From the NCBI GenBank assembly GCA_040905865.1, contig JBBDQU010000023.1, positions 1 to 46,019 on the forward strand: a DNA stretch of 46,019 nucleotides. The letters are read 5' to 3'. Positions 1 to 46,019 of this stretch are shown here, piece by piece; within the stretch, counting starts at the first letter, position 1; every line of letters begins with the position of its first letter. The DNA is from Alphaproteobacteria bacterium (GTDB lineage Bacteria; Pseudomonadota; Alphaproteobacteria; UBA8366; GCA-2717185). A program made the translations under genes and the position numbers. The notes under the pieces are model-generated. The model saw nothing but the letters and a program-made list of their open reading frames with translations, was not told the origin of the DNA and made no database searches.

Positions 1-187
1 GGAGCTTGAATCACAATTTCTCCCGCAGGGGAATCCTGAATCTCAACAGGCCCTAAAGCTGATCTGCTATAAATCCATGATATTCATGATTTTTCAGCAT
101 GGCTGCCCTGTGTATTCTTCGGTGGTCCCCGGGCGAAATCAGGTCCATGTATATTGCAACGCAGCAATACACGATGAGGACCAGAAA

Positions 188-373
188 ATGACACATCACA
201 GACTCAATCATATACCTGTACCGTCAGAGGCCCAGATCAACGCCGCGCTAAGAAATGCGCGCGAGGAACGCGCCAACGCCGTCGGCCACGTCTTCACCTG
301 GCTGGGACGGGCCGTCCGCCGCCTTTTCACGACGAAGATCTCCCCCCTGGAAACCGGCGCCCTGACACGCTGA
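188..373 (+). CDS. small basic protein of unknown function (61 aa)
   Basis: The ATG at 188 is preceded by GAGGA at 176-180 with 7 nt spacing, which favours it over the upstream ATG at 77. The product has an AR-x-ERA-x-A helix (around residues 20-28) followed by a WLGRAVRRLF segment. That pattern resembles the short RSP_7527-like and DUF1127-like proteins common in Alphaproteobacteria, but the match is by eye and weak. It has no signal peptide or cysteines. A strong intrinsic terminator follows at 419-464, which supports a monocistronic transcript. It is convergent with manC. The function is unknown. Confidence 0.5.
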   Translation: MTHHRLNHIPVPSEAQINAALRNAREERANAVGHVFTWLGRAVRRLFTTKISPLETGALTR

Positions 374-418
374 CGGGCGACGAATGCGCCGGTCTGCCCA
401 TGGCAGACCGATGACGCA

Positions 419-464
419 GAGCCCTGCCTTCATCCTCCCCCCTGAAGGCAGGGCTCTCTCTTTT
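419..464 (+). terminator. intrinsic terminator after the small basic protein gene
   Basis: A perfect 14-bp stem (419-432 pairing with 443-456, GAGCCCTGCCTTCA arm) with a 10-nt loop is followed by TCTCTTTT at 457-464. The T-rich tail is on the plus-strand side, so it ends the 188-373 transcript. It may also help stop manC transcripts coming from the other side, although that side lacks a T-run. A second short hairpin (391-409, arms GGTCTGCC/GGCAGACC) lies just upstream. Confidence 0.8.
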
Positions 465-482
465 CGGGTAACAGGCCCGCAA

Positions 483-1916
483 CTAGTTGCGTCCGTAAGT
501 GTCCTCCAGCCGGACGATATCGTCCTCGCCGACATAATCCCCGACCTGGACCTCGATCAGATGCAGCGGTTCGGCGCCCTTGTTCTCCAGCCGGTGGACG
601 ACCCCCTTGGGGATATAGGTCGACTGGTTTTCATGCAGGTCGCTGACCTCCTCGCCCCGCGTCACCGTTCCTGTTCCCCGGACCACGACCCAGTGTTCCG
701 AACGATGCTGGTGCTTCTGCAGGGACAGGATGCCGCCGGGTTTCACGATGATGCGCTTGACCCGGAAGCGTGTATCCTCGTCGATATCGTTGTAATCGCC
801 CCAGGGCCGGAAGACCCTTCTATGGTGCTGCGCCTCGCTGCGGCCGGCGGCGTTCAGCCGCTCGACGAAGGTCCTGGCTTCGCCGGCGCGGCCGCGCGGC
901 GCGATCATCACGGCGTCGGCCGTGGACACGACAATCATGTCGTCCAGTCCGATGGCCGCGATCAGACGTCCGTCATCGCCCCGGAAATAGCAGTTGCGGG
1001 TATCTTCCAGCATGGTATCCGCCAGCAGCGCATTGCCGTCCGCGTCCTTTTCGGCAAGGTCCCAGAGCGCCGGCCAGCCACCGACGTCATTCCAGCCGAT
1101 ATTCACCGGGATGACCGCCGCCCGGTCGGTTTTTTCCATGACCGCGTAGTCGATGGAATCGGCGGGGCAGGCAGAGAAGGTTTCCTGATCCAGCCGCAGG
1201 AAATCCAGATCGGCGAAGCTGGCCGCATAGGCCTTGCGGCAGGCATCCGTCATGGCGGGGTTCAGCCGTTCCAGTTCGTCAATATAAGCTCTTGCGGAAA
1301 ACACGAACATGCCGCTGTTCCACAAGTATTCGCCCGAATCCAGATAGGACTGCGCCGTCACCGCATTCGGCTTCTCGACAAAGGCCGCGACCCTGGCAAG
1401 GCCGCTTGCGGCATCCATGGAGGCGCCGCGCCGGATATAGCCATAGCCTGTTTCCGGATGATCCGGCGTTATCCCGAAGGTGACGAAATCGCCGTCCGCC
1501 GCCGCTTCGGCCGCGCTGACCAGCGCCGCCCGGAAACCGCCGATATCGTCAACAACGTGGTCCGATGGCAGTAACGCCATAATGGCGTCAGGCGACCGGT
1601 CAAGCAGCGCCAGGGCGGCGATTGCCGCGGCGGGGCCGGTACTGCGGCCGACCGGTTCCAGGATGATGGCGAGCGGATCGATTCCCGCCAATTGCAATTG
1701 CTCAGCCACAATGAACCGATGGTCGTTATTGGCGATGACCAGCGGCGGGTCGAAATATGTCGGGTCGGAAACCCGCAACGCGGTTTCCTGCAGCATCGTG
1801 CGATCGCCGGTCAGGGCCAGAAGCTGTTTGGGATAATGGGCGCGCGACATGGGCCACAAACGGGATCCCGAACCGCCTGACAGGATGACAGGTTGAATAC
1901 GCGTTGCTGCTGGCAT
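483..1916 (-). CDS. manC: mannose-1-phosphate guanylyltransferase / mannose-6-phosphate isomerase
   Basis: Bifunctional ManC/AlgA/CpsB-type enzyme that makes GDP-mannose from mannose-1-phosphate and GTP and can interconvert mannose-6-phosphate and fructose-6-phosphate in the cytoplasm. The N-terminus carries the nucleotidyltransferase signature VILSGGSGSRLWPMSR (residues about 10-25). The C-terminal 120 residues form the cupin isomerase domain with PWGDY, the QKHQHRSEHW metal-binding stretch and VVVRGTGTV. The length of 477 aa is normal for the fused family. The start is ATG 1916, with only a distant GAGGA upstream. It is the leftmost gene of the exopolysaccharide island and presumably feeds mannose or a GDP-mannose-derived sugar into the polymer; that role is inferred from context. 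Confidence 0.95.
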   Translation of the reverse strand: MPAATRIQPVILSGGSGSRLWPMSRAHYPKQLLALTGDRTMLQETALRVSDPTYFDPPLVIANNDHRFIVAEQLQLAGIDPLAIILEPVGRSTGPAAAIAALALLDRSPDAIMALLPSDHVVDDIGGFRAALVSAAEAAADGDFVTFGITPDHPETGYGYIRRGASMDAASGLARVAAFVEKPNAVTAQSYLDSGEYLWNSGMFVFSARAYIDELERLNPAMTDACRKAYAASFADLDFLRLDQETFSACPADSIDYAVMEKTDRAAVIPVNIGWNDVGGWPALWDLAEKDADGNALLADTMLEDTRNCYFRGDDGRLIAAIGLDDMIVVSTADAVMIAPRGRAGEARTFVERLNAAGRSEAQHHRRVFRPWGDYNDIDEDTRFRVKRIIVKPGGILSLQKHQHRSEHWVVVRGTGTVTRGEEVSDLHENQSTYIPKGVVHRLENKGAEPLHLIEVQVGDYVGEDDIVRLEDTYGRN

Positions 1917-2160
1917 GTCTGCTGGTTTCCTCGTTTAATGAAATTGCCTTCCGGCAACCTTAATTCAGGCCTTCCCCATAATATCACCGCGAAATTGCGT
2001 GTCACGAATTCCGCCGGTCGGTCGGCTTCCATACAGGTGACGAGCACCGCAGCTTCTAACCCGCCGATAAAGACCTTTCAGCAACGATTATGATACAGAT
2101 AATAGCATCAACTGAAGATGCCACTTCAGGGATAATGGTAACCAGTTCCACGGGGCCAGT

Positions 2161-3474
2161 ATGAAATCAGTATTGCGTTTGTTGTTTATTTATATCCCGA
2201 TTATTTTTGTTATTTTATTGAGCGCCGCCGGGCTTCTTGTCACGGAAAATACGCCGGATGTCGTATCCGCCCGGGCCGCAACGCCGGAAGATGCGTCGCG
2301 CGCCAGGGTGTTTTCCAAACGGGCGATTGACCAGGTGCTGAATGCAACGGCGGAAACGGACCTCGTCATTGGCGAAAAGGAAATCGATGGGCTGTTCGCC
2401 CTCATGAATCGGGGCGCGCCATGGCTGGCGGGCGACGCCACCGTATCGCCCGGCGGTCTCGATATTGCGATGACATTGCGGCTGCCGCGCAATGCTTTCA
2501 GAAATTTTATCAATCTGCGATTCGGATTGAACCCGTCCGCGTCCGGCGTCAGCCTCTCTGAAGCGTCGCTGGGAAATATCCGGGTGCCTGGCCCGGCGGT
2601 CCTGACGGGTCTGCAATACGGCGCCAATCTGGCATTCGGCGACGATACGGGAACGCGCCTCCTGGAATCCGTCAAGACCGTCCGGTTCCGGAGCGATTCC
2701 GTAAATCTGGCGATACTGCCGCTCCCGGACCTTAAGGAAAGGCTTATCGCGCTCTCCGGTCGCCTCGAAACCGTCCGGAACGATGTGGCGCTGCTCGGAG
2801 ACCGGGAAACCATTGGCCTGTATTACACCAAGCTGGTGGAATTGGAGCCGGTATTTGGCGGGAGTCGCCGGACGTCGCTGGCTGTTCTTATGTCTTCGTA
2901 TTTCACCCATGTCCGCGACCGGTCAGGATTCGGCGACCCTGTTGCGGAAAATCAGGCGGCATTGCTGGCACTGGCGATCTATCTTGGCGATTTGCGATTC
3001 GAAAGGCTGACCGGCCCCGTCCGGACCGGAAACCTGATAAACCATCGGCCGAAGTCCAATACCCTCACATTGAACAACCGCCACGACCTGCTGCTGCATT
3101 TCATCGTTTCGATGGGATTGAAAGTTGTTTCGGACCAAGGCGTCGCCATGGCGATCGGGGAGTTCAAGGAACTTCTCGATTCGAACAAGGGCGGCAGCGG
3201 ATTCAGTTTCGTCGACCTTGGCGCCGACCGGACCGGACTGATGTTTGCCGAAATGGCAACGGGCTCCGAAGCGTCGGCACGGCATCTTCAGAATATACTC
3301 GCGGCGAATCCAGCCGAAGATCTGTTTTTCCCGAAATTTACGGATCTGCCGGAAAACATGTCCTCAGCGGAATTCGCGCGAAGGTACGGCAATGTCACCG
3401 ATCCGCGTTATATTGACGTTGTCGCCGAAATCGATCGTCGGATCGCCGCCACGAAAGCCTATGTATTGAATTGA
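2161..3474 (+). CDS. membrane-anchored protein of unknown function
   Basis: A 437-aa protein that I do not recognise. It has one N-terminal hydrophobic segment (about residues 6-26) and then a large, mostly polar part that would lie in the periplasm. No catalytic motif, cysteine pair or repeat stands out. Codon use and GC resemble the neighbours. The start is ATG 2161 with a weak GGGG-type ribosome site about 8 nt upstream. It is divergent from manC and 205 bp before prsK in the same direction, so it is probably part of the exopolysaccharide/PEP-CTERM island. A role in polymer assembly or envelope attachment is possible but is only inferred from position. Confidence 0.8.
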   Translation: MKSVLRLLFIYIPIIFVILLSAAGLLVTENTPDVVSARAATPEDASRARVFSKRAIDQVLNATAETDLVIGEKEIDGLFALMNRGAPWLAGDATVSPGGLDIAMTLRLPRNAFRNFINLRFGLNPSASGVSLSEASLGNIRVPGPAVLTGLQYGANLAFGDDTGTRLLESVKTVRFRSDSVNLAILPLPDLKERLIALSGRLETVRNDVALLGDRETIGLYYTKLVELEPVFGGSRRTSLAVLMSSYFTHVRDRSGFGDPVAENQAALLALAIYLGDLRFERLTGPVRTGNLINHRPKSNTLTLNNRHDLLLHFIVSMGLKVVSDQGVAMAIGEFKELLDSNKGGSGFSFVDLGADRTGLMFAEMATGSEASARHLQNILAANPAEDLFFPKFTDLPENMSSAEFARRYGNVTDPRYIDVVAEIDRRIAATKAYVLN

Positions 3475-3633
3475 TCTGAATAAATAAGACTGTTTTACCC
3501 CGTTTCCGGGGGGATCATTTCCGGACGCCACCCAATCGGGTGATGTGTTAATGTCCTGTTTACCGCTTTTTCCGGGTCATGCTGATTTACACAACTCAGG
3601 CGGGCGATTGTCCAGATGAGATACCTGTTTCCC

Positions 3634-3649
3634 CGGGGCCGGAATTGCA
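3634..3649 (+). promoter_or_regulatory. possible sigma-54 (-24/-12) promoter before prsK
   Basis: CGGGGCCGGAATTGCA has GG and GC at the right separation and a perfect TTGCA -12 element. The -24 half is poor (CGGGGC against TGGCAC). It would start RNA near 3660, about 20 nt ahead of the prsK GTG. This is a weak call, made because PrsR is a sigma-54 activator and the operon might autoregulate. Confidence 0.25.
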
Positions 3650-3679
3650 TCGGTCGTCAGTTGCTGGTCAGATAGTATT

Positions 3680-5785
3680 GTGGTTTATAGTCTCTTCATA
3701 AACATACAGCTATTGAGCTACCTTTCCTGTTTCGGCGCGTTTTTGTTTCTCGCCGTGCTGGTTGGACTCAGCCGCACCGGAGGCGCGCACAAATATCTGT
3801 TGCTGGCCTGCTGCGTCGCTACCGTCATCTGGTCCGGTGTCGTAGTGGCTGTTCCCTGGATCGGCCCCTTTCCCAAAATACTCGCAGCGGCGGAAATTCT
3901 CCGCAACCTGCTATGGCTGACGATGCTCGGCACGCTCCTCGGCATTCGACGGTTTGAGAAAAGCGGTCTCACTGCGCGGCTGGCGGTGATGACGGTGGTC
4001 GGCGTTTCCCTGATCCTGCTCTACGCGGAATCGTTTGCTGAAAAATTCCCCCCGCCACCGTCGATTTTGGCCAACCTGCAGACTATCGTGGGCGGCGGCC
4101 ATGTTTTCCTCGCGGCTATCGGCCTCCTGGCGATTGAAAACCTGTATCGGAACAGCAGCGTGAAGTTGCGCTGGGCGATCAAGTATTTCTGCTTCGGGCT
4201 GGGCACCATCCTGGTTTACGACTTTGTCCTGTATGCGGACGGGGTCCTTTTTGGCCAGCTGGATCAGGAATTCTTCAATGTCCGGGGGTTTGCGAATGCC
4301 ATTATCGTTCCCCTGCTCGCCATTTCGGTATCCCGCGCGGCACTGTGGGATATCGATATCCATATTTCCCGCACCGCCGTTTTCCATACAACGGCGCTGA
4401 TCGGCAGCGGCGTCTATCTGATCGGGATGGCGGGGATCGGGTTCTATGTCCGTGAAATAGGCGGAGAATGGGGACGGGTTGTCCAGAACTTGTTGCTGGC
4501 GACCACGGTTCTGATCCTGATCATCATCTTTTCGTCTGCGGCCATGCGCGCGAAGTTCAAGGTTTGGATCAGCAAGCATTTCTTCAGCTACAAGTATGAT
4601 TACCGCGAAGAATGGCTGCGCTTCATCCGCACCATTACATCGACGGAAGGGCCGGCGGGGCTGCATGAGCGGATCGTCAGGTCGGTCGGCGACATCGTCG
4701 ATTGCAGTTCCGGCGGGCTTTGGGTGTTGCGGGACGGCGATAATGCCTTTCTGCCGACGGTCACAATGCAACTGGGCGATCGTCCGCCCGCGCAATCGCT
4801 CGACAGTCCACTTGTCCGATTTCTCTCGGATACGCACTGGATCGTCGACCTGGAAGAATACCGGCGCAATCCGGCACGGTACGGGGACGTTGAAATACCT
4901 GCCTGGCTGCTGGAAACCCGATCCGTCTGGCTGATCGTTCCCCTGATCTACCGCGATTCGATGCAGGCCTTTCTTGTCCTGGGCCGGCCTCGGGCCAGCC
5001 GCGAGCTGGGTTGGGAAGATTATGACCTGCTGCGAACGGTCGGAAACCAGGCAGCAAGTTATCTCGCGGAAGAACAGGCGATGAATGAATTATCCGATGC
5101 GCGCCGGCTTGACGATTTCAACCGACGCTCGGCTTTTATCATCCATGACATCAAGAACGTTGTCAGCCAGATGTCGCTTTTGGTTCAGAATGCTGAAAAA
5201 TTCGGGGACAATCCGGAATTCCAGAAGGACATGATTGCGACGGTCGGTAATTCCGTTACCCGGATGAAGGATCTGCTTGAACGGTTCAAGACTGTTCAAC
5301 AGCCAATATCCAAAACCATGACGGAAGACGGCCCGGCATCCGATTTGGCCCCCCTGATGAAAATCGTCCACGATGTCGCGGCCAACTGGTGTAAACAGAA
5401 ACCGGATCTGCTCGTCGACTTGCCGGATACAATCGGGCTTCTGGTGGATCATTCGCGGCTGACCTCCGTGCTGGATCATCTGCTCCAAAATGCTATCGAG
5501 GCCGCCGGAGTGAGCGGCTCTGTCGCCCTCCGCCAGCGGGTACATGGCAGGGAAGTATTCATCGAGGTTGAAGACGACGGGCCAGGCATGGATTCTGGCT
5601 ATATCGAGAACAGACTATTCCGGCCGCTCGATAGCCAGAAGTCCTCGGGTTTTGGTTTAGGGGCCTATCAGACCCGACAACTCGTTCGGGAAATGGGCGG
5701 CCGACTGGAAGTAATCAGCGAGGTGGGCCACGGTACCGTTATGCGCGTGGTGTTGCCCCTAAAGGAAGGGTTGGGTGTGGCGTGA
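3680..5785 (+). CDS. prsK: XrtA/PEP-CTERM system sensor histidine kinase PrsK
   Basis: Inner-membrane sensor kinase paired with PrsR. The N-terminal third (about residues 1-290) has eight or so hydrophobic segments. A GAF-like region follows (about 310-460), then a HisKA-type segment with the phosphoacceptor in HDIKN (His489). The ATPase domain has the N-box NAIEAAG, DDGPGMD and GFGLGAYQTRQLVREMGG. Length (701 aa) and layout fit the PrsK family (TIGR02916), which is restricted to exosortase/PEP-CTERM genomes. The GTG start at 3680 has no clear ribosome site. The stop overlaps the prsR start in GTGA, so the two are translationally coupled. The stimulus is unknown. Confidence 0.92.
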   Translation: MVYSLFINIQLLSYLSCFGAFLFLAVLVGLSRTGGAHKYLLLACCVATVIWSGVVVAVPWIGPFPKILAAAEILRNLLWLTMLGTLLGIRRFEKSGLTARLAVMTVVGVSLILLYAESFAEKFPPPPSILANLQTIVGGGHVFLAAIGLLAIENLYRNSSVKLRWAIKYFCFGLGTILVYDFVLYADGVLFGQLDQEFFNVRGFANAIIVPLLAISVSRAALWDIDIHISRTAVFHTTALIGSGVYLIGMAGIGFYVREIGGEWGRVVQNLLLATTVLILIIIFSSAAMRAKFKVWISKHFFSYKYDYREEWLRFIRTITSTEGPAGLHERIVRSVGDIVDCSSGGLWVLRDGDNAFLPTVTMQLGDRPPAQSLDSPLVRFLSDTHWIVDLEEYRRNPARYGDVEIPAWLLETRSVWLIVPLIYRDSMQAFLVLGRPRASRELGWEDYDLLRTVGNQAASYLAEEQAMNELSDARRLDDFNRRSAFIIHDIKNVVSQMSLLVQNAEKFGDNPEFQKDMIATVGNSVTRMKDLLERFKTVQQPISKTMTEDGPASDLAPLMKIVHDVAANWCKQKPDLLVDLPDTIGLLVDHSRLTSVLDHLLQNAIEAAGVSGSVALRQRVHGREVFIEVEDDGPGMDSGYIENRLFRPLDSQKSSGFGLGAYQTRQLVREMGGRLEVISEVGHGTVMRVVLPLKEGLGVA

Positions 5786-7161
5786 CGAAGAATCAGGAAA
5801 ACGGCGTCAAGGCGCCGAGCCTTCTGCTGGTCGAGGACGATCCCGGCCTGCGCAGCCAGCTGCGCTGGGCGCTGGATGACTTTGACGTGCATGTTGCTGA
5901 AGACCGGGTTACGGCGCTGGAACAGCTGCAGGCCGTAAAGCCGAATGTTGTCGTGCTGGATCTTGGACTCCCGCCCGATCCAAACGGGGCGACGGAAGGT
6001 CTGGCGATCCTCGAATCCATATTGTCGGACCGGCCGGAGACAAAGGTGATTGTATCGTCGGGGAACGAGGCGCGGCAAAATGCCGTCGAGGCGGTGCGTC
6101 TTGGCGCGTATGATTTTTACCCGAAACCGGTGGATATGGATATCCTGAAACTGATTATCGACCGGGCGCTGCGCCTGCAGGAGCTTGAACAGGAAAACCG
6201 CCGCCTGAGCACGCAATCAACGGAGTCGCCGTTCGATGAGTTGATTACGTCGAGCCCGAAAATGCTGAAAGTATGCGAAACAATCCGCCGGGTCGCCACG
6301 GCGGATGTACGGGTCATGCTGACGGGGGAAAGCGGCACGGGCAAGGAAGTTCTGGCCCGCGCCCTGCACGCCGCCAGCGAACGGGCGGGCAAGCCCTTTA
6401 TCGCCATAAATTGTGCGGCAATCCCCGAGAACCTTCTGGAAAGTGAACTCTTCGGACACGAAAAAGGGTCGTTCACCGGCGCGGTCAAACAGACCATCGG
6501 AAAAATCGAACAGGCGAATGGCGGAACGCTGCTGCTTGACGAGATCGGCGACATGCCATTGCCATTGCAGGCGAAACTGTTGCGCTTCCTGCAGGAACGG
6601 GTCATTGAACGGATCGGCGGCAGGTCCCAGATTGAACTGGATGTCCGCGTCGTCTCGGCCACGAATCAGGATCTGGAGAGCATGATCAAGACAGGCGAAT
6701 TCCGGGAGGATCTTTATTACCGCCTGGAGGAAGTGGGTGTCCACATTCCTGCCTTGCGGGAACGTGATGGCGATGCTGTGTTGCTTGCGAACTATTTTCT
6801 GCAACAGTTTGGCGGCAATCGGAAAAAATCGTTCCGCGGTTTTACCAAGGATGCGATCGCGGCGATAAGCGCCTATCACTGGCCGGGCAATGTGCGGGAA
6901 CTGGAGAACCGTATAAAGCGGGCCTCGGTTCTTGCGGATGGCAAATATATCGGTTTGGAAGATATCGATATCGACGTGCGCGATTCAGCAAAGGCGGTAC
7001 CGACGCTGCGCGAGGCGCGCGATGCCGCGGAGCATGAGGCTGTCAAGCTGGCGCTTTCACTGGCGCAGGGCAATCTGACGACCGCGGCGAAAGTCCTCAA
7101 TGTGAGCCGTCCGACACTTTATGACCTGATGAAAAACCATGACCTGAAAGTGGAAAACTGA
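5782..7161 (+). CDS. prsR: XrtA/PEP-CTERM sigma-54-dependent response regulator PrsR
   Basis: NtrC-like activator of 459 aa. The receiver domain has acidic residues VEDD near position 18 and the phosphoacceptor Asp60 (VVLDLGLP). The central AAA+ domain has Walker A GESGTGKE, the sigma-54 contact loop GSFTGA (a variant of GAFTGA) and Walker B LLLDEIGDM. A Fis-type helix-turn-helix lies at the C-terminus (NLTTAAKVLNVSRPTLYDLMKNH). This matches the PrsR family (TIGR02915). It is expected to bind dyad enhancers and activate RpoN promoters. The best candidate target in the window is the PEP-CTERM gene promoter at 26685-26700. The GTG start overlaps the prsK stop by 4 bp. Confidence 0.94.
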   Translation: MTKNQENGVKAPSLLLVEDDPGLRSQLRWALDDFDVHVAEDRVTALEQLQAVKPNVVVLDLGLPPDPNGATEGLAILESILSDRPETKVIVSSGNEARQNAVEAVRLGAYDFYPKPVDMDILKLIIDRALRLQELEQENRRLSTQSTESPFDELITSSPKMLKVCETIRRVATADVRVMLTGESGTGKEVLARALHAASERAGKPFIAINCAAIPENLLESELFGHEKGSFTGAVKQTIGKIEQANGGTLLLDEIGDMPLPLQAKLLRFLQERVIERIGGRSQIELDVRVVSATNQDLESMIKTGEFREDLYYRLEEVGVHIPALRERDGDAVLLANYFLQQFGGNRKKSFRGFTKDAIAAISAYHWPGNVRELENRIKRASVLADGKYIGLEDIDIDVRDSAKAVPTLREARDAAEHEAVKLALSLAQGNLTTAAKVLNVSRPTLYDLMKNHDLKVEN

Positions 7162-7210
7162 ATCGGTGCGTGTCGCGAAATGATCGGTGTTGCAACAAAC
7201 GGAAATGATT

Positions 7211-10069
7211 ATGACTGATAGATTTGAGCGCCATCGCCTGTATTCGTCCGGTTCCGGGCCTTCCGGCGCTGTTGCGAAGCGCGGTATTCGGCAGTGGTTA
7301 TCCGTTTTGGCGCTATCCGTCGGACTGTTCCCAATGCCGCATTCCGCGTTATGGGCCGCGGTCAGCGAGGAGTCATCGGAGTATTTCGAGGAAGCCCGCG
7401 GCTATATGGAAAAGGGGGACGTAAAGTCCGCCGTAATTCAGTTGAAGAATGCCATCCTGGCAGACCCCGACAATGTGCGGGCGCGGTACGAACTGGCCAT
7501 CATCTATATCCGTGGCCGCGAAGGACCGTCGGCGGAAAAGGAATTGAAGGCGGCTCTCGATCGCGGCCTGGAAGAAGACAAGATATGGATTGCGCTGGCG
7601 CAGGCCTATAGCCTGCAGGGGAAAAACCGGGAAATCATCGCCGAAATCCTGCCGGACGGCAAAACAGGTGAATTAAAGGCCAACATTCTGGCGGTCCGGG
7701 GCAGCGCCTATGCGGCCCTGAAACAGCTGGATAAAGCGGAAGAGTCTCTGAACCTAGCGGTCAAGGAAGCGCCTGAAGCGGTGCTTGTGCGCATTTCCCT
7801 CGGTCAGGTGCTGCAGGCGCGCGGAAAACTTGACGAAGCGGAAGAGCAGATCGATCGCGCCCTGGCGTTGAATCCGGACAGTTCGATGGCGCTGATCCGC
7901 AAGGGCGGATTGCTGCAGGCCCGGCAGGAATATGACGCCGCGATTGAAGTTTTCAGCAAGGCCGTTGCCCTGAATGAAAACAATATTCCGGCGCACTTGG
8001 CGCGTGCCGGCGCCTATATTGCCAGCAAGGACCTCGCCCGCGCCCGCGAGGATGTCAATCTGGTCCTCGACAAGGCGCCGAACAATCCCATCGGCCAGTA
8101 TCTCGACGCTACACTTCTGGCAGGCGAGAAAAAATACCAGGCGGCGACGGATGCGCTTCAGCCGGTGATGGCGGCGCTGGCCGAGTATCCGCCGGCATTG
8201 TATCTCCAGGCATCGCTTGATCTAGCCCAGGGTCGTATCGAGCAGGCGCAAACGGCTGTCCAGGGGTATCTGGCCAGGGTGCCGGGAAGCTCGCGGGGCC
8301 AGCGCCTTCTCGCGGCCATCTTCCTGCGGAAACAGGATCCGGCCCGTGCAATCGAGATTCTGGAACCGATGAGCCGGGCCAACCCGGATGATGCCCGCCT
8401 GTTGGCGCTGCTGGGTTCGGCCTATGCCGCGGCACGCCGGAACGCCGAGGCCACGACAGTCTTCGAAAGAATCGTCGAACTTCAGCCGGATGATTCCACG
8501 ACCCGGGCGCGGCTGGCGCTGAGCCGCCTGAACAGCGGCGACAGCGATGCGGCGGTCAGGGATTTCGAATCAATCGTGGAAGGCGATCCGGACGAAACAC
8601 GGGCCAGTCTGTTGCTGGTGCTGACTCATCTGCGGCAGAGAGAATTCGACAAGGCGCTGTCGGCCGCGACTGTATTGAAGGAGCGCATGCCTGACAGTCC
8701 GATTCCGGAGAATTTTCTGGGCACGATCTACATCTATAAAAAGGATGTGCCAAACGCACGCCGGCATTTCGAGCAGGCGCTGGCAATCCAGCCGGAGTTT
8801 TCGCCGGCGGCTATGAACCTGGCGGCGCTGGAACGCAGCAATGGCGATATCGAATCGGCTAAAGCGCGTTACGAGAAAATCCTGACCACCGACACGAAAA
8901 ACATCCAGGCGATGATGCGTCTGTCGCAAATCGCCTTTTCCGAAAACGACAACGCAAAGGGAATCGATTGGCTGGAAAAAGCCATTGAGGCGAATCCGAA
9001 TGCCGCGCAACCAAGAGTGGCGTTGGTCAATGCCTATCTGCGTCAGAAGGAAGGGCAGCGTGCGTTGAGCGCGGCCCGGGAACTGGTCCAGATTGACGGC
9101 AAGAACGTCGATGCGCTCGATGCGCTGGCGCAGGCGCAATTCGATGCCGGCCAGATCCCGAATGCGGTCGCGACCTACCGGCAACTGGTCAGCCTTGCGC
9201 CGAATTCTCCGCTCGCCCAATTCCGGTTTGGCAGGTTGCTCGCCGCGTCGGAGGAGCTTGGCGATGCCATATCCGCATTTGAGAAAGCAATAGCGCTAAA
9301 TCCGGCTTACCACGAGGCGCGCCAGGAGCTTATTGGCGTCATTCTGCGGAAAAATGGGCCGGATGCGGCGCTGGGCCGCACGCGGGAAATGATCCGGGAA
9401 AATCCGGATGCCGGCTTTGGCCATGCCCTGGAGGGAAGTGTCCTGGCCCGGAAAGGCGATTTCGCTGCGGCGAGTGAAGCCTACAAGAAGGCGCAGGTGC
9501 GGGAACCCTCCGGCCAGATATTGTCTCGGCTGTATCAAAACCTGTCCCGTGCCGGGAAGGGCGCCGAAGGGCGCCAGCTCCTGCAGGAATGGCTTGCCAG
9601 GAATCCGGATGATTCGACCATTCGCTTTGTCTATGCGAGCGCGTTGATTCAGAACAATGATTATCCGGGCGCTATCCGGGAAAATGAAACGCTGCTGAAA
9701 GCGTTTCCGGAAAACGCCGTACTCCTGAATGACCTGGCATGGCTTTATGGCGAAACGTCGGATCCTCGCGCATTGGAATATGCCAGAAGGGCGCAAAAGC
9801 TCGCGCCCAAGTCGCCGGCAGTTGCCGATACGCTGGGCTGGCTTCTCGTCGGCAAGGGCGATGTGGAAGAGGGACTCAGATACCTCAAGGAAGCGAATGA
9901 AATGGCGCCGAACCAGCTGGAAATCGGGTATCACTATGCGGCGGCACTGGCGCAATCGAGCAAGAATACGGATGCGTTGAAACTGCTCAAGGATATCCTC
10001 GATACCGGAAAACAGTTCGCCAGCATCGAAGACGCACGTGCCCTTTATGTAAAACTGGTCGGAAAATAA
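7211..10069 (+). CDS. prsT: XrtA/PEP-CTERM system TPR-repeat protein PrsT (non-lipoprotein form)
   Basis: A long protein (about 950 aa) made almost wholly of tetratricopeptide repeats, for example AKKYQAATDAL, DKALSAATVLKER and NPDDARLLALLGSAYAAARR. It belongs to the PrsT family (TIGR02917-like). The start is placed at ATG 7211 because GGAA lies 6 nt upstream; the frame is open to GTG 7187 and ATG 7205. The N-terminus has a type I signal peptide (hydrophobic core WLSVLALSVGLFPM, cleavage near SALWA) and no lipobox, unlike the second copy at 28422-31283. It sits 49 bp after prsR and 61 bp before galE, so it is probably co-transcribed. Likely a periplasmic or outer-membrane scaffold for polymer or PEP-CTERM protein export; that role is inferred. 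Confidence 0.88.
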   Translation: MTDRFERHRLYSSGSGPSGAVAKRGIRQWLSVLALSVGLFPMPHSALWAAVSEESSEYFEEARGYMEKGDVKSAVIQLKNAILADPDNVRARYELAIIYIRGREGPSAEKELKAALDRGLEEDKIWIALAQAYSLQGKNREIIAEILPDGKTGELKANILAVRGSAYAALKQLDKAEESLNLAVKEAPEAVLVRISLGQVLQARGKLDEAEEQIDRALALNPDSSMALIRKGGLLQARQEYDAAIEVFSKAVALNENNIPAHLARAGAYIASKDLARAREDVNLVLDKAPNNPIGQYLDATLLAGEKKYQAATDALQPVMAALAEYPPALYLQASLDLAQGRIEQAQTAVQGYLARVPGSSRGQRLLAAIFLRKQDPARAIEILEPMSRANPDDARLLALLGSAYAAARRNAEATTVFERIVELQPDDSTTRARLALSRLNSGDSDAAVRDFESIVEGDPDETRASLLLVLTHLRQREFDKALSAATVLKERMPDSPIPENFLGTIYIYKKDVPNARRHFEQALAIQPEFSPAAMNLAALERSNGDIESAKARYEKILTTDTKNIQAMMRLSQIAFSENDNAKGIDWLEKAIEANPNAAQPRVALVNAYLRQKEGQRALSAARELVQIDGKNVDALDALAQAQFDAGQIPNAVATYRQLVSLAPNSPLAQFRFGRLLAASEELGDAISAFEKAIALNPAYHEARQELIGVILRKNGPDAALGRTREMIRENPDAGFGHALEGSVLARKGDFAAASEAYKKAQVREPSGQILSRLYQNLSRAGKGAEGRQLLQEWLARNPDDSTIRFVYASALIQNNDYPGAIRENETLLKAFPENAVLLNDLAWLYGETSDPRALEYARRAQKLAPKSPAVADTLGWLLVGKGDVEEGLRYLKEANEMAPNQLEIGYHYAAALAQSSKNTDALKLLKDILDTGKQFASIEDARALYVKLVGK

Positions 10070-10130
10070 GCATGCCGCCAATCGAAGGCAGTGCGGGACA
10101 TCGAAAACAGATCTTCAGTTTGGAAACAGT

Positions 10131-11126
10131 ATGACGGATGAATGCGTGTTGGTTACGGGCGGGGCAGGCTATATCGGCAGCCATGTCGGCCTCGCGCTGC
10201 TGGAGACAAGCCGGCGGATTGTCGTCGTCGACAACCTAGTAACCGGGCGGCGGGAACTGGTGCCGGATGCGGCGACATTCATCGAGGCCGATGTCAGCGA
10301 TATGGCGACGATGGGGCGTGTTTTGCGCGACCATGAATGTTCGGCGGTAATGCATTTTGCCGGATCGACGGTCGTACCGGAATCCGTGGCGGATCCCCTG
10401 AAATATTATCGGAACAATACCAGCGCCAGCCGCGGCCTTCTGGAAGCGGTGGTCGATGCCGGGGTAAACCGGTTCATTTTTTCGTCGACGGCGGCCGTTT
10501 ACGGCAACCCGGATCGATTGCCGATCGATGAAACGGCGCCGCTCGATCCCGTATCGCCGTATGGCAAATCCAAGCTCATGACCGAAACCATGCTGCACGA
10601 TGTCTCCACGGCCACGGATCTTCGATATATTGCTCTACGTTACTTTAACGTAGCAGGCGCCGATCCCGATGGGCGCAGCGGGCAAAGCACACCGAATGCG
10701 ACTCATCTGATCAAGGCCGCCTGCGAGGCGGCATGCGGGACACGGGACCGGATTACCGTGTTCGGGAACGATTATGACACGCCGGACGGGACGGGCGTGC
10801 GGGATTTTATTCATGTGACCGATCTGGCGCGGGCGCATGTTGCGGCGCTCGACCATCTCGCCGCGGGCGGTGACAGCAACATCATGAATTGCGGTTATGG
10901 CAGCGGCTATTCGGTGAAGCAGGTGCTGGACGTACTGCGCAAGGTCAGCGGCAGGGACTTTCCGGTCGAGATGGGGCCTCGCCGTCCCGGCGATATCGGT
11001 GAAATCTATGCCGAATCGAAGCGGATCCGGGAAACACTGAACTGGACGCCGCAACATGACGACCTGGAGGAGATCATTTCATCCGCTTATGCCTGGGAAC
11101 GTCGGACGACGGACGCCGCGGCTTAA
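10131..11126 (+). CDS. galE: UDP-glucose 4-epimerase
   Basis: Interconverts UDP-glucose and UDP-galactose (or the N-acetyl forms) with tightly bound NAD. The extended SDR features are clear: VTGGAGYIGSHVG dinucleotide motif at residues 7-19, SSTAAVYG with the catalytic Ser/Thr, and SPYGKSK giving the YxxxK pair. Length (331 aa) is typical. It supplies a sugar nucleotide to the surrounding polysaccharide locus. Its stop codon lies in the sequence TTAA shared with the stop of the convergent glycosyltransferase, so the two genes overlap tail to tail. Confidence 0.93.
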   Translation: MTDECVLVTGGAGYIGSHVGLALLETSRRIVVVDNLVTGRRELVPDAATFIEADVSDMATMGRVLRDHECSAVMHFAGSTVVPESVADPLKYYRNNTSASRGLLEAVVDAGVNRFIFSSTAAVYGNPDRLPIDETAPLDPVSPYGKSKLMTETMLHDVSTATDLRYIALRYFNVAGADPDGRSGQSTPNATHLIKAACEAACGTRDRITVFGNDYDTPDGTGVRDFIHVTDLARAHVAALDHLAAGGDSNIMNCGYGSGYSVKQVLDVLRKVSGRDFPVEMGPRRPGDIGEIYAESKRIRETLNWTPQHDDLEEIISSAYAWERRTTDAAA

Positions 11127-12355
11127 CCGGCAGCCAAATCCTTTCCGCACTGCCGGAACAGGGAATCGTATCCGGCCAGCCGCGTCTCCCAGCTGCACTC
11201 CCGAAGGACGAATGCGCGCCCGTTGTTGCCAACGGTTGCGGATGCCGTATCCTGCAAAGCGAAGATCGTTTTTAGTATGAAATCCTCTGCACCTTCGGCG
11301 ACAATGATCTCGCGATCCGGTATGGCGTCAATGCCCGCCAATGCGCTTGGCGTCGTGACGGTCGGTTTGGCCATGGCCATTGCCTCCAGCACCTTGTTCT
11401 GGACGCCGCGGGCGATGCGCATCGGCGTCACTGCGGCGTGCGCATGCCGCAAATAGGGCCGCATGTCGGGAACGCGGCCGGTGACGAAAACACCTTCCCG
11501 CTGCGTCAGTTTTTCGACATCGCCGGATGGATTGGACCCGACAATATAGAACCGCGCCCCGTCGATGGCCGCACGAACAGCCGGGAATATGTCTGACGCA
11601 AACCAGGTGACGGCGTCGATATTGGGCCAATAGTCCATGGCGCCGGTGAAGATCAGTACGGGGCCGCCGGCGCCGTACGGGTCCGGGTAGTCGTCGTCGG
11701 GTGCGAAATATTGCGTGTCGATTCCATTGCCCACGGCGTGGATTTTCGCGGCGGTATCCGGGGAAAGACTGTTAAACAGCGACACTTCCTGATCCGCGAC
11801 AAAGGTCCCCGCGTCAATGGCGCGGGCGACCATCCGGTCGTATTCCAGCAGCGTCCGCCCCTCACGGTTATAGACCCAGTTCATCGGCCAGTTGCAGGAG
11901 GCCGCGTATTGCCGCCATTTGTCCGAATCGACGTCGCAATAGTCGATGACGATCCGTTCCGGCCGGGGCCGCGCGTTGAGGAGGAATTGCGCCATCTGGG
12001 ACGAAAACGCGAATGCGGCTCTCGGCTTGACGTCCGCAAGCACTTTATCCGTCCACCGTCCCAGCGCCGCGCTATGAAAATAAGGCAGATTCAGGGGGTC
12101 GCCGGTCAGAAAGGCCTGTAATGAACGCACCTTCGCCATGGTCTTGTTTAACGGCAGAATACAGGTATCGACGCAATATTGCTGCAAGGCCGGGACGTGC
12201 TCCCAATCGGCCGGATCGTCGATGAAGCAACCCAGATGAATGCGATAGGACCTGGCGAAATGCTTCAAAATGTTGAAGGAACGGATCTTGTCGCCCTTGT
12301 TCGGCGGGTAGGGCAGCCGCTGGCTGAGAAAAAGCATATCCTGCACGATGGGCAC
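11123..12355 (-). CDS. XrtA/PEP-CTERM-associated glycosyltransferase (TIGR03087 family)
   Basis: GT4-like cytoplasmic glycosyltransferase of about 410 aa. It opens with MLFLSQRLPYPPNKGDKIRS, the diagnostic start of the sugar transferase family tied to exosortase A loci. The donor-binding C-terminal Rossmann half includes FTGAMDYWPN, YIVGSNPSGD and VLEAMAMAKPTV. I place the start at GTG 12355, 8 nt after the upstream gene stops. The frame runs open to 12430 inside that gene, but the extra residues do not fit the family; GTG 12346 or ATG 12337 are alternatives. It ends the minus-strand export run and overlaps the galE stop. Confidence 0.9.
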   Translation of the reverse strand: MPIVQDMLFLSQRLPYPPNKGDKIRSFNILKHFARSYRIHLGCFIDDPADWEHVPALQQYCVDTCILPLNKTMAKVRSLQAFLTGDPLNLPYFHSAALGRWTDKVLADVKPRAAFAFSSQMAQFLLNARPRPERIVIDYCDVDSDKWRQYAASCNWPMNWVYNREGRTLLEYDRMVARAIDAGTFVADQEVSLFNSLSPDTAAKIHAVGNGIDTQYFAPDDDYPDPYGAGGPVLIFTGAMDYWPNIDAVTWFASDIFPAVRAAIDGARFYIVGSNPSGDVEKLTQREGVFVTGRVPDMRPYLRHAHAAVTPMRIARGVQNKVLEAMAMAKPTVTTPSALAGIDAIPDREIIVAEGAEDFILKTIFALQDTASATVGNNGRAFVLRECSWETRLAGYDSLFRQCGKDLAAG

Positions 12356-12363
12356 GCTGATGC

Positions 12364-13416
12364 TTATCCCAGACTTCCGAAGAGCCGGGGGCCGATCAGA
12401 TTGGCGACGGGCAGCGGAAGGCGCTTCCACGTTTCGATCATCAGCCGGTATTTCGGATTCAGCGGATTGACGTCGGGCATTTCCGTACCCGGCTTCATGC
12501 GATACTCGTAATACAGTGGCGTCGGCTCGAAGCCCCAGTTCTTCTTGAAGGCAAAGGCGCCGGTATCCTTCTTGCTGCGGCCGAAGTCAAAAATCCGGAT
12601 ACCTCTTTCCGCCGCGCGGCAGGCGGAGCGCCAGTACATGTAGCCGTAGGCGCCCGTGCTTCGCGCATCGGCCGTTCCGCCGCCGTAATAGGGCAGGACC
12701 TCGTCGCGGAAATAGAACTGCAATACGCCGCTGACGGGCTTTCCGTCCGGCGACGCGACGACCAGGTATTCGCAGTCGTCGCCGAAGGCTTCCTTCAGGT
12801 TGCGGCAGTAATTTTTGGAAAACACGGGCGTTCCCAGGTCTCGTACGCTAGTAGCGTACGCGCGGAAGAACCGGTCGGGGTCCTCATCGATTTCGTCGCG
12901 CAGGTACGCGGAATCGATTGCCTTGCGTACAACCGCGCGCTGCTTCCTCGGGATTGCTTTCAGATTACCTTCCGGCGTCGGATCGATTTCGCGCCGGAAG
13001 GTGAAATACAGGTCGTCCTTGCAGGCCCAGCCGGGGCGGGTCACGGCCTTGCTGCGGAATTCCAGATAATCGACCGCCAGTTCGTCCGCCAGGCCGATGG
13101 CGTAATCGTCCAGCGCCTGGCGCGCCGCGTCGTCGGATGCCAGCGGCCCGCCCTGGACGCAAAAGGGCGTCGATACCAGCCGATTGCCGAACAGCGCGCT
13201 CTTGACATGCACCAGCGGCAGGATGCCGCATATTTCGCCGCCCCGCGCGGCATACGCGTAAAGGGGGCGATGTTTGAAGCTTTTCTCTATGACCGTCCGC
13301 CAACCGGCGCGATGGAAAAATGTCGCGTCAGGATGCGCCAGTACATAGGCGTCCCACCGGGCGGAGTCGGCATCTGAGAAGGACCGGATCGTCAGATTGC
13401 CGGATATCGAGTTCAT
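12364..13416 (-). CDS. FemAB-related protein, XrtA/PEP-CTERM system
   Basis: GNAT-fold protein of 350 aa of the FemAB-like family linked to PEP-CTERM loci (TIGR03019). Recognisable segments are AHPDATFFHRAGW near the N-terminus, GILPLVHVKS, a central basic PRKQRAVVRKAID helix and the C-terminal FDFGRSKKDTGAFAFKKNWGFEP block. Family members transfer aminoacyl or acyl groups; the substrate here is unknown but may be the polysaccharide or its anchor. The ATG start at 13416 overlaps the deacetylase stop (ATGA), so it is translationally coupled. An unusual perfect 8-bp inverted repeat lies inside the gene at 12842-12860. Confidence 0.9.
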   Translation of the reverse strand: MNSISGNLTIRSFSDADSARWDAYVLAHPDATFFHRAGWRTVIEKSFKHRPLYAYAARGGEICGILPLVHVKSALFGNRLVSTPFCVQGGPLASDDAARQALDDYAIGLADELAVDYLEFRSKAVTRPGWACKDDLYFTFRREIDPTPEGNLKAIPRKQRAVVRKAIDSAYLRDEIDEDPDRFFRAYATSVRDLGTPVFSKNYCRNLKEAFGDDCEYLVVASPDGKPVSGVLQFYFRDEVLPYYGGGTADARSTGAYGYMYWRSACRAAERGIRIFDFGRSKKDTGAFAFKKNWGFEPTPLYYEYRMKPGTEMPDVNPLNPKYRLMIETWKRLPLPVANLIGPRLFGSLG

Positions 13417-14351
13417 TGCTGTCCCGTACCACCCAGACCGAAGACGCGATCCATCCGGTCCCAGGCGAAGTCTTTGGTCAGCGCCCGGAGGCGCGCCTCC
13501 ATCCGTTCGAGATTCAGATAGTGGCGAAACCGCGTTTTTGCCGAAATACCCGGTATGCGGGGCTGGCCAGGGTCGACCTCCCAGGGATGAAAATAGAAAA
13601 TGCAGGGCTGTCCATCCTGCCGGTTTACACGGCGCATCGCCCAGCGCGACACCGCGTAGGGCAGCAAGCGAAAAAACCCGCCGCCGCCGCAGGGCAGGTT
13701 TTTATTGCCGACCCGCAACGTCGTAATGGGGAATTCCTCGATACCGGATTCGCCGTCCGGAAGGAAGGCAAAACGCGGCGCGTCCGGCATACCGTACAAA
13801 TCGTGATGGATCGGGTTAACGCTCGAACTGTACGCGTACCCTGCTTCGCGCAGCACGTCGAAGCTCCACAGGTTCTTTGCGCCGATGGAAAAGGTCGCCG
13901 CCCGATAACCGCAAACGGCGGTGCCGCCGGTGTCTTCCAGGGTCTTCTTCGTCCGCGATATGTCTTCCAGGAAAGCTTGCGGGGATTGCTCGTCCGCGCG
14001 GAAATGGGCGTGGCCGTGGCTGGCCAGTTCGTGCCCCTGTTCGACGATGCGGTGGACGACCTGGGGATAGCGCTCCGCCACCCAGCCCAGGGTAAAGAAC
14101 GTTGCCTTGACCCCGGCGTCGCCGAACAGTCCCAGAATCCGGTCGGTATTGGCTTCCACCCGGCACTCCCGGGAATCCCATGAATCCCGGGAAATCCTGT
14201 CGGCGAAGGCCTGGACCTGGAAATAGTCCTCCACATCCACGGACATGGCATTGACGATTTTGCCATCGCGCCTAAGAACGCGCTTGTTCTGCGGGACGAA
14301 GCGCGTCGCGGGCGGCGTATCCTGTGCGGTTTCCGACAAAAGTGTCGTCAT
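13413..14351 (-). CDS. XrtA/PEP-CTERM-associated polysaccharide deacetylase
   Basis: NodB-type carbohydrate esterase of 312 aa. Motifs are MSVDVEDYFQVQAF (the metal and catalytic Asp pair), ATFFTLGWVAERYP, HELASHGHAH (metal-binding histidines), GYRAATFS and the C-terminal FYFHPWEVDPGQPR. This matches TIGR03006, a deacetylase restricted to exosortase A loci. It probably removes N-acetyl groups from the polymer. It has no signal peptide, so it may act in the cytoplasm or on the lipid-linked precursor. The start ATG 14351 has GGAGG 5 nt upstream, which supports the extra 35 residues before the domain. It overlaps the FemAB-like start by 4 bp. Confidence 0.93.
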   Translation of the reverse strand: MTTLLSETAQDTPPATRFVPQNKRVLRRDGKIVNAMSVDVEDYFQVQAFADRISRDSWDSRECRVEANTDRILGLFGDAGVKATFFTLGWVAERYPQVVHRIVEQGHELASHGHAHFRADEQSPQAFLEDISRTKKTLEDTGGTAVCGYRAATFSIGAKNLWSFDVLREAGYAYSSSVNPIHHDLYGMPDAPRFAFLPDGESGIEEFPITTLRVGNKNLPCGGGGFFRLLPYAVSRWAMRRVNRQDGQPCIFYFHPWEVDPGQPRIPGISAKTRFRHYLNLERMEARLRALTKDFAWDRMDRVFGLGGTGQQ

Positions 14352-14381
14352 CGTTTCCTCCGAAACCGGCAGATATCAGGG

Positions 14382-15698
14382 TCAGGCATTCGACATTGCC
14401 TTTTGCAGCCGGCGCCGGAGCATGCGTTCATGATGTTTCAGCATCAGCTGCGTCCACCGCAGCATGCGTTCGTGCCGTTGCATGAGCGCTTCCGCGTTCT
14501 CCAGCCGGGTTCTAAGCGCCGCCAGTTCCGATTCGGCGTTCGCGTTGACCGGATCGCTTTCCGGATCGCGGAGCGGCGCCGTCTCAACCGGATCCGGCGC
14601 AGGATCATCTTCATGGATCAGCGCCGGACGTGTCCCGCGTGGCGGCGGCGCTTCGTCGTGAGCCGCCAAGTCAGCATTGTCAGCGTCGTCAGTATCGTCA
14701 TTCACCTCAAAATCGTCTGTCGCGACGGATTCGACGTCCGCAGGAGGTTCCGGCGTTGCCGCAACAGGTGTGGCGACTGGCTGTTGTGGCGCAGGCGGCT
14801 CCTCGCGGCGCGGCGGCGCGGGGACGGGCGCTGCCGTAGGGGCAAGGCCCTGTACCGGCTCCGCTTCGCCGGTTTCGAGAACCTGCTCGGTTTCCCGTTG
14901 CAGATCCGTGGCGACCTGGCTCACCGCAACGCCGTCCAGCTCGTGCTTTTCGTCCAGAAACCCATAAAGCAGGACACGCGAGCACAGGACATTTATCCGG
15001 CGGGGAACGCCGCCGGTCTCGCGGTATATCTCCGAAAAAGCGTCTTCGGTGATGACAGGATCGTTTTTCCAGCCAACGGCGTTCAGGCGGTGCCGGATAT
15101 AATCGCGGGTTTCCTGGGCGCTGATCGGACCCAGATGATAGGATGCGATGACGCGCTGGCGAAGCTGATCCAGGTTGTTGCTGGCGAGCGTCCGACGGAA
15201 CTGCGGCTGTCCCAGAAGGATACTCTGCAACAGGGCCACCCCATTGTGCTGAAAATTCGACAGCATGCGAAGTTCTTCCAGCGCCTGAAACGTCAGGTTC
15301 TGCACTTCATCGACCAGCAGGAGGCAGTTCCTGCCGTCGTCGTGCTGGCTGCGGCAGAACGATTCAATCCGTCGCAACAGTGTCGCCTTGTCGGCATTTT
15401 CCTGTTCCAGGTCGAAGGCCGACGCGACCATGCGCAGCATGTCGTCGGCCGCGAGCTGCGTCGTCACGACGGTGGCCGAAATATATTTTTCGCGGTCCAG
15501 CGTGGACATCAGGTATCCCATCAGGGTTGTCTTCCCTGCGCCGACATCGCCTGTGATTACGATAAAGCCTTCACCCTGACTCATGCCGAAGGTGAGATGC
15601 GCCAGCGCGCGCTTATGGACGCTGCTGTTGAAAAAGAAGCGGTGGTCCGGCGTTAGCTGAAAGGGCTGGCCGGTCAGGTTGTAGAATTCGGTATACAT
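14382..15698 (-). CDS. XrtA-associated ExeA-like ATPase with long C-terminal tail
   Basis: AAA ATPase of the putative secretion ATPase family TIGR03015. The N-terminus MYTEFYNLTGQPFQLTPD is typical. Walker A is GDVGAGKTT (about residues 50-58) and Walker B is LLLVDEVQNL. The core ends near residue 275. Beyond it is a low-complexity Pro/Ala/Asp/Glu-rich linker of about 110 residues, then a basic helical end in which HERMLR occurs twice. The family is usually shorter, so the tail is an addition. The gene starts 9 bp after the beta-barrel gene. By analogy with ExeA it may drive or position envelope secretion parts; the actual role is unproven. Confidence 0.9.
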   Translation of the reverse strand: MYTEFYNLTGQPFQLTPDHRFFFNSSVHKRALAHLTFGMSQGEGFIVITGDVGAGKTTLMGYLMSTLDREKYISATVVTTQLAADDMLRMVASAFDLEQENADKATLLRRIESFCRSQHDDGRNCLLLVDEVQNLTFQALEELRMLSNFQHNGVALLQSILLGQPQFRRTLASNNLDQLRQRVIASYHLGPISAQETRDYIRHRLNAVGWKNDPVITEDAFSEIYRETGGVPRRINVLCSRVLLYGFLDEKHELDGVAVSQVATDLQRETEQVLETGEAEPVQGLAPTAAPVPAPPRREEPPAPQQPVATPVAATPEPPADVESVATDDFEVNDDTDDADNADLAAHDEAPPPRGTRPALIHEDDPAPDPVETAPLRDPESDPVNANAESELAALRTRLENAEALMQRHERMLRWTQLMLKHHERMLRRRLQKAMSNA

Positions 15699-15707
15699 GG
15701 ATCGGCT

Positions 15708-17186
15708 CTAGAACGTCTTGCTCAGGCCCACCGAGATCACGTTTTCCCGAAGGTCGTTGGTATCGACGTCGCTGTCACGATACAGGAAATTGTATTGAAG
15801 GGTTCCGGTTACGTCTTCGAATATCGAATATCGTAAGAACATGCCGCCATTCACTGTCATATCCTCGACGCCGATGTCGCTTTCGGTCGTCGCGGAGTAG
15901 CTGGTGACGATACCGCCCGTCAGGTCCGGCCATATCCGGCGGTTGATATTGCCGCCGAATGTCACAATCGTCTCTTCCGTATCCGCCGCCAATTCGGTTC
16001 GTGTCGCGACGGATGAATTGAGGCCGAACGTGTTGCGGCCGCGTGCGCCATTCAGCGCAATGGTAAATCTCTCCTCTTTGGTCGCCTGTTCTTCAAAATC
16101 GAATTCGGAACTGTTCGGCGATCCGGGCAGTCCCGTAATGGGATCGACCAGCACATTTTCGTTATTGAGGACCAGATTGTTCAGGTTTTGCGTCAGGCGC
16201 TCCCGGTCGGTCTGCACGGTGACCTCATAGGTCGCGAGAACAGTGGTCCGGGAACTGAACCGGTAAATGGCATCGCCGGAAAACACGGGTTCGTCGAAGC
16301 GTCTGCCGTACTCCACACGAATCGAGGAGCGGGGCCCCGGGGTCAGCCTTGCGCCGCCGCGCCAGAAAATTGTTGCACTGTCATCCGCGTTTATTCCGGC
16401 GTTTTCGATAACTTCGCGCCCGACACGGCCAAGCAATGAAAAGTGGCGCGTCCAGGCGTACTCATTGGAAAACTCCAGCAGGTCGCGGTCGCTGTTATCG
16501 TCGGTAAAATTGGTGTTGCCAATCAGCTGCCACGCATTCCTGCTGAAGTTGGGGCCGCTGCGCACAAGGGTCTCGAAGGAAATAGTACGTGAATCCTCCG
16601 GTTGCACCGCGGCGCTGCCGACGTCTGATTCCAGAAACTGGATCTGGTTGTAGGAAATACGAACATCCGATTCGGCCCAGTTGCCGTAACGGTATGCGTA
16701 ATTCGGCGTAATCGAATAGTTCAATATTGTCGTCTGATCGTTGGTCCCGATCGTGCGGTCTGTCGCCGCCTCGCCGCCATTGCGTTGCAACGACTGCTGG
16801 CTGAGGGATGCCCTGGTGTCCAGAAAAACATAGTCCTCGTACACGGACATTCTGCCGGCTCCCAGCATGGATTGCCGAAATCCATCCAGGTCGCTGTTAT
16901 CCCAGAACTTGTCCTGGGAAATCGAATAATCGAAACTAAGCTGAAGGTGGCGGCCGATACCGTCAACGCTGATGCCTGCACTTGCCGTGGAGATCAAGTC
17001 GGCTTTCTCGTCGGTGCTGGTGGACCGGGCATTGTCGGTAACGCTTTGCTCCACGGCGACCTGCGGCGTGATCGTCCACTCGGCGCCGGCGGCCGGCATA
17101 TTCACCGCGCCGACGAACAGGGCGGAAACGCAGACAGCGCGCGGGATTTTCCACGCTGCGGGATGGCTATGTCGCAATACAATCAT
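15708..17186 (-). CDS. XrtA/PEP-CTERM-associated outer-membrane beta-barrel protein
   Basis: A 492-aa protein with an N-terminal signal peptide (cleavage near AAGAEW, about residue 35). It is followed by many alternating strands rich in aromatic residues and ends in SVGLSKTF, the terminal Phe typical of outer-membrane barrels. It matches the layout of TIGR03016 (PEP-CTERM system beta-barrel, about 450-500 aa). It may be the outer-membrane outlet or anchor for the polysaccharide; this is inferred from fold and context. It lies 34 bp after the tyrosine kinase gene and 9 bp before the ATPase gene. Confidence 0.88.
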   Translation of the reverse strand: MIVLRHSHPAAWKIPRAVCVSALFVGAVNMPAAGAEWTITPQVAVEQSVTDNARSTSTDEKADLISTASAGISVDGIGRHLQLSFDYSISQDKFWDNSDLDGFRQSMLGAGRMSVYEDYVFLDTRASLSQQSLQRNGGEAATDRTIGTNDQTTILNYSITPNYAYRYGNWAESDVRISYNQIQFLESDVGSAAVQPEDSRTISFETLVRSGPNFSRNAWQLIGNTNFTDDNSDRDLLEFSNEYAWTRHFSLLGRVGREVIENAGINADDSATIFWRGGARLTPGPRSSIRVEYGRRFDEPVFSGDAIYRFSSRTTVLATYEVTVQTDRERLTQNLNNLVLNNENVLVDPITGLPGSPNSSEFDFEEQATKEERFTIALNGARGRNTFGLNSSVATRTELAADTEETIVTFGGNINRRIWPDLTGGIVTSYSATTESDIGVEDMTVNGGMFLRYSIFEDVTGTLQYNFLYRDSDVDTNDLRENVISVGLSKTF

Positions 17187-17220
17187 CCGTATTTCTTCGT
17201 TCCCGAAAGTAAAACTACAT

Positions 17221-18189
17221 CTATGTTCGGTATTCGTCGTAGTAAGAATATGTGCGATAGGCCGAGATCGTAGAGTCGGCGCCTGTCTTGTTTATCACAA
17301 AATAGATGTTTTCACAGTTACTAATAAGCTTCAACGAACGCTCCACGTTGGCCTTTTTTGTTCTGTTGGCTTCGACGACGAGCACAATCTGGCCGACGAG
17401 CAGCGCCAGAACGCTGGCTTCGCTGCTGGCCAGAACGGGCGGCGAGTCGATGATAATGACCCGGTCGGGGTATCGCGCGGCGATATCGTCCATGAGCGAC
17501 GCCATTTTCTGGCTGGCCATGAGTTCCGGAGCCTGCGGATGCTTCGTGCCGACCGGTAATATTGTCAGGTTGGGAATATTGGTGCGGACGAAAAGGTCCG
17601 TCAATTCAAGCTTGTCATCGATCAGCAGGTCGACCAGGCCCTTGCGGTCCCCGATACCCAATTCCTCTTCCAGCCTGTGGCGATACACATCGGTATCGAT
17701 TAGCAGAACGTGCAGATCCCGTTCCGAAGCGATACTCATGGCAAGATTGATCGACGAAAAGGTTTTGCCTTCGCCGGGTTGCGCGCTGGTGATCATGACA
17801 ACATTGCCGCGCTCGACCTTGCGCTTGTCGTTACCGAACGCTTTGAGCAGCAGGGGACGCTTGATGGCCCGAAACTCCTCCGCCAGATGACTTTGCTGCT
17901 GGTCAGGGGTGATGTAACCCGAACGCCTCAGCTGGTCGTAATCCAGATTGAATCGGAAGGTTTCCCGGTCGGCATTGTCCGGAACCTTATTCTTCGGTTG
18001 GGAATCGCCGGACGGCTGCGGTCGGCTACGGCTATCGGAAGCAGCGTCGGCAACGGTCATGGCCGCTGGCTTGACGCGCGTTGCCGCCAGCTTTTCAGCA
18101 GCCCGCTCCGCCAGGGATTTCTTGTCGCCGGCGTTCTGTTTATCTGCCAACCGCTGGATCAGGTCCAGCCTGTCGCTATCATCCGCCAT
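17221..18189 (-). CDS. XrtA-associated tyrosine autokinase (BY-kinase)
   Basis: A 322-aa cytoplasmic bacterial tyrosine kinase of the exopolysaccharide/PEP-CTERM type (TIGR03018). Walker A is SAQPGEGKTFSSINLAM, Walker A' is VLLIDTDVYRH and Walker B is VIIIDSPPVL. The extreme C-terminus is a tyrosine cluster (AYRTYSYYDEYRT) for autophosphorylation. The first 80 residues are variable and charged. It starts 1 bp after the Wzz-like gene stops, so the membrane activator and kinase are made together as in Wzz/Wzc split systems. It controls polymer length and export by phosphorylation cycles (family knowledge). Confidence 0.94.
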   Translation of the reverse strand: MADDSDRLDLIQRLADKQNAGDKKSLAERAAEKLAATRVKPAAMTVADAASDSRSRPQPSGDSQPKNKVPDNADRETFRFNLDYDQLRRSGYITPDQQQSHLAEEFRAIKRPLLLKAFGNDKRKVERGNVVMITSAQPGEGKTFSSINLAMSIASERDLHVLLIDTDVYRHRLEEELGIGDRKGLVDLLIDDKLELTDLFVRTNIPNLTILPVGTKHPQAPELMASQKMASLMDDIAARYPDRVIIIDSPPVLASSEASVLALLVGQIVLVVEANRTKKANVERSLKLISNCENIYFVINKTGADSTISAYRTYSYYDEYRT

Positions 18190-18190
18190 C

Positions 18191-19843
18191 TCAAAGCTCT
18201 TTCAGAAATGGCATGTTTGCGAAGGAAATAACAATGTCCCTGATCCAGGCCAATTGTGAGGGCAATTGCTGCTGTTGCAGCAACTGTGGCAATTTTGTCA
18301 ATTCAGGCGCAAAAATCACCATGGCGATGCACAACGCCACCAGTGATCCCAGCGCGATGCCGAATCCCACATTGCTGAGGGCATGGCGGAATTTATCCTT
18401 CGTACTGACGATCAGCGACACCGTGCCGATGACAGCAATACCGAATGTTTCAGAAAGACTGCGTCCGGCGCCGATCGTGCCGTCAATTTGCCCCAGCAGA
18501 AACGCAAATCCGGCGCCGCCGCCCAGTGCGACAAGCATCACGGCGGCAATAAGCAGTTCCCGTTTCGGCGCAGAAGGACGTATCGGGACCTGTGGCGGTG
18601 AAATGATGCGGAACTGGATCGCATCCGTTGTCGCTTCCGCGGCCTGGGAAATCTTTGCGGCTTCGCGGCGCGACAGGAACTCGTCGTATTTCCCCTTTAT
18701 GATCGCATAGTCGCGTTCCAGGTCCTTCAATTGCGTTTCAATTTCCGGCGCGGTCAGGCGTAATTCGTCCAGTCGGCGCACTTCTGCTTCCGCGCTAGCC
18801 AAGTTGCGGCGGAGGACCACAAATTTGGGCTCGATTTCGCTCAGCTTCATCTCCAGCTGCTGATAGAGAGCATTGGGAATTTCAGATTTTGCGACCGTTG
18901 CGCTCGCTTTTTCGGCTTCCGGCGCGTCGTCAGCCTCCTTTTCCATCGACTTGCGCAGGTTTTCGATGCTGCGGACCAGCGAGATTACATCTGGATGGTT
19001 CTCGGTGTATTGCAGTCGCAACTGGTCGAGGTTCTCCTGCAGTTTTTCAAGCCGGACCTGGCTGGGCGAAGATTGCTGGCCCGTCATCACGACCTGAGGC
19101 GCCGTTTCCAGTTTGAGAAACTGCGGCGTGCGCTCCAGTTGCGCCTTCAACTGGTCCCGCGCCAGGACCGCATCTTCATATTCCAGCTTCGCGGCTTGTG
19201 CCTTGTCGCGCGCCGCATTCAGTTGCGCGACGAAACTGCCCGCCTGGATGACGTTCGCATGCTTGGATCTGAAATCGGCAATCCGCCGCTCTGCATCCCT
19301 TATCTGCTGCTGGTAGGTCTCGAGTTGTGCTTCGATGAACGAACGGGCGTTTTCCATATCCTGCCTGTTCCGTCCCAGATTCGTTTCGACGAAAATGGTC
19401 AGCAGGGCCTGCACCACGGATTTCGCCAGGACGGGGTCCTTGTCCGTGTAACTGACAGTGAACAGGTTTCGGCCCTGCGCCGTAATGCTGGCGTTGTCTT
19501 TCAGTCGCCCCAGCATGTTTTCGATTTCAATCGGTGTTGTGGCTTCGAGATCGAGGTCGGTGGCGCGCGCCACTTCGGCCAAATTGGGCCGGCTCAGTAG
19601 CGTGCGCTGCATAATGGCAACTTCCTTGTCGACATCGCTCTCTACCGTAATCCCCTTTAGCAGCGGGCCGAGAAGGGATGAGGTGTCGATATAGACGCGC
19701 GCCTCGGACTCGTACTTGTCAGGCAATACCGCAACGACGCCCCAGCCGACAAAGCAGATGAGCCATGCCAGCGCAAGCGCATACCAGCGCCGCCGCCAAA
19801 CGGCGACCAGGTGGGCCAGGAATTCATTGAATACGTCATGCAT
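18191..19843 (-). CDS. XrtA-associated polysaccharide chain-length determinant (Wzz-like)
   Basis: Polysaccharide co-polymerase of 550 aa, TIGR03007-like. A first transmembrane helix lies near residues 20-37 (YALALAWLICFVGWGVVAV), followed by the Wzz domain (DKYESEARVYIDTSSLL). The periplasmic region is a long coiled coil (about 160-400, with many Q/E/R heptads). A second membrane helix pair lies near 435-455 and 495-515. It has no kinase domain of its own; the partner kinase is the next gene, 1 bp away. The ATG start at 19843 has no strong ribosome site. It begins a run of eight tightly packed minus-strand genes. Confidence 0.93.
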   Translation of the reverse strand: MHDVFNEFLAHLVAVWRRRWYALALAWLICFVGWGVVAVLPDKYESEARVYIDTSSLLGPLLKGITVESDVDKEVAIMQRTLLSRPNLAEVARATDLDLEATTPIEIENMLGRLKDNASITAQGRNLFTVSYTDKDPVLAKSVVQALLTIFVETNLGRNRQDMENARSFIEAQLETYQQQIRDAERRIADFRSKHANVIQAGSFVAQLNAARDKAQAAKLEYEDAVLARDQLKAQLERTPQFLKLETAPQVVMTGQQSSPSQVRLEKLQENLDQLRLQYTENHPDVISLVRSIENLRKSMEKEADDAPEAEKASATVAKSEIPNALYQQLEMKLSEIEPKFVVLRRNLASAEAEVRRLDELRLTAPEIETQLKDLERDYAIIKGKYDEFLSRREAAKISQAAEATTDAIQFRIISPPQVPIRPSAPKRELLIAAVMLVALGGGAGFAFLLGQIDGTIGAGRSLSETFGIAVIGTVSLIVSTKDKFRHALSNVGFGIALGSLVALCIAMVIFAPELTKLPQLLQQQQLPSQLAWIRDIVISFANMPFLKEL

Positions 19844-20205
19844 GGCCGATCAACCGAAATTTCTCCACTGGCACGAATGCGCCCTGTTCCGTTCAAGATG
19901 ATCCGGTTGGCTATATGGGGAATAAAACCAGCGCACTGCATCGTCCATATGGGTGATTGGCATGGTCAAGTATAACATACCGCCAGCGTTTCAAGTGGTT
20001 TCGGCCCAGGTTCTCTCTTCAGAAGAATTAATACATTAAAACCAAGTGATCCAACTGGCCTTCCCGGCGACGATCGATACTCTATTCCAGTGCGCCCCGC
20101 CAATTCGTCGTACGCCGGGCATACGCTATTCGTCAGGCAATAGCCTCCGAGGCGGGCTCCTCGCGAAGCCTGCCCTGTGCGCGGTTTAACCGGCGCGCCG
20201 CATGA
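19844..20205 (-). other. intergenic region between wza-like and wzz-like genes
   Basis: 362 bp without a gene. Next to the wza-like stop are GC-rich hairpins (for example arms GGCGGGCT/AGCCTGCC around 20153-20176, and GCGCCGGTT/AACCGCGC near 20177-20195) without T-runs, so they are not classical terminators. The half nearer wzz is more AT-rich and should hold the promoter for the eight-gene minus-strand run, but I found no -35/-10 pair with acceptable spacing. Confidence 0.4.
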
Positions 20206-20838
20206 CTAGAACCAGCTTTGCGGGATGATGAGGACATCCCCCGGAAGAACGTCCACATTTGCCGTTACATCGCCGTCTTTCAGCAAGTCGTCCAGCCGGA
20301 CGCGATAGGAATTCTTCTTGTCGCCGGCGGCGCGAATGATAACAGCGCGGTTTCCGGCCGCGAACTCGGTCAACCCGCCGACAGCAATCATGACGTCGAG
20401 GACAGTCATTTTCTCGCTATAGGGGATCGCCCGCGGCGCGGATGCTTCGCCGACAACACGAACCTGCTGGTCGAACGGCCCGATGAACCCGGTCACGATG
20501 ACGGTCACGACAGGGTTCTGGACAAATTCCGACAGCACCTTCTCGACATCGCGGGCGAGTTCCGTCGGGGTTTTATTGGCCGCCTGCAGATCTTCGATCA
20601 GGGGCATGGAGATTCTGCCGTCGGGGCGGACCGGGATCGTCGTCGACAGTTCCGGATTTCGCCAGACGAAAATCTGAAGTTGATCGCCGGGCCCGACAAG
20701 ATAGCCTGGAGATGTCCCGATGGACTGGGGGGCCGCGACCGGCGCGTCATCAAAATCCGCACAGGCGCCAAGACCGGTCAGGATCAGGCCTGTCACCAGC
20801 ATCCGAACCAAAAATCGACCAGATAACAAGTTTTTCAC
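20206..20838 (-). CDS. XrtA-associated polysaccharide export lipoprotein (Wza-like)
   Basis: A 210-aa outer-membrane export protein of the TIGR03027 type. The signal peptide ends in lipobox LGAC (Cys26). The poly-export domain follows with GYLVGPGDQLQIFVWRNPEL and VRPDGRISMPLIEDLQA (residues about 45-85), then one SLBB-like region with VVGEASAPRAIPY and VLPGDVLIIPQSWF at the end. The start is GTG 20838 with GGAG 8 nt upstream. It has its own sigma-70-like promoter at 20884-20912. It is separated from the wzz-like gene by 362 bp, so it may be expressed apart from the rest of the run. Confidence 0.93.
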   Translation of the reverse strand: MKNLLSGRFLVRMLVTGLILTGLGACADFDDAPVAAPQSIGTSPGYLVGPGDQLQIFVWRNPELSTTIPVRPDGRISMPLIEDLQAANKTPTELARDVEKVLSEFVQNPVVTVIVTGFIGPFDQQVRVVGEASAPRAIPYSEKMTVLDVMIAVGGLTEFAAGNRAVIIRAAGDKKNSYRVRLDDLLKDGDVTANVDVLPGDVLIIPQSWF

Positions 20839-20883
20839 CGAACCATCTCCATATTGCGGAATTCCAATAGTATTCGTGCTTCT

Positions 20884-20912
20884 ATCATATAAAAAGCATT
20901 GTTGCGCGTCAA
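20884..20912 (-). promoter_or_regulatory. sigma-70-type promoter of the wza-like gene
   Basis: On the minus strand TTGACG (20907-20912) and TATGAT (20884-20889) are separated by 17 bp. Transcription would start near 20877, leaving a 5' leader of about 39 nt with GGAG before the GTG start. The rest of 20839-21157 is non-coding with no other clear signal. Confidence 0.65.
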
Positions 20913-21157
20913 AAAACCCAAGACCAATGAAAGTACCACATTCTATATTAACAACTTCCTTACGATGACTTGTCCGGCGCGACCATCAGCCGCGGTTCAT
21001 GTCCCGCCTGCCGGCCCGGTCCAAAAGGTTGACCCGATATTTTTTTGACCGCGACAGGCACGTCACCCAATTGGATGATGATAAGATCGGTGAAACTCCG
21101 GATAAACAGGAACATTGCTTCGTACGCGCCGCGACGGCGGGATAAAGGGATGGAAAA

Positions 21158-21343
21158 TTGACTATCGATGGCAAATTGCACGAGGGCTGCATTGTCGGTT
21201 GCGACTGCGGCACCTTTTTCCTGGCGGCGCGTCTGGGCGTTTCCATTGAATGTCCCGACTGTGGCCATACGGAACTTCCGGCGCCGATGCTGACAGCATG
21301 GATGCTGGAGAGCGGCAGGAAACCGCTGGTGGCGGTGGATTGA
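21158..21343 (+). CDS. small zinc-ribbon-like protein (61 aa)
   Basis: The product has a CDCG motif near residue 16 and a CPDCG motif near residue 33, spaced as in a small treble-clef or zinc-ribbon fold, with a further Cys ahead. The start appears to be TTG 21158, with AAAGGGA (21144-21150) 7 nt upstream. No in-frame ATG lies early enough to keep both Cys motifs. A three-codon frame ATG-GAA-AAT-TGA at 21150 overlaps the TTG in TTGA. It lies between the divergent wza-like gene and the EpsB-type transferase, in the same direction as the latter. Function unknown; metal binding is inferred from the cysteines. Confidence 0.55.
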   Translation: MTIDGKLHEGCIVGCDCGTFFLAARLGVSIECPDCGHTELPAPMLTAWMLESGRKPLVAVD

Positions 21344-21487
21344 TCCTTCAATGTCTCGTTACTGGCTTCGAATGCCGCATATTGCTGCTATGCCGGGGTT
21401 CATGGCGGCTGATATAATCATCTGATAACGGGGCGAAACATTGTATTACCTGTATAACTTTTCACTAAATGATGCGTTAGCCAGTTC

Positions 21488-22870
21488 ATGATCAGTATAT
21501 TTCGGCTACACATAGCGACACCCGTTCTGGTGTTGGGGATATTCGATATCCTGATCTTGTATTTGTCCATTGCCGCTGGATATTCGATCAGTTATCTCGA
21601 TATCGAAATCGGCATCAATACTTTTCTGGCCAATTTCGGCAACAGCACGATTTACGTCAGTGCGATTGTCCTAACGCTGATCATGATGGGATTGTACCAG
21701 CGTCAGTTCATCGCCGATACGAAGATCACTTTTCTGCGGTTATTCGCGAGTTTTGCGTCCGCGGTTTTTCTGATGTCGATCATCTTTTACATTTTCCCAC
21801 AAACGCGCATCTGGATGAGCGCCCTGCTGCCGGCGATTGCGATCAGTCTGATCGGCGTTCTGTGCGCCCGGGTCATCTTTCTGCGGGTTACGGGCATCAA
21901 TGTCTTCCGGCATCGGGTGCTCGTTTTCGGAGCCGGCAAACAGGCCCGCGAGGTCGAGGCGCTGGAAGCCGGTGGAGCCTTCCATTGTGTCGGGTTCCTC
22001 CCGGTTGATGGAAGCGACATTTGCGTGGACCGGACCCGTGTCCTGAAATACGACACGGCGCTTACCCATATCGTCAGTGCGCAGGATGCCGATGAAGTGG
22101 TCGTCGCGCTGCAGGAACGCAGAGGGCGGATTCCGTCCGAAGACCTGCTGGCATGCCGCATGGAGGGCGTCCGGATCAGCGATTTCTGGACCTTCATGGA
22201 GCGCCAGAAAGGGGAGGTCGAACTCGACGCGCTGAATCCGAGCTGGATGATTTTTGCCGACGGGTTTTCGTCGCGTCTGGGTACGCAACGAATCGTAAAG
22301 CGTATATTCGATATCGTCGTCAGCATACTCCTGCTGCTGTTTTCGCTGCCGGTTACACTCGTCGCCGCGGCGGCGGTGTACCTGCAGGATCGCGGGCCGG
22401 TATTCTACCGTCAGGAGCGTGTCGGACTATATGGAGAGTCGTTCTTTCTGTTTAAGTTCCGAAGCATGCGGGTTGATGCGGAAAACGACGGCGTCGCCCG
22501 CTGGGCGTCGGCCAATGACAGCCGCGTCACGCCGGTTGGCGCGTTTATCCGCATGGCGCGGATAGATGAAATTCCCCAGATCATCAACGTGTTGCGCGGT
22601 GAGATGAGTTTTATCGGTCCGCGCCCGGAACGGCCGGTTATCGTAGCCGAACTGCTAGAGGCGATCCCCTATTACGGCTATCGGGACACGGTGAAGCCAG
22701 GCATTACGGGATGGGCGCAGGTAAACTATCCGTATGGCGCCTCGGTAGAGGATGCCCGGCGGAAACTCAAATTCGATCTTTATTATATCAAGAATTACAG
22801 CCTTATGCTTGATTGTCTCATCCTGTTGCAGACCGTGAGGGTTGTCCTCTGGCCACAGGGTGTACGGTGA
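21488..22870 (+). CDS. XrtA-associated initiating sugar transferase (EpsB/TIGR03013 type)
   Basis: Polyisoprenyl-phosphate hexose-1-phosphate transferase that starts repeat-unit assembly on undecaprenyl phosphate at the inner membrane. Four to five N-terminal helices (residues about 10-135) precede a Rossmann-like region (VLVFGAGKQAREVEAL), another helix near 280-300, and the catalytic PF02397 domain with QDRGPVFYRQERVG, FKFRSMR, RMARIDEIPQIINVL and FIGPRPERP. The 460-aa length fits TIGR03013. It stops 72 bp before the chosen xrtA start (or directly abuts an alternative TTG), so the two are co-transcribed. Confidence 0.95.
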   Translation: MISIFRLHIATPVLVLGIFDILILYLSIAAGYSISYLDIEIGINTFLANFGNSTIYVSAIVLTLIMMGLYQRQFIADTKITFLRLFASFASAVFLMSIIFYIFPQTRIWMSALLPAIAISLIGVLCARVIFLRVTGINVFRHRVLVFGAGKQAREVEALEAGGAFHCVGFLPVDGSDICVDRTRVLKYDTALTHIVSAQDADEVVVALQERRGRIPSEDLLACRMEGVRISDFWTFMERQKGEVELDALNPSWMIFADGFSSRLGTQRIVKRIFDIVVSILLLLFSLPVTLVAAAAVYLQDRGPVFYRQERVGLYGESFFLFKFRSMRVDAENDGVARWASANDSRVTPVGAFIRMARIDEIPQIINVLRGEMSFIGPRPERPVIVAELLEAIPYYGYRDTVKPGITGWAQVNYPYGASVEDARRKLKFDLYYIKNYSLMLDCLILLQTVRVVLWPQGVR

Positions 22871-22942
22871 TTGTCGGATGCGGGCGATGTTCCCGGGCGT
22901 GGGACATGGCGCCGGTCAGGACGCAGCAAGGATGAACGCGAC

Positions 22943-24460
22943 GTGCCAAGGAACGGATTAGCGGCGGCTTTGCCGTCCGGGCCGCTGACCGCGGGCCGGG
23001 TGTCTGCCGCTGCGGCAATACTGGGCGTGATGGCGTTGATCGCCATCTATTCCGAAACCGCAGCATCGATGCTGGATCTGTGGTCCCGGATGCATGCCTT
23101 CGACCATGCCTTCCTGATACTTCCGGTCTGCGGTTACCTGATCTGGGAGCGACGCCGCGTTCTGGCGGGAATCGGCCCATCGCCCAGCATCGTCGGGGCG
23201 ATACTGCTGGCGGGATTCGGCATCATGTGGATCGCGGCTGACGCAGTTGATGTCGCCGTCGGGCGGCAGGCGGCGTTGATCGGCATGGTTGAAAGCCTCG
23301 TTCTGACCGTCGTGGGCTGGCGGATGTTCCGGGCAATGCTGTTCCCGATGCTGTTTTTGTGGCTGGTTCTTCCGACTGACCTGAACCTGTTGCCGCCGTT
23401 GCAGCGTTTGGCGACCATCGTGTCATCGCAGACCATCGCCATGATGGGGATCCCGGTCTTTGTCGAGGACGTGTTTATCGAATTGCCCGCGGCGCGGTTC
23501 TGGGTCGCGCCGGGCTGCGCCGGCCTGAATTTCCTGCTGTCCGGTCTGGCCCTGTCCATTCTCTATGCGGAACAGATGTACACCAGCTGGACCAAGCGCA
23601 TTCTCTGCGTGGCGGTCGCCATTATCGTCGCGCTGATCGCCAACTGGCTCCGGATTATCGCCATTATCCTGGCGTCATTCTATCTGGACGGGGTTTACGA
23701 CATTAACGACCATTACATGGAAGGATGGCTGTTCTTCGCGGCAATCATGTTCCTGTTGATGTGGCTGGGCTGGCGCTTTCGGGACCCCGCGCCTGTCGCT
23801 GTCCGGCAGACCGGCGCATCCGGGCCGCGCGGCGGTCGCGCCGGAATTGTCGTGGCGGTGGCCGGCGCGGTTGCCATCGCAGGATTGTTCCCGGCTTATT
23901 CGGCCTATCGTCAGAGCGATCTTCCGCCGGTGCCGCCGACGCGAATCGCCATTCCTGAAACCGTCGGCGCGTGGCGGCTTGTACCGGACGATCCGTCCTG
24001 GCGGCCGAACTTCGCGGACGCCGATGCGCAGGCGACCGCCCAATACAGCAACGGGACCGAACAGGTGTCGCTGTTCGTGGCCTATTACGCCTATCAGGGA
24101 GAAGGACGGGAGGTCGCCAGCTATGCCAACAAGGTGCATGACGACAACACGTGGTTCTGGCTGCGCACCGGCAAAACGGAGGCAGTCATCGGCGATACCC
24201 GGACCACCATGACGACGACTGCCCTGAAATCAGGCGATCTTCGCCGCAATGTCTGGCATACGTACTGGCTCGACGGGCGCTACATGAACAGCCCGGTCAT
24301 GGCAAAACTGGCGCAGGCAAAGACGGACCTGCTGTTCGGCGACCGCCGCGCCGGCTTCCTGGCCGTGTCGGCGGATGAAGATACGGACCCGGAAAACCTG
24401 CGCGCCTTCCTGGCCGCCCTGCCGCCGTTTCCGACGCTTTCGGCGCCGGTTGCCCGATGA
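22943..24460 (+). CDS. xrtA: exosortase A fused to an EpsI domain
   Basis: Multi-spanning transpeptidase-like protein that processes PEP-CTERM proteins at the inner membrane. The catalytic set is visible: Cys192 in VAPGCAGLNFL, Arg237 in NWLRIIAII and His257 in NDHYMEGWLFF. About eight hydrophobic segments end near residue 290. The C-terminal 200 residues are a periplasmic EpsI/DUF3485 domain (ETVGAWRL, VASYANKVHDDNTWFW, NVWHTYWLDGRY). I chose GTG 22943 because AAGGA (22928-22932) precedes it; the frame is open to TTG 22871, directly after the previous stop. With the substrate gene, the amidotransferase and EpsB it forms the core of the system. Confidence 0.94.
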   Translation: MPRNGLAAALPSGPLTAGRVSAAAAILGVMALIAIYSETAASMLDLWSRMHAFDHAFLILPVCGYLIWERRRVLAGIGPSPSIVGAILLAGFGIMWIAADAVDVAVGRQAALIGMVESLVLTVVGWRMFRAMLFPMLFLWLVLPTDLNLLPPLQRLATIVSSQTIAMMGIPVFVEDVFIELPAARFWVAPGCAGLNFLLSGLALSILYAEQMYTSWTKRILCVAVAIIVALIANWLRIIAIILASFYLDGVYDINDHYMEGWLFFAAIMFLLMWLGWRFRDPAPVAVRQTGASGPRGGRAGIVVAVAGAVAIAGLFPAYSAYRQSDLPPVPPTRIAIPETVGAWRLVPDDPSWRPNFADADAQATAQYSNGTEQVSLFVAYYAYQGEGREVASYANKVHDDNTWFWLRTGKTEAVIGDTRTTMTTTALKSGDLRRNVWHTYWLDGRYMNSPVMAKLAQAKTDLLFGDRRAGFLAVSADEDTDPENLRAFLAALPPFPTLSAPVAR

Positions 24461-24487
24461 ACCCGTGACTTAGGAACGACGCAACGC

Positions 24488-26374
24488 ATGTGCGGCCTGT
24501 CAGGTTATTTCGATCCGCGCGGCCAGCGCCCCGTGGACCGGGCGCTGCTGCTGCGCATGAACGATGCAATCCGTCATCGCGGACCGGATGGCGACGGAGT
24601 CCATCTGGCGCCGGGGATCGGTCTGGCGCATCGCCGCCTGGCGATTATCGACGTCGCCCATGGCGCGCAGCCGCTCTATAACGAGGACAATACCGTCGCG
24701 ATCGTCTTCAACGGCGAAATCTATAATTTCCAACCGCTGATGGCGGAGCTGGAATCCCTCGGCCACAGGTTCCGGACCCGCTGCGATACCGAAGTGATCG
24801 TGCACGGCTGGGAGGAATGGGGACCGGACTGCGTGAAACGCTTTCGGGGCATGTTTGCCTTCGCCCTGTGGGATTCCAACACCGAAACGCTGTTCATGGC
24901 GCGCGACCGGCTTGGCAAGAAGCCGCTCTATTACGCCGTCCTGCCCGATGAAACGCTGATTTTCGCGTCGGAACTGAAGGCGCTGATGCGCCACCCGGGT
25001 TTCCGGCGCGATATCGACCCGCGCGCGGTGGAGGATTATTTCGCGCTGGGCTATGTGCCGGAACCGCGCACGATCTACCAGGGCGCGGCCAAGCTGGAGC
25101 CGGCGGAGCGCATGGTCTGGCGGCGCGGCGCGGCGATGAAGCGCGATATCTACTGGCATCTGAAAATGTCGGAATCGGGCCCGGCGGATCTCGATGACGC
25201 CGAGACGGAGCTGCGCGAACGGCTGGACGAGGCCGTGCGGCTGCGGATGATTTCCGACGTGCCGCTGGGCGCGTTCCTGTCGGGCGGCGTGGATTCCAGC
25301 GGCATTGTGGCGCTGATGGCGGGGCAGTCGGACCGCCCGGTCAATACCTTCAGCATCGGTTTCGGCGACAGGGCCTTCGACGAATCCGCCTATGCGCTGC
25401 AGATTGCGCAACGCTATGAAACCAACCATGAAATGCGCGTCGTCGATCCGGATTCCTTCGATCTCGTCGACCGCCTGGCGGGCATTTACGACGAACCCTT
25501 CGCCGACTCCTCGGCCATGCCGACCTTCCGGGTCTGCGCCCTGGCGCGCGAGCATGTGACGGTCGCCCTGTCCGGCGATGGCGGCGACGAGGCCTTCGCC
25601 GGCTACCGCCGCTACCTGTGGCACCACCGCGAGGGGCGGTTGCGCTCGATCCTGCCCGCCGCGATCGGCCGCCCGGTCTTCGGCGCGCTGGCGAGGATAT
25701 ACCCGAAGATGGACTGGGCGCCGCGCATGTTCCGCGCCAGGAATACCTTCGAGGAACTGGCGATGACCCCGGAGGCGGCGTTCTTTCACAGCGTTTCCGT
25801 CTCCAGCGATGCGATGCGCAACCGGATATTCAGCCCGGAATTCAGGCGCGCCCTGCAGGGCCACCACGCCATCGAGACCCTGTCGCGCCACATGGCGGCG
25901 GCGGATACCGATGTGCCGCTGCTGCAGGCGCAGTATGCCGATATCAAGACCTGGCTGCCAGGCGACATCCTGGTCAAGACCGACCGCGCCAGCATGGCCA
26001 ATTCGCTGGAGGTCCGCGCCCCGCTGCTCGACCATGAAATCGTCGAATGGGCCAGCACCCTGCCGGTTGCGCTGAAGCTCGACGGCGCCAACGGCAAGCG
26101 CATCCTGAAGCGCGCCTTCGAGCCGCTGGTGCCGGACGACCTGCTGTACCGGCCCAAACAGGGCTTCTCCATCCCGCTCGCCAGCTGGTTCCGGGGGCCG
26201 CTGGCGGCGAAGGTGCGCCAGACGGTGACCGGCCCGGCGATGGCGGAGTGCGGCTGGTTCGACATGGCGGTCCTGAAAACGCTGGTCGACCGCCACCAGT
26301 CCGGCCTGCACGACCACAGCCCGGTGCTGTGGAGCCTGCTGATGTTCGACGGCTTCCTGCGCCAGGCCGGATAG
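24488..26374 (+). CDS. XrtA-associated amidotransferase 1 (asparagine synthetase-like)
   Basis: A 628-aa class II glutamine amidotransferase with an asparagine-synthetase fold. Cys2 (MCGLSGYFD) is the Ntn nucleophile. RHRGPDGDG and FNGEIYNF are glutaminase motifs. The synthetase half has the PP-loop LSGGVDSSGIVALMAG, LSGDGGDEAFAGYRRY, and DRASMANSLEVRAPLLDHE. The family TIGR03108 is tied to exosortase A loci. It probably amidates a sugar acid or amino-acid substituent of the polymer rather than making free asparagine; the substrate is not known. It lies 27 bp after xrtA. GC is locally higher in the 3' half, with no sign of a break. Confidence 0.93.
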   Translation: MCGLSGYFDPRGQRPVDRALLLRMNDAIRHRGPDGDGVHLAPGIGLAHRRLAIIDVAHGAQPLYNEDNTVAIVFNGEIYNFQPLMAELESLGHRFRTRCDTEVIVHGWEEWGPDCVKRFRGMFAFALWDSNTETLFMARDRLGKKPLYYAVLPDETLIFASELKALMRHPGFRRDIDPRAVEDYFALGYVPEPRTIYQGAAKLEPAERMVWRRGAAMKRDIYWHLKMSESGPADLDDAETELRERLDEAVRLRMISDVPLGAFLSGGVDSSGIVALMAGQSDRPVNTFSIGFGDRAFDESAYALQIAQRYETNHEMRVVDPDSFDLVDRLAGIYDEPFADSSAMPTFRVCALAREHVTVALSGDGGDEAFAGYRRYLWHHREGRLRSILPAAIGRPVFGALARIYPKMDWAPRMFRARNTFEELAMTPEAAFFHSVSVSSDAMRNRIFSPEFRRALQGHHAIETLSRHMAAADTDVPLLQAQYADIKTWLPGDILVKTDRASMANSLEVRAPLLDHEIVEWASTLPVALKLDGANGKRILKRAFEPLVPDDLLYRPKQGFSIPLASWFRGPLAAKVRQTVTGPAMAECGWFDMAVLKTLVDRHQSGLHDHSPVLWSLLMFDGFLRQAG

Positions 26375-26492
26375 GCGGGGTGGCCGGCCCGGCGGGCGGT
26401 GTCCGTCGCGGCACATATCTCCGCCATGCGCTGTAAAGCAGGGCCATTTCCAACCCATTGGAAACAATAAATAATAATAAAAGCTTAATGAG

Positions 26493-26509
26493 TGTCGGAA
26501 TTCTTTACA
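26493..26509 (+). promoter_or_regulatory. upstream dyad 1, probable PrsR enhancer site
   Basis: TGTCGGAATTCTTTACA is an imperfect palindrome centred on GAATTC. It recurs with one base difference at 26605-26621. It lies about 210 bp before the predicted RNA start of the PEP-CTERM gene, a normal distance for an RpoN activator. A related element GGAAAATTCT follows at 26524-26533. Assignment to PrsR is inferred. Confidence 0.6.
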
Positions 26510-26604
26510 AAATCCGCGAATCAGGAAAATTCTTTCATAATATACTGTTATTGTTGAAAAAAATCTAACCACAGGATTGCGGCAGCGGATTTGGGCCAAA
26601 ATAC

Positions 26605-26621
26605 TGTCGGAATTTTTTACA
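26605..26621 (+). promoter_or_regulatory. upstream dyad 2, probable PrsR enhancer site
   Basis: TGTCGGAATTTTTTACA matches dyad 1 at 16 of 17 positions and lies 112 bp downstream of it, about 98 bp ahead of the predicted RNA start. It is also followed by GGAAAATTCT (26644-26653), so the region is an ordered strong-weak, strong-weak array. The whole stretch 26455-26680 is much more AT-rich than its flanks and carries no gene. Confidence 0.6.
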
Positions 26622-26684
26622 ATGCCCTGTATTTCGGATTCATGGAAAATTCTAACACATTGAAACATAACCAAAAATATTAGT

Positions 26685-26700
26685 TGGCACGGTTCATGCT
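26685..26700 (+). promoter_or_regulatory. sigma-54 (RpoN) promoter of the PEP-CTERM gene
   Basis: TGGCACGGTTCATGCT matches the -24/-12 consensus TGGCACG-N4-TTGCW with one mismatch, and GG and GC are at the correct spacing. RNA would start near 26711. AAGGAG (26746-26751) and the ATG at 26760 follow. The nearby sigma-54 activator PrsR and the dyads upstream support the call. Confidence 0.75.
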
Positions 26701-26759
26701 TATAATGGCTGCAAGGGACCAACGGATTCAGTTGAACAGTTACTCAAGGAGACGACAAT

Positions 26760-27707
26760 ATGAAACACTTCAAGACAGGAAAGCTCCTCGCGGCGGCCAC
26801 GGTCGGCGCGATGATGCTGACAGGGGTTGCCGCGCAGGCCCAGGGCGTTATTACCTGGGACCCGGGCAACCCAGCCAGCGGTAATCCAGATGGCGCAGGT
26901 ACGGACTTTGATGGCACTGCCGTCAAAACAGACCGTATCGATATGGTTGCCGTCAATGACAACCTATCTACGCAAGGAACATGTATATCCGGTAACTTCA
27001 GCTGCTGGAATCTGAACTTCGTCGATGGCAACGGCAATTTTACGGAATCGTTCACTTTCCTGGCCCTTACCTCAACGTTGAACGGCGATCCATTAGCGGC
27101 CCGTCGATTCGGTAGCGCCAGTATGAATGACAATTTGGCAATCGGCCCGTATACGGAGTCCTACGTATCGGTACAGGTCTCCCTGACCGGCTCCCTGGTC
27201 GGTGGCGCAGCGACCATGACGGCGCTGGCGGCTGCCACTACCCCCACGCAGATCGCTGACCTGCTCGACCTTACGTACAACACGGGCACGTTTGCGTATT
27301 CGTTCCATGAAGACCTTGACGTGACGGGCACCACCGTTGCGATCGGTACGTTCGATCTTATATCCGGTGAATCTGACGTCGGTAATTCCGATGCGCGCAT
27401 TGAGCTGGGTTGGGATACGGCCGCCGCCTTCGATCTGTCGCCGGAATGGACCGATGCCAACGGCAATCCGTTCAATCCGTTTGACACACTTCTGAACGAC
27501 ATCACCCAGGGTGTCGAGATTATGGAGAAGGTGGGCTTCACGGCTGCCGGTGGCGGGATTGCAATCCGGAGCCGCGGCGCGGAAGTCGGCTTCAGCCAGT
27601 TTCCGGCTGTTCCGGAACCGGGCGCCTTGGCCCTGTTCGGTGTCGGTCTGATCGGTCTGGGCGCCCTCGCCCGCCGTCGGGCGCTCAAGGGAGCGGCTCA
27701 GGCGTAA
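26760..27707 (+). CDS. PEP-CTERM sorting-domain protein (probable exosortase substrate)
   Basis: A 315-aa exported protein. A signal peptide ends near residue 28 (AAQAQG). The body is rich in Asn, Gly, Thr and Asp with few charged helices and two closely spaced cysteines (CISGNFSC). The C-terminus is a canonical sorting signal: VPEPGALALFGVGLIGLGALARRR, that is PEP, a hydrophobic helix and a basic tail. XrtA should process it near the PEP motif. Its place after the amidotransferase gene and its RpoN promoter recall the flocculation-type PEP-CTERM proteins of Zoogloea-like bacteria, but I cannot confirm that subfamily by eye. The ribosome site AAGGAG is 8 nt from ATG. Confidence 0.93.
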   Translation: MKHFKTGKLLAAATVGAMMLTGVAAQAQGVITWDPGNPASGNPDGAGTDFDGTAVKTDRIDMVAVNDNLSTQGTCISGNFSCWNLNFVDGNGNFTESFTFLALTSTLNGDPLAARRFGSASMNDNLAIGPYTESYVSVQVSLTGSLVGGAATMTALAAATTPTQIADLLDLTYNTGTFAYSFHEDLDVTGTTVAIGTFDLISGESDVGNSDARIELGWDTAAAFDLSPEWTDANGNPFNPFDTLLNDITQGVEIMEKVGFTAAGGGIAIRSRGAEVGFSQFPAVPEPGALALFGVGLIGLGALARRRALKGAAQA

Positions 27708-27756
27708 GCAATATCGCCTGATCCGGAAAAATCCGGGCGAACTGCCGAACTGAATG

Positions 27757-27786
27757 GACCCGCCAGAGAAATCTGGCGGGTCTTTT
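27757..27786 (+). terminator. intrinsic terminator of the PEP-CTERM gene
   Basis: A perfect 11-bp stem (27757-27767 with 27772-27782, GACCCGCCAGA arm) closes a GAAA loop and is followed by TTTT at 27783-27786. It lies 50 bp after the stop codon. Confidence 0.88.
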
Positions 27787-27845
27787 CGTGTGAATGACGA
27801 AAATTTCCTGTATCGCGCAATCGGGAAACAAGGACGTTTCTCGGG

Positions 27846-27875
27846 CCCCCGATTGAAGTAATTCGGGGGTTTTTT
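27846..27875 (+). terminator. second intrinsic terminator in tandem
   Basis: CCCCCGA (27846-27852) pairs with TCGGGGG (27863-27869), with a 10-nt loop and TTTTTT at 27870-27875. It lies about 60 bp beyond the first terminator and reads in the same direction. It is a backstop, or the end of a short separate transcript. Confidence 0.8.
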
Positions 27876-28421
27876 CCTCTGTGAGCCTGGCAAATATCGT
27901 GCGCCCGCAACAGGGGGCCGGATATCCGCTACGAGGCCAGAGCAGGCGGCGCGTGTGGCGCGAGGCCGCGCCCTTCTTCGCGTTCCCCCGACGCCGTGCG
28001 CCGGATCATTGACATGACCAATGCCATTGAAGCACTTGGAGAAAGAGTGAAAGCTGCCGCATTCTGGGTTCTCCATGGCCAAGTCACGTGACCTTCGGCA
28101 AACATTTTATCGGGCCCGTGGCGGCGTAATTTTAAACAGCCTGCTCGCACACGGAAGTTCTGTCACCCGTTTTTTCCCATATCGCGTCGATCAGAAGGAA
28201 CCTGTCGCGGACCCATTTGGATCTGATGCATTTTCTTCCGGCAGCCGACAAGATTACGAAGACAATATGCGCTGAGACGGTCATCATCTGGCAAGCGGGT
28301 TACGGGCGGGGTGCCCAATGGCAAGAGCAGGGCGCGCCAGTGGCGGCCCTGTGCCGTTCCGCAACGGGTTAGGGCTTATATGCCATACGATTCGTCGTCA
28401 CGATCGGAAACCAACACATTG
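27876..28421. other. intergenic region with no recognised gene
   Basis: About 545 bp between the tandem terminators and the end of the lipoprotein TPR gene. Short open frames exist on both strands (for example 28075-28275 plus), but they lack ribosome sites and recognisable sequence. I saw no terminator for the minus-strand TPR gene. It may hold a decayed gene; nothing can be claimed. Confidence 0.35.
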
Positions 28422-31283
28422 CTATAGTTTAAGCTCCCGCAGCACACTCTTTGCTTCCACCAATTCTTCATCGTTGCTGTTCTCGCCAATGAATTTCGTC
28501 AGCAATTCGACGGCTTTCCCCGTGTCGCCGCTCTTTGCATAAGCCCTGGAAAGAAGGACATGGACTTCCTCGTTATCCGGGAGCCGTTTCGCCAGAGAGC
28601 GCATGATCAATACAACGCGGTCGTTATCGCGCCCTTCTGAAAACAGGATGTTGGCAAGTGTGAGAAGCACCGGGGGCGTTGACGGCGCCAGTTCAACAGC
28701 GCGCTCCGCGTATACAAGCGCCCTTTCCGGATTATCTGCCACCAGCAGGGAAGCCAGATTGTTCAGCATGATCCAATTATTCGGAAAACGGTCTACCAGC
28801 GACTCGTAATGTTCTCTCGCTTTGGCCCTTTCACCCTGAATCGTAAAATAGTTTGCAAGTTCCAGTCTTGCCCGGTCATCCATTGGGTGCCCTTCAACCC
28901 ACGCCTCCAGTTCCCTGACCGCGAGGTCTTGCTCCCCCGACTCCCAGCGGGCCGATGCGAGCTGTATCGCTGCCGACTCATCCATCGCCCGGGAATCGAT
29001 GCCGGCGAGAATCGTGCTCGCCCGTTTCGGATCCTCTTCCCGCCGGGCCATCCAGGCTTCCAGCTTCGCTAGCGCTATGTTATCCGGATCTCGTTCCTTC
29101 AGCGTCAGGAGTTGCTGTTTCGCTTCTTCGGTCCGGTTAGAAATTGTGAGGGCGTGAATCCGGGCAGTGGCCGCCAGCCCGAACTGAGGGTCAAGTTCAA
29201 GGGCCCGGTCCAGTGCCGCCAACATTCTCGGGCCATTGTTTAGCTGTCCATAGGCCTGCGCCAGAAAATAATGGGCTCTCGGATTGGCCGGTTGGATCTG
29301 CGTCAGGCGCTCTAATGTCCTAACTGCTTCGCCCGGCTTTTGCGCATCGATAGCGGCCCGGCCCAGTATGAGCAGCATTTCCGGATGATCCGGGTTCTCG
29401 CGTGAGACATCGTTCAATAGGGCAATTGCCCGTATCGGTTCGCCGCGCTCGACCAGCGATTGTGCGGCCAGTACCCTTGGCTCCACAGCTCGGGGGTTGG
29501 CATCCATCGCAGTTCTGAGCAAGGACTCGGCTTCTTCAGGCTTTCCCTGGTATTGCGCCAGCGCAATGTAGCGCATCAACGTCAGCAAGTGACCGGGCCG
29601 CTGTTCGAGAATCCGGTCGTAAACGGCCCTTGTTGCTGTGAAATCCTGCGTGATCAAATGGATATCCGCGATCGTGTATGCGGCTCCGATATGCGTCGGT
29701 GCGATCTTCAACGCTTCCTCCAACGCACCGATGGCTTCAGTCCATTCCTGCTTGCCTTTATGCGCAAGCCCGATGCCAATCCACGGGTTAGGGCTGTCCG
29801 GGTCGGCCGTCCGGAGTTCGTTGGCGACTTTCAGCGCTTTGTCAAATTCACTCCTCCGCAGATGAAGCTGCATCAGTGTGTATTTTCCCTTGAGAAAGCC
29901 GGGCGATTCTTTCGTCGCTTTTTCGAGTTCCTCGAGTGCCTCATCGCTCCGTCCTGTCGCAAATTTCACCCGTGCGAGGCGAAGGCGCGTTTCCGGATCA
30001 TCGGGATTAATATCAACCGCCTTCTGGAAATAATTATCGGCAAGAAACAGATCCCCACTGGCCGTTGCAGCTGAGGCAACCATCGTCAAAAGCTGAATAT
30101 CGTCGGGCGACTGCTCGGAGAGCGCCTTGAACGTTGAAAGTGCTTCATCCGGTTTTAACAAACGCATCTGCGCTATACCGAGCAACCGCCGGACATTCCT
30201 GCTTTCCGGCGCCTCCGTTAAATAGCGTTGCAGGCTGTAATTGGCTTGCTCGTAGTTTCCGAGACCGAAATTCGCCATGCCAACGATCATATGGGCCTGA
30301 ATACTGTTCGGTTGGTTCTTGAATATCCGTTCACCCGCTTCCTTCGCTGCCGCAAAATTTTCTTTCTGCAGTTCAGCCAGACCCAGGTAATAGTTCGCGG
30401 GGATATAGTCCGGGTAGTGCTCCCTGACTGCATTCAGATTGGCAATTGCCTTGTCGTAGTCGTTCAGTGCTATTTGGGCTCTGGCAATACCAAGTTGCAG
30501 TTCCAGGTCGGATTTTCGGTTCGCAAACGCGGCTTGAAATGCTTCCTCTGATTCTTTGAAGTTCTTTTGCCGGAATGCGAGTTCTCCCTTCGCCGCCTGT
30601 ACGGAATAGTGGTCCGGAGAGAGCGAAGCGGCGCGATCCATCCTTGCTTTTGCTTCCTCCCAATCCCCTCTAAATATCGATACGTTTGCCAGGCCAACGA
30701 TTGCCTCCAGGAATTCCGGCGCATTTGTGTGTTTCAAATGCGGGCGTTCCTTGTCGATATCCGTTTTGTATGCCGATGCGGCTTTCTGATATGCCGCTTC
30801 GGCTTCGTCGAGGTTTCGTTGTTCCAGAAATGCGTGGCCTCGTAGAACTGCCGTGTTACTGACTTCGCTTGCGGACATGCCATCAGATATCTGATGGTTT
30901 TGCAGAAGTGTCGAATAGTCTCCACGCAAAAGAAGGCTTCGCCCAATCAGGAACTTCGTCTCAACCTTATTCGCGCCCAGGCTCTGTGCGGTCTTGAGTT
31001 CTTTTTCGGCGGATTCCGCATCGCCGATGTCGAGGTAGATTCTGCCGAGCATCAACCGCGCTTCGACATTGTCCGGGTCCTTCTGCAGGATCGTTTTCAG
31101 GTCGATGCTACCAGCTCGCAGGTCGCCGGATTCGATGGATTGTTCGACGCGCGCCAACAGGTCGTCCACGTTCTCCACGGAGGATTCATCGCAGCCGAAC
31201 AGGATCAGGGCCGAAAGGAGCACCGCGCCAGACCGGAATAGTGCGGGGCGGGCCCTGGATGCGTGACGGCGGATATCGTTCAT
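28422..31283 (-). CDS. prsT: XrtA/PEP-CTERM system TPR-repeat lipoprotein (second PrsT paralogue)
   Basis: About 953 aa of tandem tetratricopeptide repeats. After the signal peptide comes the lipobox LFGC (Cys31), then DES, so this copy is lipidated; Asp at +2 would favour inner-membrane retention under the enterobacterial rule. It is the better match to the TIGR02917 lipoprotein family. The start is set at ATG 31283 (GGAAG 8 nt upstream, correct signal-peptide length); the frame is open to ATG 31322. It converges on the PEP-CTERM gene. It differs clearly from the first copy at 7211-10069 and is not a recent duplicate. Probable role: scaffold in PEP-CTERM protein or polymer export (inferred). 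Confidence 0.9.
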   Translation of the reverse strand: MNDIRRHASRARPALFRSGAVLLSALILFGCDESSVENVDDLLARVEQSIESGDLRAGSIDLKTILQKDPDNVEARLMLGRIYLDIGDAESAEKELKTAQSLGANKVETKFLIGRSLLLRGDYSTLLQNHQISDGMSASEVSNTAVLRGHAFLEQRNLDEAEAAYQKAASAYKTDIDKERPHLKHTNAPEFLEAIVGLANVSIFRGDWEEAKARMDRAASLSPDHYSVQAAKGELAFRQKNFKESEEAFQAAFANRKSDLELQLGIARAQIALNDYDKAIANLNAVREHYPDYIPANYYLGLAELQKENFAAAKEAGERIFKNQPNSIQAHMIVGMANFGLGNYEQANYSLQRYLTEAPESRNVRRLLGIAQMRLLKPDEALSTFKALSEQSPDDIQLLTMVASAATASGDLFLADNYFQKAVDINPDDPETRLRLARVKFATGRSDEALEELEKATKESPGFLKGKYTLMQLHLRRSEFDKALKVANELRTADPDSPNPWIGIGLAHKGKQEWTEAIGALEEALKIAPTHIGAAYTIADIHLITQDFTATRAVYDRILEQRPGHLLTLMRYIALAQYQGKPEEAESLLRTAMDANPRAVEPRVLAAQSLVERGEPIRAIALLNDVSRENPDHPEMLLILGRAAIDAQKPGEAVRTLERLTQIQPANPRAHYFLAQAYGQLNNGPRMLAALDRALELDPQFGLAATARIHALTISNRTEEAKQQLLTLKERDPDNIALAKLEAWMARREEDPKRASTILAGIDSRAMDESAAIQLASARWESGEQDLAVRELEAWVEGHPMDDRARLELANYFTIQGERAKAREHYESLVDRFPNNWIMLNNLASLLVADNPERALVYAERAVELAPSTPPVLLTLANILFSEGRDNDRVVLIMRSLAKRLPDNEEVHVLLSRAYAKSGDTGKAVELLTKFIGENSNDEELVEAKSVLRELKL

Positions 31284-31467
31284 GTCGGTAACTTCCACAT
31301 TCTGAATTTGGGACAATTTCATAAATTAACGCGACCGGATAAAATTCGTTCGGTCGGGATTCGGTAAAACACTATTGCGGCCGGGAGTTTACCATATCCT
31401 GGTTCCGGGTGCGACGGTAACAAGCATTCGGCGCGAAAATCGTGCCGTTCCGGTTAATATTACTGTC

Positions 31468-32319
31468 TCAGCCCGGCGTCAGCCCGCGCAACCGTTCGGA
31501 ACGCCGGCGCAACAGTTCCATGACGGTCAGCAGGCCGATGGACAACATGACCAGCAGGGTTGCGACGGCCAGGATCGTCGGGCTGATCTCCTCACGGATG
31601 CCCGACCACATCTGGATGGGTATGGTCCGCTGTTCCGGGCCGGCGATGAACAGCACCACCACGACCTCGTCGAACGAGGTGATGAAGGCGAACAGCGCCC
31701 CCGAGACGACGCCCGGCGTCACCAGCGGCAGCACGACCCTGAAAAAGGTCCGCATCGGCGACGCCCCCAGGCTGGCCGCGGCGCGGGTGAAGGTATGGTC
31801 GAATCCCGTCAGGGTCGCCGTTACCGTGATAACCACAAACGGGATTCCCAATGCCGTATGCGCCAGGATAACGCCGGTATAGGTCTGCGTCAGCTGATAC
31901 TTGGAGAAGAAAAAGAACATCCCGGCGGCCGAAATGATCAGCGGCACGATCATGGGGGAAATCAGGACAGCCATGACCGTTGCACGATACGGCATGTACC
32001 GGCTGGACATGCCCAGCGCCGCCAGCGTCCCCAGCGCCGTCGCCAGGATCGTCGAAAAGAACGCCACGATGAAGCTGTTCCGGATCGCGCCCAGCCAGGA
32101 ATCGGACGTAAAGAAGTCCCGATACCAGCGCAGCGACCAGGCATCCGGGTCCAGCGCGATCATGCCCTCGGAAAACGTGAAATAGGGCTCGGCGTTAAAG
32201 CTGAGCGGGATAATCACCAGAATGGGGCCGATCAGAAACAGGAAGACCAGCCCGCAGAGCAGGCGGAAGACGTAGTGCCAGCTCCGTTCCGCGAATGTGG
32301 CGTATGGTGGCGGCGCCAT
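31468..32319 (-). CDS. polyamine-type ABC transporter permease (PotC-like)
   Basis: Inner-membrane permease of 283 aa with six predicted helices. The EAA-loop region reads AAASLGASPMRTFFRVVLPLVTPGVVSG, typical of the spermidine/putrescine class. The start is ATG 32319, 5 bp after the partner permease stops; the longer open frame upstream is a shadow of that partner. It is the last gene of a four-gene operon with ATPase, binding protein and PotB-like permease. The substrate is probably putrescine, spermidine or a related amine; the sequence does not settle which. Confidence 0.92.
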   Translation of the reverse strand: MAPPPYATFAERSWHYVFRLLCGLVFLFLIGPILVIIPLSFNAEPYFTFSEGMIALDPDAWSLRWYRDFFTSDSWLGAIRNSFIVAFFSTILATALGTLAALGMSSRYMPYRATVMAVLISPMIVPLIISAAGMFFFFSKYQLTQTYTGVILAHTALGIPFVVITVTATLTGFDHTFTRAAASLGASPMRTFFRVVLPLVTPGVVSGALFAFITSFDEVVVVLFIAGPEQRTIPIQMWSGIREEISPTILAVATLLVMLSIGLLTVMELLRRRSERLRGLTPG

Positions 32320-32324
32320 GACCC

Positions 32325-33590
32325 TCAGCCCAGTTTCATCTTGTCGACGCCGATAAGGCGGTTGTACAGCAGATACAGCGCGATGACGGCCCCCAGCAGC
32401 AGCGAGCCGATCGCGGCGGCAAGGCCCCAGTTCAGCGACTGCTGCATATGATAGGCGACGAAATTGGTGATGAAGCGGCCGGACTGTCCCCCGACCAGCG
32501 CGGGCGTGATGTAGTAGCCGATCGCCAGGATGAACACCAGGATCGAGCCGGCGCCGATACCGGCCAGCGTCTGCGGGAAGTAAACCCTTCGGAATGCGGT
32601 GAAACCGGTCGCGCCCAGCGACCGCGCCGCCCGCATATAGGCCGGCGAAATTGTCTTCATCACCGAATACAGCGGCAGGATCATGAACGGCAGCAGGATA
32701 TGGGTCATGGCGATGATCGTGCCGGTCTTGTTGTAGATCAGCTGCAGGCGGTTCTCGTTCGTGATCAGGCCGGCCCAGACCGCCAGATCGTTCAGGACGC
32801 CCTGGCTCTGCAAAATCGCGATCCAGGTCGTCGTCCGCACCAGCAGCGATGTCCAGAACGGCAGCAGCACCAGGATCATCAGCAGGTTCGACTGCCGCAT
32901 GGGCAGGGTCGCCAGCAGAAAGGCAACCGGATAACCCAGCAGCAGCGCCAGCACCGTAATCAGCGCGCTCATCCATATCGTGCGCACGAACAGGTTGACG
33001 TAAATCTGCATGTGTTCCGGCTTTGCCTCGATCGCGCCGTCGGCGCCATATCTGAGATCGAGCGCCGCCAGGTAATACGACAGCGTATAGTTGCCGGATT
33101 CCCGCTTCAGCAGCCGCCAGACATCCGGTTGCGCCCATCGCTCGTCCAAGGCGATGAGCGCTTCCTTGTACGGCCCCCTTTCGAGAGCCTTGGACCTGCG
33201 TGCGGATTTCATGATCAGCGAGCGCATGCCGCCGCTTTCGTAGTTCAGCCGGCTGGCGACCCTGCCGATGGTTCGCGCGCGACTGCCCGCGGCAAGGTCC
33301 CGGACGGCGGCGGCGAACACCGCCTCCCCGGGCAGCCCTTCCCCGTCCCAGCCGGAAAGGGCGCGCACCGTCTCGGGCATATGCGTGGTTACTTCGGTGC
33401 TCTCGACGCTGCGCAACAGCATATCGAATATCGGCAGGATGAACGCAACGAGCAGAAACAGGAAAAGCGGCGCGACCAGGAGCACCGCCCTGATCCTGTT
33501 GCGGCGCTGGGCACGGCTGAGGCTGACCTTCAGCGGAACGCCGTCGGCCGTCGTCAGATCGTCCGGCGATGTCGCCGCGAGCCCGGTCAC
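32325..33590 (-). CDS. polyamine-type ABC transporter permease (PotB-like, with long periplasmic insert)
   Basis: Permease of 421 aa. The first helix is near residues 34-55 (AVLLVAPLFLFLLVAFILP). It is followed by a hydrophilic stretch of about 140 residues before the remaining five helices. The EAA loop (AARSLGATGFTAFRRVYFPQTLAGIGAG) lies near residues 330-360. Ordinary PotB proteins are about 285 aa; the enlarged first periplasmic loop marks a longer subfamily. The GTG start at 33590 has GGAG 8 nt upstream. It lies 52 bp after the binding protein gene, with a stable hairpin in between. Confidence 0.92.
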   Translation of the reverse strand: MTGLAATSPDDLTTADGVPLKVSLSRAQRRNRIRAVLLVAPLFLFLLVAFILPIFDMLLRSVESTEVTTHMPETVRALSGWDGEGLPGEAVFAAAVRDLAAGSRARTIGRVASRLNYESGGMRSLIMKSARRSKALERGPYKEALIALDERWAQPDVWRLLKRESGNYTLSYYLAALDLRYGADGAIEAKPEHMQIYVNLFVRTIWMSALITVLALLLGYPVAFLLATLPMRQSNLLMILVLLPFWTSLLVRTTTWIAILQSQGVLNDLAVWAGLITNENRLQLIYNKTGTIIAMTHILLPFMILPLYSVMKTISPAYMRAARSLGATGFTAFRRVYFPQTLAGIGAGSILVFILAIGYYITPALVGGQSGRFITNFVAYHMQQSLNWGLAAAIGSLLLGAVIALYLLYNRLIGVDKMKLG

Positions 33591-33615
33591 GATAAATTCT
33601 CCATGGGCGAAAGAG

Positions 33616-33635
33616 ACGGGGGCAAAGGCCCCCGT
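33616..33635 (-). other. intercistronic hairpin between binding-protein and permease genes
   Basis: ACGGGGGC (33616-33623) pairs with GCCCCCGT (33628-33635) across a 4-nt loop, without a U-run. It sits directly after the binding-protein stop. Such structures often protect the 3' end of the binding-protein message so that it outnumbers the permeases; that role is inferred. Confidence 0.6.
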
Positions 33636-33642
33636 GTTCCGG

Positions 33643-34725
33643 CTATCTGGCCAGCCAAGCGTTGAAACGCTCGGTCAGCTCGTCCAGGTGATCGGCCCAG
33701 AATTCGTCATCCTTGTGCAGGGCGGTTTTAAAGTTCGGGCCATAGGTCGGCATATGCGGTTTCATGTCGACACCCGTCTTCGCATGCGTGGAGACCAGGG
33801 CCGCGGAGGAAATGCGCGCCGGACCATAGGAAATATACTTGGCCTGATCGGCGAGGCGCTGCGTATCGGTCGCGAATTTGAGATAGTCCGCCACCTTGTC
33901 CAGCTTGCCCCTCGGCACGACCCAGCCATCCAGTTCGAAGACCTGCGCGTCCCAGATGATCTTGAAGGGCTGGTCTTCGTTGACCTGGGCGTTGAAGATA
34001 CGACCGTTATAGCCGGACGCGAACGCCACCTCCTTGTCGGCCAGGAGCTGCGGCGGCTGCGCGCCTTCCTCCCACCAGATCACGTTGTCCTTGATGGTGT
34101 CGAGCTTGGCGAAGGCCCGGCTGATGCCTTCTTCGGTGCGAAGCGCTTCATAGACCTTGTCGGCGGGAACGCCGTCCGCCATCAGGGCCCATTCCAGGTT
34201 ATTGACGGGCTTCTTCTGCAGCGACCGCTTGCCCGGGAAGCTTTCCAGGTCGAACACGTCCTTCATGGTCGACGGCTGCCTGCCGGAATATATCGTCGTG
34301 TTATAGGCGACGATGTTGGAATAGACGATCTGCGGCACGAAGCATTCGCTCAGCGAACCGGCGATGAAATCATCGCTCGGCGGGACGCCGTCCGGCGACG
34401 GGGCAAGCACCTTGTCATGATCGATGATATCGACCAGCCCCTCGTCGCAGGCTATCTGCGCCTCGGATGGCAGCATGTCCACCAGATCCCAGGTCACATT
34501 GCCGGCCTCGACCTGTGCGCGCAGTCCTGCCAGCGCCGTCTGGGCCTTGTCGACATTGACGATCGTGTCATCTGTCTTCTCCGTCCACGGGTCATGATAG
34601 GCGCTCTTCTGGCTTTCCGTATAAGCCCCGCCCCAGGACACGATGGTCAGGCTTTCGGCAATAGCGGCGGAGGAAAACGCCCCTGCAAAGGCCGCCAGGC
34701 CAAGCGTTGCGATATGCTTGTTCAT
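33643..34725 (-). CDS. polyamine-type ABC transporter periplasmic binding protein (PotD/PotF-like)
   Basis: Class II solute-binding protein of 360 aa. The signal peptide ends at AAIAES (about residue 23), followed by LTIVSWGGAYTESQKSAYHDPW, the usual start of the polyamine-binding group. Further on are WDLVDMLPSEAQIACDEGL and VVPRGKLDKVADYLKFATD. It delivers substrate to the two permeases. The ATG start at 34725 has GGGAG about 9 nt upstream. It lies 45 bp after the ATPase gene. The SWGGAY type is shared by putrescine-binding and related amine-binding proteins, so the ligand is not certain. Confidence 0.92.
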   Translation of the reverse strand: MNKHIATLGLAAFAGAFSSAAIAESLTIVSWGGAYTESQKSAYHDPWTEKTDDTIVNVDKAQTALAGLRAQVEAGNVTWDLVDMLPSEAQIACDEGLVDIIDHDKVLAPSPDGVPPSDDFIAGSLSECFVPQIVYSNIVAYNTTIYSGRQPSTMKDVFDLESFPGKRSLQKKPVNNLEWALMADGVPADKVYEALRTEEGISRAFAKLDTIKDNVIWWEEGAQPPQLLADKEVAFASGYNGRIFNAQVNEDQPFKIIWDAQVFELDGWVVPRGKLDKVADYLKFATDTQRLADQAKYISYGPARISSAALVSTHAKTGVDMKPHMPTYGPNFKTALHKDDEFWADHLDELTERFNAWLAR

Positions 34726-34770
34726 TTCTGCTTACTCCCTTGTCGTTTCGGTCAGTTTTTTTGGATGCCG

Positions 34771-35883
34771 TCAGGCGTCCAGTGCGCGGCAATCCTCGCG
34801 CGCCCAGCCCACCATGATCGTCTGGCCGCGCTTCAGGGCCGGGTGCGTCTGCGCATTGGGAATCTTGACGATAAAATCGCTGTTGCCGCAGACCGAGACA
34901 CGCGTGCGCAGGTGATCGCCGAGATAGATCACTTCGCGCACCTCGGCCTCGAAGATGTTGGGACATGTGCCCGTCTCCGGATCGATCGTGACGCGTTCCG
35001 GACGCAGCGACAGGGTCGATTTCGCCCCCGCGCCCGCAACGTTGACCGGCAACGCCTCGATCACGACGCCCGATTCCGTGCGCACGCTGCAGGCATCACC
35101 GGACAGTTCGACCACGTCGCCGATCAGCCGGTTGTTTTCACCGATGAACGAGGCCACGAAGGCATTTTCGGGCTGTTCATACAGGACGTCCGGGCTCGCC
35201 AGCTGTTGCACCACGCCGTCATTGAAGACCGCGATGCGGTCCGACATCGTCAGCGCTTCCGACTGGTCGTGGGTCACGTAAAGCATCGTGACTCCCAGGT
35301 CTTCATGAATGCGCTTGATCTCGTATTGCATTTCCTCGCGCAGATTCTTGTCCAGCGCGCCCAGCGGTTCGTCCATGAGGACGATTTCGGGCTCGAAGAC
35401 CAGCGCGCGCGCCAGCGCCACGCGTTGCTGCTGGCCGCCGGACAGTTGCGCCGGCCGGCGGTCGCCAAACTCCTCCAGCCGCACCATTTCCAGGGCGCGG
35501 GCGACCTTTTCCCCGGTTTCCGCCGGGCCGAGCTTGCGGACCTCCAGCGGAAAGGCGAGGTTCTCCGCCACGCTCATATGCGGGAACAGGGCATAATTCT
35601 GAAAGACAATGCCGATCCCGCGTTTGTGCGGCGGCACGGTGTTGATAGGTTCGCCGTCGAGAAGAATATCGCCGTGGGTCGGGGCTTCGAATCCCGCCAT
35701 CATCATCAGGCAGGTGGTCTTGCCGGAGCCGGACGGCCCCAGAAGGGTGATGAATTCGCCGCTGGCGATATCGAGGTTAAAGCCTTTTACGACAAGCGTT
35801 TCGCCGTCATAGCTTTTTTGCACATTGTGGAACCGCACAAACGGCTGTTTGCGCGGCCCCTCACTGGAAAGAGGTTCACGCAA
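34771..35883 (-). CDS. polyamine-type ABC transporter ATP-binding protein (PotA-like)
   Basis: Cytoplasmic ATPase of 370 aa. Walker A is LLGPSGSGKTTCLMMMAGF, the signature is LSGGQQQRVALARAL, Walker B is EIVLMDEPLGALD, and the H-loop is YVTHDQSEALTMSD. The C-terminal TOBE region (about 280-360, LSLRPERVTID) is present. The start appears to be TTG 35883, with GGAGA about 8 nt upstream and no suitable ATG in frame. It is the first gene of the operon; a 17-bp palindrome (35899-35915) lies immediately ahead of the ribosome site. Confidence 0.93.
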   Translation of the reverse strand: MREPLSSEGPRKQPFVRFHNVQKSYDGETLVVKGFNLDIASGEFITLLGPSGSGKTTCLMMMAGFEAPTHGDILLDGEPINTVPPHKRGIGIVFQNYALFPHMSVAENLAFPLEVRKLGPAETGEKVARALEMVRLEEFGDRRPAQLSGGQQQRVALARALVFEPEIVLMDEPLGALDKNLREEMQYEIKRIHEDLGVTMLYVTHDQSEALTMSDRIAVFNDGVVQQLASPDVLYEQPENAFVASFIGENNRLIGDVVELSGDACSVRTESGVVIEALPVNVAGAGAKSTLSLRPERVTIDPETGTCPNIFEAEVREVIYLGDHLRTRVSVCGNSDFIVKIPNAQTHPALKRGQTIMVGWAREDCRALDA

Positions 35884-35898
35884 ATGTATGTCTCCGGC

Positions 35899-35915
35899 TG
35901 TGTGCTAGGCACACA
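35899..35915 (-). promoter_or_regulatory. perfect palindrome before the polyamine-type operon, possible operator
   Basis: TGTGTGC-TAG-GCACACA, with 7-bp arms, lies 4 bp upstream of the GGAGA ribosome site of the ATPase gene. Position and symmetry suit a repressor site that would cover the leader or promoter. No regulator gene for it is visible in the window. Confidence 0.45.
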
Positions 35916-36357
35916 TGATAACAATATTGAATTAACATAAGATTCACTAATAATACAATTTTTTTCAGTATATTGAAGTATTATTTTTATTAATATCGCG
36001 AATCTGTAAATAAGAAATCAATAAATAAAACCGTAAATAATATCAATACTATTATTGATCATAACTATATTAATAAAGTATACAGAACATGAACTCTTTA
36101 AATGCAAGTAGTTCGTTTATTTTACCTGTTTTTGTAGTGTTTGGAGTTCCCTGTCAGGGACATCCGCTCAGGAACAGTCGAACCAATCCGGGCAGGTTTC
36201 CGTCATTTACGCCGTGCCGCTATAGCACATCAGGTTTGAACGGAACCGGTTGCGATTCCAGTCGAACACGATCTGATCTATCCGGCCCGACCGGGAGGAA
36301 GGGCGGTGGCGATTATCCTGGCGCCGGCGTACTCCGTATAAGGCCGGTCATGATTTA
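35916..36357. other. AT-rich intergenic region between SDR gene and polyamine-type operon
   Basis: About 440 bp without a convincing gene. From about 35930 to 36110 the sequence is strikingly AT-rich, with long A/T runs and an inverted repeat ATCAATA-CTAT-TATTGAT at 36042-36059. A second short palindrome, TCCCTG-T-CAGGGA, is at 36148-36160. It must contain the promoter of the minus-strand transporter operon, but no -35/-10 pair stands out. The plus-strand open frame 36089-36424 looks non-coding. Confidence 0.45.
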
Positions 36358-37146
36358 TCAGAACGTTCCCGGCGTGATGCCCGTCCGGCCGCCATCCAGG
36401 GTAATGACGCTGCCGTTTACATAGGACGATTCGTCGCTGGCGAGGTAGAGCGCCACGTCGGCGGCTTCCTCGACGAAGCCGGGCCGGCCCATCGGCGTCG
36501 CCTTGCGCTGGGCTTCGCTCATCGGCTGGCCGGCGCGGTTGTCGCGGTTGAGGCGCACGGGGATGCCCTGTTTGCTTTCGCGGAGCGCGCCCGAATTGAT
36601 GCAGTTCACCCGGATGCCGTGGCGCGCCAGCCAGAAACTCATCACATGGGTCAGCGGCTGCAACCCGCCCTTTGCCGCGGAATAGGCAACCAGTGTCGGG
36701 TTACCCAGCACGCCGTCGATGGAACCGTGATGGATGATCGCGGCATTGCCCGCCGCCTTCAGCGCCGGCAGGAGTTTCTGGCTGCACAGGAAAGGCGCGG
36801 TGAGATTGACCGCGACCTGCCGATTCCATTCGTCCAGCGGCACGTCCTCGAATTCGCGCCGCTCGGCGATGGCCGCATTGTTGAACAGCACATGGATGGT
36901 GTCGCGCCAGTCCATGCAGGCTTTCGCCATGCGGTCGATGGCGGCCGGATCCGCGAGGTCGGTTTCGATGAACGTCGCATCGCCGCCTTCGGCGCGGACC
37001 ATGGCCGCGGTCTCCGCGCCCATATCCGCGTCGATATCGACGCAGGCGACCGCGGCGCCCTCGCGGGCGAACAGCAGGCTCGCCGCCCGGCCGACGCCGG
37101 AGGCCGCCCCGGTGATAACCGCGTTTCTACCATCGAGCCGTTTCAT
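36358..37146 (-). CDS. SDR family oxidoreductase
   Basis: Classical short-chain dehydrogenase of 262 aa. It has the NAD(P) motif ITGAASGVGRA (residues about 10-20), VDID at the end of beta-2 (favouring NAD), NNAA, catalytic Ser in HHGSIDG and YSAAK as the YxxxK pair. The C-terminus ITLDGGRTGITPG is usual. The start is ATG 37146, with GGGGAGGAA 4-5 nt upstream; the open frame to 37179 is extra. It lies 66 bp after the UxaA-family gene and probably shares its transcript, which suggests a sugar acid or polyol substrate, but that is inferred. Confidence 0.92.
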   Translation of the reverse strand: MKRLDGRNAVITGAASGVGRAASLLFAREGAAVACVDIDADMGAETAAMVRAEGGDATFIETDLADPAAIDRMAKACMDWRDTIHVLFNNAAIAERREFEDVPLDEWNRQVAVNLTAPFLCSQKLLPALKAAGNAAIIHHGSIDGVLGNPTLVAYSAAKGGLQPLTHVMSFWLARHGIRVNCINSGALRESKQGIPVRLNRDNRAGQPMSEAQRKATPMGRPGFVEEAADVALYLASDESSYVNGSVITLDGGRTGITPGTF

Positions 37147-37212
37147 TCGTTCCTCCCCGCCGCGTGATGCCAGCCGCAATCATCGGCGGGGCGGTCCGAG
37201 TTGGCAAGAGGG

Positions 37213-38739
37213 CTACATCTGGGCTCCGATCTGCCAGGGCACGAATTCGGCGTCGCCGAAGCCAAGCTGTTCGGAAAGCGTCCGTTCGCCGCTGGCGATG
37301 GCCAGCAGCTTGCGGAAGATACGCTCGCCGACTTCCTCCAGCGAATCGGTGCCGTCGATGCAGGTGCCGCAATTGATGTCCATGTCTTCGGACATGTGTT
37401 CATACATGGGCGTATTGGTGGCCAGCTTCACGCTGGGCACCGGCTTGTTGCCGTAACAGGAACCGCGCCCGGTGGTGAAGGCGACCAGGTTGCAGCCCGA
37501 CGCCACCTCGCCCGTGATCGAGCACGGGTCGTAGCCGGGGCTGTCCATGAAGGCGAAGCCCTTGGTCGTGATCGGTTCGCCGTATTTATAGACGCCGACG
37601 AGATTGGTCGTCCCGCCCTTGGCGACCGCCCCCAGTGATTTTTCGAGGATCGTGGTGAGCCCGCCCGCCTTGTTGCCGGGTGTGGGGTTGTTGTTCATGC
37701 TGCCGTTGTTCTTGGCCGCATATTCCTCCCACCAGCGGATGCGCTCGATCAGCTTCTCGCCGACTTCGCGGCTGACCGCGCGGCGGGTCAGCAGGTGCTC
37801 CGCGCCGTAAACCTCCGGCGTTTCGGCCAGCACGCCGGAGCCGCCGTGCCGCACCAGCTTATCGACGGCAATGCCCAGCGCCGGGTTGGCCGTCAGCCCG
37901 GAGTAACCGTCCGAGCCGCCGCATTGCAGCGCCACCGTCAGTTCCGAGGCCGGGCAGGTCACCCGCTGCATCGCGTTGGCGCGCGGCAGCACGGACCGTA
38001 TCCAGTTCAGGCAGTATTCCACGGTTTTCCGCGTCCCGCCCTCCTGCTGGATGGTGGTGTAATGGAAGGTTTCGTCCGAGGGCTTGCCCATGGTTTCCAG
38101 CATGAAGGGAATCTGGTTCGCCTCGCAGCCCAGCCCCAGCATCAGCACGGAGGCGAAATTCGGATGCCGCGCGTGACCCCAGATGGTCCGCTGCAGCATG
38201 CGGAAGCCTTCATCGTCGGTGCCGATGCAGCACCCCGCGCCGTGCACGATGGGCACGATACCATCGACATTCGGGTAATCGTCCAGCAGCCCTTCCTTCT
38301 CCACCGCCTTGGCGACATGCAGCGCCACCGTCGCGGCGCAGTTTACCGAGGTGACGATGCCGATATAGTTACGCGTGCCGACCTTGCCGTCCTCGCGCCG
38401 GTACCCCTGATAGGTCTCACGTTCGGCTTCCGGCACCATGACGGTTTCAACCGCCCCTTCGCCATAGGCGTAATCCCGTTCGAAATCGCCCATCGACACG
38501 TTGTGGACATGGACATGCGCGCCGGGCGCGATATGTTCCGACGTGAAGCCGATGATCTGGCCGTATTTGACGACGGCGGCGCCGGCTTCGATGGGGACGA
38601 TTGCGATCTTGTGACTGCGCGGAACCGGTTCGCGCGCGGTGATCGATGCCGGCGATACCATGTCGCCCCTCGCGACGTCGCCCAGCATGATGGCGACATT
38701 GTCCTGCGGGTTGAGCCGCAACGATTCAATACTGGCCAT
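37213..38739 (-). CDS. UxaA-family dehydratase (altronate/galactarate dehydratase type)
   Basis: A 508-aa sugar-acid dehydratase. The N-terminal SAF domain (residues about 10-95, HKIAIVPIEAGAAVVKYGQIIG) is fused to the large catalytic domain. That domain has GYRREDGKVGTRNYIGI, HGAGCC, GLGCEANQ, LQCGGSDGYSGLTANPALG and, near the end, FTTGRGSCYGNKPVPSVKLATN and INCGTCIDG. Conserved cysteines and His suit a metal-dependent enzyme. Related proteins act on altronate, galactarate or similar acids; the exact substrate is open. It lies 40 bp after gcvP in the same direction and ahead of the SDR gene. Confidence 0.88.
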   Translation of the reverse strand: MASIESLRLNPQDNVAIMLGDVARGDMVSPASITAREPVPRSHKIAIVPIEAGAAVVKYGQIIGFTSEHIAPGAHVHVHNVSMGDFERDYAYGEGAVETVMVPEAERETYQGYRREDGKVGTRNYIGIVTSVNCAATVALHVAKAVEKEGLLDDYPNVDGIVPIVHGAGCCIGTDDEGFRMLQRTIWGHARHPNFASVLMLGLGCEANQIPFMLETMGKPSDETFHYTTIQQEGGTRKTVEYCLNWIRSVLPRANAMQRVTCPASELTVALQCGGSDGYSGLTANPALGIAVDKLVRHGGSGVLAETPEVYGAEHLLTRRAVSREVGEKLIERIRWWEEYAAKNNGSMNNNPTPGNKAGGLTTILEKSLGAVAKGGTTNLVGVYKYGEPITTKGFAFMDSPGYDPCSITGEVASGCNLVAFTTGRGSCYGNKPVPSVKLATNTPMYEHMSEDMDINCGTCIDGTDSLEEVGERIFRKLLAIASGERTLSEQLGFGDAEFVPWQIGAQM

Positions 38740-38779
38740 GTCGTGTCCCCCACTTTCTACAGATGACCCCTATGCCGGT

Positions 38780-41656
38780 TCAGTCCGCCGCGTCCCGGTA
38801 GGCGTCGAGCGGCGGGCAGGCGCAGACGATGTGCCGGTCGCCATAAACCTGATCGATCCGGCCGACCGGCGGCCAGTATTTATTGTCCCGCACCGCCGGT
38901 AACGGGAAGGCGGCATCCTCGCGCGAATAGGGCCGGGTCCATTCGCCGGACATCAGTTCGTCCAGCGTATGCGGCGCATGGTGCAGCGGGCTGTCTTCGA
39001 TCGCTATAATGCCGGACTCGACTTCGTCGACCTCTGTCGCGATAGCGATCATGGCGTCGCAGAAACGGTCCAGTTCCACCTTTGATTCGCTTTCCGTCGG
39101 TTCGATCATCAGGGTGCCGGAAACCGGGAAGGACATTGTCGGGGCATGGATGCCGAAATCGACCAGCCGCTTGGCGACATCGTCTATGGTCGCTTTCTGC
39201 ATGGCGCGCAGGTCGATGATGCATTCATGGGCAACCAGCCCGCCCGGCCCGGTATAGAGAACCGGGAAATAGGGATCGAGCCGCCTGGCGATGTAATTCG
39301 CGTTCAGGATGGCGACCTGCGTCGCCCGCAACAGCCCGGCGCCGCCCATCATGGCGATATAGGCCCATGAAATCGGCAGGATGCTGGGGCTGCCCCAGGG
39401 CGCCGCCGATACGGCGCCAACGCCGCCTTCTGTTCCGCCGCGCTGTGCGCAATGCCCCGGCAGGAAGGGCGCCAGATGCGCCTTCACGCCGATCGGCCCC
39501 ATGCCCGGCCCGCCGCCGCCATGCGGAATGCAGAAGGTCTTGTGCAGGTTCATATGCGATACATCCGCGCCGATTTCCGCCGGCTTGGCGACCCCCAGCA
39601 TCGCGTTCAGATTCGCGCCATCCAGATAGACCTGCCCGCCATGGTCGTGAACGATGCGGCAGATATCGCGGATTGCTTCCTCGAACACGCCATGTGTGGA
39701 GGGATAGGTCACCATCAGCGCGCCCAGCCGACCGGCATGCGCCGCGGCCTTCGCCCGCAGGTCGTCGATGTCGATATTCCCCCGGCTGTCGCATGCGACC
39801 ACGACAACCCGGAAGCCCGCCATCACGGCGCTGGCGGGATTGGTGCCATGGGCCGAACTGGGAATCAGGCATATATCCCGTTCCCGGTCGCCCCGGTCGT
39901 GGTGGTAGGCCCGGATAACCAGCAGGCCTGCGAATTCGCCCTGCGATCCCGCGTTCGGCTGAAACGACACCGCGTCGAACCCGGTCGCCGCGCAGAGCAT
40001 TTTTTCCAGCCCGTCGATCAGTTCCCGGTAACCGGCAAGCTGATCCGCCGGCGCGAAGGGGTGGATACCGCCGAATTCACGCCAGGTGACGGGGATCATT
40101 TCCGTCGTCGCGTTCAGTTTCATGGTGCAGGAACCGAGCGGGATCATGGAGCGGTCCAGGGCGATATCCTTGTCCTGCAGCCGTTTCATATAGCGCAGCA
40201 TTTCCGTTTCGGAATGATGGCTGTTGAACACCGGATGGGTCAGGAAAGCCGAGCTTCGGCGCAGTGCCGCCGGGATGGCGTCTTCCGTTTCCGAATCCAG
40301 CGCGTCCACCGACAGCGAGCCCTCATCGCCGAAGATTCGCCACACGGCTTCTATATCCGCGCGGGTCGTGGTCTCGTCGAAGGACAGGCCGAGCGTATGT
40401 TCATCGGTCCGCCGGAAATTGTAACCCTCCGCGATCGCCGCGTGATGGACTTCCGCGGCATTGCCGTCCGGCAGGTGGACGCACAGCGTATCGAACCAGG
40501 CGGCGGCGCCGATTTCGGCGTCCAGCCGTTTCAGGCCGGCGGCGACAATGCAGGTCATCCGATGGACCCGTTCCGCGATGGTCCGCAACCGGTCCGGGCC
40601 ATGATAGACCGCATACATGCCCGCCATCACCGCCAGCAGGACCTGTGCGGTGCAGATATTGCTGGTCGCCTTTTCACGGCGGATATGCTGTTCGCGGGTC
40701 TGCAGCGCCAGCCGCAGCGCCGAGCGGCCGGCGGAATCGATCGAAACGCCGACAAGCCGGCCCGGAATGGAACGGCGGTATTCGTCCTTTGTCGCCATGA
40801 AGGCGGCATGCGGTCCCCCGGCGCCCATCGGCACGCCGAACCGCTGTGCGCTGCCGATGACGATATCCGCGCCCCATTCGCCCGGCGGCTTCAGCAAGGT
40901 AAGCGCCAGCAGGTCGGTGGCCACCGCAACCAGCGCGCCGGCGGCATGCGCCGTCTCGACAACATCCGCGCAGTCGTCCACCCGCCCGCAACCGGCCGGA
41001 TATTGCAGCAGCACGCCGAACGGCGCCGCACCGGCAATGTCCTTGTGCGGATCGCCGATCACGAGATCGATCCCGAGCGGTTCGGCGCGGGTCCGCAGCA
41101 CGTCGATGGTCTGCGGATAACAGTCCGCGGAAACGAAAAAGACGCTGCTTTTCGACTTGCCGACCCGCCGGCACAGGGTCATCGCCTCCGCCGCCGCCGT
41201 GCCTTCGTCGAGCAGCGAGGCGTTCGCCAGGTCCATGCCCGTCAGGTCCATGATCATGGTCTGGAAATTCAGCAGCGCTTCGAGCCGCCCCTGCGAGATT
41301 TCCGGCTGATAGGGTGTATAGGCCGTATACCAGCCGGGGTTTTCCAGCACGTTGCGCAGGATCACGCCGGGCGTGTGACAGTCATGATAGCCCATGCCGA
41401 TGAGCGACCGCATCACGCGGTTGTTCGACGCCATCCGCCGCAGTTCGGCGAGCACATCGTATTCCGTCCGGGACGGCGGCAGGGCGAGCGGCTCCCGGCA
41501 GCGGATCGATTCCGGCACCGCAAGGTCGATCATCGCATCTAGCGAGTTCGCGCCCACGATCGCCAGCATCGCATCGACTTCATCGGGTGAAGGGCCGATA
41601 TGCCGGCTGACAAAATCGTCACGCTGTTCCAGTTCCTTCAGGCGTTTGGCGGTCAT
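38780..41656 (-). CDS. gcvP: glycine dehydrogenase (decarboxylating), P-protein
   Basis: Full-length (958 aa) pyridoxal-phosphate P-protein of the glycine cleavage system, which decarboxylates glycine and passes the aminomethyl group to the lipoyl arm of GcvH. The N-terminus [13 protein letters not shown] and [15 protein letters not shown] are typical. The PLP lysine is Lys706 in [18 protein letters not shown]. The single-chain form joins the halves that some bacteria split in two. The start ATG 41656 has GGAG 7 nt upstream. It lies 25 bp after gcvH. Confidence 0.96.
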
Positions 41657-41681
41657 GGCGCGCTCCCGGATCCGTTGCGGC

Positions 41682-42056
41682 TCAGAGTTTCTTGAGGAAG
41701 GCCCGATAGGCCTTTTCGTCCATCAGGTCGTCCAGTTCGGCCGGTTCGCTGATGGTCATGGTGTAGAACCAGCCCTCGCCCTCGGCATCCTCATTGACCC
41801 GCCCCGGTTCGCCTTCCAGCGTCTCGTTGACGTCCTCCACCTCGCCCGTGATCGGCGCATAGACGTCGCTCGCCGCCTTTACGGATTCGACGACCGCGGC
41901 CTCGTCGCCCTGCGCCAGGGCCGCCCCGGTTTCGGGCAGGTCGACGAAAACGATGTCGCCAAGCTGCTCCTGCGCATAGTCGGTGATGCCGATCGTTGCG
42001 ATATCGCCTTCAATTCGGACCCACTCATGATCTTCCGTAAACCTGATGTCGCTCAT
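41682..42056 (-). CDS. gcvH: glycine cleavage system H protein
   Basis: A 124-aa lipoyl carrier that shuttles the aminomethyl intermediate between P, T and L proteins. The lipoylated residue is Lys60 in [23 protein letters not shown] at the start and the [10 protein letters not shown] segment are family hallmarks. The ATG start at 42056 has AGGGA 5 nt upstream. It lies 16 bp after gcvT and 25 bp before gcvP. No lipoylation genes or L-protein gene are in the window. Confidence 0.96.
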
Positions 42057-42072
42057 GATTCCCTCTCGCGGA

Positions 42073-43188
42073 TTATCCCCGGTAATAACGTTGCGGCGTG
42101 AAGGGCAGGTCCACGACCTGCGCCGGCAGCGCCTTCCCCCTGACCATCAATTCCACCGATGTCCCGGAAATCGCACTTTCACTGGCCATGTAACCCATGG
42201 AAACCGGTCCGCCGACGGTCGGTCCGAAACCGCCGCTGGTCACCGTTCCGATTTTGCCGCCGGTCCCATCGATGATGTCCGTTCCCTCGCGCGCGGGGGC
42301 CCGGCCCTCCGGCCGTAATCCGACCCGTCTGCGGGGGGCGCCTTCCGCGATCTGGCGCCGGATGACCGCATCGCCGGGAAAGCCGCCTTCCACGCGCCGC
42401 CGCTTGCCGATGGACCACAGCAGGTCCGCTTCAACCGGCGTCGTTGTTTCATCGATATCGTGCCCATAAAGGCAGAGCCCGGCCTCCAGGCGCAGCGAAT
42501 CCCGGGCGCCGAGCCCGACCGGCATCACCTCCGCCTCAGCCAGCAGGGCCGTCGCCAGGGCGGGCGCGTCAGTAGCCTCCACGGATATTTCAAAGCCGTC
42601 CTCGCCCGTATAGCCGCAGCGGCTGACAAGACAGTTTGCGTCCTTTACGCGCATTGCGGCCGCGGACATGAACTTCATCGTCGCCACGCCGGGTGCGAAA
42701 CGTTCCAGCACCGCCGCGGCCAGGGGCCCCTGCAGGGCGATCAGCGCCGCATCATCGAGGACTTCCATGCCGATATGCGATGGCAGATTGTCCTGCATAT
42801 GCGCGATATCGGCTTCCTTGCAGGCGGCGTTGATGACGAGGAACAGGTGGTCCCCCGCATTGGTCACCATAAGGTCGTCGAGAATGCCGCCGTCGGCGTT
42901 GGTGAACTGGGTGTAGCGCATGCGCCCGGGCGCCAGCGCACGGATATCGCCCGGCACCAGCGCCTCCAGCGCATCGACGACGCCATCGCCGCGCAGCCGC
43001 AACTGGCCCATGTGGGAGACGTCGAACAGGCCGGCTTCGGCCCGTGTGTGAATGTGCTCCCGCAGAACGCCGGCGGCGAACTGGACCGGCATGGCGTAAC
43101 CGGCGAAGGGCACCATTCTGGCGCCGCATGCGTCATGGACGGCAAACAGCGGCGTGCGCTTCAACGGCGCTATGTTCCGGTCATCCAC
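42073..43188 (-). CDS. gcvT: glycine cleavage system aminomethyltransferase (T-protein)
   Basis: A 371-aa tetrahydrofolate-dependent aminomethyltransferase that releases ammonia and makes methylene-THF. Recognisable parts are [50 protein letters not shown] and [18 protein letters not shown]. The start is placed at GTG 43188, with GGAGG 6 nt upstream; the open frame to TTG 43218 would extend beyond the ribosome site. It is the first gene after the tandem glycine riboswitch. Confidence 0.95.
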
Positions 43189-43250
43189 GCTCGGCCTCCG
43201 ACAGAATTGAAAGGACAACGGTTCCCGAAACCGGATCCCGCTGCCCCCGC

Positions 43251-43430
43251 TCTGTCTGTGGACCTGAGAGTATCACCGGGGCCTTGCCCGGCTTTCACCT
43301 TCGGTGAGACGCCGGATTCCCGGCGTCTGCTTTCCAGAGTGCTCTCCCCCTGCGGTCCTTTTGCCTGAGAGATTCCGGGGCGGTTGCTCCTTCGGCGCGG
43401 ATGCCTTCCGGTATCCGCCTCTCCCACAGG
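43251..43430 (-). ncRNA. tandem glycine riboswitch upstream of gcvT
   Basis: Two glycine aptamers lie in series on the minus strand. Aptamer 1 (about 43342-43430) has GGGAGAGG, GCCGAAGGAGCAACC and AATCTCTCAGGCAAAAGGACC. Aptamer 2 (about 43251-43340) opens with ACTCTGGAAAGC and has CACCGAAGGTGAAAGCC and ATACTCTCAGGTCCACAGACAGAG in two conserved pieces. This is the classic gcvT-type arrangement. It should turn on gcvTHP when glycine is plentiful, about 60 nt before the GTG start. Confidence 0.95.
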
Positions 43431-43454
43431 GTTCATCGATGCGTAACGCCAACC

Positions 43455-43482
43455 ACCGTAGCGTGCTTCCGGTGATTGTCAA
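43455..43482 (-). promoter_or_regulatory. sigma-70-type promoter of the riboswitch-gcv operon
   Basis: On the minus strand TTGACA (43477-43482) and TACGGT (43455-43460) are 16 bp apart. RNA would begin near 43448, about 18 nt before the first aptamer. It lies in the 75-bp gap after typA, so the gcv operon need not depend on typA read-through. Confidence 0.6.
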
Positions 43483-43505
43483 CTGAATGCTGCGGCGCGG
43501 TAACC

Positions 43506-45329
43506 CTAAGCCGTGGCCGCCATGCGCGACGCCTTCTTGCGCTCATGCGGATCGAGATAGCGCTTGCGCAGACGGATCGTATCCGGCGTCACCTCGACCA
43601 GTTCGTCGCCCTCGATATAGGCGATGGCCTGTTCCAGCGACATGCGCCGCGGCGGCGTCAGCCGCACCGCCTCGTCGGTGCCCGACGCGCGGATATTCGT
43701 CAGCTGCTTCGATTTCAGCGGGTTGACCTCAAGGTCGTTGCCGCGGCTGTTCTCGCCGATGATCATCCCCTCATATACCGGGACGCCGGAGCCGATGAAC
43801 AGGGTCGCCCGCGCTTCCAGACCCATCAGCCCGTAGGCGACGCTGTTGCCGGACGCGATGGAGATCAGTACGCCATTGCGCCGACCGTCGATGGGGCCCG
43901 CATGGGGTCCGTATTCGCGGAACACGCGGTTCATGATCCCGGTGCCGCGGGTTTCGGTCATGAAGTCGCCGTGATAACCGATCAGCCCGCGCGAGGGTGC
44001 GACAATATGCAGCCGCTGCTTGGCGCCGCCGGACGGGCGCATGTCGACGACCTTGCCGCGCCGCTTGGCGATCGATTCCACCACGGTCCCGGCGAAATCC
44101 TCATCGACGTCAATAACGACGTCCTCATAGGGTTCCAGCAGGGCGCCCGTATCCGGGTCCTTGCGGGTGATGACCTGGGGCCGGCTGATGGTCAGTTCGA
44201 ACCCTTCCCGGCGCATCGATTCGATCAGCACGCCAAGCTGCAGTTCGCCGCGGCCGGCGACTTCGAAGGCGTCGCCGTTTTCGGTTTCGGTCACGCGGAT
44301 CGCGACATTGCCTTCCGCTTCGGCCATCAGCCGCGCGCGGATCAGGCGCGAGGTGACCTTCTTGCCCGAACGACCGGCAAGCGGCGCGTCATTGACCGAA
44401 AACACCATGGACAGGGTCGGCGGATCGACCGGTTCGGAGGCAATCGGTTCGGTGACCTCCACATCGCAGATCGTATCGGCCACCGTCGCGACGCCGAATC
44501 CGGACAGGGCGACGATATCGCCGGCATGGGCTTCGGCGACGCCCTCGCGGCCGGTGCCCCGAAACGCCAGCACCTTGGTAATCCGCGTCCGCTCCGCCAG
44601 GGAGCCGTCGCGATGCAGCGCCTTCACCGTCATGTTTTCCCGCACCGTGCCGGATTCGATGCGCCCGGTGAGGATTCGGCCGAGGAACGGATCGCTTTCC
44701 AAAGTTGTCGCCAGCATGCGGAACGCGCCGGATTCGCTCACCTTCGGGGGGTTTACATGCTTCACCACCATATCGAACAGCGCCGACATATCGCCGCCGC
44801 GCGCGCCGGAATCCGCGGATGCCCAGCCGCCTTTTGCCGAGGCGAACAGGACCTGAAAGTCCAGCTGCTCGTCGCTGGCGTCCAGCGCCACGAACAGGTC
44901 GAACACCTCGTCATGGACTTCGTCGGGGCGGGCGTCGGGCTTGTCGACCTTGTTGACGACGACGATGGGCCGCAGCCCCAGTTTCAGCGCCTTGGCGGTG
45001 ACGAACTTGGTCTGCGGCATCGGCCCTTCCGACGCATCGACCAGCAGCAGCACGCCGTCGACCATGCTGAGGATCCGCTCCACCTCGCCGCCGAAATCCG
45101 CGTGGCCGGGCGTATCGACGATGTTGATCCGGGTATTTTTCCAGACGACCGACCCGCATTTTGACAGGATGGTGATCCCGCGCTCGCGCTCCTGATCGTT
45201 GGAATCCATGGCCCGTTCGGCAACCTGCTGGTTGTCGCGGTATTGCCCGCTCTGGCGCAGCAATGCGTCCACGAGCGTGGTCTTGCCATGATCGACATGG
45301 GCGATGATCGCGATATTGCGAATATCCAC
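43506..45329 (-). CDS. typA: ribosome-binding translational GTPase TypA/BipA
   Basis: A 607-aa translation-factor GTPase of the EF-G/LepA superfamily that acts on the ribosome, often in stress or cold adaptation. G1 is [16 protein letters not shown]2 is in the ERGITI stretch, G3 is [12 protein letters not shown] and G4 is [10 protein letters not shown]. The C-terminal part has [23 protein letters not shown] and [15 protein letters not shown], diagnostic of TypA. The GTG start at 45329 has AAGGA about 7 nt upstream. A terminator-like hairpin lies just ahead in its leader (45362-45386). Confidence 0.96.
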
Positions 45330-45361
45330 GGGGGTATCCTTATAAAAACGGTTCTGAAAGC

Positions 45362-45386
45362 AAAAAACGGGGGCCAGTCCCCCGTT
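45362..45386 (-). terminator. intrinsic-terminator-like hairpin upstream of typA
   Basis: On the minus strand AACGGGGG pairs with CCCCCGTT (45366-45386), with a 5-nt loop and a run of T (complement of 45362-45367). It ends only about 33 bp before the typA GTG. It could block read-through from the recombinase remnant side or act as an attenuator in the typA leader. Confidence 0.65.
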
Positions 45387-45455
45387 ACGGCCTCATGTAA
45401 TGTATCTGTGGTTGGATATCCAGCATTTATAGGGGTATATCGGAAAGCTCCGTGC

Positions 45456-45461
45456 TATAAC
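45456..45461 (+). promoter_or_regulatory. possible extended -10 of the tRNA-Arg gene
   Basis: TGCTATAAC gives an extended -10 (TATAAC at 45456-45461). RNA would start about 5 nt before the mature tRNA end. No good -35 was found, so this is tentative. Confidence 0.35.
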
Positions 45462-45472
45462 CCCACCACGCC

Positions 45473-45549
45473 GCGCCCGTAGCTCAGCAGGATAGAGCAC
45501 CAGATTCCTAATCTGGGGGTCGTGGGTTCGAATCCCGCCGGGCGCGCCA
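45473..45549 (+). tRNA. tRNA-Arg (anticodon CCT)
   Basis: A complete 77-nt cloverleaf with encoded CCA. The acceptor is GCGCCCG/CGGGCGC, the D-arm region is AGCTCAGCAGGATAGAGC, the anticodon stem CCAGA/TCTGG carries loop TTCCTAA with CCT at 45507-45509, and the T-arm is GTGGGTTCGAATCCCGC. It reads AGG codons. It stands alone, divergent from typA. A decayed serine recombinase lies antisense beside it, which suggests an old integration at this site. Confidence 0.96.
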
Positions 45550-46019
45550 TCTGCATTTCTGGCCCTTGAATCGCCGCTAACACCTTGAAAGGTAAGGTGG
45601 TTTCCGGGGTTCGAAACCCCTCTTTCTGGCTATAGGCCAGACGGTCGGCAAAGACCAGTTTTAGCACCGTTCTTTGCGCTTCCAATACGCCGGATTCCCA
45701 TATTTTCCAAAGACTTGCGAGGAATGTCATGGCGGGTTCGAACATTTCCTTGAAGGCCCGTTTCGGTTGCCCGCCGTTCCTGAGCTTTTCCTCGAAGGCG
45801 ATCTTCTCCCGTTCCAGCGTTTCGATACGCTTCTCATAGTTGCCAATGACGCTCGGACTTGTAGCCGTAAGCGTGCGGTCAACAACCTAAAAACAGACGT
45901 CCGCCGCCGGTTCTCGATCCTGTCGAGGTCGCTAGACTGAGGGAGAATGAACTCCGGACGAGGCTTAACAGGCTGCGGAAAAACGCAATGTTACGGCCCC
46001 TATCCGCTTGAGAGCAGGC

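Follow-up and report, generated by a model that had tools for sequence, protein, structure and literature searches.

A candidate PrsR-dependent sigma-54 promoter upstream of a PEP-CTERM gene and the spacing rules of its relatives

The stretch of 46,019 nucleotides analyzed here (the window) corresponds to contig C23 in a genome of 4.37 Mb. It carries a region that is very probably a sigma-54 promoter belonging to the XrtA/PrsK-PrsR PEP-CTERM regulon, where PrsR would sit on two upstream boxes, IHF would bend the DNA, and contact with the polymerase would follow. From the comparison of this region with related promoters, we lean toward the view that a rigid, directional PrsR-IHF-sigma-54 assembly is common to PEP-CTERM promoters in several phyla, in which the IHF site would be locked to the promoter, the asymmetric box would move by whole helical turns and would hardly ever be flipped, auxiliary boxes would lie on the same face, and the spacings would record an in vivo repeat of about 11 bp. 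If true, this assembly contrasts with textbook enhancers, which work at any distance and orientation. The core of the observation, namely, the box with its sigma-54 site and the link to PrsR, was already published in 2006 and is a rediscovery; what we add is the promoter grammar, which is sharper and testable.

A box pair and a sigma-54 promoter upstream of a PEP-CTERM gene

The PEP-CTERM gene (positions 26760 to 27707, plus strand) encodes a protein of 315 aa that scores over the cut-off of TIGR02595, contains PF07589, and resembles PepA (NF033554, E value of 3.9e-13, under the PepA cut-off). Upstream of it on the same strand, we found a distal PrsR (PEP-CTERM) box, TGTCGGAATTCTTTACA (26493 to 26509), a proximal one, TGTCGGAATTTTTTACA (26605 to 26621), and a near-consensus -24/-12 promoter, TGGCACGGTTCATGC (26685 to 26699), with 63 nt between the end of the proximal box and TGGC. 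The two 17-bp boxes, 112 bp apart from start to start, and the promoter are present exactly as the first-pass annotation of this DNA had claimed, and they stand far above chance. With up to three mismatches allowed, the box occurs twice in the window versus 0.05 times expected, and 26 times in the whole genome versus twice for a reversed control pattern. Given a transcription start near 26711, the box centers fall at about -210 and -98, again as claimed, and the sequence supports the proposed reading of a sigma-54 promoter preceded by enhancers of the PrsR type.

In 2006, in the part of their paper that we drew on, Haft et al. reported a 17-nt motif, the PEP-CTERM box, that ends in TTTACA and is sometimes repeated. 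A -24/-12 motif follows it at a mean distance of 62.8 nt (SD, 10.6; range, 32 to 92) (PMC1569441). This motif pair lay 5' of 99 of the 167 proteobacterial PEP-CTERM genes and matches the PrsR/PrsK/PrsT profile, and PrsR was proposed to bind the box (PMC1569441). The boxes of the window correspond to their motif 1, being 17 nt long, ending in TTTACA, and located 5' of a PEP-CTERM gene. The sequence TGGCACGGTTCATGC fits GG-N10-GC with TGGC...TGC, and its distance of 63 nt from the box equals the published mean and lies within the 32- to 92-nt range of the -24(GG)/-12(GC) motif. What differs is that the consulted part of their paper gives a mean and SD, with neither helical clusters nor an IHF site (PMC1569441). 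The first-pass annotation had overlooked this publication, as well as the IHF-like site, the helical phasing, and the directionality treated below.

The surrounding island has the gene content of a PrsK-PrsR system. On the plus strand, it encodes the sensor kinase PrsK (3680 to 5785; TIGR02916, 672.9 bits for a cut-off of 300), the sigma-54 activator PrsR (5782 to 7161; TIGR02915, 671 bits for a cut-off of 502.6), the TPR protein PrsT (7187 to 10069; TIGR02917, 736.9 bits), and exosortase A (XrtA) with an EpsI domain (22871 to 24460; TIGR03109, 241.4 bits for a cut-off of 208). Exopolysaccharide genes lie in the island as well. The annotated presence of PrsK and PrsR in one island is thus borne out by scores above the curated cut-offs for both. 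According to Pfam and to the sequence itself, PrsR is composed of a receiver domain, an AAA+ domain with a GSFTGA loop, and a Fis-type helix-turn-helix. Besides PrsK, PrsR, and PrsT, the genome encodes RpoN and, over the cut-off, IHF-alpha. We also noted that the island holds two PrsT paralogues, both over the cut-off, one adjoining prsR (7187 to 10069) and the other past the PEP-CTERM gene on the opposite strand (28422 to 31322, 572.2 bits).

The box-promoter unit in the rest of the genome

The first-pass annotation had suggested the box as a search pattern for the regulon, and it proved to be a good one. A box and a sigma-54 promoter lie 5' of 6/7 convincing PEP-CTERM genes, on contigs C22, C23, C48 (two genes), C51, and C56, a count that leaves out a doubtful TIGR02595 match on C60; the refuting condition set in the first-pass annotation, absence of the box at other PEP-CTERM genes, thus did not refute the claim. 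The C60 candidate was set aside, with a TIGR02595 score at the cut-off and an overlap with a longer transporter-like open reading frame (ORF). No PrsR box was found by a search at the PEP-CTERM gene of contig C44 (23317 to 25275, 652 aa), which is probably under other control.

At all eight direct-orientation promoters of the genome, the gap from box to TGGC is 62, 63, or 64 nt; the minus-strand promoter of C48 starts with GGGC, and its gap was read by hand. When one extra N was inserted into the promoter part of the search pattern as a control, matches dropped to chance level. A second box is present 101 to 121 bp further upstream at seven of the eight promoters, compared with about a fifth to a quarter (33/148) in the wider sample.

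Boxes are spaced by helical turns

We collected 225 promoters after removal of identical sequences, 122 of them (set A) from a scan of named GTDB genomes (alpha-, beta-, and gammaproteobacteria, Desulfuromonadaceae, Nitrospirae, and others) and 103 (set B) from a separate genome collection that included the present genome; the two sets may share species, and the promoters in them are related and so are not independent. The core of the pattern, TGTCG-N6-TTTACA, had to match exactly, with one G more in the scan for set A, and the scans covered gaps of 48 to 78 nt, as well as 79 to 109 nt in 36 genomes.

The gaps between box and promoter clustered at 51.5, 63.0, and 74.4 nt in set A, and the same was seen in set B. 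The ten trough positions (55 to 59 and 67 to 71) held 3 of the 213 gap values between 48 and 78 nt, and with one value per locus there were still no trough values. Periodic concentration in set A reached 0.79, more than in any of 2,000 draws from uniform and one-peaked null models (maximum, 0.37). The search for longer gaps in 36 genomes yielded a further cluster at 81 to 86 (about 84) nt, and the step between clusters amounts to 11.4 bp from three peaks and 11.0 bp from four. This gap rule is stricter than the published mean of 62.8 nt with its SD of 10.6 nt, and it extends over 225 promoters, drawn from other phyla as well as from several classes of proteobacteria. A helical repeat of 11.1 to 11.6 bp in vivo was fitted from lac repressor looping in wild-type cells (PMC1762422), and the gap clusters are as expected for boxes that lie on one helical face, given an in vivo repeat near 11 bp.

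Upstream of the proximal box, we counted 51 boxes in the same direction, versus fewer than 1 expected by chance, and 11 in the other direction. Distances to these distal boxes were phased at 11.0 bp in set A, with the same phase in set B (0 of 4,000 draws of a jitter null in A; P = 0.036 in B), and the distal box of the window has the helical phase seen in other genomes. A phase at 10.5 bp was discarded, being absent in set A, where that at 11.0 bp is clear.

An IHF-like site is fixed relative to the promoter

The consensus for IHF binding is WATCAANNNNTTR. Between the proximal box and the promoter of the window, at positions 26653 to 26665 on the minus strand, lies a putative IHF site, TAACACATTGAAA, which matches 8 of the 9 letters in the reverse orientation of WATCAANNNNTTR and is located 32 bp before TGGC. 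Spacers anchored at TGGC likewise show YAANNNNTTGAWW, in the same reverse orientation, at about -32. Between -34 and -30, set A has 36 sites and set B has 38 that match 8 or more of the 9 letters, versus 0.8 expected and a maximum of 4 in 200 dinucleotide shuffles. Their distance from the promoter is near constant (medians of -31, -32, and -33 in the three spacing classes), and their distance from the box start varies by class (38, 48, or 59 nt). Sites in the opposite orientation gather at -21 to -17 (14 in A and 9 in B versus 0.8). We infer from the match that IHF would bind at 26653 to 26665. Because many promoters are without a consensus at -34 to -30 (about two-thirds at 8/9 letters, about 45 percent at 7/9), IHF may be optional, or it may be replaced by intrinsic bends.

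The geometry of these promoters might be explained otherwise. The spacing clusters could reflect common descent from a few ancestral promoters instead of selection for helical phase, as the dominance of the 63-nt class and the several promoters contributed by some genera might suggest. We regard this as very unlikely, since single genomes (G124, G368, and G470) contain several spacing classes, spacers share no sequence beyond the IHF-like site and AT-rich stretches, and the clusters recur in records from alpha-, beta-, and gammaproteobacteria, Desulfuromonadaceae, and Nitrospirae; the trough is also empty at one value per locus, and phasing extends to the second boxes, which lie at 80 to 279 bp. 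Less easily dismissed, although still improbable in our view, is that the element at -32 is an AT-rich contact or an intrinsic bend tied to the sigma-54 holoenzyme. The region is AT-rich, and the distance is fixed to the promoter and not to the box, as such an element would require; against this, the conserved letters YAANNNNTTGAWW are those of the IHF consensus, and we estimate that the opposite-orientation sites at -21 to -17 would place a bend at nearly the same spot.

The box is directional

The boxes had been annotated as dyads, which holds for the outer TGT...ACA pairs, symmetric throughout; the remaining symmetry is weak, and the box is used almost only one way. In a count where box positions 1 to 5 and 12 to 17 are fixed by the search pattern, positions 4 and 5 were never symmetric and position 6 was symmetric in 13 percent. 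A symmetric enhancer usable both ways would be about as frequent inverted as direct, whereas the inverted pattern of the proximal box had 0 matches in the 36 genomes that have the direct pattern. The box is therefore directional, with a symmetry limited to TGT...ACA.

An exception occurs in the present genome. The PEP-CTERM gene of contig C51 has a variant promoter, CGGC...TGC, and two inverted boxes (95879 to 96044), one of them 81 nt before the promoter and the other past it, close to the start of the gene. We rejected the idea that these boxes serve the minus strand, as no convincing gene was found on it.

Link with PrsR and proposed mechanism

Among the 36 genomes that have the box-promoter pattern, 33 encode PrsR (TIGR02915 over the cut-off); among 26 sampled genomes that lack the pattern, 2 do. 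Four further genomes had a lone match that was judged to be due to chance, and three of them lack PrsR while one has it. In genome G300 (contig C1, 2335817 to 2336872), the PrsR match spans 352 of 445 positions and contains one in-frame TAG, and three box-promoters are kept; this prsR is possibly broken, or the assembly may be in error.

We propose a mechanism built on the statistics for the box, the promoter, helical phasing, the fixed IHF-like site, directionality, and co-occurrence with PrsR; it predicts that PrsR and IHF bind, that PrsK phosphorylates PrsR, and that the distal box plays a part. PrsR, presumably phosphorylated by PrsK, would use its C-terminal Fis-type helix-turn-helix to occupy the proximal box. 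IHF on 26653 to 26665 would bend the DNA, and the AAA+ ring of PrsR would reach the RNA polymerase-sigma-54 waiting at 26685 to 26699 and open the promoter. A second PrsR dimer would sit on the distal box, which faces the same side of the helix, and would make oligomer assembly likelier. Against this model stand the C44 PEP-CTERM gene without a box, the inverted boxes of C51, and the failure of plasmid-borne prsK-prsR to bring flocs back in one mutant of Aquincola tertiaricarbonis (PMC9850573).

Many genomes encode several sigma-54 activators, the DNA target of PrsR is still the one predicted computationally in 2006, and our literature search found no paper demonstrating that PrsR binds it, so that another NtrC-family activator might bind the box. 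This is highly doubtful in light of the co-occurrence of PrsR with box-promoters (33/36 versus 2/26), the agreeing phylogenetic profile in the consulted part of Haft et al. (PMC1569441), and the location of prsR within the same island. We give still less credence to the ordered array of four sites put forward in the first-pass annotation, in which the 17-bp dyads would be strong and GGAAAATTCT elements weak PrsR sites bound cooperatively. Each box is indeed followed by an exact GGAAAATTCT (26524 to 26533 and 26644 to 26653, plus strand), and two other boxes in the genome have a GGAAAA-type word after them. Yet the copies do not exceed chance, their offsets from the box differ (31 versus 39 nt), and the last base of the second is the first base of the conserved IHF-like site. 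Best matches to GGAAAATTCT in 151 related promoter spacers were no better than in shuffled spacers, and at 13 other boxes of the genome they were marginally nearer than in shuffles (mean of 4.0 versus 4.3 mismatches). According to these two comparisons, GGAAAATTCT is not a conserved element, and the strong-weak pairing is not supported.

Relation to known systems

The nifH promoter is an IHF-assisted sigma-54 promoter. At the orp promoters of Desulfovibrio, an activator, IHF, and a sigma-54 promoter also act together, according to the part of the study used here (PMC3897727). The material consulted on orp and nifH differs from our case in that it yielded no rule of a fixed IHF-promoter distance combined with whole-turn steps to the activator box. 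In the LuxO-sigma-54 qrr system of Vibrio, lengths from activator to promoter cluster at steps of about 11 bp in natural promoters (PMC4740811), and the principle of step-like spacing of a sigma-54 activator is therefore not new. As far as the consulted part of that study goes, the qrr system differs by its activator, its longer loops (about 80 to 120 bp), its restriction to one genus, and the lack of a fixed IHF site (PMC4740811).

An experimental parallel is pepA of A. tertiaricarbonis, which is RpoN dependent and has a -24/-12 promoter, TGGCAC/CTGCTT, identified by primer extension (PMC9850573). Both cases have a PEP-CTERM gene, a -24/-12 promoter, a predicted upstream enhancer, and prsK-prsR in the genome; the pepA promoter was mapped and tested for its dependence on RpoN (PMC9850573), whereas ours is known from its sequence. 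A full-text search for PEP-CTERM together with integration host factor returned no relevant paper, and in the literature searched we did not find the fixed IHF site, the direction rule, or their breadth across PEP-CTERM promoters described. With the strict geometry, the regulon can be searched for by a much sharper pattern, and a role for IHF is predicted. The result is also relevant to how activated-sludge bacteria form flocs and biofilms, a setting in which PEP-CTERM genes are important.

Box-promoter units without a following PEP-CTERM gene

A box and a sigma-54 promoter are also found on contigs C10, C66, and C85 of the genome, with no PEP-CTERM gene following. On C10 (27569 to 27800), a box pair and a promoter with the usual 63-nt gap have no convincing protein gene downstream, and roughly 100 nt past the promoter lies a strong GC hairpin followed by TTTTC (fold z-score of -2.2); this unit may belong to a small RNA under PrsR control or to a gene that has decayed. 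On C66 (59551 to 60621), a box pair and a promoter precede a 197-aa PAS_5-domain protein, whose ORF begins some 270 nt past the promoter and which is a possible non-PEP-CTERM target of PrsR. On C85 (45802 to 46300), a box pair and a promoter stand before a membrane-type ORF of 51 aa without a family, which is followed by an MFS transporter.
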